A stretch of 64,000 nt of DNA from Polytrichum commune. Its lineage: Eukaryota; Streptophyta; Polytrichopsida; Polytrichales; Polytrichaceae. The notes under the pieces are model-generated. The model was given only the letters and a program-made list of their open reading frames with translations, was not told the origin of the DNA and searched no databases. Made by a program: the position numbers and the translations under genes. This document shows positions 1-64,000 of the stretch, in pieces. Positions within the stretch are counted from its first letter, which is position 1. Each line of letters starts with the position of its first letter. Where the stretch lies: the NCBI GenBank assembly GCA_950295325.1, contig OX485803.1, positions 34,921,554-34,985,553 of the forward strand. The letters are read 5' to 3'.

Positions 1-641
1 TTAAGAATGATATCTAAAACTACAAGTATCCAAACCGATTCCTTTACATATTAATATCTCTAAGCAAATTGGAAGTCAAATAAGTCAAACCTTGGGAGCT
101 TAAACCAAAAGGATTGGATACCTTTGATAGTTGATTTTTACAAGGGACCACGTTTCTTTGTTTGTTTGTTGTATTACACTATTTTTACAATGCCTCATTT
201 TGGGGGTTGTCATTCAAATAGGACCAAATACCCCAATATATTTGAAAGGATTTTTTTGTTAATTCCTTAATCTTCCACTCCATCTACAAGATAAGATTGT
301 AATTTTTTTTGGAAGGATCGAGAGGATTTTAATGGAATTGTAATTCATATAGGATACCCAATATTGAGAGTTGACCTTAGATTTATGTTTTTAGTTTATG
401 ATTACCATAAAACAAAAGAAATCCCAATAAACAGATTTGGACATGGTTGTTGGAATGGTGGAGAATTTACTAGTATTGAGGCTAGTTTTTCTTTGAAAGG
501 AGAATGATCAACTTTTAAGCCCCAACAGTTATAATTTGGTTCAACATGAAGAATTCTACAAGTATAAAGGTTTAGAATCCTTTAGCCCATTTATCTCTTG
601 TAGTACCACCAACATCACTCTCTCCACCCTTAGCCTGACAA
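1..641. other. AT-rich leader with no gene recognised
   Basis: No coding or repeat signature was found. It lies directly upstream of a gag-like fragment, so part of it may be decayed leader or LTR of that element, but no terminal repeat, primer-binding site or TATA box was found to confirm this. Confidence 0.3.
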
Positions 642-1015
642 TTGTCATCAACCCAATCATCTTCTAGTCACATGGCTGACCTTGCTCCTAGAATAACTAA
701 TATAGTTCGTATCCCATACTTCCTTGGAGAACCCATGTCAAATCCAAATATACATGTAGCAAAGTTTGAAATTACTTGTGTGACAAATGATGTTCAAAAT
801 GATAAGGAACCACATCTTCTTGATCATGCACTATTGCCAAGGATGAGACTTCTCTTCTTGACCACAGACAATTAAAAAATTCTTTGGACCTTGCAGAGGT
901 TTGTGTTTAGGTTGCTCATCCTTCTTTGCTATCCTGGGTCTTCCACATCATGCTTGAGTTGCAAGCCATTGGCTTGATGAAAATCACATTGGAGACCTCG
1001 CTTCTAAACCTTGGA
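642..1015 (+). pseudogene. Ty3/gypsy-like gag N-terminal fragment (relic)
   Basis: The first frame runs to 875; its first true ATG is at 672 (MADLAP). It contains IPYFLGEPMSNPNIHVAKFE, which resembles the start of plant gypsy-type Gag (an IP-F-G motif followed by a short gap and H--KFE) that precedes the retrotransposon gag domain. Near 850 a second frame takes over with SLLDHRQLKNSLDLAEVCV, then a stop, then VAHPSLLSWVFHIMLELQ, so the reading frame is broken by at least one frameshift and one stop. Gag normally forms the capsid-like particle. No protease, reverse transcriptase or integrase follows, so this is an isolated fragment. The family call rests on motif recognition, not on a search; a domesticated gag-like gene is possible but unlikely given the breaks. 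Confidence 0.45.
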
Positions 1016-2500
1016 TTTGCTTGATGCTACTAACAAGTTGCAAGATTTTGCGAGCTTTGAGCATGAAGACTTTTGTCACCACCCAAGCGCTCGAATCAAT
1101 TCTATTTGCGTAGGTGTTGGCCCTCCAAAAGGATCGAGCTGTTGATAGGCTTGTCACTTTGCAAGTTATATTGTAGGTGCAATATCATGCATAACAAATT
1201 CAAGCCGCCTCGCATTATTGGTTTGTAGAGAATGTTTGTACATGGCAATGAACTCAATATGTGCCCACCTTGTTAGAGGGCCACCTTGGATTTGTTCGGT
1301 CTCCCCAAAAACCAAGTTGGCACTATTGTTTGGCCCTACGTTGGGTACTTCACTTCCGGAGGCTAAAGCCTTTCATTCTTCCATACCCCATGGGCGACCT
1401 GCCAAATAGGTGGGTGCCACATGGCCACTCTTCATTTGTGTAGGGGTGAGTTTAAGAACCAATTATGGCATGGTACTTGCCATTGAGAAAATCCCCCAAA
1501 AACATAAGTTAGAGCTAAATAGGGTAAACTAGTATCGAGGTAGGTAAACAACTTGGTCACCTAGGACAAATCCTTTTCATTTCTTTGTTTTGTTTTGCAT
1601 ACGATGACTCCTAGTAGACCTTAAAGGGGGGGTGGGGGGGGGGGGGGGGGTAGAAGTTGTTAAAGATCACAATGTGGTTTCAAAAAAATTAAGGGTTAAG
1701 GTTCCAGTCGCAAGCACGGTCAAGTACACAACTCCATGACCTTGCATAGGTTTAAGTGATTCGAATGCATATGCTAACTTTGAATTTTGTGACGGAAAAA
1801 ATCATAAACATCTGAGAAACACATGGATTTACAAAGACAACTAGTTTATGTTGCCAAAAAGAATTTAAAGAAAATTGTACATATTTAGAAGACGATGCAA
1901 GTAGATATACTAAACATGTAATTGTTTAGAGTTTGTTTAAAACATGATAATATTACATTAACTTTATTTTTTCTCAATTTTTTTGTAATGTTGCCCTCAA
2001 GTTTATAATAAATTCAAGGAATATGAAAGAAAGTTCCAACTTCAAAATATTTAAGGCCATGAAATCTACATCCAAAATCAAAATTAGTCATTGCTTTTTT
2101 AGTAGTACATTTAATAATATTTTTTGAAGATCTCATCTCAATTTTTTATATTTAAGTAACTAACGCAACCATAAAAGTCGTCATGAAAAACAAAATTCAA
2201 TTTAAACAACACTTACTATGATTTTTTAAGAATTTTGACCAAAACAATTACGGTTTCAGTGTACTGGAGCTCTTTTCCCATATACTTGACCATGCTTGCT
2301 CCCACAAGCTCCTTCAAGGGTTGAGTAACAATATCCTTATGTAAGTTATCCTAATAACTACCTAAAATTAAAGACTATTTTGATAACGTCTAACATGGCA
2401 TACCCTATGTTGGTGTGGTAATTGCTAAAATCAATGCAATCAATGTTTAATGTCAACCACTTTAGATGATTGCATAATCGAATGCAAATGTGGCCAACTC
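1016..2500. other. Non-genic stretch with a G-homopolymer tract
   Basis: No gene recognised. A nearly pure G tract lies at 1626-1650, interrupted by one T. Several short open frames at 1218-1443 have no recognisable similarity. Confidence 0.4.
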
Positions 2501-2501
2501 A

Positions 2502-2532
2502 TGTATGAATGTATGTATATATGTATGTATGT
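2502..2532. repeat. TATG-type microsatellite
   Basis: Imperfect tetranucleotide repeat of ATGT/ATAT units, read directly. Confidence 0.8.
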
Positions 2533-2786
2533 TCTCATCTCGTAATCATCTGTCCATTTATTGTTGTAGTTGACTAGATACGAGGAGAAAGAAATCATAT
2601 AGCCAATTGATAGATGCCTTACCGATGTTTTTTTTAGTTTATACTCATTTATTAAATTAATTAATAATTAACCAACATCGGGCAGCCCGACGTGAATTTG
2701 AGCCCGTTGGCCCTATCATGTTTAAGAATCCTCTTGATACAGGGTGGGGTTTATTGCTTACCTTGCGATGGGTGGATTCTTGGCTT

Positions 2787-2935
2787 CCTACCTACCTACC
2801 TACCTACCTAGTTTTTTTTTTGAAGTAGAGAGAAGATTTCACAGCGGAAATTGAACCGCCAACCATTTCATCCAAAAATGGGTACCTCTCCATTATCACC
2901 CAGTAGTTTAGGGTCGTCTCAAACCGTTATATATT
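2787..2935 (-). mobile_element. Possible tRNA-related SINE, minus strand
   Basis: On the minus strand there is a B-box-like GGTTCAATTTCC (2846-2857) preceded, at about the right distance, by a weak A-box-like stretch ending GGAGAGGTACC (around 2884-2903). The unit then runs to a poly-A tail (poly-T on the plus strand, 2812-2821) that is followed directly by a six-unit CCTA simple repeat (2787-2810). Split RNA polymerase III promoter plus A-rich or simple-repeat tail is the usual SINE layout. The A box is poor and no target-site duplication was found, so this is tentative. Confidence 0.35.
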
Positions 2936-3610
2936 AACTCAATGGATTTTTGTTTCCTACAGTTCATGGGATGTTGATTAAGGGGTTGGTCATTGGTATC
3001 ACGGAAGAATTTATCCTTTAATATTCATCTTCAGCATGTGCTCTACACTAGATGTAGTTTAGAAAAAATCCCTCTATTCTATTTTGTACACTTTCTCTTA
3101 ATATAGACTTTTCCTTGCTCATCTTTGATTAGTTTAATATGTTCTCAATTCCATCCATGTTATTGAAGGAGTAAGAAGAAACACGAAATTGTTTTACCTC
3201 CATAACAAGAAGAAAAATAGATCTTGCTATGTATGACTACATGCTCAAAGTGCCTTACAAGGTTTGGTGACCAAGAAACTGTTTGAAATATTACTTCGTT
3301 TCGTTTTGAAATGGAGAGGTACTTATTTTATGTAACTAGAGGTCGTATTCCAAATCAAGGTTCAAACAAATATCTTTTAAGATATTTTTCATGATAAGTA
3401 TTTCAAGAAATGCATTCATGATTAAATGGGAACAATTTCAAGAATACGGTGAGAATTTATGGGATTGATTGGCTTTTTACCCACTCTTATTATTATTGCT
3501 ATTTTTTTAAAGAACCTAGAGTTGATGTAGGTTATCATATATTTTGTGTGTGTATGCCAATACATATGCATCTTGAGAAACTATAGAGCTTTTGATGAGT
3601 ATTGTATTGA
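2936..3610. other. Non-genic AT-rich stretch
   Basis: No coding, RNA or mobile-element signature recognised. Confidence 0.4.
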
Positions 3611-3885
3611 CGTTTAAGTATATTTGGACAATTCACTTGTCCAAAAATAATAAGGGATGTGCACTCGTGGGGATAGAACATGAAATGTCAACAACAAAAG
3701 CAACAACACAACAACCACAACTACAAATGTTCGTTTGTCGTGTTTACCAACCATCGTATTTGTGTAGTTTTTTAATTTGATGTACGTCATATTGGTGGTT
3801 TAAATCGTTTAGAATTCATGCATAAATCCTTTAATACTCAAATTCTAATTATTGGCTCGTGGTTGTATGGCAAATACGTGTGTAT
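3611..3885 (+). repeat. Dispersed repeat A, copy 1
   Basis: This segment matches 9464-9730 in the same orientation along about 270 bp. Shared blocks include TTAAGTATATTTGGA, AAAAATAATAA-GGATGTGCAC, CAACACAACAACCACAA and ATTC-TGCATAAATC. No terminal inverted repeat or coding content was seen, so its class is unknown. Confidence 0.75.
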
Positions 3886-5060
3886 TTCATAAGTGTATCT
3901 TCAAAAAACAATTCTTAAGCATCAAAAATATACTCTAGAGCTAGTAGTGAGTATTGGCTTTGAGCAAGGCTTGAATAAAATCAACAAAAATTTAGCCTTG
4001 ACTCAGAATAATCGATTGAGAATGTGTTAATAGCACAGTAGTAGTAGTAGTAGTAGTAGTTTTATTGCATTTTTTTTTTGGTGATGTTTTTTTGCACAAT
4101 GTGTTATGTGTAACGATATGTATTTACATGACTAAAGGACTTGGTAGAAGTAGGTGGCGATACACCCATAGAGCTTAGTGTGCATTTGTTCTTAGAGGAG
4201 TATATGTATTCTAGGTTCTTTGTAAATAGGACGTTTGTGTGACAAATAACAGACCATACATACATCCACTTGTCATACCGCCAGTCCGGCATCAATTACT
4301 TGCAAGATTAAAAAAAATTCAAATTGTTTTGGACATTAACGGCTTTGCATGTCAAAATGTTGGGGACAAAAATGTCAAATATGTAGACAAATACAAGACA
4401 ATAGCACATCGGCTGGTTTTACCAAAAGAAAATCAATTGATTTAATGACTAGATCTTGTGCACCCAAAATGAAGTATGTCTTAATTAGCTTGATTGTGTG
4501 GCATGTTGGGCTCCTCGTTGACTCCAACCAGCTTCAAGAGGGCTGGGGCGAACCAAGCCGCACAATGGTTCTTTGAAGGCAAGGGTTTAAGCATCCAACA
4601 AGGAACGAGTGTATGGGTTGGTTCGCCCAAATTGCCTCAAGAATTAATACACATGTAAAACTAAATTGCATGAGGTTGAGTTGCGTGGGAACACTACATG
4701 AAGTGTTGACCTAAGGACTGAGGGAGGATGGATCATCGTTGACGGATTTAAAATAGAGGTGCCCATCAGCAACACTTAAGAGATTTTGCGCCAAATTTGG
4801 GGAAGTATAAGGCAATGCAAATTTTCCCCTATAGGAAGATAGAAATCGGAAAGATCGTAATATATTTTGGTAATTTTATTCCTTCGATTGAAATTACTAT
4901 GCATTTTTTAAGCCAAAACTTGGCCCAAACACATTACCAATGTCTAGAGTCTGCCATAAGCGCTCATTTGGAGACAAACACCTCCTCACTTTAGTACTCG
5001 AAACCAGGGATAATGTCATGACATTATCGATTTCATGTTGATACCATAACTGAAGTTGGA
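3886..5060. other. Non-genic stretch with an AGT microsatellite
   Basis: An (AGT) trinucleotide run lies at 4037-4060. Short overlapping frames at 4239-4576 have no recognisable motif. Nothing else could be supported. Confidence 0.4.
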
Positions 5061-5066
5061 GTCTTA

Positions 5067-5138
5067 GGGATATTTTCCATGTAGGTCGCTTTGTCCACTA
5101 GAATCTAGTGGACAAGAGACCTGCATGGAAACTAACCC
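5067..5138. mobile_element. 72-bp palindromic Tourist-like MITE (deletion derivative)
   Basis: Almost the whole element is one hairpin: it starts GGGATATTTTCCATGTAGG, ends CCTGCATGGAAACTAACCC, and has a perfect 24-bp palindrome in the middle (TTGTCCACTAGA and its complement). It is preceded by TTA and followed by TTG, close to the TWA duplication of PIF/Harbinger elements. Its ends match the terminal repeats of the larger elements ending at 28387 and spanning 29627-30015 (GGGTGAGTTTCCAT...), so it looks like an internally deleted family member that kept both ends. Confidence 0.65.
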
Positions 5139-5386
5139 TTGAGAATTGTGAAATGTGAAACCTTATTTTAACCATCCATGAAAAGTAATCACCGAACTCA
5201 ATCCCAACCTTATCAAAATTATGGCACTCTATACATTCATGATGGGGTCTTGATCGAGAATGGGTGGTTCGATTGTAGCATGTGAATACTTGTTAGAGTT
5301 AGAGTTAGGATATGGATACTTGGTGCAACTTGTTGAATTAATGACATCCCTACACATATTGGTGGGGGTGAGCATTGACTGCCTCC

Positions 5387-5733
5387 CACTACACTAAAAA
5401 TGATATTTAGTGTGAGATACACTAAATACAAACACTACACTAAATATCACTAACCCTATGAAAGTAAGTAACATTAAATGTAAACTCAAACACTAAATAT
5501 CATCTATGTTAATATGTGAAAGTTACATGCACGAATTTAGTGTTTAGTAGGAAAGAGGTGGCAACAAGGAAAGCGATTGATTATTTCCAGGAAAGAGGTG
5601 ACAACAAGGAAGGCGGCAGCGGCGCAATTTTGCCTAACACTAATTATCAAAGAATTGAAAATTAGTGTTGAGCAAAGTAGGGTGGTAAAACACTAAATCT
5701 AATCAAACACTAAATATCATATTTAGTGTAGTG
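5387..5733. mobile_element. MITE with ACACTAAA...TTTAGTGT terminal repeats
   Basis: The left end CACTACACTAAAAATG matches the complement of the right end with about two mismatches over 27 bp. Read one way, the element is 5392-5728 flanked by TA on both sides, as in Tc1/mariner (Stowaway-like) elements. Read the other way it starts CACTA and ends TAGTG, as in CACTA elements, but no matching 3-bp duplication is seen (TCC left, TTG right). ACTAAATATCAT-like motifs recur inside, and a 26-bp direct duplication rich in GGAAAGAGGTG lies at about 5551-5612. Related TA-flanked ends at 7801-7922 favour the first reading. Confidence 0.6.
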
Positions 5734-5911
5734 TTGGACATGTTAAAGCCATTTTCAAGCTTTTCCAGCAACTGGATGTGATGGAGTGTTATATTGGTTT
5801 GTTGGCCCTAACCTCACGATCGGGCAAACCGAGCAAGTAAGATGTAATTGTTTTCCTGATCGGATGAATTTTAACAACTAGTTTACTACAATATGTAAGT
5901 TTTCGAAGCTA

Positions 5912-6295
5912 CACTATGTATTGCGTTTAATGTCAACAATAATAATCGTCTTCCTCAAATACCAATTGTAAACTGTCTGTGTAGTGTCATCAACACTAAA
6001 TGTAGACCTTACATTATTTGTCATTCCTTGTAATTTTCTTTTGAAGAACAATAGAGTTGTAATGCTGCAATTATCGCCACTTACTAAGTGATTATTCATA
6101 CTTATTTCAATCATTCATGGAAATATTACATAGCATAAATGTTAAGATGGAGAATATACCAAATTGTTTCAATATACGGCATATAGATGAACTGAAAGGA
6201 AGTTGCAATGACAGTATTTACAAAGTTATTCATAGAAAGTGTTAATACAAAAGTTACCGCAATGACTTATATTTCGCATTCTAACAATTATGTGA
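5912..6295 (+). repeat. Dispersed repeat B, copy 1
   Basis: About 380 bp match 11395-11775 in the same orientation. Shared landmarks in order are CAAT-AATTGTAAAC-GTC, ATTACCAACACTAAA-like, TACTAAGTGAT, CATCCATG-CAATATT and the ATGACAT-like end. The start follows a TA and reads CACTATGTATTG, like the CACTA-A ends of neighbouring MITEs, so this is probably a decayed member of that group; its right end is not clear. Confidence 0.6.
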
Positions 6296-6415
6296 TGAAA
6301 TTTTGTCATGGATGATTGAAATTTGGGAGAAAAGTCACTCAGTAAAGTGATAGTAATTGCAACATTGTTAAGTACATTGGGCAATTACACTCTTTGGTTG
6401 GTAGGGTCTGTGCTA

Positions 6416-6750
6416 CACTGATAATCCCAATCAATGCATGTTACAATTTGGAGACACACAGTGTAATAACTACTTAATGAGAATGTAATACTTAAACCAA
6501 GCAAAGTTGTTCATGTTCTATAATGTTTGAACAATCTATTGAAAATTTGTTAGTAAAAAAATTGAACCCAAGAGTGCAATTACATCTTACTAAGGAGTCA
6601 ATTTTTTCATTGAAAGTTCAATAGGTTGTTCAAACATTAAAAGTTAGAACATAAATGACTTTGCTTGGTAAAATATGCTACACTCTCATTAAGTAGTTAT
6701 AGCACTTCTTAACTCTGAATAGTAACACACACTAATTGGGATAATCAATG
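6416..6750. mobile_element. 335-bp foldback MITE, TA-flanked
   Basis: The left arm begins CACTGATAATCCCAAT and the right arm ends ATTGGGATAATCAATG. The arms stay complementary inwards for roughly 130 bp through shared blocks ACTACTTAATGAGA, ACCAAGCAAAGT, ATGTTCTA and AATGTTTGAACAA, leaving a short loop around 6550-6600. Both ends abut TA, as expected for Tc1/mariner-type insertion. The transcript could form a very long hairpin. Confidence 0.75.
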
Positions 6751-6877
6751 TAGGCTTTTGTAGAGAAACAAGCATGTGACTAGAATCACACCCACACCTA
6801 CTGGTGCCAGAGAACGGAGTGTTCACTAGCCACACCTGCCAATAAGCGGGGATGGGGTATAAGTTAGCTCCAAATTA

Positions 6878-7380
6878 AGGCCACTTCACACACGAGCCAA
6901 GAGCCATGACCATGAAATTGTGAGAGCCCAAAAGAAAGTGTCCAAAGACCATCCCAAGACACCTCCAAAATCATGTAGTGTGGTCACGGATCCTCAAGTG
7001 TAGTGTGAACTCATATGTGACCAAGCCCTCAACCAAATGCTATTTCAATGAATTTCTATTCATGCGGGTCCTCACACATGACAAAATAAAATAAATCAAC
7101 GGTGGTGAGCATTCGGAGTGCCATGATCTTCCGGGTTTGTGTTAGGCCTACCTTCAAGAGGCGGTTTTTGAAAACAGTCCACGTGACCATGAAACATGAT
7201 GCAATTTGATGCCATGTAGGATTCTATGTAGACTTTGCATCCATCTTGCATTCACATACTCCATTGGTCCCTCAAGTGTAGTGTGAAGAAGCGAACTTGG
7301 AGCGGCTCCGTCTTTTCCACCAATGAGAGTGCTTGAAGTGTAATGGTCATGGGCTCTCAGTCTCGTGTGTGAAGTGGCCC
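6878..7380. mobile_element. 503-bp PIF/Harbinger-like MITE with TTA duplication
   Basis: The left end GGCCACTTCACACACGAG and right end CTCGTGTGTGAAGTGGCCC are perfect complements, and the match continues inwards through GAGCC-ATGACCAT. TTA lies at 6875-6877 and again at 7381-7383. GGGCC termini with a TWA target duplication are typical of PIF/Harbinger (Tourist) elements. It encodes no transposase; the open frames inside are incidental. Confidence 0.8.
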
Positions 7381-7800
7381 TTAGTGTCGCCGGAGTTAGG
7401 TAGCCACCATTGGAGGTATGAGCAACTAGAGTTGGTGCCAAGCATGCTTCCAAGCTCCGGTGGACAAGCATGTGTTGTTAGATTGAGAGAGTCGAGAGAG
7501 GTCACCAAACACGTGATGCACTTATCCGGATACAAACATGATATTAAGGGCATCGCCAAGTTTAGGCCCGGGTAGGCCATGCCTACCTTGGGTCCGAAAG
7601 TCCAGTTGAATGTCTAGGTCATATACAGAACACAAATTTTTCTTGAGAAAATATGCCTTGAATAAAATTTGATTTACCGACTAGGCCTACCCTTAAAATC
7701 AAGTTTGGCGACGCCCCTGCCCAACATACATCTAGTGAGGATGTGAGGAGCTTCATGCTCATGGGCTGACTTACACATGAAATCTATAGGCAACTTGCTA

Positions 7801-7922
7801 CACTAAATATGGTATTTAGTGTTACCAATTCTAATTGTCTTGCTCAATACGAATTGTAAAACGCGCTATAGTGTCACCAACACCAAATGTTAACACTAAA
7901 TATGTTAATATCATATTTAGCG
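7801..7922. mobile_element. 122-bp TA-flanked MITE
   Basis: It starts CACTAAATATGG and ends ATATCATATTTAGCG, with TA at 7799-7800 and 7923-7924. The interior (AATTGTCTTGCTCAATAC, then GTGTCACCAACAC) matches part of repeats 5912-6295 and 11395-11775, linking these copies into one family. Confidence 0.65.
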
Positions 7923-7924
7923 TA

Positions 7925-9463
7925 AGTAACTATGGAAGATTTTTGCAACGTCTCATTTAGCTCATTTTGAACAACTATGGTCACCTACCCCGGGGAAAAG
8001 TGAAATGCCGTCTTCCCATGTTTCATAAGAAGTTAGTACACTTATTTATTTTAGGTTAGTATTTGTGATAAGCAGATTCCTGATGTGTGCATTTGTAGAA
8101 CGACCAACCTTTTGATGTGTGTTATGATGGGTTGTTCTACCTCAAGGTGTTGGAAAATGATGGGAAAATTTTGAATTCCTTTTGAAAATGCGAGGCACCT
8201 TCCTCAACATATCAATTGTGCCCATCAATTAGGACACTGGAAGAGGTAAAGCAATCACACATAAACTGTTGTTGAGAGATTCTCGTAAGTTCCTATAAGT
8301 GCTTGAAATTTTTCTTCAAATATGTTTAGGTGTAATAGGTGCTCCTATGTTACGAAGTTGGTGCATAATTGGGATCTTAGAACCACGGGTAGATCACTCC
8401 ATTATCAAGTTGAACACCACGTGCGACCAAAAAAAATCTTCTTTTGGTAAGTTGCACCACCAAAATGGGTCAAAATTTGAACAATTTTTTTTCATGAGTA
8501 GATATACACAGTACCTATGACATAGTCAAAAGTGGTAACTAAATTTGATGATTTGTTTTTTTCATAAAACATACCATTTCTAACTAGAATGACATAGAAT
8601 TGAACTAAAACAATTACTAAAAAAATAAAGATGACTAAAAATTTCAAAAAAGTATACAAAAGATACTATCAATGATTATGTACATGTAGAAAAAATATCA
8701 TAAATTTTAAAATTATATATGGCATGTAATATAAGGGTAGCAAACTTTGTCCGCACATGGTGTCAACTTGACAATGAAGTGACCTCCCCGTGCCCAGAAC
8801 GAAGGCGCATACCAATTTGTCTTGCATCTTATTTTCACCTACTTGTGTTGCCTCTACTTTTGGATGCACCTTCCACCTATGGAGCCAACAATATTGTGTG
8901 AGCCAACTTGGCAAGCCTCCCAACACACCAACTCATCAATTTTCACCTCGCCCAATGTCATGTTCAAGGTTCCCAAATCACACCAAGCAATGACTTTGCA
9001 TCTCTTGCTTAATAAGTGGAATATGTTTTTGCTCCAAACCCTTGACTTTGTCATTGGTAAGAAAATGCACATGTACATGCATAACACATTAGAAACACAC
9101 ACTCTATGCACAACCCTAACTTTAAATGAACACTCAAGAAGAGAATGGGTTCTTTGTTGTGATTAGGGTATGCAAATAGTCCATAAGCCACCACCCTCAA
9201 TGACATTATGGTGAATGATTTGATTTCAAAAGAGTTGCGTTTCCTATCACCGAACCACATTCAAATAATATTTAATTCTTTCAATTTGATTTTGCCCAAA
9301 TTCATGGCATTCTGTCATTGTGTCATTTGGCATGAATCGACTTTGGCACTTACATAATTATCTTGTACAATATTGTCATACCCGCTACCTAGCTACAATG
9401 TATGGCCATTAAAAATAGCATTAGGTATAACAATGTTACATTTTACATAAGACCCAATAACTG
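7925..9463. other. Non-genic stretch
   Basis: Overlapping open frames on both strands at 8669-9260 show no recognisable motif and look like chance frames. No repeat structure was seen. Confidence 0.4.
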
Positions 9464-9730
9464 ACATTTAAGTATATTTGGATAATCTCCTTGCTCAAAA
9501 ATAATAAAGGATGTGCACTTGGGGGGACAAAATCTTGAAACGACAATAGAAAAAGCAATAACACAACAACCACAATTTTGAATGTGTGTATTCCATGTTT
9601 GTCAACCACCATATATGTGTACTTTTGCGATCTAGTGTATGTCGCATTGGCGGTTGAAATTGTCCAAAATTCGTGCATAAATCAAAATAAATTAAAATCC
9701 TAGTTCAATGATATGCACATGACAAACACT
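9464..9730 (+). repeat. Dispersed repeat A, copy 2
   Basis: Same-orientation homologue of 3611-3885, roughly four-fifths identical by eye, including the ACACAACAACCACAA block. Confidence 0.75.
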
Positions 9731-11394
9731 TTCTCTACACAAACATCCTAATCCATGGATCAATTTGACACGATGAATGACCATGTCAAATCTAAGTGTG
9801 TTGCAAGAACTTGTCTTCCATGAGTATGTCCATCACATGATAGCTCATGAGTTGTGTCATCCTTAGATAGACTTCTCACCCAATCCATCTTGCAATACCT
9901 TAGGGTCTTAGTGCTTTCTTCTCTAGATCTATCTACAATATTCTCAAAGAAAAATCTCATGTCATCGGTCCAAGGGCGGTACAAGATTACTCTTTACATA
10001 ATTAAATTTTCATGAAGAGAGACACCTATTCAAATTGTCAACAATTTAATATGAAGATGAAAGGTTTCTTACACATGCCATTGCTAGAGAATTTTGAAAT
10101 TTGTTTCATGAATGCTTGATTATTTCTTGGGAGCTTGACTTTAATCCTTACTGCTATCCTTTCTTTCCAAAGTCCTATTGTCTACCAATTGCATGATAGA
10201 AGCCATGCTAATTTGTATTTGAAACATGACTATGATGTTCTACATGCTGATAAGGATTTATCAAATTTTGTAATTTACTTGCTAGAGTCTCTTCTTTCAC
10301 AAACAAACTCACCTACTACATCTTAATGTTAGATGTCAAATAAAAAACAATATGCAGTACTCTTCTTACACGATTGTGGATAAGTTTGTGGATGAAAAAA
10401 AGAAGTGAAAAATTTGTATGATTAAAATGAAAATTCTGAATAAAATTGAAATTATAATAAAATTGGATATGTTGAGATTTTATAAAATTGTGATAAAATA
10501 CCATAGTAAATTTGAGTTAAAAGGAAATTTGAGGAAAATAGAAATTTTAAATAAAATTGCCATGGGGTTCTAGTTGTCAACAAAAAAAATCTCGTTTGAT
10601 GCATGCCCGGTACATAGCAATTTTGTATGGAATTCAGTGTGCATGCATGGGATGACAATGGATGTAACATGACATTTTTGGAAGGTCAACACAATATGGA
10701 AGATATGAAAAGTTAATAATAAATCATTTGACTAATTACAAGTCTTGGTTAAATGTGAAAGGTTATAAGATATGGATTATTTAGGTCTCAAATATAAACA
10801 TATGTGAAGGATATAGGAGAACAAACTATGAACTCATTGGAGCTCAACCCTTTAGTAATCAAATAAAGTTTATACGTAAAGAAACTCCTTGTGAAAAGTA
10901 AATAAAAATTTCAATAAAAATTAAAAATGAAAGAATGGCAATTTTGCATGGAATTCGTGGATTAAGAAAATCATTAAAAAATGTAAATAAAAAGTAAAAA
11001 AGAGAAGAAGTTGTGAAGGGCTTGACATATAAAATGAATAAGTGGTGATGAACATCACATTGAAAACCCCAAATTATTATAGTATGACCCAAATGTAATG
11101 AATTTTCCCCCCAACTTATAAGAGGCTTGTAATCACTAGAGCCCCTTCATCCACAATGAATTAGTTTACATAGACATTTTAAAGCTCAATCCGCTTAGAC
11201 ACCTAATTACTATAACTCATTGTAGCGGTGAAAGGAAGTAGGGTAAGGGATACTTGAAGGTTGTGGGCTTACCTATATCAAACAACTTGAGAATTTATAG
11301 TTTGTTCATGCAACGTCCAAAAAGTACACGGTAAGATTTGTTAGGATCACTTTTCAATCAAGAGAATTTTGTAATCGTAAATATGCTCTTATTT
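9731..11394. other. AT-rich non-genic stretch
   Basis: Very A-rich on the plus strand between 10320 and 11090. No gene or element recognised. Confidence 0.4.
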
Positions 11395-11775
11395 TTAGTG
11401 AGACAATGACATAGTAAATATTGTATTTAGTGTCATTAATTCTATTTGTCTTGCCCAATATAAATTGTAAACCGTCCATGTAATATTACCAACACTAAAA
11501 AAAAACCTAACATTAGCTGGCGTTTCATGTAAATTTATTCATGTATTATAGATTTACAATGGTGCAAATATTGTAACTTTACTAAGTGATATTTCATTCA
11601 AATGTCAACCATCCATGACAATATTTCATTACATAAGTGTTAGATGCAAAATATACCAAAATTTGTAAGTGTTTCATTACAGAATTGTATGTTGGGATGA
11701 TAACAATCATAAACTTACTCATATGAAGCGTCAATAGAAAAATTATCATAATGACATAAAACACCATATGACACT
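11395..11775 (+). repeat. Dispersed repeat B, copy 2
   Basis: Homologue of 5912-6295; shares TTTAGTGTCA-TAATTCTA, TTGTCTTGCCCAATA and AACACTAAA with the 7801 element as well. The neighbouring 499-bp MITE begins right at its right edge. Confidence 0.6.
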
Positions 11776-11777
11776 AA

Positions 11778-12276
11778 GGGCCGCTCAACACTATGGCTGA
11801 AGGTCTAGAGGTTGTGGATTTCCACCAATCAGATTGCAAGATTCCAAGAGTATGGCCTCTCAACCCTTCACACTAGAGGCCAAAGTCCAAAGGCCGTAAC
11901 GCTCCAAAATTCCTATATGGCGGTACTTTTTGATCAAGGCGACTGACTCTTAAAGGAAGTTTGGGTCGGACATGCAGAAAAACCCAAACTATGATTGACA
12001 TGCTGTCGATTTTTTCCATAAAAAAACCAAAAAAAACTGACAAGATCTTGGCCATTAGATTGGAGGGATTGTTTTGGGCAGGGAATAAAGTGGGATGCTC
12101 CTTCTCCCTTTGGACTTTGGGCTTGGCCTTTGGAGGCTTCACACTATGCCCAACCCAAGGCTCCAATTCCTATAATTTATTGGTTGTTTTCAGCCCAATT
12201 CTTTAGACTCTCAACGAAGTTTCACCATTCAATCCCATGGCCTCTCGACTTGGACGACCATAGGGTAAAGCGGCCC
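11778..12276 (+). mobile_element. 499-bp PIF/Harbinger-like MITE, copy 1
   Basis: The element begins GGGCCGCTCAACACTATGG and ends CCATAGGGTAAAGCGGCCC, with TAA at 11775-11777 and 12277-12279. The same element is present in inverted orientation at 27521-28018, sharing landmarks such as AAAGTGGGATGCTCCTTCT, CCTTTGGAGGCTTCAC and ATTGGAGG-TTGTTT. Two full copies of nearly equal length, each with an exact TWA duplication, make this a firm call. No transposase is encoded. Confidence 0.9.
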
Positions 12277-12279
12277 TAA

Positions 12280-13130
12280 ACACAATAGAATAGATAGAGT
12301 GTAGTTACCCTAGTATAGTGTAGTGTAGTGTACTCGTGTGGTAGCATGGAAGGAAAGGAGCGGGGAGGGGACACTTGGAGGTGGTGGAGTTGTGGGAGGA
12401 ATACGGGTGGAAGCGTTTCCCCCTTCCCCGGCACCTTTGCAGCACATTGACCTAGCGACCTACCATACTAACTTAGTAGTAGTCCTCCGCTAGTCATGAC
12501 TAGCACCGAGATTTCAAAGGTCAATTGTACCAAGGCCCCCATAATTATCAGGAATTAGCCGATCTTATTAGCGGGTACAAGGAGGCAAAGGTAGCGCTAT
12601 TAGAGTCGCGGTAAGTACCGCCTTTAAATGCAGTTGAATAAGTGAGGTCGTAAGTAGATCTCAATGAGTGAGACTTGTTCGTCTTTGGATACGGCACTCA
12701 ATTACTTGAAAGTGGGAAGGGTTAATAATTCGTGGAAGCTCGCATTGTACTTATAACCCGAGGCGGCCCAAGGGAACCGGGGTACTTACGCGTAAGCCTT
12801 TTGTTGGACGGTGCTTTGTAATCGGCATTCATGAACGGTGGGCCGCACTTGATTACCTTCCAAACCCATGCACCTCTAAGTGAGAGCAACAATTAATATC
12901 TTGGGAGGAGCCTAGGATTGGTCTTTGCAAGTCCATCAATGGTAACGTGGTTTTTTTTTGGGGGGGGGGGGCCAAGGGCTATAGTGGGCACTTCCAACTC
13001 CACAACGACAAGTTAAGGAGTTGTGTACATACAAGAGTATCTCTCATCCATCGAACAAACATGTCCTCAAATGGGATTTGACATTACAATAAGTTTAACA
13101 TACCACGATTAGGATTACTCGTCCAATAAA
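12280..13130. other. Compositionally distinct, gene-less block
   Basis: This stretch is visibly richer in G and C, and in CG dinucleotides, than its flanks (for example around 12590-12850). I recognise no rRNA, tRNA, organellar gene or transposon protein in it. It contains a G run at 12960-12971. It could be an LTR or non-coding part of an unrecognised element, or transferred organellar DNA; I cannot distinguish these. Confidence 0.35.
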
Positions 13131-13329
13131 AGAAATGTCCGTGGTTTGCGTTGGTGTGAATGTGAGTTCGTTGGCCTATTATTGATCATGGTTAATCATG
13201 ATGCATTATAAGGTATTGTGCCTATCGAGACCGGCAATATGTAAGACCTAGCCTATCTGTACCACACTTAAACCTACACATTCAAGAATGCAACCCGGAC
13301 AAAGATATCATAGCCACCAAAAAACCAAT

Positions 13330-15010
13330 ACAAATACATGCCCTTTTGCGTAGATCCATGATCATCAAGGAAATTATCAAACAACCATCTCCATGGATAG
13401 ATTTACATGGCTATGGAAAAAAATGCTCAACCCACATAACCATTAACACCCTCTCGCCTCCAACACAATGCTTTGCCACAAAAATTCCTTCCACTAATCA
13501 ACCGCTACATTAAAACTTTACCTAGACACCCCTCAACTACTGCCCCTATGAGTCAAAACCATCACACCCTCCCACATGACATCCTAAGCAATCTCATCAA
13601 TATTTTCCAACTCAAACACTCCTACTACTTGATCCAATCACATGCCCCACAACTTTCACACAATGTGTGCTCCTACTTGTAATAGAACATACCAAAACAA
13701 CATCATGGACATGTTCATCTTCCTTAACAACCTCAATAGCATATATCTACTTCTAAATCCCGTAAGACACCCCTCCTCCCAAAATAATCACCCGGACAAG
13801 CTTCTCATCACACAAATTAGAAATGCCATCAAAACCTCACACCATAACACCACCATTAGAAAAGTAAGAGCACATACAAACATCCAAGGCAACGACAAAG
13901 CCAATAAATTCGCCAAATGAAGGGGCACTAAAACCACAAATCCTAAAAACCCTCTTCCACCATATAGGACACCAAACATCATTATGGCCCTCCATCTCCC
14001 CCACTTCAACCCAACACGACGGTTGAGTCATGAAAGAGGTACATAGAAAACAAATACAAAAGAGCCCTCATATCACCATGCTACAAACACATTACCAAAC
14101 GTATCAAAATGGCTATCCACTTAAGACATCCATCTTAAATGGTCCAACCTCTTCTAGAAGGCACCTTGGATCACAAATGCACAAATCACCCAAATTCTTA
14201 AATTCCAATATGGTAGATACATGGAAAGCTATTGAAAAAAACCATGTACTCAACAAATATTTCCCCACTATGCAACTTTGCCTACCAAAAAGAAAACAAT
14301 ACATGTATGCACCCTCCTATCATGTTGCACAAACCAACACATAAACAATCTTTGCACAAATAGACACAATAAAGCGGTTCACGCACTAGGAACCACTCTA
14401 TTAGCTCACCCCACCACAAGATGCTTCACACTCATAAACACCGGCAAAATCCATAACCATACGTTGGAGAACACAACACCATCATGGCTCCTCCCATGCA
14501 TGTGCTACCTCCCAAAATGCACACGCCCCACCAAAACTACGACTGAACATATTATGCATTCTTGGCACAAGACTCACATATAAGCCCCCATTCACACCCA
14601 ACTTAAAAGGTACAAGTTCTCAAATTCATATATTGTAACACCTGATTCCCTCAAGAAACCATCACAAGAAAACTAGAAAAATACGACACCCTACAAACAT
14701 CACTAATACAAACAAGGATGGACGGTTCTCACCCCATTTATCATTACAACAAGCATCAAAGGCACCATACATAAAGCCACTACAAAAACCCTCTTAGACC
14801 TCAAAATCTCTACCATTAAAATCCACAAACTCATGGAATCCTTATCACAAAGCTCCATTTGATACCTCACACATATCATCTGTAATAAATAAATAATTAG
14901 AAAATAAATAAACCCCAATCCCGCTCCCATAAACACAAAAACCACTAACCCCAATTTAACAATTAATTAATAATACTAAGCAACGAACTACCGGTCCACC
15001 TACTAATTGT
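13330..15010 (+). pseudogene. Non-LTR retrotransposon family 1, 3' half with RNase H (relic)
   Basis: The coding trace is in several frames. The RNase H segment is at about 13700-13920: NSIYLLLN, then the motif KVRAHTNIQGNDKANKFAK, which matches the H----GN--AD--AK signature of LINE RNase H with N in place of the expected D. A middle segment at 14030-14580 is rich in His, Thr and Asn. The C-terminal segment at about 14750-14890 (GTIHKATTKTLLDLKI, KIHKLMESLSQSSI) matches the C-terminal segments at 46179-46600 and 46640-47030. Frames change several times and contain stops, so no protein is made. The reverse transcriptase core upstream is absent or too decayed to see. These elements copy themselves by target-primed reverse transcription; this is a dead 3' fragment. 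Confidence 0.7.
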
Positions 15011-17182
15011 AGGCGTTAAATCACCTCGGCTCCAAGTCTATGGAGAAGAGACAATGAATGAATATCACATGTCAATGTACGAATACATTCACGTTCCCTT
15101 TTCTTTTTCTTTTTCAATTATGAGGTGTTGTGCCTTCCTTTCGGAAGGTAGGCTCTCGCCACAAACATATAGGGTGCATGTTTTACATTGTGGATGGATG
15201 AGAGTTGTGTTCATATACAACAATCTGTCTCTCATGCAACTCCATATACTCGATTCGTCATTGGATTAAAGAGTTTAATTATTCAAAAGAGTTAAAATTT
15301 CTAAATGAAAAAGAATGATGGTGAGGAATGTGTGATAGGAGTTCATTTAAACATGGGATCTCCAATCAAAGTGCAAATTCTTTTAAACAGAAGTATTCTT
15401 TCTTTCTTCTTTTTTTTTGGGGGGGGGGAGGGGGGATGAAGCTCACATGTGCTTGGAATGGGATGTATGTGTGCTTACTCATATGTTGCGTAATATTGTG
15501 TTGTATTGCTTATTAAACAAAACTATACCACATTCAAACAATTAGTTGTTGTGCTTGGAAGTAAACCTATGAGCCTACTAGTGATATGTATGGAGTGGTC
15601 TTAACATGGTTACAAAATAAGATGCTATTGTAGTACAAAATAAAATCATGTTTTTCTTCACCTCACTCAAATAACCTTTAGAATACCAATGATTGTCTAT
15701 GGAGAGACTTTCTTTTGACAAGAATGGTATGTTCACATGTGATATGCACAAGAGCGGAATCTTACCAAGTTAATCATGATAGAAGTCCAATTAACTCCCC
15801 AACTAGCTAGCTACATAAAATAAAACAAGCAACCACACATGTGTTGAAATCATATTTGAGCAAAATAAATTCCATATGCATCCCAATCCACCCTTCAAAA
15901 TTTTATCCTTTGGACATGAACTTCCTCATAGGACATTGAGGGCTTCAATACGAGTTGAATAAATGTTTGAGGAATATTCATTAAATGTTGAGTTGAAACC
16001 GAGAAAATACCAAACCTTCAAGGATAACGATGATATTCACTCAACTTCACATACTTGCCACTTTTTTTCATGCATTCAATATATATGACTCGATTTTCCA
16101 AGTATGAATTTCAACTTATTTGAACACTCATAAACTATGCATATCAATTGCCAATTGGATGGACTTGTTGTAAATAATTTATCAGTACTATATAAACAAA
16201 TATTTATATTTCAATTTTTGGTATTATGTTTCAGTTAGTCTAATGTTTCATATTATATCAATCGTAAATGAAGTTAATAAGCTCTCGTGTGTTGATACAT
16301 CGTAAATTTAAGAGGAATGCTAACATGTGAGAGGTGAGTAATAAGCAATGAGCAATGATGATAACATTTGCACAATTAACATAAATTTGTTGGTTATATC
16401 CTAATGAAGGGTCCTATAACCATGAAATTCTGAACACGTGGGATCCCAAATTCCTAATCTTGATGATTAGATTCATGTGGAATAATTATTAAGCATGACA
16501 AGTTGTGAGCATATACGTGTGTAGGATGATGTTGGTATAGAGAGAATGGCAAGTGAGCAATGACATGGATAGTTCAAACACTATGCATCTATGAAGAAAA
16601 TCAAGATCACATTCACATGTATGTCAAACATTAGAATACAAAGCCACTCAAACCATATTACTTTAGGCACATGAGGAATCACCAAATGTAATATTTCCAA
16701 GTCCCCATAATGCCCTTAGCTCCTTGTAATCTAGAACACAAGGATCATGCACTAATCATATGCGGTGTTTGGTTGGAGGCAAACCACAACTAGGGTAGCA
16801 ACGGCATCTATACCAAAACATGTGTGTAAGACATGAAAGAATGTGCATAGTCAAAGGGAGGCCACAAAGGCAATCAATCTAAAGATCGAGTGCAATGCTT
16901 GCTATTTGTGGATAGAGGATGACAAATTGAGGGTTTTGGAAGTCAAGAAACGTATTATCAAGCCAAAGGTACACACTCAAGTTGTCACCCTTCATTTAAG
17001 CTTCAAGTGATTTGAAGGTTCCTATACCAATCAATGGCATCAACCAAATGTTTTTGAAGAATCCATGTTCAAGCTACACCAAATCCCCTAGGCATTGAGA
17101 TACAATGTAAAGCTAAAATAGGGCAAAAGCATTGGGAGTTTGCTCTCCACTAATTGGCATTTCTTAAACAAGGTGAGACTTA
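15011..17182. other. Non-genic stretch with a G run
   Basis: A T-then-G homopolymer junction lies at about 15411-15436. No gene, RNA or element was recognised. Confidence 0.4.
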
Positions 17183-17758
17183 GGGGTTGTTTACATCATG
17201 GACCATGAAGTCATTCCAAGGTCCTGTAAAAGATGTGATTGGCTGTTGAACTCGTCCCTAGCCCATTTTGGTTTACACCCAAGAAAAAAAAAATGTTTGA
17301 GTGACCATGGAGTTCGAGGTCTCCAAAAGACATAGTTTAAGGCCTACATTATCCACTAACATGGTCCAACGACTTTTGCGGTGGGAGAGCCAAAAGATGT
17401 GCTTCGGTAGAAAAAACCAAGGGCCCATGGCAAAGAAATGTTGTTATAATAAAAATTTAATGAATATTTTTCAAAGAAGAGAAGATGAAGACAAAAGAAG
17501 GCAAAACAATTAACAAACTTTAATTTATTTTCAAAATTACTTTTTTTGAAAATATATTAAAAAACACACATTCACTTTTGGGTGCTTGGTCATTCCTCTT
17601 GGTCGACATTTGGTTTACACCTAGTGAGGGGCCCAAAGACTTTGTAAAATCGATTTTCTTAAGAAATCAGACCATGAAAGTTGGATCATCAAGTCGGACC
17701 ATGGAAAAAGGCCATCATCCATGGTCTGACTTGCATGGTTCATGGTGTAAACCGGCCA
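17183..17758. mobile_element. 576-bp PIF/Harbinger-like MITE
   Basis: The left end GGGGTTGTTTACATCATGG and right end CCATGGTGTAAACCGGCC-like sequence are inverted copies; the match continues through ACCATG-A-GTC. It is flanked by TTA on the left and TAA on the right, so the duplication is near-perfect or slightly decayed. An internal 70-codon frame at 17301-17513 has no recognisable domain. Confidence 0.65.
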
Positions 17759-19659
17759 TAAGGAGTAAGGACCTAGGGTGAAACAACCCTTATAAATATG
17801 CAATGCTCACGGGGAAAGAAAGGTTGTCACCTTCATTCAAGTCATACTGAACCCTTAAAAGCGTTGAATCCAAAACGCTCGCTTACACAAAGTTGCACCA
17901 ACACATTCCCAAAACATATAAAAATCCCATGTTGAGAGTGCTCTTTCTTCTAGGTGACGGTGGTGGGGATGAGGATGATGTGTGGTGATGTAGTAGAATT
18001 ATTTTTTTCCCCCAAGAGCATTGTCGCAATATCACCGAGATTACCGATATCACCTATTAGTGCGGGGTGCTACTAATTGCGAAAGTCGATCCAAGGAACG
18101 AGGGTCGTATAGTAAACCCATGAATTACGTGGGTTATCATTTGAAGCTGAAAATTGCTATAGCTTTAGGGGGAATTGTTAAATTGACCACGTAGTTTGTT
18201 AAAATGACCACACAAACGCGTCACGCAGTCACATGATCTACCAAAACTCGATTTTCCATCGCACACATGAAGAGGAGCAAAACATTAGCTTTATGTTAGA
18301 ATCAATAAACTTGGTAAACTCAAATGACAAGGCAACACCTGATCGACACCTTACATATTGAATGTGGCCGTTTTAGCCAGTGTGTGGTCAGTCGATTCGA
18401 CAATCCCCTAACTTTCTATTAAGAACATCAATTTTTTTTAACCAAAAGACACATACGTAGCTTATACGCACACAAGGAAATACGAAATAACTTCCTTGAC
18501 ATACAATCATATTCTTCACAACGAGATGAGAGCTATAAAAACACATAGCTTCAAGTGATGGCGCACAATAAAAGGTGATGCCGGGTTGCATGTTATAAAT
18601 CATATTTTACTTGGTGGGGTCTGACATTAGTGAGCCTAAAGTGAGCGCGGGGCCTTGACTCTCTACATAACATTCTCTCTTATGTCATCCAGCTATACAG
18701 AAGGGACAGTGTGGGAAGTGAAGTCAACAAGTGAGCTGGCCCATGAGGATGGGAAGACATGACCAATGTTTGGTCCTCCTCTTAAATATCACACGGCCTT
18801 TTACCATAGAGGCCTCTCTACTCTACTCTGACACAAAGTGATTATTTCCCCTCGGGATTTGCCACATGTCGTACTCGCATTCGCTATGACGCACTTGTAT
18901 TCCACGTGGAAACCACATTTCGGCACATGTGTTAAGCTGAAATAGAGGCCCCTCTACGGTACATTCATTGGAAACTTGTCATTGGAAGGTTTTGGGAAGG
19001 GTATGAAGATACACATGGTCTCTCACGTCAAAGTGCTTTCTTCCACAATCTATCATAATTTGTTGGCTAATTTTGGAGAATCTCCCATGCAATTTTGTGC
19101 TCTTAACCCCTAAATGCCCAAGAAGCCCAAAAGTCGTTGCAAACATTTTTCAAAGTTGTATCTCTCAAGGCAAACTTTTCTCTTTTCTTGTTGTGTTTTC
19201 TTGCACCTTGACATGATAATTTTATGCATTGTCTATTGAAGAAATGAATTGAAAGTTTATATTAATGACTCCAAGATATGGACCTTAAAGTGGTTGGAAC
19301 CCTTAGGTTTTTTGGTTACAACGTTATCTATTTTGGGAAAGTAGCAATGTCAATGACATTCATATTTTTGGTTTTTCTCACCAAATCATGCAACTCAAAC
19401 TTTTAGTTAATCATGCCAAAGATCAAGTAGTTTTGATACATCTTGGAAATTTTACTACTTTATGAAGAAAATGCTTGTCAAATGATTTGGAGGAGACCAA
19501 GGATAAAGATCCATATTCCAACCGCATGGATGTGATTTAATCTTAACTCCCTAAATTTCCTCTTGCATGACAACACAAAATAAAGTTTTTGAGTCATACT
19601 TTGTAGTACATCTTTGATTCAAGCCAAAACCCCCATGCTTTTGGCAGTTAAGCTAACCA
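17759..19659. other. Non-genic stretch
   Basis: No gene recognised. No clear repeat boundaries were found. Confidence 0.35.
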
Positions 19660-20285
19660 TGGGTTTTCAACAATGGCTTACACATATTCCCTCCTCTTGG
19701 TTAGGCAATCAAGCAACCTCACTTTTCTGACACCTTGCCCAACAAGGATTTGACACCTAGCACAAATCAACAACCATGTGGAAGGCATCATGGGGTCTAT
19801 CTCATTGGGAAACCCATGACAACATTCTTTAGATTTAACATTTGATGATCTCAAGGAGGCTTTCCTTGCTAAAGAGTGGAAATCTTTCCACTTCACAAAG
19901 AAGAAACTAGATTACCTCCACCTCAAGGATTTTCTCAAGCATGAATGTGAATTGTACTTGAAGCAATCAATGACACCAACACACTACAAGTACATAGTTG
20001 CTTACCGCATCCCGAATCATAGACTTGCCATTGAAATTAGACAATGATCGACTATCCTTCTCTTTTATAAATAATAGATTATTCCACTTTTGCTCTTATA
20101 ATACAGTTGAAATCGAGGCACACTTTGTACTAGAGTGCCCCCTATATAACTTGTTTGAGGATAAGTTTCAATCACTTTTTGAGAATATAGTATTTAGGAG
20201 TCTCAAGTCTCTATTGCAATTGAACCATCAAGTGCATATTAGCTTCTATCTAATGGAAGCCATCCACACTCCGCCACTATAGATA
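19660..20285 (+). pseudogene. Non-LTR retrotransposon family 2, C-terminal fragment (relic)
   Basis: One frame from about 19835 reads FLAKEWKSFHFTKKKLDYLH, then HYKYIVAYRIPNHRLAIEI and a stop. A shifted frame then gives NRLFHFCSYNTVEIEAHFVL followed by ECPLY, the C-x-C/H-C pattern found near the C-terminus of many LINE-type reverse transcriptases, here with the first Cys replaced by Phe. It ends with a segment containing LLQLNHQVHISFYL. A second, more broken copy lies at 30285-30900. Frameshift and stop show it is inactive. Confidence 0.6.
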
Positions 20286-20289
20286 ATTA

Positions 20290-21605
20290 AACAATTGGAC
20301 ACCGACCTGCTGTACATTTAGTCTCGCTAGCCTTTTGGCTTCCTAGATGTTAAGTAAGATTCATTTGATTACGAGAGGACATTAATTTTTTTTAAATGAT
20401 CGGGTAAATTAAGATAGATGCTTTTAAAGACGTCACTCTAAGTGTTGAGCGCAAATACCTTTTTTTAAATGCAACTCTCGGAATGGTTCTAATTTGCAAT
20501 TGAGAGAAGGTTCCATTGCATCAAGTTCTATTAGGTTTTCATAAGCTTAAGTTATAAGGGTTTTTTAAGTTTTATTGGTAGATAACCATAATAACACATG
20601 GGGTCTAAAGTCAAGATGGTGGACATTATATATATATACACTTGTTATGTGAGATTTGTAGAGTGTTGATTTTAGGGTGTTGATTTACTTGGTAAATTCT
20701 TACAATCCGAGCAAAAAGTCATACCACTACGGAATTTTGAATAGTTCGTGACACTAGATACCATAAGCGGTGTAGACTACTTCATGGTCTCTAACCATGG
20801 ATTTATGAGCAACTTTATCTTTAAATAGTCATCATGGGCTCTAAAATAAGAATCAACGTTTTCACCCTCCCATTTTATACGTGTCATGAACATTTTTACT
20901 TCTCACACTGTGAATAAAATAAATACAAAAAACACCATTGTTTTTATGTTTCACACCCACGTGAAGATGAGCCCTTTTTTCCCTACGTTGGTCATGTTTT
21001 ACCAAAGTACAAAGTAGGATGACTTCCTCCTTTTTGGGGAGGTGGTCTCTATAGTCATGTATCCTCAAAGTCCAACTCATCTAGTTTGGGAGGGGTTTCT
21101 TTATTTATTCATTTTTCTTAATACTCAAGGGGGATCCATTGTGGGTTTTTTTTTTTAACTTCCATTTGTTGAGCATAAAGTATGTGAGATATTTAATGAT
21201 CATGTGATGTACGTGTTTCATGAGTTTTGTTATGTTCTTTTGGAGATGTTAAGAGGTGCTCTCACGTTTATGAATTAGCTCCCAAGCTAGGGGTTCTTAC
21301 ATGTGGCATGCATGGGTTCTAACATGTATTCTCCCAATAGCCCCTTAAGCCTTTTGGCTTGCCGACTTTAAAATCAAATTCAACGCAATTGGGTATGGGG
21401 CTTAGAGTTTAACAATACATATTATTTTTCAACGTACTACTACATACTCGTAGTACAATGAAATAAGTGCATCATGTGTAAAATGTGCTGACACGCTTTT
21501 ATGTTGCACTAGGATATAATAAGCTACATAGTATGTAACATGTTATTTATTCTCCACACTATCAATTCACTCCAAGTTTGTCATGCTTTAGTCACCATCT
21601 TCTTA
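20290..21605. other. Non-genic stretch
   Basis: Contains a short TA microsatellite near 20627-20639. No gene or element recognised. Confidence 0.4.
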
Positions 21606-21612
21606 ACTTCTA

Positions 21613-21833
21613 CACTGATATGTGCAATTAGATTACCTTTGTGAATAGGTTGCCCCTTTACCCTTGTAAAATACCTTGGGCAAAAATAGGATCACTAAAA
21701 GTGACACCTTTGTTTATTCGTTTATATAGCAACCATAATTTTTTTGAATAGTAGTTTGTTATTGTGGTAATTAATACTCAAAATAATGTGGAGTGTCAAT
21801 AGCACAAGGCAACTTAATTGGCACATATCAGTG
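21613..21833. mobile_element. 221-bp TA-flanked MITE
   Basis: It begins CACTGATATGTGCAATTA and ends TAATTGGCACATATCAGTG, a near-perfect inverted repeat, with TA at 21611-21612 and 21834-21835. A partial copy of its right half lies at about 49480-49580. CACTG ends and TA insertion are consistent with a Tc1/mariner-related MITE. Confidence 0.75.
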
Positions 21834-21892
21834 TAGGCGTTGGTAAAAATCAGGTTCTAAATGGTACACCTTCATATTCGACGAGGGAAAAG

Positions 21893-21920
21893 AAAGAAAG
21901 AAGGAAGGAAGGAAGGAAAG
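21893..21920. repeat. AAGG microsatellite
   Basis: Tandem GGAA/GAAA units read directly. Confidence 0.8.
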
Positions 21921-22858
21921 AGATGTTTCCATGACATATGGCATATATCTTGTTCACCAATTGAGATATTCTTAGAATCGTCTATAATGAGTATTAATTT
22001 CAAAATCACCATGACAAACCCCTCTAGGTATTTGTATTGGTGTGGGTGTGTAAATTCGTACATGAAGCACTCAAAAAAAGTGTGTTGGGGATTTGTGGTG
22101 TCTACGTCGACTCAATCCATTGCTATGTCCTGCGATCATCCTCCACACATGGTCAATTCTAGTTGATTGCATGACCGAGGCCATTGTGTGGCTCATTTCA
22201 AACACCATCTCAGAAAGCATAGTCAATAATCAATTGCGACGTGGTTTAGATTCAAAACAATTTTAGAAATCCACAATACAAAAAAAGACACACACAAAAT
22301 AAATATGCACTAAAGAGCAACAAGGATTACTTTAAAGCAAAACCATGCACTGACAATATATGATTTATACCACGGTATCCTAAAAATAAAACAAACTTTG
22401 TTTGCGGGATTTATAACAACCTATATATTTGAACTCAAAGTCACACATTGTGTGGGATTGCTTCGATTTTGAAACTGCTTCAATTTTTTGACATCATCAA
22501 TAAAAGAAAAACCCTATCTTTGACCACAAGTAGTTTTTTCTAGTTATCAGGGAGTGTTACCCCCGGGACTCAAGGTGTTGGTCAAAAGTCTTCATGATTT
22601 GCCCTTGAAGGCGATAGAAATTTAGTGTGGCCCACACTATTTGTCCACATCACTAACATGACCATCTAGTGTAGTATACAATCGCTTTCATAAAGAGTAA
22701 CTTCATTCGTCTTCTCATACGATTCAACGAACATGCAAATATAATAAAGGTGTGTTGTATCTCGTAACAACCATTACATTACACTCATTCTTCTTAGTGT
22801 GTGTGGCATAGCAAATTGGTGTGACACATAGATTATAGTGATCTGTGTGGGTTGTTAC
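21921..22858. other. Non-genic stretch
   Basis: No recognisable gene; the 101-codon frame beginning at 21861 runs through the simple repeat and is not credible as a protein. Confidence 0.35.
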
Positions 22859-23143
22859 CAGAGCCCAACATTTTCCTTTCTAATTGCACTCATACCCAGA
22901 CCATGCCCATCAGCAGCGACCTATGCCCACCCATGCCCACCCATAGCATGACATGTGCCCACCCATGCTATTCAAATTGCGCCCATGTATTCAAAAATTG
23001 TGTATTGTGTAATTGTGTAATTGTGCCCCACCCATGCCCACCCATTAACAATAATATCGCAGCCATGCCCATCCATGCCCACCCTAAACCCATGGGCATG
23101 GTTGGGCATGGGCATGAGTATGGGCACCCAATGTAGGGCTCTG
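22859..23143. mobile_element. 285-bp hAT-type MITE with perfect 8-bp duplication
   Basis: It begins CAGAGCCCAACAT and ends ATGTAGGGCTCTG. The flanking octamer GTTGTTAC is present exactly at 22851-22858 and 23144-23151. An 8-bp target duplication with CAGAG-type ends is the hallmark of the hAT superfamily. The interior is filled with CCCATGCCCA-like repeats and closes with their complement (GGGCATGGGCATG), so the element can fold on itself. No transposase is present. Confidence 0.88.
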
Positions 23144-23365
23144 GTTGTTACGTAACACCGAGTGTCATATGACACCCACGCTAGTTGTCACTTGGTGAAT
23201 CCAAGACACTTAATGTGGGTTAATGATGATCTCTCTCTCACACACATGAGATATGTTGCAATGACGTAATTTCCCAAAGTCAGATCCAAACTATAAATAT
23301 CAATTCCATTTTCTCAAAGTAATACTACAATTGTTGTAGTAAGTACGAAACAAACCGCGTAGTGT

Positions 23366-23396
<31 letters not shown>
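23366..23396. repeat. TA/CA compound microsatellite
   Basis: An alternating TA run followed by a CA run, read directly. Confidence 0.85.
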
Positions 23397-23399
<3 letters not shown>

Positions 23400-24879
23400 G
23401 TTATAAGTGTGAGTTTTAAAAAGGTTTGTTGTACTCTCCAATCCCAACTGTAAATACAGGGCCAACTGCAGACTAGGTGAGGGGGAGGATGGAGGGAATT
23501 CACTTGACAGGAGAGGACATACAGCATCTTGTACACGTGGCAAGTCAGGAGAGGGCGAACCTTGATGGTCTTCCTGCACCCACACTCGGGACCCAAGGCA
23601 AGACACACGTGGCTACCCCGTTGTCCTTGTCAAGTGGTCACTAGGATGTACACTATCACTAAGTTAAACCCCATGTAGACTATAATATGCATAGCATTAC
23701 TCAACACTAGGCGGCTCTTGTGGCGTGGAGTAATAGGCTTTTTTTTGGGTGCATAATTCTCCTTTTTTTAAATGTTGGGCCATATTTAGATAAGATAATA
23801 ACGTCGTTGGTGTGGGCATTGACACTTCCAAGTGGGGGAGGGTGTTGGCTCAAAATACCTGCAAATGGAAACCGGACATAAAGAAGATGCAAAGTCCTAG
23901 CACATTGAGGAGAGAGTTCAAGTGCAGAGGGTGAACTTAGTCTAGCTGGAAGGATGGGTGTTGTCAAGAGGATCTATCGAAGCAAAGTAAGATGAACGTG
24001 GTTGTGTGGCGAGACTGAGGTGTGGGCGTTGTTAACCAGAAGACATGGTTCCTACCTTTGGCAAAGTAGGATCAAGAAGGTAAAGATTAAGGGGAGCTAG
24101 AGGAAGAAGAAGTTGATATAGGCCAACTCATGGACTAAGGGCAAGAAGGCGGGTAGGAGGAGTGCGCATTAGCCTCTACCTAAAGTTGGACACGAAGTGG
24201 TTGTAGTCTGGACTGTGAGGTGTGACGACCTAGCCCCAATCGTAGGAGAGGAGTGGAGAGCACCACACATGAAGCTTGATGAGGACATCAAGTTCTTCAA
24301 ATGGGGTAGGATGTAAGACCCCTCAAGTGTGGAGGACTACTAGAGGAGTTGGACGCACCTAAGAGTGGGCGTAACCTCGAGTGCAAAGGGCAGAACCCGG
24401 TTGGGAGACTCGATCTAGGTGGGTAGACTAGCTTGAGCTTTAGAAAGAGGGTAGGCCATATAATGTTCTGAATAGTAACTCTTTATATGATTTAGTGTGG
24501 CATTAGAATTAACGTGCCATGTATTTATTGTGGACCACATTAATAGGTATTCAAACTCTTTTAAATTTGAATTGTTGATTAATTACAAAATTTTGAAGTC
24601 TCCTATCATAGTAAAAATGGGATGTTATGTTATTGTAATATTGACTTATAGTAATCTATGTTCATGATACATAACGTGGCTCACTGTAATAAATATTAGT
24701 CAGAAGTGCAAACATATAATTCATATAATTATTCCAACTTATTTACTACTACAAATTGCTTTGCAACCTTTTGAATGGTTGTGTCGTAATCATCCAAGGA
24801 GATAATGTGTGCTCCACTTCCAGAGACATTTCTCTAGAAATTGTCATCTAAGCACCAAGACAACAATTCCAAAGTTTTT
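23397..24879. other. Non-genic stretch, purine-rich in part
   Basis: The part from about 23900 to 24460 is rich in G and A on the plus strand and higher in GC than the surroundings. It might be LTR or leader sequence of an unrecognised retroelement, but no motif proves that. Confidence 0.3.
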
Positions 24880-26255
24880 GATTTTTTCGTTTGGTTGTTT
24901 TTCCACAATGTGGCCGGTTCAAGGGCTCTTCAAGAATTCAAACGTTTTGGATGGAGGCATTGTTTATTGTACCAAGTTCTATTTTGGATTGGGAACGACC
25001 CTCTTGTTGATGAGACACTCATTTACAAAAACAATTGGACCCCCAATAATTAGCAAGAAAAAACACTATCAGGGCCTAAAGAACCATTATGAACTTTGGA
25101 TGTCATCTTATTTTTCCCATTAACATGAATTTTGAGAGGTCATATTTTGAATTGAAAATGACCCTCTCGTTGACATGCTAATCATTTAGAAAAAAATTGA
25201 ACCCCCTAAGAATTAGCAATAGTCTACAAAACACTCTTAAGGCCTTTAAAAACCATTTTTGCCCCGTTCACAAAGAGATTTGTTTCCCATTAGAATGAAT
25301 AATTTGGGGTTGAAATTTTATTGAAAACGACCCTCTTGTTGACGAGATGCCCAATACAAAAAATTGAACCCCCAAAAATCAACAACAAAATATTGTTAAG
25401 GCCTTGAAGAACCATCTTGTGCTTTTCAAATTGAGTTCTTCCCATTGAAAAAAAAAAGTTTTAAGGATTCCACTTTTGATTGGAAATGACCCTTTCATTG
25501 ATGAGATATACATTCACCCAGAATAATTGGACCCCCGATAGTCGGCAAAAAACACGGTTCAAACCTTGAAGGACCATTGTGTGCTTTCCAGATTGACATT
25601 GTCCTATTAGAGAAAAAGGTTTGGGAATTCCATTTGGATTGGAAATCACCCTCTAGTTGATGAGATACCTATTTACAAAAACAACTGGACCCTCAATAAT
25701 CAACAAACAAGACATTGTTAAGGCCCTAAAGAACCATCATGTGCTTTTCAAAATTGAGTTCTTTTGTCATTGGTAAAAATATGGACCCCAAAAAATTAGC
25801 AACAAAACAATGTTAAGGCCCTAAAGAACCAGTATGTACTTTCCAAATTGATTGTATTTCCAATGACAAAAAATTGTTATGGATTCCAATTCGAATTGTA
25901 AATAACCCTCTCATTGATGAGATGCCCATTTAGGAAGAAAAAAATTGGATGCCCAAGAGTTATGGCCCTAAATAAAAATTTCATTATTTCCAAATTGATT
26001 TTTCCCCATTAAAGTGAAGTTTTGGGGTTCCACTTTTTGTTGAAAATGACCCTCTCGTTGACAAGATACCCATTTACAAAAAAATTGGACCTCCAATAGT
26101 CAACAACAATACATTATTAGGGCCTTGAAGAACCATTATGTTGTCCAACTTGATTTTTTTCACATTGGGGAAATGCTAATGAATTCCACTTTTGATTGGA
26201 AATGATCCTCTTGTTGACAAGATACCCATTCACAAATAACAATTGGACCTCACTA
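24880..26255 (+). repeat. Tandem array, ~160-bp monomer, about 8 copies
   Basis: The core ACCCTCTYGTTGA recurs at 24998, 25161, 25330, 25489, 25648, 25905, 26049 and (as ATCCTC) 26205. Spacings are 144-169 bp apart from one 257-bp gap that holds a truncated monomer near 25770. Each unit continues with GAGATACCCATTTACAAAAA, a TGGACCCCCAATA block, a TTAAGGCCCTNAAGAACCAT block and TTCCCATTA. Monomers are clearly diverged, so the array is old. Confidence 0.85.
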
Positions 26256-26264
26256 GTCAGTGTA

Positions 26265-26700
26265 AGCCTTGAGAATGCCCTAGGAAGCGTTGGAAGTGTC
26301 ATTTCTATAAATAATTGAGATAAATAATAAAAATTATAGCCAACTTCAATGTCCCCATAATGTTGGAAAACAACCACTTGGCACGGAGAGGGTGTTTCCA
26401 AAATTTTGAACACTTTTAGAAGCCTAGAGAAGGCCTTAGGAAATGTCGGGAGTGTCATTTCTGAAGGTTTTTGAAAAAAAAATAGTAGAATTTGGAACCA
26501 AATTCAATGTGTCCAAAATGTTAGAAAACACCCTCTTGGCGCCAAGAGGATGTTCTCAAAAGTTTTGAGCATTTTTTTAAAACCCTAAGAAAGCCTTGAG
26601 AAGCGTTAGGAATGCCATTTCTAAAGATTTTTGCAAAACTTGGTAGAATTTGGAACCAACTTCAATGTGTCTAAATTGTTGGAAAATATCCTTTTGTGTG
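26265..26700 (+). repeat. Second tandem array, ~156-bp monomer, 3 copies
   Basis: The block GCGTT-GGAGTGTCATTTCT recurs at about 26290, 26445 and 26603. Each unit also holds a TGGAACCAACTTCAATGTG-like block and ATGTTGGAAAACA. It begins right where the ~160-bp array ends, but its monomer is unrelated by eye. Confidence 0.8.
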
Positions 26701-27510
26701 GAATGGATTGTAGCGTGAAGTTGTTTACAACTACAATGTTTACATTGTAGGCATAGAGTATGGGTAAGATATATAATCTAGGAGATGTTGATTTTGAACT
26801 CCAAAACATAATGTCAATTGTTGGTTTATATCTTAAAAGATAAAATAATTATGTTATCATGTATAAGTTTCATCCAATTTAGATACCCATCTCACCACTC
26901 AGTTTTTCAAGACAACCTGGCACGATCCAAACGCACATAATGTGGAGCATAGGAACAAATGGGAGAGCACAACACTTACAACATATGCCATGGTGAGGAA
27001 GAAATGCCAATGGGTTATATCACAAACACATGTGTATCTTGTATCCATGTATCTATGTAAGGTTGACTACATGATGACAAACACCTTCACGGATGCAACC
27101 ATATATTTAAACTACAACAAGGTCATGTGCATCATACTCACATTATATAGGGTTGCAATTATTGTCGAGCACTAATAGCCAATAATATATAATCAAGATG
27201 TGATGTTAGTACATTATTGATATATAGAGTTCAAGAACTTTCAAAAATACATAAGTATTTTCAAGGTCCGCGTACTAACATTCAACCTACAATAATTCTA
27301 AGGCTTATTGTAGATACACAAATGCCATGTTGATTCCATGGTAATAAATCCCCTGACAAGATGTAGAGCATGAATTCAATGGTTTTAGGGTTCATTTCTC
27401 GAATGTCAAAATGTCGGAAACCTTAGGTGATTTGAGTACTGAGTTTCCTTGTGAGGTGTAAAATCATTTTATTAGTGGAAAACACCATTTCATTGGGGGG
27501 GGGGGGGAGG
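26701..27510. other. Non-genic stretch ending in a G run
   Basis: No gene recognised. A G tract lies at 27495-27507, just before the next MITE. Confidence 0.4.
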
Positions 27511-27520
27511 GAGGACCTTA

Positions 27521-28018
27521 GGGTTTCTTCACACTACGGCCATCCAAGTCGAGAGGCCGTGGGATTGGATGGCCAAACTTTGTCGAGAGTCCAAAGAAAT
27601 GGGTTGAAAATAATCAATAAAATATAGGAATTGGAGCCTTCAGCCAGACATAGTGAAGCCTCCAAAGGCCAAGCCCAAAGTCCAAGTGAAGAAGGAGCAT
27701 CCCACTTTATTCCCTGCCTAAACAACCCCTCCAATCTAATGGCTAGGATCTTGTTAATTTAAAAAAAAAAATTGTAATGAAAACAATCGACGGCCTCTCA
27801 ACCATAGTTTGGGTTTCCATTCATGTCCAACCCAAACTTCCTTCGAGAGTCCATCGCCTTGGTCAAATAATATTTCTATGCAGACATTTTGGAGAGTGAT
27901 GGCCTTTGGACTTTGGCCTCTAGAGTGAAGGATCGAGAGGCCGAATTATGGGTTTCTTGCAATCTGATTGGTGGAAATTGATGGCCTCTTGACCTTCGGC
28001 CATAGCGTGAAGCGGCCC
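27521..28018 (-). mobile_element. 498-bp PIF/Harbinger-like MITE, copy 2
   Basis: Inverted copy of 11778-12276. It begins GGGTTTCTTCACACTACGG, ends CCATAGCGTGAAGCGGCCC, and is flanked by TTA at 27518-27520 and 28019-28021. The length differs from copy 1 by one base. Confidence 0.9.
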
Positions 28019-28059
28019 TTAGATGGTATAGCCGTAGGGCCTTGAGTTTAAAGCACCAT

Positions 28060-28387
28060 TTAGAACTTGCATTGTCACTGGTAGTGTGCGGTGTAGAATG
28101 TGGAAGGCCGTGGAGACGGATGTTTTGAGGACTTCCGTGTGTCCACCAAAGAATCTTCAACCTACAAGTGCCGGCCACCAAATGTTTTGAAGACCAGTTT
28201 CAGAAGGAGGAGGAGAATGCTTTAACCTGAAGAAGGAGGTTAGTAGGTGGGCCTGGATTTGAGAAGATGGGAGTAGCTAATTGGCACATACAAACCCTAT
28301 CCCACCAGATCCCCTCTACAGCTGGACGGGTTTGTCCTTATTCACACTAGAATCTAGTGGGTGAGCGGCCTACATGGACACTCACCC
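28060..28387 (+). mobile_element. Tourist-like MITE, left-truncated copy
   Basis: Homologous to the 29627-30015 element through TAGAATGTGGAAGGCCGTGG, CCTACAAGTGCC, TTAGTAGGTGGGCC, GAGAAGATG-GAGTAGCTA and the end GGCCTACATGGACACTCACCC. The left terminal repeat is not found; the 27521-28018 element ends only 40 bp away. Confidence 0.7.
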
Positions 28388-29580
28388 TACGTAGTAGCCT
28401 AGCCAATCTATACACACCTATAATTTCAAATATCGACCCTACAATTATGCTCAGTTCTTAGCGTTTTGGGGGACTAATGTTTTAGGCCAAATTTGGGCGA
28501 AAATCCAAGGGAGGAAGGAAATAGGGACATGTAATTGAGGCCTCCTGAAGCCACGTTGATCCCACCCAACACAACAAGGGGAGTAGGTGCTCCTAATCCC
28601 GTACATGAAAGATAGGCAGCACATTACCAAGAATAGTGTATAATAGGGGGGGAGGGGGGGGGGGATTAAAAAGAAATTCACAATCAATGGAGCTCCGATA
28701 GGTGGCGACTAAAGTACACTCTCCCTCCCACCTAAAGTTACCTATAAGCAAGGCGAAATGGAGTGAGAGGGGGTGTTAAAATAAGGAATTGAACCCACGT
28801 TGGGAGATGCCCCAATGGGTGTGGGCCCCACACACCCCTCCTTGAAGGACAAGATAAAATAGTTTAGTGGCTAAAATTACCATGTCATTGGTTATTCACC
28901 CGGATTCCCCCTTCCTCAAATCACGCCTAGGCTTTAGAAATTGTTTTGGCGAAACCCCCCCCCCCCCCCCCCCACACTTTGTCCCCCAATCCACCAATTT
29001 AACTCCCCCTCCCCTTTTATTGAAAGGCCCCTCATATAACCACAATCAAGGCGGCTCGGCGGGCCCCATGCATGGGCCCTTCCCTTTCCTTTGTTTTCCC
29101 TCCTCCTACAGTAAGTAATGCCCCTGTGTATTATTAGGTGCACTAACTATTTAGTACTAGGCCTCACTCCCCATGCTTGTGCTTAATTTTGGTTCCCCGC
29201 TCCCCACTTTGGGAACACATGACTAATTTTGTGGGAACATGTGTCTTTTTTAGAGGCGGGGTTTGGCTTTGTTATGTTGTTGCTTATATTTGGGGTGGGG
29301 AGGGCATTTGTGCCATGCCACGGGTGGTGTTCTCATGGCCCCCGTCCTTCCTAAATGCCGGCTTGTAATTAGGCATGGGTGTTCTAACTTAGAATTGTGG
29401 GTATGTTATCCTTATAAGGGAAGGGGAGCCATTTTAATTGGGTGGCGGGTGGGGCTGAATTTAGGTCTTCTTTTGTTCTCCATTCTTCACCCGATTACGG
29501 CATAATGTTTCTCTCTTTCACCATTCATGCATTCTACGCTAGATACTAGGGCCCGACCTCGATATTGTCCACTTTGTGTT
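28388..29580. other. Non-genic stretch with G and C homopolymers
   Basis: Contains G-rich tracts at about 28647-28664 and a C tract at about 28955-28973. Frames through these tracts encode poly-Pro or poly-Gly and are not credible. Two tRNA-like pieces (a GGGTTCAATTCC on the minus strand near 28780) are too weak to call. Confidence 0.35.
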
Positions 29581-29587
29581 CACCTAA

Positions 29588-30273
29588 GGGCCAATTCACA
29601 TGGGGTCCCAAGTCCCACTCATGTTAGGGTGAGTTTCCATATTGGTCGCTCGTTTAGTGTATTCTAGATAATAGTGGGTTGGAGGAGGTGTTTGCACGTA
29701 GATAAGCCGAAGTTGACAACCAACCACATTCTAGTGGCCTACTAGAATGTGGAAGGCCGTGGACATGGGTTGTTAGACTTCCAAGCGCCCACTCAAGCAT
29801 TTTTTACCCTACAAGTGCCAATCACCAAATGAGTTGAATATGGGTTTTAACATGGGGGGGGGGGAAGATTAGTAGGTGGGCCCAAATTTGAGAAGATGAG
29901 AGTAGCTAGTTGGCACATGCAAACCTTAGTCCAACATATTCCATCAACATTTGGGTAGGTTGTCCTTATTCACACTAGAATTGGGTGGCCGAGTGGCCTA
30001 TATGGAAACTCACCCTTAGCAAGTCCCAGCATGGAGGCAAATCCTACCTTTGAGCCTCAAGAAACCATTGAAATATGATTACTTGTCATTAAAGTTGGAT
30101 CTTGATTATTATATGCAAAAAACATTTGTGGGATTTGTGTCTAGCTTTTTGCTCAACCCAACTCTCAACACGCGTCCCAACTTCCATGCTCTCATCGGTT
30201 GAGATTGCATGGATTGACTTTCAAGTGACGTGGGACTTGGGACTTGGGACTTGGGACATGTGTGAACTGGCCT
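29588..30273 (+). mobile_element. PIF/Harbinger-like MITE (family H), host of a nested MITE
   Basis: It begins GGGCCAATTCACATGGGG and ends ACATGTGTGAACTGGCCT; TAA lies on both sides (29585-29587 and 30274-30276). Removing the nested element and its duplication leaves about 294 bp, similar to the relative at 51328-51781 without its own insertion. Shared text includes CATGGAGGCAAA, GAGCCTCAAGAAACCATT and TTTTTGCTC-ACCCA. GGGACTT is repeated in tandem near its right end. Confidence 0.85.
29627..30015 (+). mobile_element. 389-bp Tourist-like MITE nested in another MITE
   Basis: It begins GGGTGAGTTTCCATA and ends TATGGAAACTCACCC, with TTA at 29624-29626 and 30016-30018. The undisturbed site is seen in the related element at 51360-51366 (TATGTTAGCTAA), which carries a single TTA. 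This is strong evidence for insertion with a 3-bp duplication. Confidence 0.9.
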
Positions 30274-30284
30274 TAAGCCTTTGG

Positions 30285-30900
30285 AGCATGACAAACCATA
30301 GACTTGCCATTGAATTTGGTTGGTGGTTGGCTATTTCTAGAGAAAACATATAATGTCGAGTTTATTCTTATAATATAGTTATTTGTAAGATCTTGGCATC
30401 AAACTCCAATCGAGCTCCCTCAATCGGGAGTTTGGAGATTTATGCATAAAGTCACCCAAGTTTCTTAATGCTTAGATCACCATACTCAAAGATTGATTTT
30501 GGACATAAGGTCTCGTTGCCATACCCTTTTTGAGATCCTAAAGTTTTGTCAAAGTTTTTTGGGAGTGAAAAATGAAGTTCCAAAAGTTTCACCCAACTTT
30601 CAAAATAGGTTGCGACACACGACGAGCTAACAAACTCTTGATAAAATAAAATAATGAAATAAATGATCAAACGCATGGTTTTGGAGGGACTTGCCTAATA
30701 ACTGCAACGTAGTTGAAATTGAGGCACACTTTTGTGTAAAGTTCATCCCTTTGCAACTTGAAATATGGATAAATCTCCTCCTCTATTTCAACATGTAGCA
30801 CTAAGATAATCTTACGGTCTTTCTTCCTATTGGACCACCAGGTCAAGATTAGTTTTTCTTATCTCGCCGAGGCCATTGCACTCTGTTACTTTATATTTTA
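30285..30900 (+). pseudogene. Non-LTR retrotransposon family 2, second relic
   Basis: About 30290-30380 reads NHRLAIEFGWWLAISREN, a stop, then CRVYSYN, matching 20010-20100 of the first copy. The text resumes near 30697 with NVVEIEAHF and, in another frame, RSFFLLDHQVKISFSYL then AEAIAL, matching the end of the first copy. The 310 bp between hold an unrelated insertion with no visible terminal repeats. Multiple frame changes show it is dead. Confidence 0.5.
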
Positions 30901-33900
30901 TTGTCATTGTCTTGATATACTACTTCTAGTCCCATAAATTGTTAACGGCATATACTTTAGAAATTAATTTCATAATTTACACCTCTAAACCCCTACTACC
31001 AATTTAAAGGTGTAATTCATGGTCACAACCTTAAGCATACCCAAAACCAATACTTAACATAAAACAAACACTATGCATCGTCGTCATACATTTGAGCCAT
31101 CCAATCTTAATTTATTCTTCCAAGTTCATTAACATTCTTCAGCTCAAGCTAGCCATTCCATTCTTTGAATGATCCAAGGTTTACAAACCCGAGTGAAGTG
31201 GGTAATGTAAAGGGTAGGAGAAAATCAATTGCAAAGGAAACCCAAGTACCTAAATTCCACATCTTCACTATGTTGGTTTCAAAGATTTCACATGACATTA
31301 TCCTTTCATTGTGAAGGTATTTGGCAAACATGTTGCAGGGTTGTAGCGGAAGCTAAAGTGGCTTCAAGGTGAGTTGATTTCGAATCCCCAATTCTCTTTT
31401 GTTCTTTCAATTCCTACAATACGATCTTAGTTTTGGGAATTCTGTAAGCAATGTGACCAACAACTCCTAGATTCGGGTGCAATTGACAATCGCATTTTTG
31501 TGCATGAATTCCTATTTTTGTTGGTTTCCATTTCCATATGCTTCACATTGTAGGGTTGGTATTTGAATAGGGCTCCAATATTTAAATCCATCACAAATAC
31601 TCTCGGCTTTTGCCCTTTAGCATGTGGGAGGTGAATTCATTTGATGCTCAAGAACCTGTAATGATAGTCGAAGGATTCCAACTAGTGGTTTTCTTTGTCC
31701 TTGGAGCTTGTGATTTGTTGTGCTTTCCCTCATTTGTGTGGTCCTGTTAGCAATCTAAACTTTATGGAACTCATTGTGATTGACCTTTGTGCACGATTTC
31801 ATCACACCCAACACTTTCTTTTGGGGTGCAAGGTCTTTAGGGGGTCATTCGCCATAAAGGTTGTCTTGAGCAAGTGGGTGGCATGAAAATTTTAAAATTT
31901 AAACGATTTACCACTTCAACCCCTGCATATTTGAAACTCAAATTGGCTTTCATGTTTAAATCACATTCAAATAACATTCACATAATTTGAGATGGGTTTT
32001 GTCCTGGTGAGCCTGCCTTCCAACAAGACCCTTCCACATCAAAGTCATCATCATTCATCACTCATCTACTTGACCATGATGAACCCTATATGTGGATCAA
32101 ATTCACCAACCCTCTTCCTGCAATTCTCAATTGCACCAAGTGACCCCATCGCCTCGTTTTATGCCTATTAAGCCACAAAAAACACCCTTTTTACTAGGGG
32201 TGTCTTTAGGGGGGGAGTGCTCACAATGTAAGCTTTATAAAATGAAGTCCATTTGAGGTTGATCAACCACCATGTGTGCCATCCAGTCCCATGGTTCACC
32301 ATAGATGGCTTGGGGGCAAGACTTACATTGTTTTTGGGTAGAGGCCTACATGCCGATCACTCCCATCATTTCCAACTCAATAAAACATTTCTCGAGGATG
32401 GGCCATGGTCATGGATTTAGTTCTCCCATGGATGGTGCCTCATGAAACATGGCCCCCCCGCCCGGCGCCCTGGCCTTCAAGGCCACTTTGGAGACAACTA
32501 CACACCGTTTTGTTTTTATGATGAAGAATCCATTGATGTTGGGATGGTCGAAGGTGAACATGAGTGTGCAATTCATCTTAGGTATTAGAAATTCATAAGA
32601 TGTATCGGCATGTGTCCCAAGACATTTGCAGCACAATTTTTAAAGAAACGATTAATTGGTCTATGTGATTACTTTCAAGACTCTCTACACTTCACGTTGA
32701 TAAACCTATGAATGTTAGGTTCGTGGTTCCGATGATATTTTTGCAAGTTTCTTTTCTCTTCTAGAATGTCACAAGACTATCATGGGTTGTTTGTGTAATC
32801 GTACTCAAAACCAACGTCATTGCATTCGTGAATTTTGGATTTTTTGTGCTTGTCATTTTCACATTTAATGCCGTCATTGCCTTCCAAAATTAGGGAGCCT
32901 TGGATGATTTTGATGCTTTTTTGTTTGGTCTTCAACGGACTGCTTGCCTTCGATGCCATCCAATACAATGGGGGGCCTCATATAGGCCCAAGGGAGCCAT
33001 GTATTAAAAAGAGAGTTGACTAGATTTTAGAAAAAATAAACTACATAGAACTTGGGTTCTCAATAATTTCTCACTCCGTGTGCCCTACTTCTTTAGTAGT
33101 GTGAAATATCATATTGGTATAAGGAGGCTAGGATACCCAAATCAAAGTAGTCAGGGCTCCCCTCTTAATCTTTGGATCTCATATAGATATAATCTCATTC
33201 ACAGTCAATGTGAGGAGTCACATTCTCATAAATCAAAGCCATAGATTACCTCTCCCCCCCCCCCCCCCCCCCCAACCACCCTTGGAATTCTTTTTTGCTC
33301 AACCTAGAACGGTTATTGTAATTTCAATAAGAATTGTGATGTGTTTCATGTTAGTTTATTGGGGGAGTTCAATTTCGGAGCCACGCTTGAGTACATTCCA
33401 CTCAAGTGGAGGAAAAATATGTACATTTTGTAGATTGACCTTGTTGAGTTATCATCTGGTCATTGTCATGTGTAGTTTTGCACTGTGGTTGCATGTGTCT
33501 TCCCATTGACTAGTCTATGTGATAAACACCTTCCCTCTCAGTGTGGCGATAATATTCCAAGATTATGCGGGCAAATATGCAGTTTGTGGGTTCCCATCAT
33601 TTTTCATTGTTAAATTTTAATCAAGTTGTTATGAAAATATTGCATATGGCTACCACATTTCTTCTTGCTTCCATTGTCTCCATTGTGATGGACTTCAATG
33701 AAGTGCACTATCCTTTTGCACTGGTGTCCCCCACTGAGGTTGAGCTTGTCTTACTTTTGCCATGGGAGGTCCACTATGCCCAATCTGTACACTCATCCTT
33801 GCCATATGTTGGGTCCTCTCTTGATATTCTCCCCCTCCCTTTATTTTAAAGGGAGAAATACAATTTGGTATGGGATGTTTTTTTTTTTCCCCGTGGTAGT

Positions 33901-36900
33901 GTTTGCTCACATATCCATTCTAGGGGACATGCACTTCAAGTGTGCCCAAGTTTGTACGTATTATTGTGCATGTATGAGTCCGTATTTTGGGTGGTTGAGA
34001 TTTTTTTTGCCTAGTCAACATGTGCGATGGCTATCATGTTATCCTATGCATGACTTTCTTGCCCAACATGATGTGTAGTGTCTTGGTTATGACATCCCAC
34101 ATTCGGTTCATGATGGTGGACATAATGGTAGAAAGGCATGTGGCAAGAACAATTTTATACTATGTATTCCATTTTGATATTTTTTTCAATTATGCAAGTT
34201 GTGTTTCATTTTCTCCTTTCTTTGTTTGTCCTTTTATGTAAACTTCAATCAACAAATTTTTTTTGAACTTTTCCAATTTCATGTTTTTGTTTGCATATGT
34301 CGTGGATGTATTTTTTACGCATGCCTCTTATAGCCTTTGGTTTGGGCATGTGCATCTACATGATGCCTACTTTTGCAAGTATATGATTCATCTGTATGAT
34401 ATTGTGTCGATCTAGAGGGAGTTGGATACTAGAGTTCCATCGCATGTTGTGGGTCTTCACCTGGCCGTAAGATGTGTTCTACATCCAAGATGCACTCTTC
34501 CTTTGGGCATCCCTCAACCACTTGTGTTGGCTATTATGTGGTTGGCATTTACAACCCGGTTGATATTTGACTATTTGGGCAGTGAGAAAAAACATCGGAG
34601 TGTCCACATCAAGGTCATTTGTGGATGTATTATGTGATAGTGATGCATTTGGTTTTTGGATGATTTATACCCAATGTTGTTTTGGAATACCATGCATTAT
34701 GCATTATATTGCGCATGTCTAGATATGACCTTTTACAATGACATGTTTTTTTGTGTGTATAGTTCACAGTTTCAAACAAGTTGTTTTTTCATGTCGTGTA
34801 AACTTATCCCCATCTGGCACAAGCAAGGATAGATCCATGTGTCACCTTCATTTTCTACTCGTTTTCTAGACGGGCATTGCACCTCCAAGTTGATTTTGCA
34901 TGGAACAAATACATTTAGAGTCCAATGGAATTATGTTGTGTTTCCACCGGGCCCATTTACCAGACCTTCATGTGATAAACTAGATAAATACTTCATTGTG
35001 AATCATTTATATACCATTAGACTGTAGACATATATTTATAGTGGACAATGTTTGGCACATCACCAATGACCTATTCACTTGTACAATTTTTGTTTTGCAT
35101 TGTAAGAAAAATGTGGGAAACATCGAATTTGAAAAAAATTGGAACTGATATTTCTGAATGCCAAAAAATGAACTCAATCATAGGTAGAACACTTACAACC
35201 AGTAGTATCTCATGATGTTGAAGTAATTGATCACCAAATGACACCACCCGACTGGTTGTAAGACATGCTCTTAAAAAAGGAGCCCCCACCTGTCTTCAAA
35301 TATAGTGTGACTTGCAATCAAAGAGGGGGACAATAATCAAGAAAATGAAGATATCAAATCAATTTAGTATGATAAATTAAAGGAACAAAACACTGAATTA
35401 TTTGTGCATAATAAAGAAAAAGAAGAAAATAACAACATTGTTCACAATTCTCACAATGGATCTTGCAACTTATGAAACCAAGTGGGACCTGACAAAACAA
35501 GAATTGCAGTATCAAGGTCCTAAACGAATATCTCCAAGTGCATGACAAGATTCCGAATTGTCTTGATATTGGCGTGTCTAGTACAATAAACTACATTCTG
35601 TACAAGAGGCAAGGTAATTTGTATATTTGTCCATGTAAAGTGCATTGGTATTCCTATAGACCTTGAATGTTTGTGCAACATAATAAGAACATGTATACAC
35701 AATATATGCACAATCGACAAATACGTTTTCCACATAGTCAATACAAATATACAGAAATGCACATTTATCTTTTGCTTATGAAAATAATCACATGGCTAGT
35801 TCTTTCCAACAAATACTGATGGAGTGCTATTGGCCCAAAAAACGGGAGTATCATGAGATTGATATTGATTTGAAATTTTGAAGGAATGATATGGCTTAAC
35901 TTTTGGACAACAACGCATTCAACTTGGTGATGCAAAAGTAAAAAAACAACGATGGAATTGAAATGCGACAAACATAATTTCCACATGTATGGTACACTAT
36001 TTACTCCAAAAAAAGATTGATTTCTCCCAAATGCTCAATACCCTTGCAATGGTGTATCCTCTCGCAAGAAGGGTGGAACCACAATGTCACACGATGAGCC
36101 TTTGGTTACGGAACATCATGGACAAAATTTTTGACCGAGTACTCCGACCTGGCCCCGTGACATGAGAACAATCTAAACTACAACAAAATATCTTCAATGT
36201 GGAGTTCATTAGGTCGTACAATTGGTAAAAAAACTTGGCTCCCTTTGGGAAAGGCCTCCCCATTAGCTACATGTGCAAGCACCTCCATCTCCAAATCCTT
36301 ACATTTAAGAATTTTCAAAAACACACAACACAAAAACCCTTTGTTGTGCAAGAGCTCCAAAAACCTTCGCAAACTTGCCAACATGACATCAAATACCAAA
36401 TGCACAATGAAGACACCTAAATCATACGTATTTCAATGTAGAAACGCTCAACAATGCAAGGGTCCAAACTGGTCCACAAAAGTATAAAATTTTGTTAATT
36501 CTTAAAAGTGACATTTACAAAAGGCAAAAGGAACACATGTCATTGCCCATGCTTTGGGTGTTTGCAACCACGGCACTCAAACATGCATTGAAGTGCATGC
36601 ACATTAGATCTACGGGTGTGGAGCTCAAAAAGAATGCAATAACATTGGAGCATTTGACACCAACTTGGTACTAATCCTAGGGTATGGACACTTCATTGGA
36701 AACCTAAATGACATGCGTGGGTCTTTATGAAATTAAAACCCCTATACACAAGAGATTTGTAGAGTAAAACAAATGCATGTATACTAACAACATGCTAGAA
36801 AAGTATAATTATTTGGACTCATGTATTTATTTTAAGCTTTTTTTTATTTAATGTGAAAATGCTTCCACTAAGTATACAAAATATAAATCATGAATTAGAT

Positions 36901-38270
36901 AGTCCTATATTACATATAAATCTACTTTCACTTTTCAATGAGAAATTTACTGAACATTTTTTGATCCATGGAATGTAACTCAAAAATTGCATCAAAAACC
37001 AAAGACAAGAACACAATAACTTAGCCTTAATATGTAGACCAAAACTCAAGGGAGCCCATGAGTGGTTCAAGAGCTACATGGGTTATACCTAGAACCCAAA
37101 TGCAAACCCTAACAAGAATGGACAATGTAGTCATTGAGGGCTATTACCATACGACAACATTCAATGAAAAAGTGTATTGGATGAAGCTAACACGCCTATT
37201 ATTAAATTATCCTCTAAACCTCAAGGTCCCCATTTGTACATCTACATCTACTTTAAAATTCTTAACACCATTGTAAAACGTACACACTAGAGAAAATAGT
37301 ACCCCTCCCTTATGTATATTATGTATGCTAATGCCTCAAACAATACCCCTTCGTGCACTCATGTTAGTTCGTACAAGGTATGAAAAGTCCCCCCCCCCCC
37401 CAAGTACTGGTAACCTAGCCTTGGAAATGTTGTCAAAATAGAACACTATTGCTACATTATGATCTAAATTATGTCCATGTGACAAAAAATTATCAATTAC
37501 CTTAGTAGCAAACACAAAATACTATAGAAACAAGGAGCTAGGTATGAAGAGTCCTGTGCCTTTTATTTCAATTATGGCGTATGGATGAATAATTGTTGAA
37601 TTTCTATGAAGAATGGAGGTATCCATGATTTCATCACCTCCAACGGCCCCCAAGGACTTTGGAGAATTGGGGATTTTTTCACATACAAGTAATACATGGA
37701 ATCATTAAATCAATCATCCAACAACTAAGAATTACAACCCGACTTGTGTACTATTATTGATAATTCATTAGTAGTTTGAAAATTAGTGTGCCTCAGAATG
37801 CATTGTAGTAGGAAAACTACTCCTCTTAACCCTACGTTGGAACCACAAAGGCAACCTAATTGCAAAGAAATTTGTGGGGAGATGGAGCACATGTACATGT
37901 TTGCCCCAATTTCAGTGGCATTGGGCATCCATAGCGAGCTTGAAATAGACAACATCCAACAAAATGGATCCTAATCTATGTTTGTATAGCTTAACTATAT
38001 ATGAAGCCCAATGGGACATGCACTTCACTTGAATTCCATAAGTAATGCTATCAGTGCATTCCCAATAAAGTCCTTCCTTTGCCGAGTCCTCATCAAATGA
38101 CTACAAAACCAAAAGTTAAGTCCACATAATTTATAAACATGAAACTTTAAGCATATTTGCAAAAAAAATAATCAAAACAAAAATAAATGTTTACACAATG
38201 TTTGAAATCTCTATTGTAATAGAATAAATTTGTACAATTTTTTTTAAAAAAAATCTAATAGAATGGTTTC
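30901..38270. other. Long stretch with no recognised gene
   Basis: I found no domain, RNA gene or bounded element here. Minus-strand frames at 32409-32636 and 32780-32968 and plus-strand frames at 33698-34078 are longer than most chance frames but have no recognisable motif and lie in strongly T-biased sequence. C tracts are at about 33246-33264 and 37388-37401. Decayed retroelement sequence is likely but not shown. Confidence 0.35.
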
Positions 38271-38277
38271 TTTTACC

Positions 38278-38760
38278 AAGGTATTGGCGACACTGCCAAT
38301 ACCCTCATACACATTCACATAGAACAATGCTTCAAAAAAAATACTAATGTTACCACAAACATTGCAAAATCTGAACTTCCATCATTTAGCGACACCTCAT
38401 GTTATTTACCATCACCTTTGCTCCTCATCTCTTCTCTTTTTCTTGTCCTTTTTTAATCGCCCATTCTCTAAAGATTTAATGATAACAAGAACATGAAGTT
38501 AAGATTTTCCACCTCTTTGCGTAAAAATTTAAGAAATGAAATTCGTTCAATGGCGGGCCTATTTGGATTTTGAGTGCACTCATAAGTATTTTTTGTTGTG
38601 TATCACAAGATATTAGCGGTGCTGCCAAAACACCTTGTGCGCTCAAAATTATGTTTTTCTTGTATCATGAGGGATTGGCGGTGCCACCAATCCCCCAAAT
38701 GTTCTTATGATTATATTTTCATGTCACAAGGGCAGTGCCTATGCCACCAATACGCCCTAT
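38278..38760. repeat. Repeated short hairpins built on ATTGGCGGTGCCACCAAT
   Basis: Four related near-palindromes occur at about 38278-38304, 38609-38636, 38670-38694 and 38729-38757, for example GGTATTGGCGACACTGCC followed by AATACC. The last three are spaced about 60 bp apart and share linkers such as TTATGTTTTTCTTGTATCA, so they form a short tandem array whose unit contains a hairpin. Confidence 0.6.
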
Positions 38761-38918
38761 GATGTTACAAATACTTTCCAATTTCAAATTGTAGGTTATT
38801 TAATATTTAATATCTAGAATATTGATTTTAAATTTCTAGACTTTTAATTGCTCTTTCAATTGTTGGAAATACATCTCACTTATAAAATTGCAATATCTTG
38901 TTACAATTGTTATGATTA

Positions 38919-39005
38919 TTGGAAGTCAATAGGACTAGAGATTAGAATGCACAAGCAATAATACATACACAAAGGCATATCAACAATACTTGAAGTGAGG
39001 TGGTC
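38919..39005 (+). repeat. Direct repeat C, copy 1
   Basis: ATTGGAAGTCAATAGGACTA and the following ~70 bp match 44484-44575 in the same orientation (AGAGATTAGA, ACAAGCA, AACAATACTTGAAGTGAGGT). The two copies bracket the copia remnant and its side repeats, but homology stops after about 90 bp. Confidence 0.65.
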
Positions 39006-39528
39006 TCATGCACTCCTTGCTTTGCGTTTTATTATTTTTCTTCTTTTCCTTGGTTCAGACAAACAATATGGGATAATTATTATCCCTCTCGGACCAACGT
39101 TGTGGCCTTGTTCTAACCTTATCGTTTCTCATGCCTCTTTCATTAGTGCAAGACCACACACCTTGCAAATGCACTTTTCCATCCGCAATGCTGATGCGGA
39201 TGCAGAGGAGTGGCCCACTCACCTTGCTATAAACTCAAAATGGATGAAGAATAATACAAAAAAATTAAGAACTCCCTGCATTTTGTCGAGATATGCAGTG
39301 AGCTTGCTATCACCAAGGACAATCAACTTCATCGATGAAGCAACTGAGTTTGAGAAATAAATGGTTGAGGTTTAACCTTCGACAGTCAAAATAATAGTTA
39401 TAGATGATCCGGCTAAGTTTGAGAAATAACCAGTTGAGATTCATGACTTCATAAAATTACCAATCATTTTAGAGGAAATCCAAAAGTTAGTGAAGAAAAT
39501 AATTTAAGATGAGTGGCACTTTTGTGTG

Positions 39529-39590
39529 GGTTTGCATTTGCATCCTGGATGGAGACCACTTTTCATTCCGGGATGCAGATGCAAATCTAG
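39529..39590. repeat. Hairpin built on TTTGCATTTGCATCC
   Basis: TTTGCATTTGCATCCTGGATGG is followed by ATTCCGGGATGCAGATGCAAA, nearly its complement. It could be a very small MITE derivative; no duplication is visible. Confidence 0.5.
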
Positions 39591-39879
39591 GAATGATTGG
39601 GCTTGCTCTTACATTTCTAGTGACTACGAGCAATCTAATGCTCTACCTTCTACAAATCATTTTAATGTTATATTTCTATAACTACTAGGTTTCAACTTCA
39701 ACACTTGCACTTTGCGAGTAGTTAAAGACTTGTAATACTATTTAGTTTCTTAGTTTCTCAATCTTATATGGTAAGTTTCTAACATTGCCCATAAATTTCC
39801 CCATATTATGACTAATTGCCTCATTCCAACTCAAAGATCTTCAAATATTTCCTTGTGAGGCCAAACCACCCACCCTTAA

Positions 39880-40960
39880 GTGTCCTAGTCCGGGTGAGGG
39901 AATGGGGATCACATTCATGTTTACATAACTCCCTTTTCCCAACTTCGTAAAAATCTGTCACATTTCCCATCAATCATTGCACACCAATTTATTCCATAAC
40001 ATGAGTACAAGCGTTTACAAACGCTCTTCTCTATTATCACAATCCTAACACCCCCTATTGTAACCCACAATCACTCACATCAAGGCTCACCCAATAATTC
40101 CACCACCTCAAGCCTCGTATATTCCTACTTGCTAATGAACTAATCATCTAAATCAATATTATGTAATAATCTAAATAACCAAATATTACATAATCTAATT
40201 TGATCTATTAGTTCCCCCCTCTAATATTCAAACTCAGTCGCGCTTCACCATAGAAACCAGCTGCCGTAGCAGCCTAGCTTCAGTTGAGGCCAGCTGCCGT
40301 AGCAACCCAGCTGCAGTATATACCAACTTCAGTTGAGGCCAGCTGCCGTAGCAGCCCAACTTCAGTATATACCAACTTCAGTTGAGGCCAGCTGCCGTAG
40401 CAGCCCAACTGCGAATTAACGCCCACCTATCCATTAATTAGCAGCCTAACCGCCACTAAGCAACCCAGTTGCGGATCAACAACCCCTGTTCCATTGATTA
40501 GCAGCCCAGTTGCGAATTAGCAACCCCTTGTTCCATTGATTAGCAACCTAGTTGCTGCCATGAGAGAGAGAGCGAGAGAGAGAGAAGATGAAGAGAGGAG
40601 GAGGAAGGGGCACCCAAGACCACACCCCTTAAACCTTCTCCTACTTAATAGGACCTCATCCTATCCACTAAACCCTCACCCCACAATAGGACCTTATCCT
40701 ATCCACTAAACCCTCACCCCCTAAACCAACAAGAACATGTTCTAAATCAAACATTTAAATCCAAGGCCCTTCCCCTTGCTTCATCAAACACTACACACTT
40801 AACCAAAACACTCCCTAATGCCACTAAGCTTCTAATTAACCACACAAAATAGGCTTAAGGCCTAAAACATAAACCACACCAAGCCTCACTCTTTTTATAC
40901 TTTTGATTGTTTCAATAACACTTCAAATGCAATTCTAAATAAATTCTAAACATAAAACAA
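39880..40960 (-). mobile_element. Possible LTR/untranslated region of the copia element
   Basis: It follows the minus-strand copia coding remnant directly. On the minus strand there is a TATA-like AAAGTATAAAAAGAGTGAGG (around 40885-40905), a CT-rich tract, GC-rich minisatellites, then TGTTAGGATTGTGATAATAG, a small hairpin GCGTTTGTAAACGC and ATGGAATAAATTGG, which could be a polyadenylation signal. This order suits U3-R-U5, but no second LTR was found upstream of gag, so the call is tentative. Confidence 0.35.
40262..40556. repeat. GC-rich ~50-bp minisatellite, two related blocks
   Basis: GGCCAGCTGCCGTAGCAGCC recurs with a ~50-bp period from 40262 to about 40415, followed by a related block with ATTAGCAGCCCAGTTGCG and CCTTGTTCCATTGATTAGC up to 40556. 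A GA microsatellite (40561-40585) comes next. Confidence 0.8.
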
Positions 40961-41204
40961 ATATGGGCCACCATTTTGGGCTCATATGCCTCATTGGCGT
41001 GTTCCTCATCATGTTGAGGCCAAAGATGATTCTTCCATCATTCTCCAAGTGGTCGTTGCTCCTCCCCGAATTCTTCAACAATAACGTCGTCGTTTACCGA
41101 CCTTTCAAGTGCATTTTTAATTGCAACTTCATTTCCAGTCACTTGCTCATTGCAATCCACGGATTGTCCACCACCATCAAACAAAGGCGATTCGGAAGAT
41201 TCGT

Positions 41205-41226
41205 CCACCACCACCACCACCACCAC
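41205..41226. repeat. CAC microsatellite inside the copia relic
   Basis: Seven CAC units; on the coding strand they give a poly-Val run, not expected in integrase, so the repeat probably expanded after inactivation. Confidence 0.75.
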
Positions 41227-41435
41227 TGTAGGGCCTTCATTGCTCCCACTTGGATGCAATTCCAAATTGTTTCTAATGCTTGCAATATCTTCCATAAACA
41301 CAACAATATCTATTTCTTATGATTTTCTTTGTTTCCAAACACATTAGCCATACACCTTTATACCTTCACAATATCCAAGAAACATGCATTTGATTCCTTT
41401 TGCATCGAGCTTGCCCCTCTTCTCCTCCGAAACCA

Positions 41436-42263
41436 TTACATAAACAATGCTTCCGAAACATACACATGTGTGCAATGTAGGCCTCCTCCCGCTCCACCTT
41501 TATTCGGGTGTCGGAGTGCAAGGTCTTCCTTGGACATCAATTTGGTGTATAAATTGCATTTGTTGCCAATTCTGCCCAAAGTGATTTCTTGAGCTTTTAA
41601 AATTTGAGCATACACTTTATTAGTGTGACAATGGTTTGATTTACACACTTTGCTCGTCCAATGTCTTGAGGTGTCAATGCCGTGTTTTGTCAAAAATGCT
41701 TCAAAATCTTTCGAAATGTAGTCCCCTCCACTCATCCACCGAGACGCCTTGACTTCATGCTCCAATTGCGTTTCTACAAATGCTCGGAACTCCTAAAACC
41801 TCTCAAACCACTTTCCTTTGGATTTGATTATGTAAACCCAAACCTTCCTCGAAAACATCAACAAAGGTAACCAAATACCTTGCCCCTTCCATGGATGTGT
41901 TCCTCAATGGGCCACAAACACCCGAATGTAAAATCTTTAATGGTTTTGTCGCTAGCTTATCCGCATCATTACCCACCTTAACTATATATTAATTACTTTT
42001 CATGCATGCTTTGCAAACCAATGTAGAGATGTGACGAGAAGTTTACCTAGGGTCATGCCCCTCAACATGCTTTGGAGTGCATAAATGCTCATCACATCTA
42101 AATGTTTGAGTCGGCAGTGCCAAAACTTCGGCAGACCACCTCTCGCATGTAAACGTACGAAGTTGGCCGCATCTGCTCCGCCTTTGTGAAGATCATTTGG
42201 TATAAATTCCTTGTACGTTAAGTTATTACAATCACGTGGCCATTCGCACCTCCCACAATGCAT
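41436..42263 (-). pseudogene. Copia integrase relic
   Basis: FWHCRLKHLDVMSIYALQSM (42150-42090) is the GAG-pre-integrase His-containing start of the zinc-binding region. After stops, FSRKVWVYIIKSKGKW and the frame at 41765-41436 follow: GGDYISKDFEAFLTKHGI matches the D-N-G-G-E-(Y/F) block, but the residues before GGDY are Met-Ser rather than Asp-Asn, so a catalytic Asp is missing. The element is therefore dead in integrase as well as lacking reverse transcriptase. Confidence 0.8.
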
Positions 42264-42309
42264 TTGTTTACGTGAAATTGCATCTTCAATCCTTTGAACA
42301 AAAATTTGC

Positions 42310-42681
42310 TTATGGAGAGTAAGTTGGCTTGCAACTTGGACACATGAAGCATATCTTGTGTGCAGAAATTACCTCATAGATTTCGAATATCACCCTATGC
42401 GAAGTCATGTGCTTTGTGGCTCTCCAATCCATGATCCATTTGCAAATGCTCCTTAAATGCACTCCGTGTTGCATTGCAAATGTGAATTTATTCTCGTCCT
42501 TCGCAATTTTGGCATTCTCCCCCTCCTTGTTCTCTACTTTGTAGCAAAGTTTGCCGGAATTGAAGCATGTCCTTACGCCTTGCCGCGAAGGTGGATCGTA
42601 TGCTTTACTTTGACACAACACTATCGCTTTGTCTTCACCTTGGGGCTTCTTCTCCTTGTACTTTGACATCTCGTGCATCAA
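42310..42681 (-). pseudogene. Copia zinc knuckle and protease relic
   Basis: An open frame on the minus strand. CFNSGKLCYKVENK is a damaged CCHC zinc knuckle: the second Cys is Ser and the His is lost. Downstream, KWIMDWRATKHMT stands where copia protease has W-(I/L)-D-S-G-A-(T/S)-x-H-(M/I)-T. The catalytic Asp is kept but the Ser-Gly is Trp-Arg, so the aspartic protease would be inactive. RVIFEIYEVI matches the following conserved stretch. Confidence 0.75.
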
Positions 42682-42689
42682 AGGTGCCG

Positions 42690-43170
42690 TTATGTATTAT
42701 ATCATCAACTCCTTCATCGGCATTGTCTCCAAAATGATGACGAAGTATTCATACATGGCCAACAAACTCTCAAGCAAAATGATGACAATGTTTTTCTCCC
42801 ATACGGGTACCTCCAAGTTTGCAAGCTAATCCACAAGCGCTTTGACCTTGTTGACGTAGTCCAATACATTGTCACCCTCTTGCATCTTGCACATGAAGAA
42901 CTTGCGGTGAACAAAAAAAATGTTGGATAAATTCTTCAACTCATGAATGTTGCAATGGGCCTTCCACACCTTCGCTTGTCCTTTGCAACTCTTGATATCC
43001 GCAAGTTGATTGTGTGCCAAGTTGAGGTCAATGATGGACATGGCCTTCTTAACATGCCTTTGGTGCTCCTTCAACACTTTGGGATCCACAATGTCCCAAA
43101 GGCTAAATTTCTCCGCGTGGAACTTGTTCATGATTTTAGTCCCTACGCTCTCAAAATATGTCATCCTCAT
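42690..43170 (-). pseudogene. Copia gag (UBN2-like) relic
   Basis: The frame from 43170 to 42826 includes EKFSLWDIVDPKVLKEHQ, then DLNLAHNQLADIKSCKGQAK, WKAHCNIHELKN and KMQEGDNVLDYVNKVKALVD. This follows the plant copia Gag pattern (F-G-N-F--W, later A-E-W--L---Y, M-E-G-D-V--H). After one stop the same frame continues with LANLEVPVWEKNIVIILLES, so coding is almost continuous. Gag packages the element RNA. The conserved Gag core is among the better preserved parts of the element. Confidence 0.8.
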
Positions 43171-43319
43171 CTCAAAAAATAGGTATATATACTCAAAACT
43201 TGCAAATAAGGCCCTAGTGCTCTTAAAGGAGTTGTCCCTCTCTCAAAATGCAGTCTTGTACCTCAACACCTTACATAAAACAAGGAGTCAAGTGTATTTG
43301 ATGTCAAATGACAAACCTC

Positions 43320-44330
43320 TCTTTCGAATGGCACTTGAAATGTCTTATCCCTCAAAAGTGCTTTCCAACACTCGAATCACCTAAAATATTCAAATGTGTT
43401 CCTCCTGACCTCAAATGTCCTTTCCAACACGTAAATGGCTCAAAACACTCAAGTATACTCCTCTTGAGCTCAAATGACTAGGCTATCTCTTTAGATAAAT
43501 GTTTCAACACTCAAATGATCCAAGTCAAAAAAATTCAAACTCCAAATACCCTCAATTAAGCCTCAAACACTCAAGTCACATTCAAATACACCCTTGCTCT
43601 CTAAATGTATCCTTGCCACTCAATGCATTCGAATAATACCTTTTTGATCTTCAATTAACCAACTTGTCTTTAAACTTTGTAATTTCACTCCAATCCACTC
43701 AAATAAGGTCCGTTTTGAATAAAAAGTGCCCTCATGATGTCAAATGGGCTTTTGAACTCTCAAAGCACTCAAGTCAAATTTTGTTTACTTAAAATAAGAA
43801 CTTTTGCTTTCAAATATGTCCTAGAACTATCAAATCAATCAAGCTAAATCTTCTTCACCTCAACTAAATCCACTTCGTCTCCAAAGTGCCTAAAGACACT
43901 CTAATCACTCAAGTCAAAAATTTCACACCTCAAATGAGCCATGTTGATCTCAAATATGTGCTAGGACTTTATAATGACTCAAGTTAGAATTTGTTTCATT
44001 CAAATGAATGTATTTTCTCTTAAATATGTCTTTTGCACTCTCCAATCATTCAAGTTAGATGTTCATGATCTCAAATGGCATTCATTGCACTTACATAAGC
44101 CTTTCCACACTCAAGGCACTCACACCAAAATTCGTTCAACTCAAAACACCTCAGAACCTCTCAAGTTAGATGCTCTTGGAGTCTAAACACCTTCGATGCT
44201 CTCACATAAGCCCTTAAACACTCAACCCATGTTTTTGAAGTCTAAACACCTTCAAGCCTTTCAACTAAGCCTCTCAGCACTAAAAACACTCAAGTCACAT
44301 GCTCTTGCATCAAACATACATTCAAGCAGA
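43320..44330. repeat. Degenerate ~67-bp minisatellite
   Basis: CACTCAAGTCA or close variants recur, for example at about 43766, 43911, 43978 and 44046, each followed by a T-rich stretch, CACCTCAAAT and CTCAAATATGTCCT. Spacing is about 67 bp where clear. The plus strand carries almost no G. It starts just upstream of copia gag, so it may be expanded leader sequence of that element. Confidence 0.65.
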
Positions 44331-44483
44331 AACAAAAAACAAAGAAACACTTATGACAACCAAATACGCCCTCGGACACCTCCACCACTCCAAAGCTCCA
44401 AACCACCAACCCCTCAAGATCTGCTCCACAACCTCAAAGCAATCAAATATCTAGGCATTTCACTTGCATGCATGTGCCCATAA

Positions 44484-44575
44484 CCTATTGGAAGTCAATA
44501 TGATTAGAGATGAGATTAGACAAGCATACACAGATACACTAAAGCATATGAACAATGCTTGTAGTGAGATGGTCT
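44484..44575 (+). repeat. Direct repeat C, copy 2
   Basis: Homologue of 38919-39005. The shared ATTGGAAGTCAAT is nearly palindromic with the AATAGG that follows, and a related ATTGGAAGGAAGCCAATAGG occurs at 45589-45608. Confidence 0.65.
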
Positions 44576-44691
44576 TAATGTGAAAACAACCTTTGTTATG
44601 AAGATACGGTGAGAAAATCCTCTTCATTACAACACAATTTGAGAGGATCACACGTTTGCAAAGTTGAAGTTCTCAAGTTGGAGCATCTAGT

Positions 44692-44768
44692 GAATATATA
44701 TATATATATATAGTAAATAATTGGATTATGGGGTGGATGAAAATTTTCAATAAACCTATAAATGTATA

Positions 44769-44814
<46 letters not shown>
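44692..44814. repeat. TA, TG and AG microsatellites
   Basis: TA run at 44692-44712, TG run at 44770-44785, AG run at 44786-44814. Confidence 0.85.
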
Positions 44815-44819
<5 letters not shown>

Positions 44820-45148
44820 CACCTAGAATGAGAGTATGAATTTCCAAGTTTGAAGTTCATATGCCTATTCTAGAGGTGGTCAAAGATCATTGATTGAATG
44901 GAATGTCTCTTATAATGAGCTTGAATGCCAAATTTGGTTGGTATGATGGTTGGTTGTTGCAATAGGCAACACCCTGGACATGAAAATTTTGCTATTGTTT
45001 TCAAGTCTTAGTAACCTTCATATTAAATACGAAATTGAACAAAACTTGCACCTATCTATACTTGCAACAATAAAAGAGTCTCCATGCTAAGTGGGGGGGG
45101 GGGGGAGAGGGACTTGGATGAAGACATGACATGGCTCTATGGTGGCTT

Positions 45149-45499
45149 CTCGGGGGGTTCAATGTGTTAAAAAGTTAAGGATATAAGTGCGAACAACCAC
45201 TATTTTATAGGGGGGTATTACTTTCAATTTTTTTTTTCACATGCTATCATTATGTAATTTTCTACTTTGGGTTAATAGAAAAATGGCTTGCATTACTTAT
45301 AATTCCAAATTACCTATTATTCCATACCCTATAATACTTTAAAGATGTCCATTACCATTTTTGATACCCTATATTACTCTTAAGTTCATTTATAATTTTT
45401 TTCCTCATGTTTTTAAAATACCCTATCATTTGTTCGCACGTATATTGCTACTCCAACAAATCACTTCCCCCCCCCCCCCCCCCCCCCGCGGCGCCCGAG
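45149..45499 (+). mobile_element. 351-bp MITE (CTCGGG family), copy 1
   Basis: It begins CTCGGGGGG and ends CGCCCGAG, flanked by an exact 8-bp duplication GGTGGCTT at 45141-45148 and 45500-45507. Inside the G/C ends is a second inverted repeat: GTGCGAACAA on the left and TTGTTCGCAC on the right. It matches 47413-47761 in reverse over its full length. The 8-bp duplication points to a hAT-like transposase, although the CTCGGG ends are not the usual hAT ends. Confidence 0.9.
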
Positions 45500-45507
45500 G
45501 GTGGCTT

Positions 45508-46178
45508 AAGCATTGCATTGTGAAAGTGAAATGTTTAAATAATCTATGAAAATATTCAAAGGCATTTTTGCAAATCCACATAAGCTATTGGAAGGAAGCC
45601 AATAGGATAGTTTGTGAGTGTTAAAAATTGAAGTCCTCACATGTAATTCATGTTGGGCACCGGAATAAAAGCACTTCACTTCAACATTTTACTTTTCTCA
45701 GAGCCTAAAAAAATCATATTAAAAAGAACTTATAATTTTTCATTAATATGTCAACATGCAAATGAAGCTTTGAAGGTAACATTGTATTCAGGCTTGACAT
45801 AATCACGGAACATAAACATGAGAGAACCCGTACTTCTCCTCTAAGTCCACTTTGAAGTAAAGGCCTACAATTCTTGGTTGGTTTTTAAGCCACAGAATAT
45901 AGCCCAATCTTCTATTTAATGCCCTCCTTTACAACCAATTTTGCATGTTGATCAAGCCTCTCTTCAGTAACTTGATCTAACCTCAACATGAAAGGGGAAA
46001 AGAAAAACAAGAAAAAAGAAAAAGAAAAATATATGTGTTATTTACACTGGCATGAATGCAAGCATGTTTGTTTTATATTGATCATGGGTTTCCATGATGC
46101 AATATAAGGTGTTATGCCATCCTTTTAGATGACAGACTCATGAAGTGGTAGCTTTTGATCCGATAGTAAGTGTACTAT
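45508..46178. other. Short non-genic interval
   Basis: Contains at 46075-46125 a GATCATGGGTTTCCATGATG block also seen near 13190 and 48460, probably 3' untranslated sequence of non-LTR family 1. A G tract lies at 46196-46212. Confidence 0.4.
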
Positions 46179-46600
46179 CTATACAAATGTAGGTGGGGGG
46201 GGGGGGGGGGAGGGGACCGGGGCTTGCATATTGTCTAATTTTCTTTTGTTTAGTACAAGGTATGTGATGTATTTTATGACATTATGGTTTTTGTTTTTCA
46301 TGAGATTTTTAATGGCACTTTTTGGAATGAGGAATTTGCTGAGTTTTTTGATGGAATGTTCGTGTATGGCACCTTTGACTTTGGCCCTGATGGTGATGAC
46401 TAGGTTTACTTTCCAACCGTTATTTTGGAGTATAGCTACGAGTGGATCATATTGTTGTTTTGTGTTCAAAGGCCTGCTCATGGAATTTGTCATGGCAACA
46501 TGTAAATTCTATAAGTTGGAGTGTGATAGATGGGGAAGGAACATTGGTTGGGGCCTCCTATTATGCATAGGTTGTTTCGTCTTAGTTTTATGGGGCATTG
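46179..46600 (-). pseudogene. Non-LTR retrotransposon family 1, C-terminal copy a
   Basis: An open frame to 46493 gives QQYDPLVAILQNN, GWKVNLVITIRAKVKGAIH and KKLSKFLIPKSAIKNLMK, ending YLVLNKRKLDN. The same pattern (GW-V-P-I-IT---GAIH, then IPK--IK-LM, then NKR-L) is found in the copies at 14750-14890, 46640-47030 and 48420-48960, which defines a conserved C-terminal module of the ORF2 protein. This is the best-preserved copy. Confidence 0.75.
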
Positions 46601-46639
46601 GCATGGTGTGAGAGGGCAAGTGCACTCAAGGATTATCCA

Positions 46640-47110
46640 TTTCGCCAAACCCAAACATCACAATATAATTTTTGGAATTCACATACAGTAATGACATATT
46701 TCCACAAGAAGCAATTACTAGAAAAAATAAAATATATGCCATACTCCAACCCCTCTCAACAACACAAGGGTGGAGAGTCAAACCTCCTGTTATCATCACA
46801 ATTTGGAACCAAAGGAGTGATACATAAAAACAACTATCACCAACCTCAAAGAACCCAAAATTCACAAACTAATGGAAACCTTCTCACAAATATCTATCTT
46901 ATATCTAACACACATCGTCCTAAACAAAAGGAAACTAAGAGAAAAAAAACCAAAAACAACAAATAAATTCACCAATCCTAGTAGAATAAAACCTCTCACG
47001 CAACACCTCCACAAAAAATAATAAATAAAAGTAAAACAACACTAACATACATACTAGCAACTAACCCGAGGTCCACATACTAACATAGACAATCAACCAA
47101 CTCTTACACC
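46640..47110 (+). pseudogene. Non-LTR retrotransposon family 1, C-terminal copy b
   Basis: Split over frames: AILQPLSTTQGWRVKPPVII, then GVIHK, then IHKLMETFSQIS and LTHIVLNKRKL. It faces away from copy a, so the two are head to head with only about 40 bp between them. The downstream text CTAACCCGAGGTCCACATAC resembles CGAACTACCGGTCCACCTAC near 14985, the 3' end of the 13.3-15.0 kb copy. Confidence 0.65.
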
Positions 47111-47159
47111 ACATGGGCATGGCTTAGAGTTGACGAGTGAACATCGCATTATAAATGTA

Positions 47160-48400
47160 AAACACATTGACATTTATTTTTATTTTATTTATTTTTCTAT
47201 CATGGGATTCTGGAGTTGGGCGGTGTGTTATTATGATATAAATCATTAGTCAAGGTGAAAAACCTAGTGAGTCTATTAGTTTGTAGTGTTGGGGAATTAA
47301 GGTTTATTGCTTTGTTGTGATGGGTTATTTTGAGGCCTTTTAGATATTGTTTTTTTTGCATGTGGATAGGATGTGGGGCCATGTGTCTCTAACATTTTGG
47401 GGGCATAGTGAGCTCGGGGGGGGGGGGGGGGTAGTCATTGGTTGGAGTAGCAATATACGTGCGAACAAATGATAGGGTATTTTAAAAACATGGGGGCTAA
47501 AAATTATAAATGGACTTAAGAGTAATATAGGGTATCAAAAATGGCACTGGACATCTTTAAAGTACTATAGGATATGGAATAATAGGTAATTTGGAATTAT
47601 AAGTAATGCAAGCCATTTTTCTATTAACCCAAAGTAGATATTTACATAATGATAGCATGTGAAAAAAAAAAAAATTGAAAGTAATACCCCCCCTATAAAA
47701 TAGTGGTTGTTCGCACCTATATCCTTAACTTTTTAACACACTGCCCCCCCCCCCCCCCGAGATAGTGAATGATTGGGAACTGGGTGCATGAGGGGCTAGA
47801 AAATGTTCTTCCTAATGTAAACCAAGTATCATGGGTATTGGGATCTCAATGTTTGTGTAATTTGGGAGTTGGTTTCGCTTGTGGCATTCTAGAAGTTGTG
47901 GTTGATTTGGTCATTTGATAGCCATTTGTTTACTTATTGGAATTGTGTTCTTAGTATGAGTGGTCTTGCACTCCCAATGTTCTTTGTTTATGAGTGTGTG
48001 AAGGTTGCGGATGGCCTGCCTTGTGTGGTTGTTGGGCAATTGCGAGCTATGTATGGGTTGTATGGGCAATGTGAATGTGAGGGGTGGTAATGGGTTTATC
48101 CTTGTGGGCTCCTTTGTTGGCTAGTTCATCTAATTTATTTGTTTCCTAAGATTCTTGTGTGTGCTTGGACTTTGTGTAAGGAGATTGTTTGTGAGGACCA
48201 ACATATGTCATGGACAATTGTTGCTATGAGGAGTTTGTCTAGGTGGTGGTGGTGTTGTGAGGATGAGTGTGTAATGTGATTATTTATCAAGAAGACGTTG
48301 TTGAGGTTTTTCATAAAAATAAGGGTGTCTAGTCAGGTGGATTTTATGGTTTTTATATGACAATTTGGATGGCATTGAGTTCGGTTGTTAAGAAAACAAG
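47160..48400 (-). pseudogene. Non-LTR retrotransposon family 1, RNase H region, MITE-interrupted
   Basis: On the minus strand, SSQHHHHLDKLLIATIVHDI and HKVQAHTRILGNKQ (about 48290-48120) correspond to the RNase H region of the 13.7-13.9 kb copy. Beyond the inserted MITE (47413-47761), HNKAINLNSPTLQTNRLT and FFTLTNDLYHNNTPP (47320-47215) correspond to HNKAVHALGTTLLAHPTT and FTLINTGKIHNHTLENTTP at 14370-14480. The two parts are therefore one element split by the MITE. Confidence 0.6.
47413..47761 (-). mobile_element. 349-bp MITE (CTCGGG family), copy 2
   Basis: Reverse-oriented copy of 45149-45499, beginning CTCGGGGG and ending CCCCCCCGAG. Flanks are ATAGTGAG and ATAGTGAA, an 8-bp duplication with one mismatch. 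It sits inside the non-LTR relic, so it inserted later than that element. Confidence 0.88.
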
Positions 48401-48419
48401 AGAGGCTAAAATATTTCAA

Positions 48420-48960
48420 TACTTTGGCATCGGCGTTAATGGGAGCCAATTCGCCTTATATTGATCATGGGTGCTTGTAATGCACTACTTGGTTCATAGT
48501 CTTCCTTTTTGAAAGGTTGGCTCCATGTGAGAGTATGTGAATGATGTAATTCCAAGTTTCCAAGGGCTTACAATGGTGGTGCCATGGGTGCTTATTGTTG
48601 GTCTAATTCTCTTTTGATTAGAATTAGCTATGTGAGGTGTTCAATGGTATTTTGGTGTATGGTTTTCATGAGGTTTTTAGTATTGGGTTTTGGGATTGGA
48701 GGCTTATTTATTTATTCATTGTTAAATTCAAGTGATTGTAAATAGCGCCTTATACCCCCGCTATGATGGTTATTGAGGGTTCGGTTTCCAACCGTTGTTT
48801 TCTAACACGTATTTTAGGGGGTTGTATTTGTTATGTCTAGTTGCTATGGTTGTTTCCGGGCATTGATTGTGACAATATGTGAATTCAATGATTCAACAAT
48901 TGACAAGGGGTCAGAGGTTAGTGGTATTGGACTTTCATTTTGAGTGCCTATTATACATGG
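48420..48960 (-). pseudogene. Non-LTR retrotransposon family 1, C-terminal copy c
   Basis: Minus-strand pieces KYNPLKYVLENNGWKPNP, then in another frame ITIIAG, then IPKPNTKNLMKTIHQNTIEH and LIKRELDQ. Same module as copies a and b. It lies upstream of the RNase H copy in the same orientation, so it belongs to a separate insertion. Confidence 0.6.
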
Positions 48961-49479
48961 GATGTTAGGAGGTGCACTGCTTTAGTGTGCCTAGATATGC
49001 GTAATGTTTCAATGTGATGGGTGGCACATGTAGATAAGAGGCATGGCTCTATGATTGCTTGATGAGAATGTACAATGGGGGTTGTGTAGGTGACTGGCCA
49101 AAATATGTTAATTTATGTAGTGTCCATGTATTGTGCACTAGCTTGGGCATCTATTGTGTTGCCCATTGCACCCGTGCACATCAATCAACATCCAGGTTTA
49201 ACCCAACCTCATACACCCATGTAACCATATGCCCATGTGCACCCCATGCCAATGTGTACCCGCCATGTGCATGTATGCCCTTGCTCATGCTCATAAGGCC
49301 CCTCATGACCAATCACTATGCCTCCTGCCCATGCCATGTCCGCCACCTCCCCAAGTTTCACCCACTATACCCACCTTTTGCACTTGTAGTCCCCACTCCT
49401 TTCCACATTTGTTTCCGCTTTGTTTTGTCACATGTTTGATGTGGGGAAAATCATGTCATTTTTAAAACTAATAAATATC
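48961..49479. other. C-rich non-genic stretch
   Basis: CCCATG and GCCC-rich between 49150 and 49400; frames there are Cys/Pro/His-rich because of composition. No domain recognised. Confidence 0.4.
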
Positions 49480-49580
49480 AAAAGAAGCAATGGTATTGCT
49501 TCTACAAAAATGTGATAAGAAATACTCAAAATAGTGTGGAATGTTGATAAACTGGCGTAGCCTAATTGCACATATCAATG
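49480..49580. mobile_element. Partial copy of the 21613-21833 MITE
   Basis: AATACTCAAAATA-TGTGGA and CCTAATTGCACATATCAATG followed by TA match the right half of that element. The left end is missing. Confidence 0.6.
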
Positions 49581-49822
49581 TAGAAATTCTTGCTTTTTGT
49601 CATGGTCATTAGGTTAATATATGAAGGCAATTCAATTGAAACCATTCCAACTTTCATCTCTTAGATATTGAGAATTCGCTTTAGATCGCAACCTTAGACC
49701 ACATACCCTTTCTGACTCATAGATCAGTGACATAAATTAACCAAAATAGCCCACCTTATATAAGATAGGCATGCTTAAATCCAACATAGCAAATAAAGTG
49801 GACACATGTATTTGAGTGGTAT

Positions 49823-49867
49823 AGGTGTAGGTGTAGGTGTAGGTGTAGATGTAGATGTATATGTAGG
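49823..49867. repeat. GGTGTA/GATGTA minisatellite
   Basis: Seven hexamer units, shifting from GGTGTA to GATGTA, read directly. Confidence 0.85.
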
Positions 49868-49869
49868 AA

Positions 49870-51080
49870 TAGAGACCATAAAGACTTGTCTTTAAAGAGA
49901 TTGGATGACGTGCTCAAAATGTGTTAACCATTCTTGGCTCAGGAGTTAACATAATGGGGGCAACCCATATGACCACTTGATGAGTACGAGAATCTTCACT
50001 TTGACAATGGATAAGATGTTCATATGAGCTCCCAAAATCACGAGGTAAATGACTACGGGCACGATTTGGATTTACTAATCATCTTGCACTAATTGTGTGT
50101 TGCATATCCTATGAGAAGTGAGTGCATAGAGAGTGATATTTAAATAACATATGTCTACATTGGGGTAACCAACCTACAACCAAGCAATTAGAAAGGCCAT
50201 CTATTAAAGGCACCACAAAAACTGCACACATAATGGCACATTTAACTCATTACAAACGAGTTGTTGGGGACATGTTGACGTTGACTTGACCAAGCGTTTC
50301 CTCAATTAGGAATGATACTTATCCGTGTTGGTAGCTCTTGATTTCAATGAGGCAAGGATTATGAGTCCATGTTATGAATTATCAAGTGTCACTTTGTTGG
50401 AACCGGCCCATAAAAAACTGTTGGTCTTGATGGAACTATCAACGTGTGGACTCGACTTTAAGATTTCACTTCCATTGCAATCAATTGGATATGCAAATCC
50501 AATCAATCATGTCAATATGAGTGAATGTTCACAACCCATACGAAAGGGTAGTATAGAGCACATTAGTTGATATGTTTAGACAATCCAATGCCTAAATCCG
50601 GATCAAAGACCCATAATTAATTTTGTGAGATTGAGTTGGAATGAATGAACAACCACTTCATACGGGGACAAGTAGATGTTAGAAAAGCAAAGCATGTCAA
50701 TGAGGCATATCAGCCCTAAACCCTACACATTCATGATATGGGTAGTGATATTATATATCAGTTGCATTAAATGCATGATCTATCTTAAGATTATGAACAA
50801 TTTGGTATGAGTTTGTCATTGAGAACCAATCGCCATTGATTAAATCCATAATGTGCATTGAGCAACTAATTTTTTTCCATACCAAGAGTCTCCAAGACTC
50901 ATTAATGGGTTTTAGTTTTGAAGGTAGTAAATAGTGTTGAGGAAAAATCACTATGATCTGTGTTCATTTCTTCTAAATATAGTATAATATTCAAAATTGA
51001 TGCATTCAAAAGTTCCACGTATTTGTAAAGGTAATATGTTTATACCTTCTTGAAGTAGTCCAACCTCAAATGAATGCACT
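49870..51080. other. Non-genic stretch
   Basis: No gene, RNA or bounded repeat recognised. Confidence 0.4.
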
Positions 51081-51084
51081 TTTC

Positions 51085-51241
51085 ATAACATTGCTTAACA
51101 CTCATTTTTCATTCATTGGGCACCCAAGATATAGTAGTTGGATGCTTGGAAAGCTGAGCAGGGAGACTCAACTTTCCAAGCATCCAACTGTTATATTCAA
51201 GGGGCCCACTGAAGGAGAAGTGAGTGTTGAGTAATGTTATA
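51085..51241. mobile_element. 157-bp foldback element, hairpin-forming
   Basis: The two halves are inverted copies over about 68 bp each: outer blocks ATAACATT-C-TAACACTCA, then CA-TGGGC-CC, and a perfect inner stem AGTTGGATGCTTGGAAAG with its complement, leaving an ~18-base loop (51155-51172). It could be a tiny MITE; the stem also has the shape of a small-RNA precursor. ATAA on the left and TTATAA on the right suggest a TA-type target. Confidence 0.7.
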
Positions 51242-51327
51242 AATTGATTGGTTGTATGCCTTAATTAATTGAATATTGAGGTTCAAACACACAGATTTGG
51301 GTGCCCTTCACTAAAAATAAATACCTA

Positions 51328-51781
51328 GGGTTGGTTCACACATGGTCCCAAAGTCCCACTTATGTTAGCTAATCCCAACATGGAGGCAAACTTGCAGCTT
51401 TTGAGCCTCAAGAAACCATTAAGTATTGTTTGTATCCATTGAAGTCAACTCTTGAATAATTTATGCAAAACAATTATTGGGACTTGTGTTGAGAGTTGGA
51501 TCTAGTTTTTTGCTCGACCCATCTCTCAGCACAAATCCCAAGCCTCTCCTCCAAAAAATGATGCCATGCCATACTTGGGACTTAGGGCTTGGGACCCTGC
51601 ATACCATTACTAACCAATGGGCATTCATTCATGTGGGCCCCGAGAATATAACCATGGAATGCCATAGCTAGTGCATATTCAATCTAAATCTACACTAGCT
51701 ACAACATTCCATGGTTATACTATTAGGGCCCACACGAACAAATGCCCGTTGCTTAACAATGTTACGTTTGTGTACCGGCCC
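51328..51781 (+). mobile_element. PIF/Harbinger-like MITE (family H), with nested insertion
   Basis: It begins GGGTTGGTTCACACATGG and ends TTTGTGTACCGGCCC, with CTA at 51325-51327 and 51782-51784. It shares CATGGAGGCAAA, GAGCCTCAAGAAACCATTAA and GGGACTTGTGTTGAGA-TTGG with the elements at 29588 and (reversed) 55160. Without the nested element it is about 311 bp. Confidence 0.8.
51614..51753. mobile_element. 140-bp foldback MITE nested in family H element
   Basis: Arms of about 60 bp: ATGGGCATTCATTCATGTGG, then GGCCC and AATATAACCATGGAATG, mirrored by CATTCCATGGTTATA and GGGCCCACACGAACAAATGC. TAA lies at 51611-51613 and 51754-51756, again a TWA duplication. Confidence 0.75.
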
Positions 51782-51784
51782 CTA

Positions 51785-54105
51785 GTAGAATGGTCATCAA
51801 TGTCACATATCACTAAATGTTGATTTTCTCTCTAACATAAAACAATGCACTAAATAAAGTTTGAAACCCATATACACAAAAGGGTGATGATTATAAGACT
51901 TGTTGAGAGTTTGTAGACATCCTAGAGGTTTGCACTGTTGACATAAATTCATCCATTGAGAAGGTGAGATGCAAGTTGTTCATGGAAACTCTCATGGCAA
52001 CCACATTGGCTACTCCTATTATTGTGGGCCAATAGTAATTTTCTAGGGTCCATGAAAATTCTCAACCTACGCTCAATTTCTAGCAGAATTTCACTGTTGG
52101 CCACAAAAATAGTTTTCAAACTAATAACAATGTGTGTGATTATTTGTTTTGTGATGTAAGACGACTAATTTATTTTATGTAAGGTATTGATCGGAAATCT
52201 TTATGAAAACTTAGGAGAAGACCCAAACCTTGGACCCAAATTAATTTCACCTTGACTAGAAAGTTAGTGTGATACGTGTTAATTTTCCACCCACACTAAT
52301 CAAACAATTTAGTGTACCATGAATGATGGAGAGGGTTAAAATCACAAAGAAAAATTGTATACTCCATGAAGTTCTAGTTTGCAGCTTAAAAATACACTTA
52401 GATTATAGAGAACCTAACGGGACTTATTATATTCCAAGTCCAAAGACACTATGAAATCAAAGAATGTACATTGGTCGAGAAACGTTTAGGACCTTTGCCA
52501 AAGTATGAAAAATAAAAGTGATAATATTGTAGCGCTACTTTCCTGGCAGATGCGCGAGAGAATACTCCATCCCCATTTCTTTTAAAGCCACACTTTGAAC
52601 TTGGCTCCAAAATTAAACGTCAATAGATGGGTGAAATTTGGACCCGGACCCTAAAACAAATCCACCCTCAGTGGAATGACTAAGCAGCAAACTTGGGAGA
52701 GGTGAAGCAAGAATCGGATGTCATATTAGTGTGGACCACAATCTTTATATAGAGTCCACATAAATCCTAATGGTGATTAATATGGATCAAATTAATTTTC
52801 AGCTCATGTCAAGTCTCTGGTTTGATGTAATTTTGTGGTCATTTGGAAGCTTAGGTCTCAAATGGGCATTATTTCTTGATTTATTCTTGGGTGTCATGGT
52901 TTCTCATGGGGTGGTTGTATTTTGTTATTTTCCTTGTAATTGAATCTTCAATTTGTGCCAAAGAAAAAAAAAACACAAAATTTCTAGTTTGAAATCAGTG
53001 TGGGTTGCATAGATTGCATTTTGAGGAAAATGACAAAGCCAAATAATCTATTTTATTCTTCTACCTATTGATGTAAGTTGATGATTTTATTATATGTCAA
53101 GTGATGGTCAAAAATCTCAAGAAATACTGAGGTCAAAATCCCAGGTATTGGACCCACGTCATTTTTACCCCGACTAAACAATTAACCTAACATTAACCAC
53201 AAAGGATGCAAGTTTCAATATGCAGTCCTCATATGACCAAATACATGATTTAAACGGACCTCATAATGCTCAAAAACCATATGTTGTATATTTATGTATT
53301 TGAAACCTTCTTTTCTACATTGTCTTGTGCCAATGAGGATACAAACATATAGTCATACTTGACATTGGTGATTAAAATACAAATTGTGTATTTGCATCCA
53401 AGGGCACTCATGTTGCATATTTGAACTTAAATATTCAATAACATCAACGCATTCAACTGATTTGAAAAACACACTTGGAAAATAATGATGCAAGCATAAT
53501 AAAATGGACCAGAAAGGTGCTTAAGTACACTATGCCCATATTGATATTTGGCGAAACACCTAAAAGTGGTAGCAAAACATTGTTTATTGGACTTTCTTTG
53601 AATGGTGCACTCTATTGTTGGGTTGAGTACTCAAACATTGAATGTGAAGACATGACTTTTAAAAGTAACTCTAAAAGAAAAAATGGCTATATATGATTTT
53701 GGATGTAGAATTAGTTTGACGTAGAATAGTTACACACCCAAAATTAGTTTGACCTTGGATTTTTTTTCCATAATCGTTCAACTCCTTATAAACTTGAAGG
53801 CGTCACCAAAACATTAAATAAATAAAATTTAGTACGTTTGAAACAAATTTTAGACAATTACTTGTTTAGTATCACCTACTAGCACGCCATTTGCACCATC
53901 TTCTAAACACAAACACTTTTTTTCTTTTTGAAATTGTTGATATCAACAAAATATGCTTGGCTTTGTACATCGATATGCTTTCCAAAGATGTTTATAATTT
54001 TCACAAAAAAATCAATGCTAATATATATTTTTGAATCACTTTCACTTAAACCTTTGCAAGGAACAAGAGTTGTCCACTCTACTACGCTTGCACCCATAAC
54101 TTATT
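51785..54105. other. Non-genic stretch with weak duplicated text
   Basis: Segments around 52150-52310 and 53055-53190 resemble each other (CTTGGACCC-A, TTTCACC-TGACTA, CACTAATCA), suggesting an old duplication. No gene was recognised. Confidence 0.35.
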
Positions 54106-54109
54106 TTAA

Positions 54110-54795
54110 CATAGATGGGGTCACTTTTGACACAATTAGTTAACACTAGAAGTATGTAACTCAAGTATGTATTTTTTGGACATTTAAGGATTAATCATCT
54201 CCACTCTATTTTTCCACCCACACTAATAGGACTTGTTACAGTAGTTGCCGTGAACCGAAATCTAATTTACATAGATACCAGGAAGCTCCGGCCATACATT
54301 AAACCTCCTAACTTTGTTAGACCTTTGAGGGTTGAAACCTTAGAGACATTCGATGGGATCGCTTTTGTCACAATTAGCTCCAGATGAACGCATGTAACTT
54401 GATGACGCATTTTTGGGACGTTTAGAGGGTTGATCGTCTCCTGTCAAGTTTTCCACCCACATTAATAGGACTAGTTAGTGGTAGTTGTCGTGAACTGAAA
54501 TCTAGTTTACGTAGACACGTTGAAGCTCCGGCCATACATTAAACCTCCTAACTTTGTTAGACCTTTGAGAGTTGAAACCTTAGAGACCTTGGATGGGATC
54601 GCTTTTGCCAGAATTAGCTCCAGATGAACGCATGTAACTTGATGACACATTTTTGGGACGTTTAGAGGGTTGATCATCTCCAGTCAAGTTTTCCACCCAC
54701 ATTAATAGGACTAGTTAGTGGTAGTTGTCGTGAACCGAAATCTAGTTTACGTCGACACGTTGAAGCTCGGGGCGTACATTGAACCTCCTAACCCA
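54110..54795. repeat. 240-bp tandem repeat, about 2.9 copies
   Basis: GAAGCTCCGGCCATACATT falls at 54282 and 54522, and a variant (GAAGCTCGGGGCGTACATT) at 54762, an exact 240-bp period. Each unit also contains TTGTTAGACCTTTGAG-GTTG, GATGGGATCGCTTTTG, GCATGTAACTTGATGAC and TTTTCCACCCACATTAATAG. Copies 2 and 3 are nearly identical; the first is more diverged. Confidence 0.9.
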
Positions 54796-55159
54796 CCCAT
54801 GAGCCAAGTGAAAGGACGAAGAGGAGGTTTGGTGATCTAGAAGCATGACAGCAGCAGCCATGCCTTTATTTTGGTACCTTATCCCAGCCTGCAGCCCCTC
54901 ATTGTAGGCCCTCATTAAATTTTGGGCTGACGGGAACGGAATGCAGGTGCTCCAATATATTTCACACATGATTTGGACCTCCTCCCTACTACTACTACTA
55001 ACTTAACTTAACTTCAGTAAGAGGCCCGTAACTTGGCTCGAACTTCACTTGTATGTATAATCAATCGTATAGAACCCGAGTTTAAGCAAGGTCCTTTCAC
55101 TTGATACGGCACCACGGGTGATCGAGGTAGAAGGTGCTTAAGACCAACCCTTTGGCTGA

Positions 55160-55526
55160 GGGCCGGTTCACACAAAGTCTCAAGTCACTTGAGGTCAATC
55201 CGTGCAATTTCAGCCGTTGAGAGCATGGAAGTTGGGACTCACACTTCACATGGGTCCTGAGTATGACATGGATGCCTACATGACAACACTTTTTGAAGGC
55301 AAGGTTTGGGACTTGTGTTGAGAATTGGGTCGTGCGAAAAGATAGACCCAACATGCAGCACAAGTCCCATAAATATTTTTGCAGTAAATAATCAAGATTT
55401 GATTTTAATGAAGATCAACTGTATTTTAATGGTTGCTTGAGGTTTAAAAGTTGGAAGATTGCCTCCATGTTGGGTCTTGCTAGCATGAGTAGGACTCGGG
55501 AGTGGGGACCTCATGTGAAGTGGCCT
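55160..55526 (-). mobile_element. 367-bp PIF/Harbinger-like MITE (family H)
   Basis: It begins GGGCCGGTTCACACAAAG and ends CTCATGTGAAGTGGCCT, with TGA at 55157-55159 and 55527-55529. Its right half is the complement of the left halves of the 29588 and 51328 elements, so it lies in reverse. No insertion interrupts it, making it the best complete family member here. Confidence 0.85.
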
Positions 55527-55529
55527 TGA

Positions 55530-56302
55530 TTTAGCCTAATTGGGGTTCGTTTAGGTTAGTAGTATGCATGATTGGCTTAGTAGACTAGCTTGGAGAAAAT
55601 CATAAAACTATCCTATCACACGCCCATAACTGCTTATAGTTTTGGCCCAACATTCACCCTGCTTCTCCCAAAATTGTCCTCACCTTTTGTCCATATCACC
55701 CCCACACTAACACCAACACTCCAGCAAACAAAAAAAATTGAGACATCATAATCTTTTGCGTATTGGATCTTAAAAAAACATATAAGGAACCCACCCATAG
55801 CTATGTCCCAAAGCTTGCCTATGTGATAGCTTAAAAACGAAAGAAGTATGTACACTTTTGACCTCTTATAACTTTGATTTTGACACTTGAACACCAATCC
55901 TCATTGTTCACAACTGCCAACTGGATGAGACAACTTGTGATCCCATCCAAGACCAAAAGGGTATGTCAAGTTGGAAGTGTCCGTTATAGTCCCACATACA
56001 TTATCTCTTCAAGAGTGATGGCTTGCTTTTCATGATCGAAGAACGATCGCATGGAACTTGTTCCTCCCCACCAATGCAATTCAATGCGATGAAGGGCGAC
56101 CAAAAGCATCACGGTCACCTACTAAAACAACTACTACTTTCTTCCTTTTCTTCTACTACTACAACAACAAAATATGCTCGTCTTCTTCTTCTTATCCATT
56201 TTTGGGGTCCTTTTCCATCCCGGAATCAACTGTACAAAACCGTTGTGGAGTGTAGACAAAGGATAACAGAATGACCCCACCACTTGGGGTTCCGGAATTG
56301 TC

Positions 56303-56333
<31 letters not shown>

Positions 56334-57105
56334 GGCTCCGAAATGGAATGGTATGATTGTCTTGAAATGAAATGAGATGCTCTAAGACATTGTAAGCCAC
56401 ACCAAGTCACTTTCTACGTGGTATTGCTTCACCAAGGCACACCACTTTCCTTTCCGGTCCCTTACTTCCCCGACCGTCAAATGAATTGTACGCATGATGG
56501 GGTAACTCCCTTGTAGGAATACGAAGCATATGCGATAATGGGATGTTTTCAAGGGGAGGGGGTGGGGGCGGCTATGAAATAATGCGCGTATTCATGGGAT
56601 ATCATATATTTGATAAAACCATTATCAAATGTATTCTCAAAATAAAGCTTTAATATCTTTGTTTGTTTACTTTTACGATTCTACTTTGAAGCATTAAAGT
56701 AGACCCTATCTTTTACTATATTGCATTTTTTAGTGACACTTGTCCCCCCTCCCCCCGCCGCTTGGCGGATATGTGCGCATGTTGTTATACGGATGGGGGG
56801 AGGGGGAGAAGAAGTGGTGTTAGGAGTTTACTAAGTCCTAAGTGCCAAAGGAGCAATGTGGGTCTCACCCCTCCTCGCAACTCCATAGTCACAGTGAATG
56901 AAAGCGAAACACGCAAGAAGTGTCCGGGGAGAATTCTGGGCATAACCGGACAAATCCCTAGTGTTGCCAAGTCCAACCACTTCCATATTGATATTTTGGT
57001 TTTTTAAATGTAAATTTAGGTAGATTATGTAGATCCTCTCTAAATAATTGGAATGTTTCTTGAAGTCTTGAACTTCTACCGGTTTTTTTTTTCAAACTCA
57101 ACATA
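55530..57105. other. Non-genic stretch with a CT microsatellite
   Basis: CT run at 56301-56329; the RERERE-type frames opposite it are artefacts. C/G-rich tracts lie at 56745-56765 and 56795-56808. No gene recognised. Confidence 0.4.
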
Positions 57106-57109
57106 TGTT

Positions 57110-57261
57110 CATCTGTAGCTACGGGTCGGTTCTCCCTGTTCATTGCATGCGATTGGAACATAACACTCATTAAAACATGCCCAAGGTTGGCCTTTTGGCT
57201 TTCCACACAATAGACAAATCTGTCCGAACACAAATAACATGTTGGGCAACCTAACACCTCT
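57110..57261 (-). pseudogene. Cys-rich coding segment, possible zinc-binding exon
   Basis: One minus-strand frame reads LPNMLFVFGQI, then CLLCGKPKGQPWACFNEC and YVPIACNEQGEPTRSYR before a stop. The C-x2-C ... C-x3-C spacing suggests metal binding, but I do not recognise the family. A second frame over the same DNA is also open (99 codons, 57257-56958), and I cannot tell which is real. It lies downstream of the methyltransferase-like locus on the same strand and could be a further exon or the remains of a neighbour gene. Confidence 0.3.
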
Positions 57262-57471
57262 CAAAGGTATTAAAAAACTAAGTCAAGTCATTTTGGGTGA
57301 TGCCTTCATAGCATGTCCACCTTAGCATGCTAAGACCATACACAAAATATAAGAGCACGGGCAAAACAAATGAAGGTTGCAGGTGAATCATGAACTAACG
57401 AAGATATAGGTGTTTAGAAATATGAAGTACCGGTCCGGTCACACGATTCCACGCATACTCATAGAGGTTGT

Positions 57472-57630
57472 TTTATTAAAAGAAAATAAAAACAATAGTA
57501 AACAATTGCAATACAAAATAAATAAAACAAGTGCACACATATCATATTCTTCTCCCTACTCATCCTCACTATCCACAAGAGTAACATTGACCTCTTTGCC
57601 TCCAAATCTATGAACGGCAAACTTCGTAGA
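57472..57630 (-). other. Possible terminal exon and polyadenylation signal
   Basis: On the minus strand, FAVHRFGGKEVNVTLVDSED then E and a stop (57613-57548), followed by AATAAA at 57477-57472. This acidic-tailed frame could be the last exon of a transcript from the methyltransferase-like locus or a spliced variant; the link is inferred from strand and distance only. Confidence 0.25.
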
Positions 57631-57885
57631 TAGTAACACGTAAACCTAACTCTACATGAAGTGAAAATGTGGTTGTCATAAGTTTGCAATTGTCTCTACG
57701 TAAATTGGAATACCCATCGAACTGTGGGGGAGATATTTCTTCCTTCATTCTTCTGCGTTCACACCAACAAAGGTTAGCAATAATTAAGTATGAACATAGA
57801 TGTCACAAAACAACTTGAATTAAATAATTCCAAATTAGACAAATCTATGCACTCAAGCAAGATTTTCATAGAACTTTTGAACGGG

Positions 57886-60800
57886 TTATTCTTCATCTTC
57901 ATCATCCATATTGAAGAATTGCAAACCACCAACAACAAGTTGCGAATCTCGCAAAGGAGCCAACATTGCATTGAAGATCATAGTGTCTTCTTAGAAGTGA
58001 TGAGGTTCCTACCATTATTGCAACAAGCATGGACAGTTGCACCTACAATATACACCAACAATAAAAACAACATAAGATTTTATTCACAAATGTAAGACCC
58101 AAAATTTAACACATAACATTTGAATGCATTCAAAGAACTAAATTGCACATGTAAAAGCATAAGCCTCCCAAACCACACTTTAGGTTTTGTCAACATTACA
58201 ATAAGAAATTGTAATGATAAGGGCTCCTTTTCAAGGGCTCCTCTTCATAGGATGTCTCCTTGCATGAGTTGTGTACTTGAGGTAGTTTGATTGAAAATAA
58301 TATCCATGGACTCCACTTTGGTCACAGTCAACCCACCTGGTGCGTTAAAAACCGATTGTGGTTGCAACTCCAATCAGAAAAACATCATAACTCATAAACA
58401 CTAAGTCTATAAGCAATGAACTTACCTTAGAAAACATTTAGTGAATTTCTCTATTATTTTAGAAAACAACCAAAGCAAGTAGAATTTCAAACAACATTAC
58501 AAGTGGGTATTAATTATTCTTGTACCGTTTGTGTTGTAACTATTGGTGAGCACAATGGCATCTCATTTATAGCCACCAATCCTTTGCCAAAGCGAATCCA
58601 TATGAGGTAGCATATGTTCTAACATCATCTTGCCCTGTCTTAAATTATGGAAGAAACAACAATAGGGGAGGATCATCAGTAAATTAAGTGTATGCAAATT
58701 CAAACAATGTTTCCACATCCTTTGAATGGTGTGCATTCCAAACTGGAATTGCATTTGGAGGAGAAGACATAATCATAACCACGAAACCCTTTGGCAGATT
58801 CGCCAAAATCAAATCAAATCCCCTGAATATACAAACGTAGGGATGACACCCTAGTATTCCGGTCACGCCCAACCTACAAAATAATGAAAAAAAAATCAAC
58901 AATTAAAACAACAACCCAATATCTTTCTGCAATAGAAAATGACTAAAATAAAGAAGGTTCTACATGTACACTATTTTTTTCACAAAATCAAAGGTCGAAA
59001 CCAACATAAGATTGGCGCTTCCACCATTCTCCAATAAATTAGAGATAGGTGTGTTCTCCACAAATATGGAAATCTTGAGATTAGTGCGTCTAGCTTGAAG
59101 ATTTATCAAACCATGCAGTGAGTGAAGAATAGAAAAGGAAATGTTTGGACACTTCCATCTTGCAATGGACTCGGCATCAAAGCAATATTGTCCAAGTGCT
59201 TATCTTTCTTTCCCTTTTCCTTTTGGGTTATAGGTGGAGGTGAAGGAAGAGTTATAGGTGGTTTAGGTGGTGCAACAACATTTATCTTTCATTTTTGTTT
59301 GCCTCCTTTACCAATGGGTTTAATGAACTCCTCATGAGGCTTCACCTCGACGTGTTGCATGGGCTCCACATAAATACTAAGTGCACCCTCCTTTGTAGGA
59401 TGCAAGTTTGTTTGGGCATAAACCAATGACAAAACTCCAACAGTCATGCATCCACTACATCAACTAAAGTGATGAAATTATGCACATGTTGTTAGATATG
59501 TTTGCCCATGATTTCAAGAACGGGGGAAAGCTTGTAGAGAAATGGATTTACAAGTGTGAAGCTCCCTTATCATGTACCTACAAGACAAGAAAACAATAAC
59601 TTATTCGATAAAAATACAAATCATCGATTCTTAATGCAACATTGCACAAAGGTTCAATGCATACATGTATATGACTTGTCTAATTGCCTCCAACCCTCCT
59701 CGTGACTCCACTTGATTGTTGACTTTGTGATTGGCGGTTCTCCTTGAAGCAAAGGTTTGAAAGCCTTGGCCCACGATAGACAACACCAACACTCAACATA
59801 ATCAACAACTAAAATAACATTTTCCTGGTTGACCACTCCCAACTTGGGGAGTATGCCCTCAAACTCCTCAACAACACCTTCTCTAGTTGCAAGTATTAAA
59901 GCAATATGTAAGAGAATATAGGATTAAAAAACTCACAAGAAACAAATGCACAAATGCACAAACAATCTATAAATTGAGCCCAAAATGATGCCTTGACCAA
60001 CCAAACATAAAAGTTATGCAACAATATTCTCAGCGACTAATGTGATAGTGGTGAAGACTTTCATCACATTAACCACTTTGTCTTGTACTTCCCAACAACA
60101 GGCATAGTTGCAATTTTTGCAATTTCTCCAATGTCATTTTAGGTTTTGGAGCAGAGCTCTAATGGGCATTAATCTATGCAACAAATGAATAAATCAATAC
60201 ATAATAACATATAAATTACATAAACATTCTTAAAATAAAAATACATTAGTTGAGCATGAGCTAACCTCTTTGATGAAATCATATCCATTTGTTGGATCTG
60301 CCAGTGCAAGGAGTTTGTCAAACTCTTTGGATCTACATGATCTCACTGATTTTTTCACTACAAGATTGCAAACCTTCAATTCAAATATTAAGGATCATCT
60401 GTCCACATGAATTTTGTCCCAATATTCACATGTAGCCTCCCCTAAAGCTATGACCACATCCCTTTGGTTGGATTTCCAAACTGAGTATTAATAATTACCA
60501 CAAGGAGATGTATTAATGAAACACCACAACACAAGAATTTTAAAGACATTTACCTTATATATGAAAGCTACAAATACATCCAACAAAAGAGGGTACCATG
60601 TGGACATTGGTTTTTTCTTCTCACACCTTGCATAATCATCAGGCAACAAAAGTGTTTTGAATTCTTGCAGATACAAAATTCCAAAACTACAAATGCAATA
60701 AATCTTGTGCACTAAGCTGGTCTTAACATGGTCATTATTTGTGGATCTACAAATATAAAAATATTGTCAATAACCACTTGAAATGAAACTGTGAATGAAC

Positions 60801-61340
60801 TTAATCAATATGATTTGGATCAATACCTATGAACGTCATTAATCGCATCAAGGAGAATGCTAGTCACACTTGTTGGATCCAAATATATGCAATCCACGTT
60901 GAAATGCTATTCCCACTCATTCCCATGGAACTAGTCAATGTGAAGCCTCCATATTGTGACCCTGTGATTTCCCTCCCAAACCCATAATATTCTACCTTTG
61001 AAACAAACCAAATCCTCATCCTGCAGACATATTTGCTCAAATTCATAATTCACCTCCTACCACAACGGACTCCGAGATTTTATTTCCTAAATAACCAAAG
61101 AATTGATGCCAAGATTGCTCACAAGGGAAACATACAAAACCCTATCACCGTCCCTATACCCAATAACAAACTCATTCTCCAACAGACATCGAGATCCAAA
61201 ATTGCACCAAACAAAGGCAATAGATTCAAATGGAAAATCAAGTTTGAGAAATGAGATCTAGAAAAAAAGATGTAGCTGCAAGTTGTTGATGACAAAATTA
61301 AAATCAATATTCTCAAAATTCTTCTCATGTACATCATATT
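57886..61340 (-). pseudogene. Intron-containing DNA methyltransferase-like gene relic
   Basis: A chain of coding-like segments on the minus strand. One junction is exact: NVDCIYLDPTSVTSILLDAI then NDVHR ends at 60827, an 80-bp GT-AG intron follows (60826-60747), and the frame resumes in phase with STNNDHVKTSL and DDYARCEKKKPMSTWYP up to a GT donor at 60553. Later segments include WKSNQRDVVIALGEATCEYW (60478-60420), EFDKLLALADPTNGYDFIKE (to 60266), AKAFKPLLQGEPPITKSTIK (near 59740) and IYVEPMQHVEVKPHEEFIKP (near 59360). The exon from 58873 carries GFDLILANLPKG, like the FDL--(D/N)PP- catalytic motif IV, then FTDDPPLLLFLP. The exon from 58042 carries GATVHACCNNGRN, like SAM-binding motif I, and ends in an acidic tail (DDEDEE, stop at 57886). 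Motif IV before motif I is the permuted order of beta-class N4-cytosine/N6-adenine methyltransferases. Several stops and one-base shifts break it. NLPKG lacks the usual second Pro and aromatic residue. Family call is moderate; the exon chain itself is firmer. Confidence 0.5.
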
Positions 61341-62100
61341 TTCCTAAAATGTTGTCCTCGTGTGTGTTCCCAACCATGGGGACTAAAACCATTTCATCCC
61401 ACACCAACAAGTATAAATATATGAACACAAACATCCACATAAACAAACAATCGACCCACCACCAAATGGCCAATGCAACATAGTGAAGGTCCAACCTGAA
61501 TGGGGAAGGAGCCAATTTTCTTTTTTTCTTTTTTTCTTTTGGGGGGGGGGGGGGGAGAGGTTTGGGGATTGGAATTTTTGTTTAAGCGCCAAAACAACAA
61601 TTCCGATCCTCTGGATTTTTTTTCTCAAAAAATGGTCCCTTCTTCATTTCAAGAAGGGCACAGTGTGAGCTGGTTGATTAATCCTAGCCACGTCATAAGA
61701 CAACCACATGAGAACTTTAAGGGGAAGGGAGGTTGCATGCATACAAACCAATTCCCTCACTTTTGCATGGCCTCCTCTAAGCTTAAAAAAATAATGAAGG
61801 CAATTATTGAAATGAGAAAGGGGCCATTTTGTTGGAAAAAAATAAGTCTAGGAGTGGAGTTGTTGTTTCATTACTGAAACAAAAATTCCCCTCTAGATTT
61901 TTTTTCAAAAAAAATTGGTCTTCTCTAGTACATGATGGACCAGGAACACACACATGGGTTTAAAGGGGGGGGACTAACTAGCCTCTTTAATAATTTAATA
62001 ACAACCAACTCATAACATCAACGAACAACCTCGGAGAGCCTACTACAACCTTACTACAACCACCACTGGCAAATACATGGTTCACCTCTGCAAGTACTAA
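61341..62100. other. Non-genic stretch with a G run
   Basis: A G tract lies at 61541-61554 and another at 61966-61973. No gene recognised; frames through the tracts are not credible. Confidence 0.4.
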
Positions 62101-63620
62101 AGATTGGGGGATAGGGAAATGGTGTGAGTGCAATGTTACGCCCACATGTGTTCTTAACCTCAAAGTTTATTAAAACCTTAGGCTAGGTAATTACATTGAA
62201 TATTCAAAATATAAAAAGTTTGATGTTTTGTAACTTAGATGGGAATTGAGTTAGAGAGTGGGTTTGGGAGTTAATTAGAGCTTGAGATTGCGAAGAATGG
62301 ATTTGGGAATTAGTTAAGGTTCGGTTAAGCTTAGAACCAAGCCACTAGGGCCATGTTTTATTGTTAGAAATGGGTTCCTTGCTGTTTGAATTGAGGGGGG
62401 GGGGGTTTACCAAAGTGGATAATCGGGTCCACAGTTAGGAGGGGTCGGATCTCTCTCTCTCTCTCTCTTGTGGGGAATGGCGGAGCAGCCGTGCTGCGGG
62501 GCGGAGTAGATACGGTTACAGGAATGTTGCCTTGGGGAGAGGATTGAATCCTTGGGTGCTGACTGGAGGTTATTGTTGGAGCAGCCAACAAGAGGCTGGA
62601 GGGCGCTCCGAACTTAGTGACTACTGCAAGGAGGAAATCAACACTGAGAGGGGAAGTCGGAATCGGGTGGACTGTTCAATCCTTGCCCATCTGTGTGGGC
62701 ATGAGTAGGGAGAAAACTGGGTTGCCGTGGCTGTGGCTGCCTGTAGGCGACAAGGAAGCTGGGAGAGCAAAGAAGGTGGGAGTTTCCGAGTGGTCTACAC
62801 ACTGAATCTTTCCATGCTTCCAACAACCAGAAAATCAGATCGGGTGAGCTTCCGAAGAGTTGAGTGGAGATTCAAGGGCGGAAATTGCAGCTAGGCGAGA
62901 GCATGTGATAATGTGTGGCGAGGGCAGTGGCATTTTGGGTTACAAACCTGGATGCCAAGTTACATTGGAAGGGAGGTGAGGTTACATGCTACTGTCAACA
63001 GTAACAGTTGACCGAGGGTGCGTTAGCACCGAAAACGAGAATGGGAGACAGAGCGCAATTGTGGCAGGACTCAGCTGCTAGCTGGGAAATTGTTGTAGGA
63101 GAAAACAGTTAGTTGCAGAGGGATTCGAATTTGCTAAGAGGTGGCCAGAGGTTGAATGCCGGTTGGAGCAATCCTCAAACTCTGAAGCCGTTTATGCTTG
63201 CCTGGTTCGGGATTCCGAGTGCTAATACACCGAATTGAGAGGGGAACGCTACTAGGGGGCAGGGCCGGAAGTACATCAACAGGGTGGATTGAGAAAACAA
63301 TCAGGGGAGGCAAAAGCTCTTCGTCGGCTCTCTACTGATTGTGGGTGAAGTGAGGAGGTTTCGGCAGCAATAAGGACCAACAATCAATGAAGTAACTGGT
63401 GGTAGGAGGAGTAGGGCAGAGCAGAAGGTTGTTGAAACCTTTATTCATTAGTGTTGGGTTTAGGTAGGAAGAGGGTTTAGTGTGGTTGATGGTTGAGGCC
63501 TTGGATAATGTGGCCTTGGAGTGGATGGACATCCATGGGTTCACAATGCATGGCCCAAGAACCATTAGGGTGGTACATCTAATTGGTTAGCTAGGGATGT
63601 TTAAGCATTTGTGAGTGCTA
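62101..63620 (+). other. GC-richer block, possibly retroelement LTR or leader
   Basis: A TATA-like AAAATATAAAAAGTTTG near 62206, a G tract (62395-62405), a CT run (62451-62469) and then about 1.1 kb of GC-richer, gene-less sequence. The order resembles the minus-strand LTR-like region at 39880-40960 (TATA, CT tract, GC-rich repeats, then GCATTTGTGAGTGC near 63608 against GCGTTTGTAAACGC). That suggests a related LTR in plus orientation, but sequence identity is not evident. Confidence 0.25.
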
Positions 63621-63834
63621 ATGTATGCCATTATTTCAATATCAAGTGTGTGCTTGTGTGAACATCATTCACTGGTGTATTAGGCTGAATAGTGAGGAAA
63701 GGGAAAGTAGGTTGGAGTATGTGAGTCCTGAGCCTTCACCTGGACTACGACGCATAAGGGTGGAGGTTTATGGCTGACAAATGGCCTAGCCTGCCCTAAG
63801 ATCTGGCTGCCTTTGTCATCTTGGCCGCGGGACC

Positions 63835-63990
63835 ACCCTCACTTGTGATAAGCTCGTCGCCTCTTGTCTTGGTTGATTTGCCGCTCATTCATTTCAATAG
63901 ACTCGTTGCCCTCGTGCTTTGCTTGATTTTCCGCTCTCTCGTTTTGGTCAACTACCCTCATGTTTTGTAATCGTTGCCCTTGCTTCCAAT
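63835..63990 (+). repeat. ~50-bp tandem repeat at the window end
   Basis: CTCGTCGCCTCTTGTCTTGG and TTGATTTGCCGCTC recur about 50 bp later as CTCGTTGCCCTCGTGCTTTG and TTGATTTTCCGCTC, then a third time in a more diverged form (CAACTACCCTCATGTTTTG). The array may continue past the window. Confidence 0.65.
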
Positions 63991-64000
63991 TGTGAAACCT

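What the first reader, a model, noticed from the sequence alone, without database searches (positions are those of the whole stretch)
57886..61340. Decayed, spliced DNA methyltransferase-like locus
Seen: an exon chain with at least one exact in-phase GT-AG junction, a GFDLILANLPKG segment, and downstream GATVHACCNNGRN with an acidic tail. Known: beta-class N4-cytosine/N6-adenine methyltransferases carry catalytic motif IV before the SAM-binding motif I, and are rare as intron-containing eukaryotic genes. Inferred: this is a relic of such a gene, with a long N-terminal part of unknown function that could define a fused or mobile methyltransferase family.
Basis: partly seen in the sequence, partly recalled or inferred. 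Interest (0 to 1): 0.8.

Follow-up and report, generated by a model that had tools for sequence, protein, structure and literature searches.

The report
Jumping gene carrying methyltransferase-like passenger
The spot is a dead copy of a large plant jumping gene that carries, beside its own jumping enzyme, a second gene descended from bacterial-type DNA-methylating enzymes; fresher copies exist in the same genome, and in the subfamilies examined the methylating centre is altered while the protein is still preserved, so it probably now does another job for the element.

Summary
Minus-strand exons at 61356-57886 match an intron-containing gene family with well over 130 places in the same genome. 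Spliced or unspliced members pass Pfam's N6_N4_Mtase cut-off (best E 1.5e-8), and a profile of five subfamilies finds DpnA (2.3e-8), CcrM and MboIIA in the PDB, with motif order IV-X-I as in beta-class enzymes. Corrections: the gene is half of a 12.6-13.1 kb, probably Mutator-like DNA transposon (imperfect TIRs, 8-10 bp target duplications in 4 of 4 elements with both ends seen, divergent transposase gene; for this copy just past the window end); the catalytic tetrapeptide is D[LI]PE, DISE, DIPD or QFPD and not DPPY (one copy reads DIPY), and motif I is degraded in four of five subfamilies; the second acceptor proposed is not the family's. Between subfamilies the protein is under purifying selection. 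Elements carry tandem repeats, some with long palindromes, but the palindromes also occur outside the elements. My favoured, unproven mechanism: a former methyltransferase used as a DNA-binding, VANC-like factor of the element. The N-terminal GNHR domain looks ParB-like by eye, but no profile test supported it.

The parts
60827..61356 (-). Decayed exon with the conserved GNHR domain (WVWEGNHRVTIWRLHI); five in-frame stops
   Evidence: tblastn with the intact exon of L003, E 9e-45; stops counted
60747..60826 (-). Intron 1, GT-AG; donor and acceptor shared with related copies
   Evidence: alignment of window with five copies
60554..60746 (-). Next exon of the detected chain (middle region)
   Evidence: alignment with copies; tblastn with a wrong-frame query only E 3e-5
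60464..60553 (-). Intron 2; donor conserved, the family's acceptor position (about 60464) no longer reads AG
60260..60463 (-). Exon of the middle region
   Evidence: tblastn E 1e-17
59968..60162 (-). Exon of the middle region
   Evidence: tblastn E 4e-14
59693..59881 (-). Exon of the middle region
   Evidence: tblastn E 2e-18
58936..59582 (-). Exon with Pro/Lys-rich stretch, two frames; outer limits approximate
   Evidence: two tblastn pieces, E 3e-22
58526..58873 (-). Motif IV exon: GFDLILANLPKG...FTDDPPLLLFLP...WW; two in-frame stops and one frame change near 58573
   Evidence: limits from sequence; tblastn E 5e-38, 67% identity; family motif aligned with DPPY of phage enzymes
58148..58405 (-). 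Motif X and motif I exon, decayed; limits approximate
   Evidence: tblastn E 7e-23 for 58391-58182; the unspliced exon of copy L001 hits N6_N4_Mtase at E 6e-4, below cut-off
57886..58042 (-). Last exon, GATVHACCNNGRN... with acidic tail and TAA
   Evidence: sequence; tblastn E 2e-6 for 57996-57874
57437..57489 (-). Short match to the 3' non-coding part of the element; no 3' terminal repeat or target duplication found for this copy
   Evidence: blastn E 0.005; terminal-repeat search

Best explanation
The locus is the 3' half (in gene orientation) of an old, inactivated, probably Mutator-like DNA transposon of a plant-type genome. Elements of this kind carry two divergently transcribed genes: a transposase and a spliced gene whose C-terminal domain descends from beta-class N6-adenine/N4-cytosine DNA methyltransferases (shown by sequence). 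Between subfamilies this second protein has been kept by purifying selection although the catalytic tetrapeptide and, in four of five subfamilies, the SAM-binding motif have changed (shown). I infer that the protein no longer mainly methylates but acts as a DNA-binding factor of the element, recognising repeats in its non-coding parts (some of which are long palindromes), and keeps the element expressed or mobile, much as VANC does for VANDAL elements. The repeats are shown; that this protein binds them, and what binding does, is inference.
For: Methyltransferase descent: N6_N4_Mtase E 2.6e-8, 34.5 bits against a cut-off of 26.7, for spliced copy B_C4; continuous 577-aa ORFs, without any splicing, pass the cut-off in 3 of 3 copies, one over profile positions 1-216 of 221; profile A7 against the PDB: DpnA 2.3e-8, CcrM 2e-4, MboIIA 0.007, RsrI 0.13; hhalign to 12 phage enzymes, probability 97%, E 5.5e-11. 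Transposon: imperfect TIRs; target duplications 10/10, 10/10 and 10/10 bp in three elements, 8/9 in the fourth; 80 of 100 transposase places have a methyltransferase-like place within 15 kb, 80 of 80 on the opposite strand and 79 of 80 divergent, against a random mean of 1.1 and maximum of 5. Selection: dN/dS 0.13-0.28 between subfamilies A and G for four exons, 0.04-0.25 between L048_40 and L049. Repeats: tandem arrays in 10 of 11 stretches examined, with units unrelated between subfamilies A, G and L049. Palindromes: 18-22 bp patterns found 267, 1310 and 9231 times against 1, 0 and 0 for the reversed pattern; clusters near methyltransferase-like places 8 of 18, 4 of 5 and 2 of 7, against random means of 0.49, 0.12 and 0.18. 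Analogy: VANC binds non-coding tandem repeats with motifs that differ between VANDAL families (PMC10398659, abstract and introduction read).
Against: No binding, expression or methylation data. The palindromes are not confined to one subfamily or to the elements: in L109 only 3 of 8 matches lie inside the element, the other 5 beyond its end; the L109-type palindrome also occurs 3 times beside the L040-type gene; element G2 sits inside an array of yet another palindrome (7 cores outside, 1 inside); A-type arms with another centre cluster near the L039/L041 type. 10 of 18, 1 of 5 and 5 of 7 clusters had no known gene copy nearby, and random placing was uniform, not matched to repeat-rich DNA. 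Subfamily G has no clean repeated palindrome inside, and none was seen in the 4 kb of the 577-aa subfamily. That subfamily keeps a good motif I (DLFVGTGA), and one of three copies reads DIPY. The transposase matched no Pfam MULE model; only a SWIM finger at 13 bits, below cut-off. The window copy has none of the palindromes. Many dS values exceed 1, so those ratios are rough, and recent copies show ratios up to 2.5.
Confidence: 0.4

Rival explanations
1. The second gene is still an active DNA methyltransferase (N6-adenine or N4-cytosine) with an unusual active site, which marks element DNA to guide transposition or to evade host silencing.
For: Clear homology to beta-class enzymes; the 577-aa subfamily keeps DLFVGTGA and one of three copies reads DIPYG; the aspartate of motif IV is kept in four of five subfamilies. 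Phage enzyme Xhv28 has DLPY, so position 2 tolerates Leu. Methyltransferases in other mobile elements are known (PMC5890265, passages read).
Against: Among the copies read, the aromatic residue of DPPY is kept only in L106; elsewhere it is Glu or Asp, or Lys in some decayed copies. A highly amplified recent subfamily, read in copy L109, has LQFPDG without the aspartate. Motif I loses a glycine in four of five subfamilies.
Confidence: 0.22
2. The second gene is a transposition or integration helper like mudrB of maize MuDR: it needs DNA binding but has no role in silencing.
For: A second gene beside the transposase; dependence of transposition on both genes would explain their constant linkage. 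mudrB is described as apparently required for integration (PMC6446971, passages read).
Against: In A and B the palindromes lie inside the element between the two genes, upstream of the GNHR exon, and not at the terminal repeats; this fits regulation slightly better than end binding. No direct evidence either way.
Confidence: 0.3
3. Passenger gene: the element captured a host or symbiont methyltransferase gene (Pack-MULE style), and the gene only rides along.
For: MULEs often capture gene fragments (PMC13317346, passages read). The window copy itself is dead.
Against: Four diverged groups (A, G, the 577-aa type and L109) keep the gene on the opposite strand from the transposase, with dN/dS well below 1 between subfamilies. 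A passenger would decay.
Confidence: 0.08

Closest known systems
Beta-class N6/N4 DNA methyltransferases (Pfam PF01555; DpnA, CcrM, MboIIA, phage enzymes)
   Same: C-terminal domain homologous over motifs X, I and II with significant scores; motif IV region aligns upstream, order IV-X-I
   Different: Catalytic tetrapeptide DPPY replaced in nearly every copy read; motif I degraded in four of five subfamilies; long extra N-terminal part; introns; inside a eukaryotic DNA transposon
VANDAL elements of Arabidopsis and their VANC proteins
   Same: Mutator-type element with transposase plus a further gene, and non-coding tandem repeats that differ between families (PMC10398659 abstract and introduction; PMC6446971 passages)
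   Different: VANDALs lack TIRs or have short degenerate ones, these elements have TIRs; VANC is not described as methyltransferase-derived in what I read; no anti-silencing activity has been tested here
MuDR elements with extra genes: maize mudrB; SET histone methyltransferase genes in MuDR families of Phytophthora
   Same: Mutator-type element plus a second gene; the Phytophthora case even recruits a (histone) methyltransferase (PMC6446971 and PMC12730594, passages read)
   Different: Here the fold is a DNA-methyltransferase one of the beta class, with altered catalytic motif
Mobile elements with DNA-modifying enzymes: TET+ DNA transposons of fungi, DNMT-bearing retrotransposons, Dam-bearing DIRS retrotransposons, DNMT-bearing DNA transposons of marine viruses
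   Same: A mobile element recruits a DNA-modification enzyme fold (PMC12730594 and PMC5890265, passages read)
   Different: Different enzyme folds or element classes
ParB-methyltransferase fusions of phages
   Same: Phages often fuse an N-terminal ParB fold to N6_N4_Mtase (PMC12704722, passages read; examples). The GNHR motif resembles the ParB GHxR motif by eye
   Different: No profile test links the N-terminal domain to ParB; several hundred residues separate the two domains here

Membership tests
N6_N4_Mtase homologues (PF01555) | Score above Pfam's curated cut-off | tested here: met
   34.5 bits spliced B_C4; 32.4, 35.3 and 29.9 bits for three continuous ORFs; the D_C7 copy just below at 26.0; window pieces alone: no N6_N4_Mtase hit
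N6_N4_Mtase homologues (PF01555) | Order motif IV, X, I (beta class) | tested here: met
   alignment; match over profile 1-216
Active beta-class methyltransferase | Catalytic (D/N/S)PP(Y/F/W) | tested here: not met
   DLPEG, DISEN, DIPDG, QFPDG, DLPEG in the five rows of A7; DIPEN in L036; DIPYG in L106, 1 of 3 of its type; DLPEG, DLLEG, DLREG, DFPEG, NLPEG, DLPKG among decaying copies
Active beta-class methyltransferase | SAM-binding motif I with GxG | tested here: not met
   DAYASTG, EWNASTS, DLTCSTG, DCSTATG; only the 577-aa subfamily keeps DLFVGTG
Mutator-like DNA transposon | Target duplications of about 9-11 bp (recalled) | tested here: met
   10, 10, 10 exact, and 8 of 9, in 4 of 4 elements with both ends seen; not found for the window copy
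Mutator-like DNA transposon | Terminal inverted repeats | tested here: met
   Imperfect TIRs starting GAGGGAAGCTA and ending ATAGCRCTCCCC
Mutator-like DNA transposon | MULE-type transposase domain | tested here: inconclusive
   No Pfam DDE/MULE hit; SWIM finger 13 bits, cut-off 19.6
ParB-methyltransferase fusion | ParB_N domain at the N terminus | tested here: not met
   Pfam no hit; hhalign to ten phage ParB domains E 0.29 and 0.64; PHROG ParB-like E 0.13 and 0.38
VANC-type anti-silencing factor | Family-specific tandem repeats in non-coding parts of the element | tested here: met
   Units of 136/275, 360 and 295 bp, unrelated between subfamilies A, G and L049; but the palindromes in them are not confined to the elements
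VANC-type anti-silencing factor | Sequence-specific binding and loss of silent marks | not testable with these tools
   needs bench or methylome data
VANC-type anti-silencing factor | Sequence homology to VANC | not tested
   no VANC sequence was compared

The most novel reading that the evidence does not exclude
A Mutator-like group in a plant-type genome has turned a bacterial-type DNA methyltransferase into a mostly non-catalytic, sequence-specific DNA-binding factor that recognises tandemly repeated palindromes (one of them present 9,231 times in the genome, inside and outside the elements): a VANC-like or parS-like recognition system that protects its elements from silencing.
Probability: 0.22. 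Interest if true: 0.85.

Novelty: new variant of a known kind. Interest (0 to 1): 0.68.

Why it matters
Transposons that carry DNA- or chromatin-modifying enzymes are key cases for how mobile DNA and host silencing fight. I saw no account of a Mutator-type element with a beta-class DNA methyltransferase fold in the listings of my searches (open-licence papers only) or in the passages read. Kept by selection after its catalytic centre changed, it offers a concrete test of how a methyltransferase can become something else, with candidate targets (the repeats) and many recent, nearly identical copies at hand. It also warns genome annotators that hits to N6_N4_Mtase in such genomes may be transposon genes and not host 6mA enzymes.

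Tried and rejected
Rejected: a retroviral-type protease reading of 'NLLENGGSANLM' and a Ty3-like element (my first guess, not tested on its own): the family's exon order, TIRs and target duplications do not fit. Rejected: chance ORFs. Tried without result: Pfam on ten window pieces (0 families in 10 of 10); relatives in viral contigs with profile A2 (55 stretches matched a pattern, none confirmed); PDB search with the N-terminal domain (nothing credible); ParB profile comparison; 3' terminal repeat and target duplication of the window copy. The L049/L050 subfamily showed no transposase match within the 18.9 kb examined, so its carrier is unsettled; the carrier of the L036/L037 and L040 types was not established either. 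My first wording, palindromes specific to each subfamily and confined to its elements, was dropped.
Full report
WHAT WAS CHECKED. The finding describes spliced, decayed minus-strand exons at 57886-61340 with a GFDLILANLPKG segment and a GATVHACCNNGRN segment. All are in the sequence. Pfam on ten window pieces finds nothing, so the window alone cannot settle the question. The same genome can: a DNA search lists 48 matching places including the locus itself, the others at 65-75% identity (40 of 102 candidates scored).

THE FAMILY GENE. From two related copies (A_C3 = L001+L007, B_C4 = L008+L002) the gene can be read exon by exon. It has an exon with KMFWVWEGNHRVTAWRRHI (this spelling from L003), a middle part, a Pro/Lys-rich exon, an exon with GFDLIIADLPEG...FLTDDAPLLLFLPE...DWWAINELPL, an exon ending IPWRGAREKDPESLQFLIEALTKPGDVVLDAYASTG, and a last exon beginning AFIHACRRSGRHLVAFEKDSAIF. 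Window exons match these in order with E-values from 9e-45 to 2e-6, except one middle exon (2.6e-5, scored in a wrong frame). Intron 60826-60747 is shared.

METHYLTRANSFERASE DESCENT. Unspliced, the motif X/I exon of L001 gives N6_N4_Mtase at E 6.4e-4, below cut-off. Spliced B_C4 gives 34.5 bits, E 2.6e-8, above the cut-off of 26.7; the D_C7 copy gives 26.0. A further subfamily has the domain in one uninterrupted 577-aa ORF: 3 of 3 copies pass the cut-off, and one is matched over profile positions 1-216 of 221. PHROG methyltransferases (7e-8) and NCBIfam CcrM (2e-5, far below its cut-off) agree. A profile of five subfamilies (A7) against the PDB gives DpnA at 2.3e-8 and 2.6e-8, CcrM 2e-4, two 'methyltransferase' entries 3-4e-4, MboIIA 0.007; 12 of the 16 rows up to E 1 are methyltransferases, and the four others lie at E 0.12 or worse. 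hhalign against 12 phage enzymes gives 97% probability, E 5.5e-11, over motifs X, I and II. A direct alignment with five phage enzymes places DLPEG on DPPY/DLPY. The motif IV exon by itself has no Pfam hit, so its assignment rests on this alignment and on the full-length match. Order IV-X-I is that of beta-class enzymes (recalled).

ALTERED CATALYTIC CENTRE. In the five rows of A7 motif IV reads DLPEG, DISEN, DIPDG, QFPDG and DLPEG, and motif I reads DAYASTG, EWNASTS, DLFVGTG, DLTCSTG, DCSTATG. One of three 577-aa copies reads DIPYG. A highly amplified recent subfamily (L109; 151 matches with 150 of 1363 candidates scored, and 150 matches with 150 of 805 scored, many at 93-100% identity) has, in the copy read, the most altered motif IV. 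Nei-Gojobori dN/dS between subfamily A (B_C4) and G (G1) is 0.13, 0.21, 0.28 and 0.26 for four exons, with dS above 1; for the GNHR exon dS was saturated. Between L048_40 and L049 it is 0.06, 0.12, 0.25 and 0.04. Among recent copies it ranges up to 2.5. So the protein was conserved while elements were active, and individual copies decay, as expected for a transposon gene.

THE CARRIER. A_C3 and B_C4 are 12.7 and 13.1 kb elements flanked by exact 10-bp duplications and ended by imperfect inverted repeats. G1 (L046+L029+L051) and G2 (L047+L030+L052), 12.6 and 12.9 kb, are a second subfamily with a 10-bp and an 8-of-9 duplication. Each carries, on the opposite strand and upstream of the methyltransferase-like gene, a long transposase-like gene. 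L109 ends in the same kind of terminal repeat. For the window copy the transposase remains lie at extended coordinates 65471-68933 and the 5' terminal repeat ends at 73010, both in L011 beyond the window; its 3' end was not found. Genome-wide, 80 of the 100 scored transposase places (of 3198 candidates) have a methyltransferase-like place within 15 kb, 80 of 80 on the opposite strand, 79 of 80 divergent; 1000 uniform random placings give a mean of 1.1 and a maximum of 5 (151 methyltransferase places used: 136 of 150, 10 of 83 rows, 5 of 150). The other 20 have none in these partial lists. Smaller versions: 28 of 41 chosen rows, all 28 on opposite strands, and 9 of the 35 chromosomal rows (the 3 rows on C10 and C12 left out). 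Long target duplications and TIRs point to the Mutator superfamily (recalled); Pfam does not confirm it (SWIM 13 bits, below cut-off), so that name is probable and not proven. Contig ends carry TTTAGGG arrays in 4 of 6 ends examined, so the genome is of plant type; its name is not known to me.

REPEATS AND PALINDROMES. Tandem repeats were found in 10 of 11 stretches examined, the exception being the 4 kb of L106. Units show no relation between subfamilies A, G and L049: 136/275 bp in A-D, 360 bp in G1/G2, 295 bp in L049. Long repeated palindromes occur in A-D (GGTTTCGGTACCGAAACC type), L049 (TGTCTCGGNNCCGAGACA) and L109 (GTTTGGGTCGNNCGACCCAAAC and GCGTTAACGC). Whole-genome counts are 267, 1310 and 9231 for the first pattern of each, against 1, 0 and 0 for the reversed pattern. 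Clusters of listed places lie within 15 kb of a known methyltransferase-like place in 8 of 18, 4 of 5 and 2 of 7 cases; uniform random means 0.49, 0.12, 0.18 (listed places only: 50 of 267, 50 of 1310, and 40 of the 100 listed of 9231; gene places and, for C1 and C2). Against a tight link: in A and B all core palindromes lie inside the element, but in L109 only 3 of 8 do, 5 lying beyond its end at about 8137; L048_40 holds 3 of the L109 type; G2 is inserted in an array of another palindrome; the A-type arms with another centre cluster near the L039/L041 genes, and two clusters lie near a gene of another subfamily; G1/G2 have no clean repeated palindrome inside, and the window copy has none. 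So the palindromes are abundant repeat-array components of this genome that these elements share, and the claim that the protein recognises them is a hypothesis only. I lowered the best explanation from 0.5 to 0.4 and the novel case from 0.3 to 0.22 for this reason, and raised the rivals a little.

THE N-TERMINAL DOMAIN. The exon with GNHR (GNHP in L106) is conserved in five subfamilies. It reminds one of the ParB box (recalled), and ParB-N6_N4_Mtase fusions are common in phages (PMC12704722, passages read; examples). But PHROG ParB-like scores are only E 0.13 and 0.38, Pfam finds none, and hhalign to ten phage ParB domains fails (E 0.29 and 0.64). I do not file it as ParB.

MECHANISM. Shown: descent, linkage to the transposase, conservation with changed catalytic residues, repeats. 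Inferred: the protein binds DNA without efficient methyl transfer; its targets are repeats of the element; the benefit is relief of silencing or control of transposition. The nearest precedent is VANC of VANDAL elements, which binds family-specific tandem repeats in non-coding regions and removes silent marks (PMC10398659, abstract and introduction read). Rivals are an active but unusual methyltransferase and a mudrB-like helper.

NOVELTY. I saw no Mutator-like element with a beta-class DNA methyltransferase in their listings (titles and starts of abstracts). The MULE survey PMC6446971 has no word beginning 'methyl' in its main text, and the 2026 review PMC13317346 none beginning 'methyltransferase'; I read passages of both. 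Repbase and most subscription papers were not searchable. Near precedents exist: SET histone methyltransferase genes in MuDR families of Phytophthora and TET+ transposons (PMC12730594, passages), DIRS elements with Dam-like enzymes, DNMT retrotransposons, and DNMT-bearing DNA transposons of marine viruses (PMC5890265, passages). I therefore call it a new variant of a known kind.

Noticed in passing
window 16312-16388: Fragment resembling the terminal repeat of the same element group, in an orientation that could be another element end; no matching target duplication with the locus studied.
   Followed up: partly
window 26858-27169 (+): Weak transposase-like fragment (28% identity, E 1.6e-7) of the same group.
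   Followed up: no
window 54171-54792: Tandem repeat, 240-bp unit, 2.6 copies, 90% matches.
   Followed up: no
G000 contigs C10, C12, C23: ORFs without stops matching ParB_N and N6_N4_Mtase, on C12 (501 aa) and C10 (722 aa) apparently in one ORF; look like bacterial or phage DNA in the assembly, not examined further.
   Followed up: no
G000, e.g. C1:616088-626110, C1:1180627-1190831, C1:2115505-2125786: Arrays of the 22-bp palindrome GTTTGGGTCGNNCGACCCAAAC with varying centre and varying spacing, without a known copy of the gene nearby; 9,231 exact matches in the genome.
   Followed up: partly
L047 and L052, outside element G2 (G2 positions 227, 366, 13510-14065): Element G2 is inserted into an array of another palindrome, CCTCTCGGTTCCGAGAGG, spaced about 139 bp.
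   Followed up: no
L106:1727-3457: One of three near-identical 577-aa ORFs reads DIPYG where the other two read DIPDG.
   Followed up: no
L038:1566-2330: Methyltransferase-like exon next to ORFs that resemble a Ty3-type integrase (recalled), probably a nested insertion.
   Followed up: no
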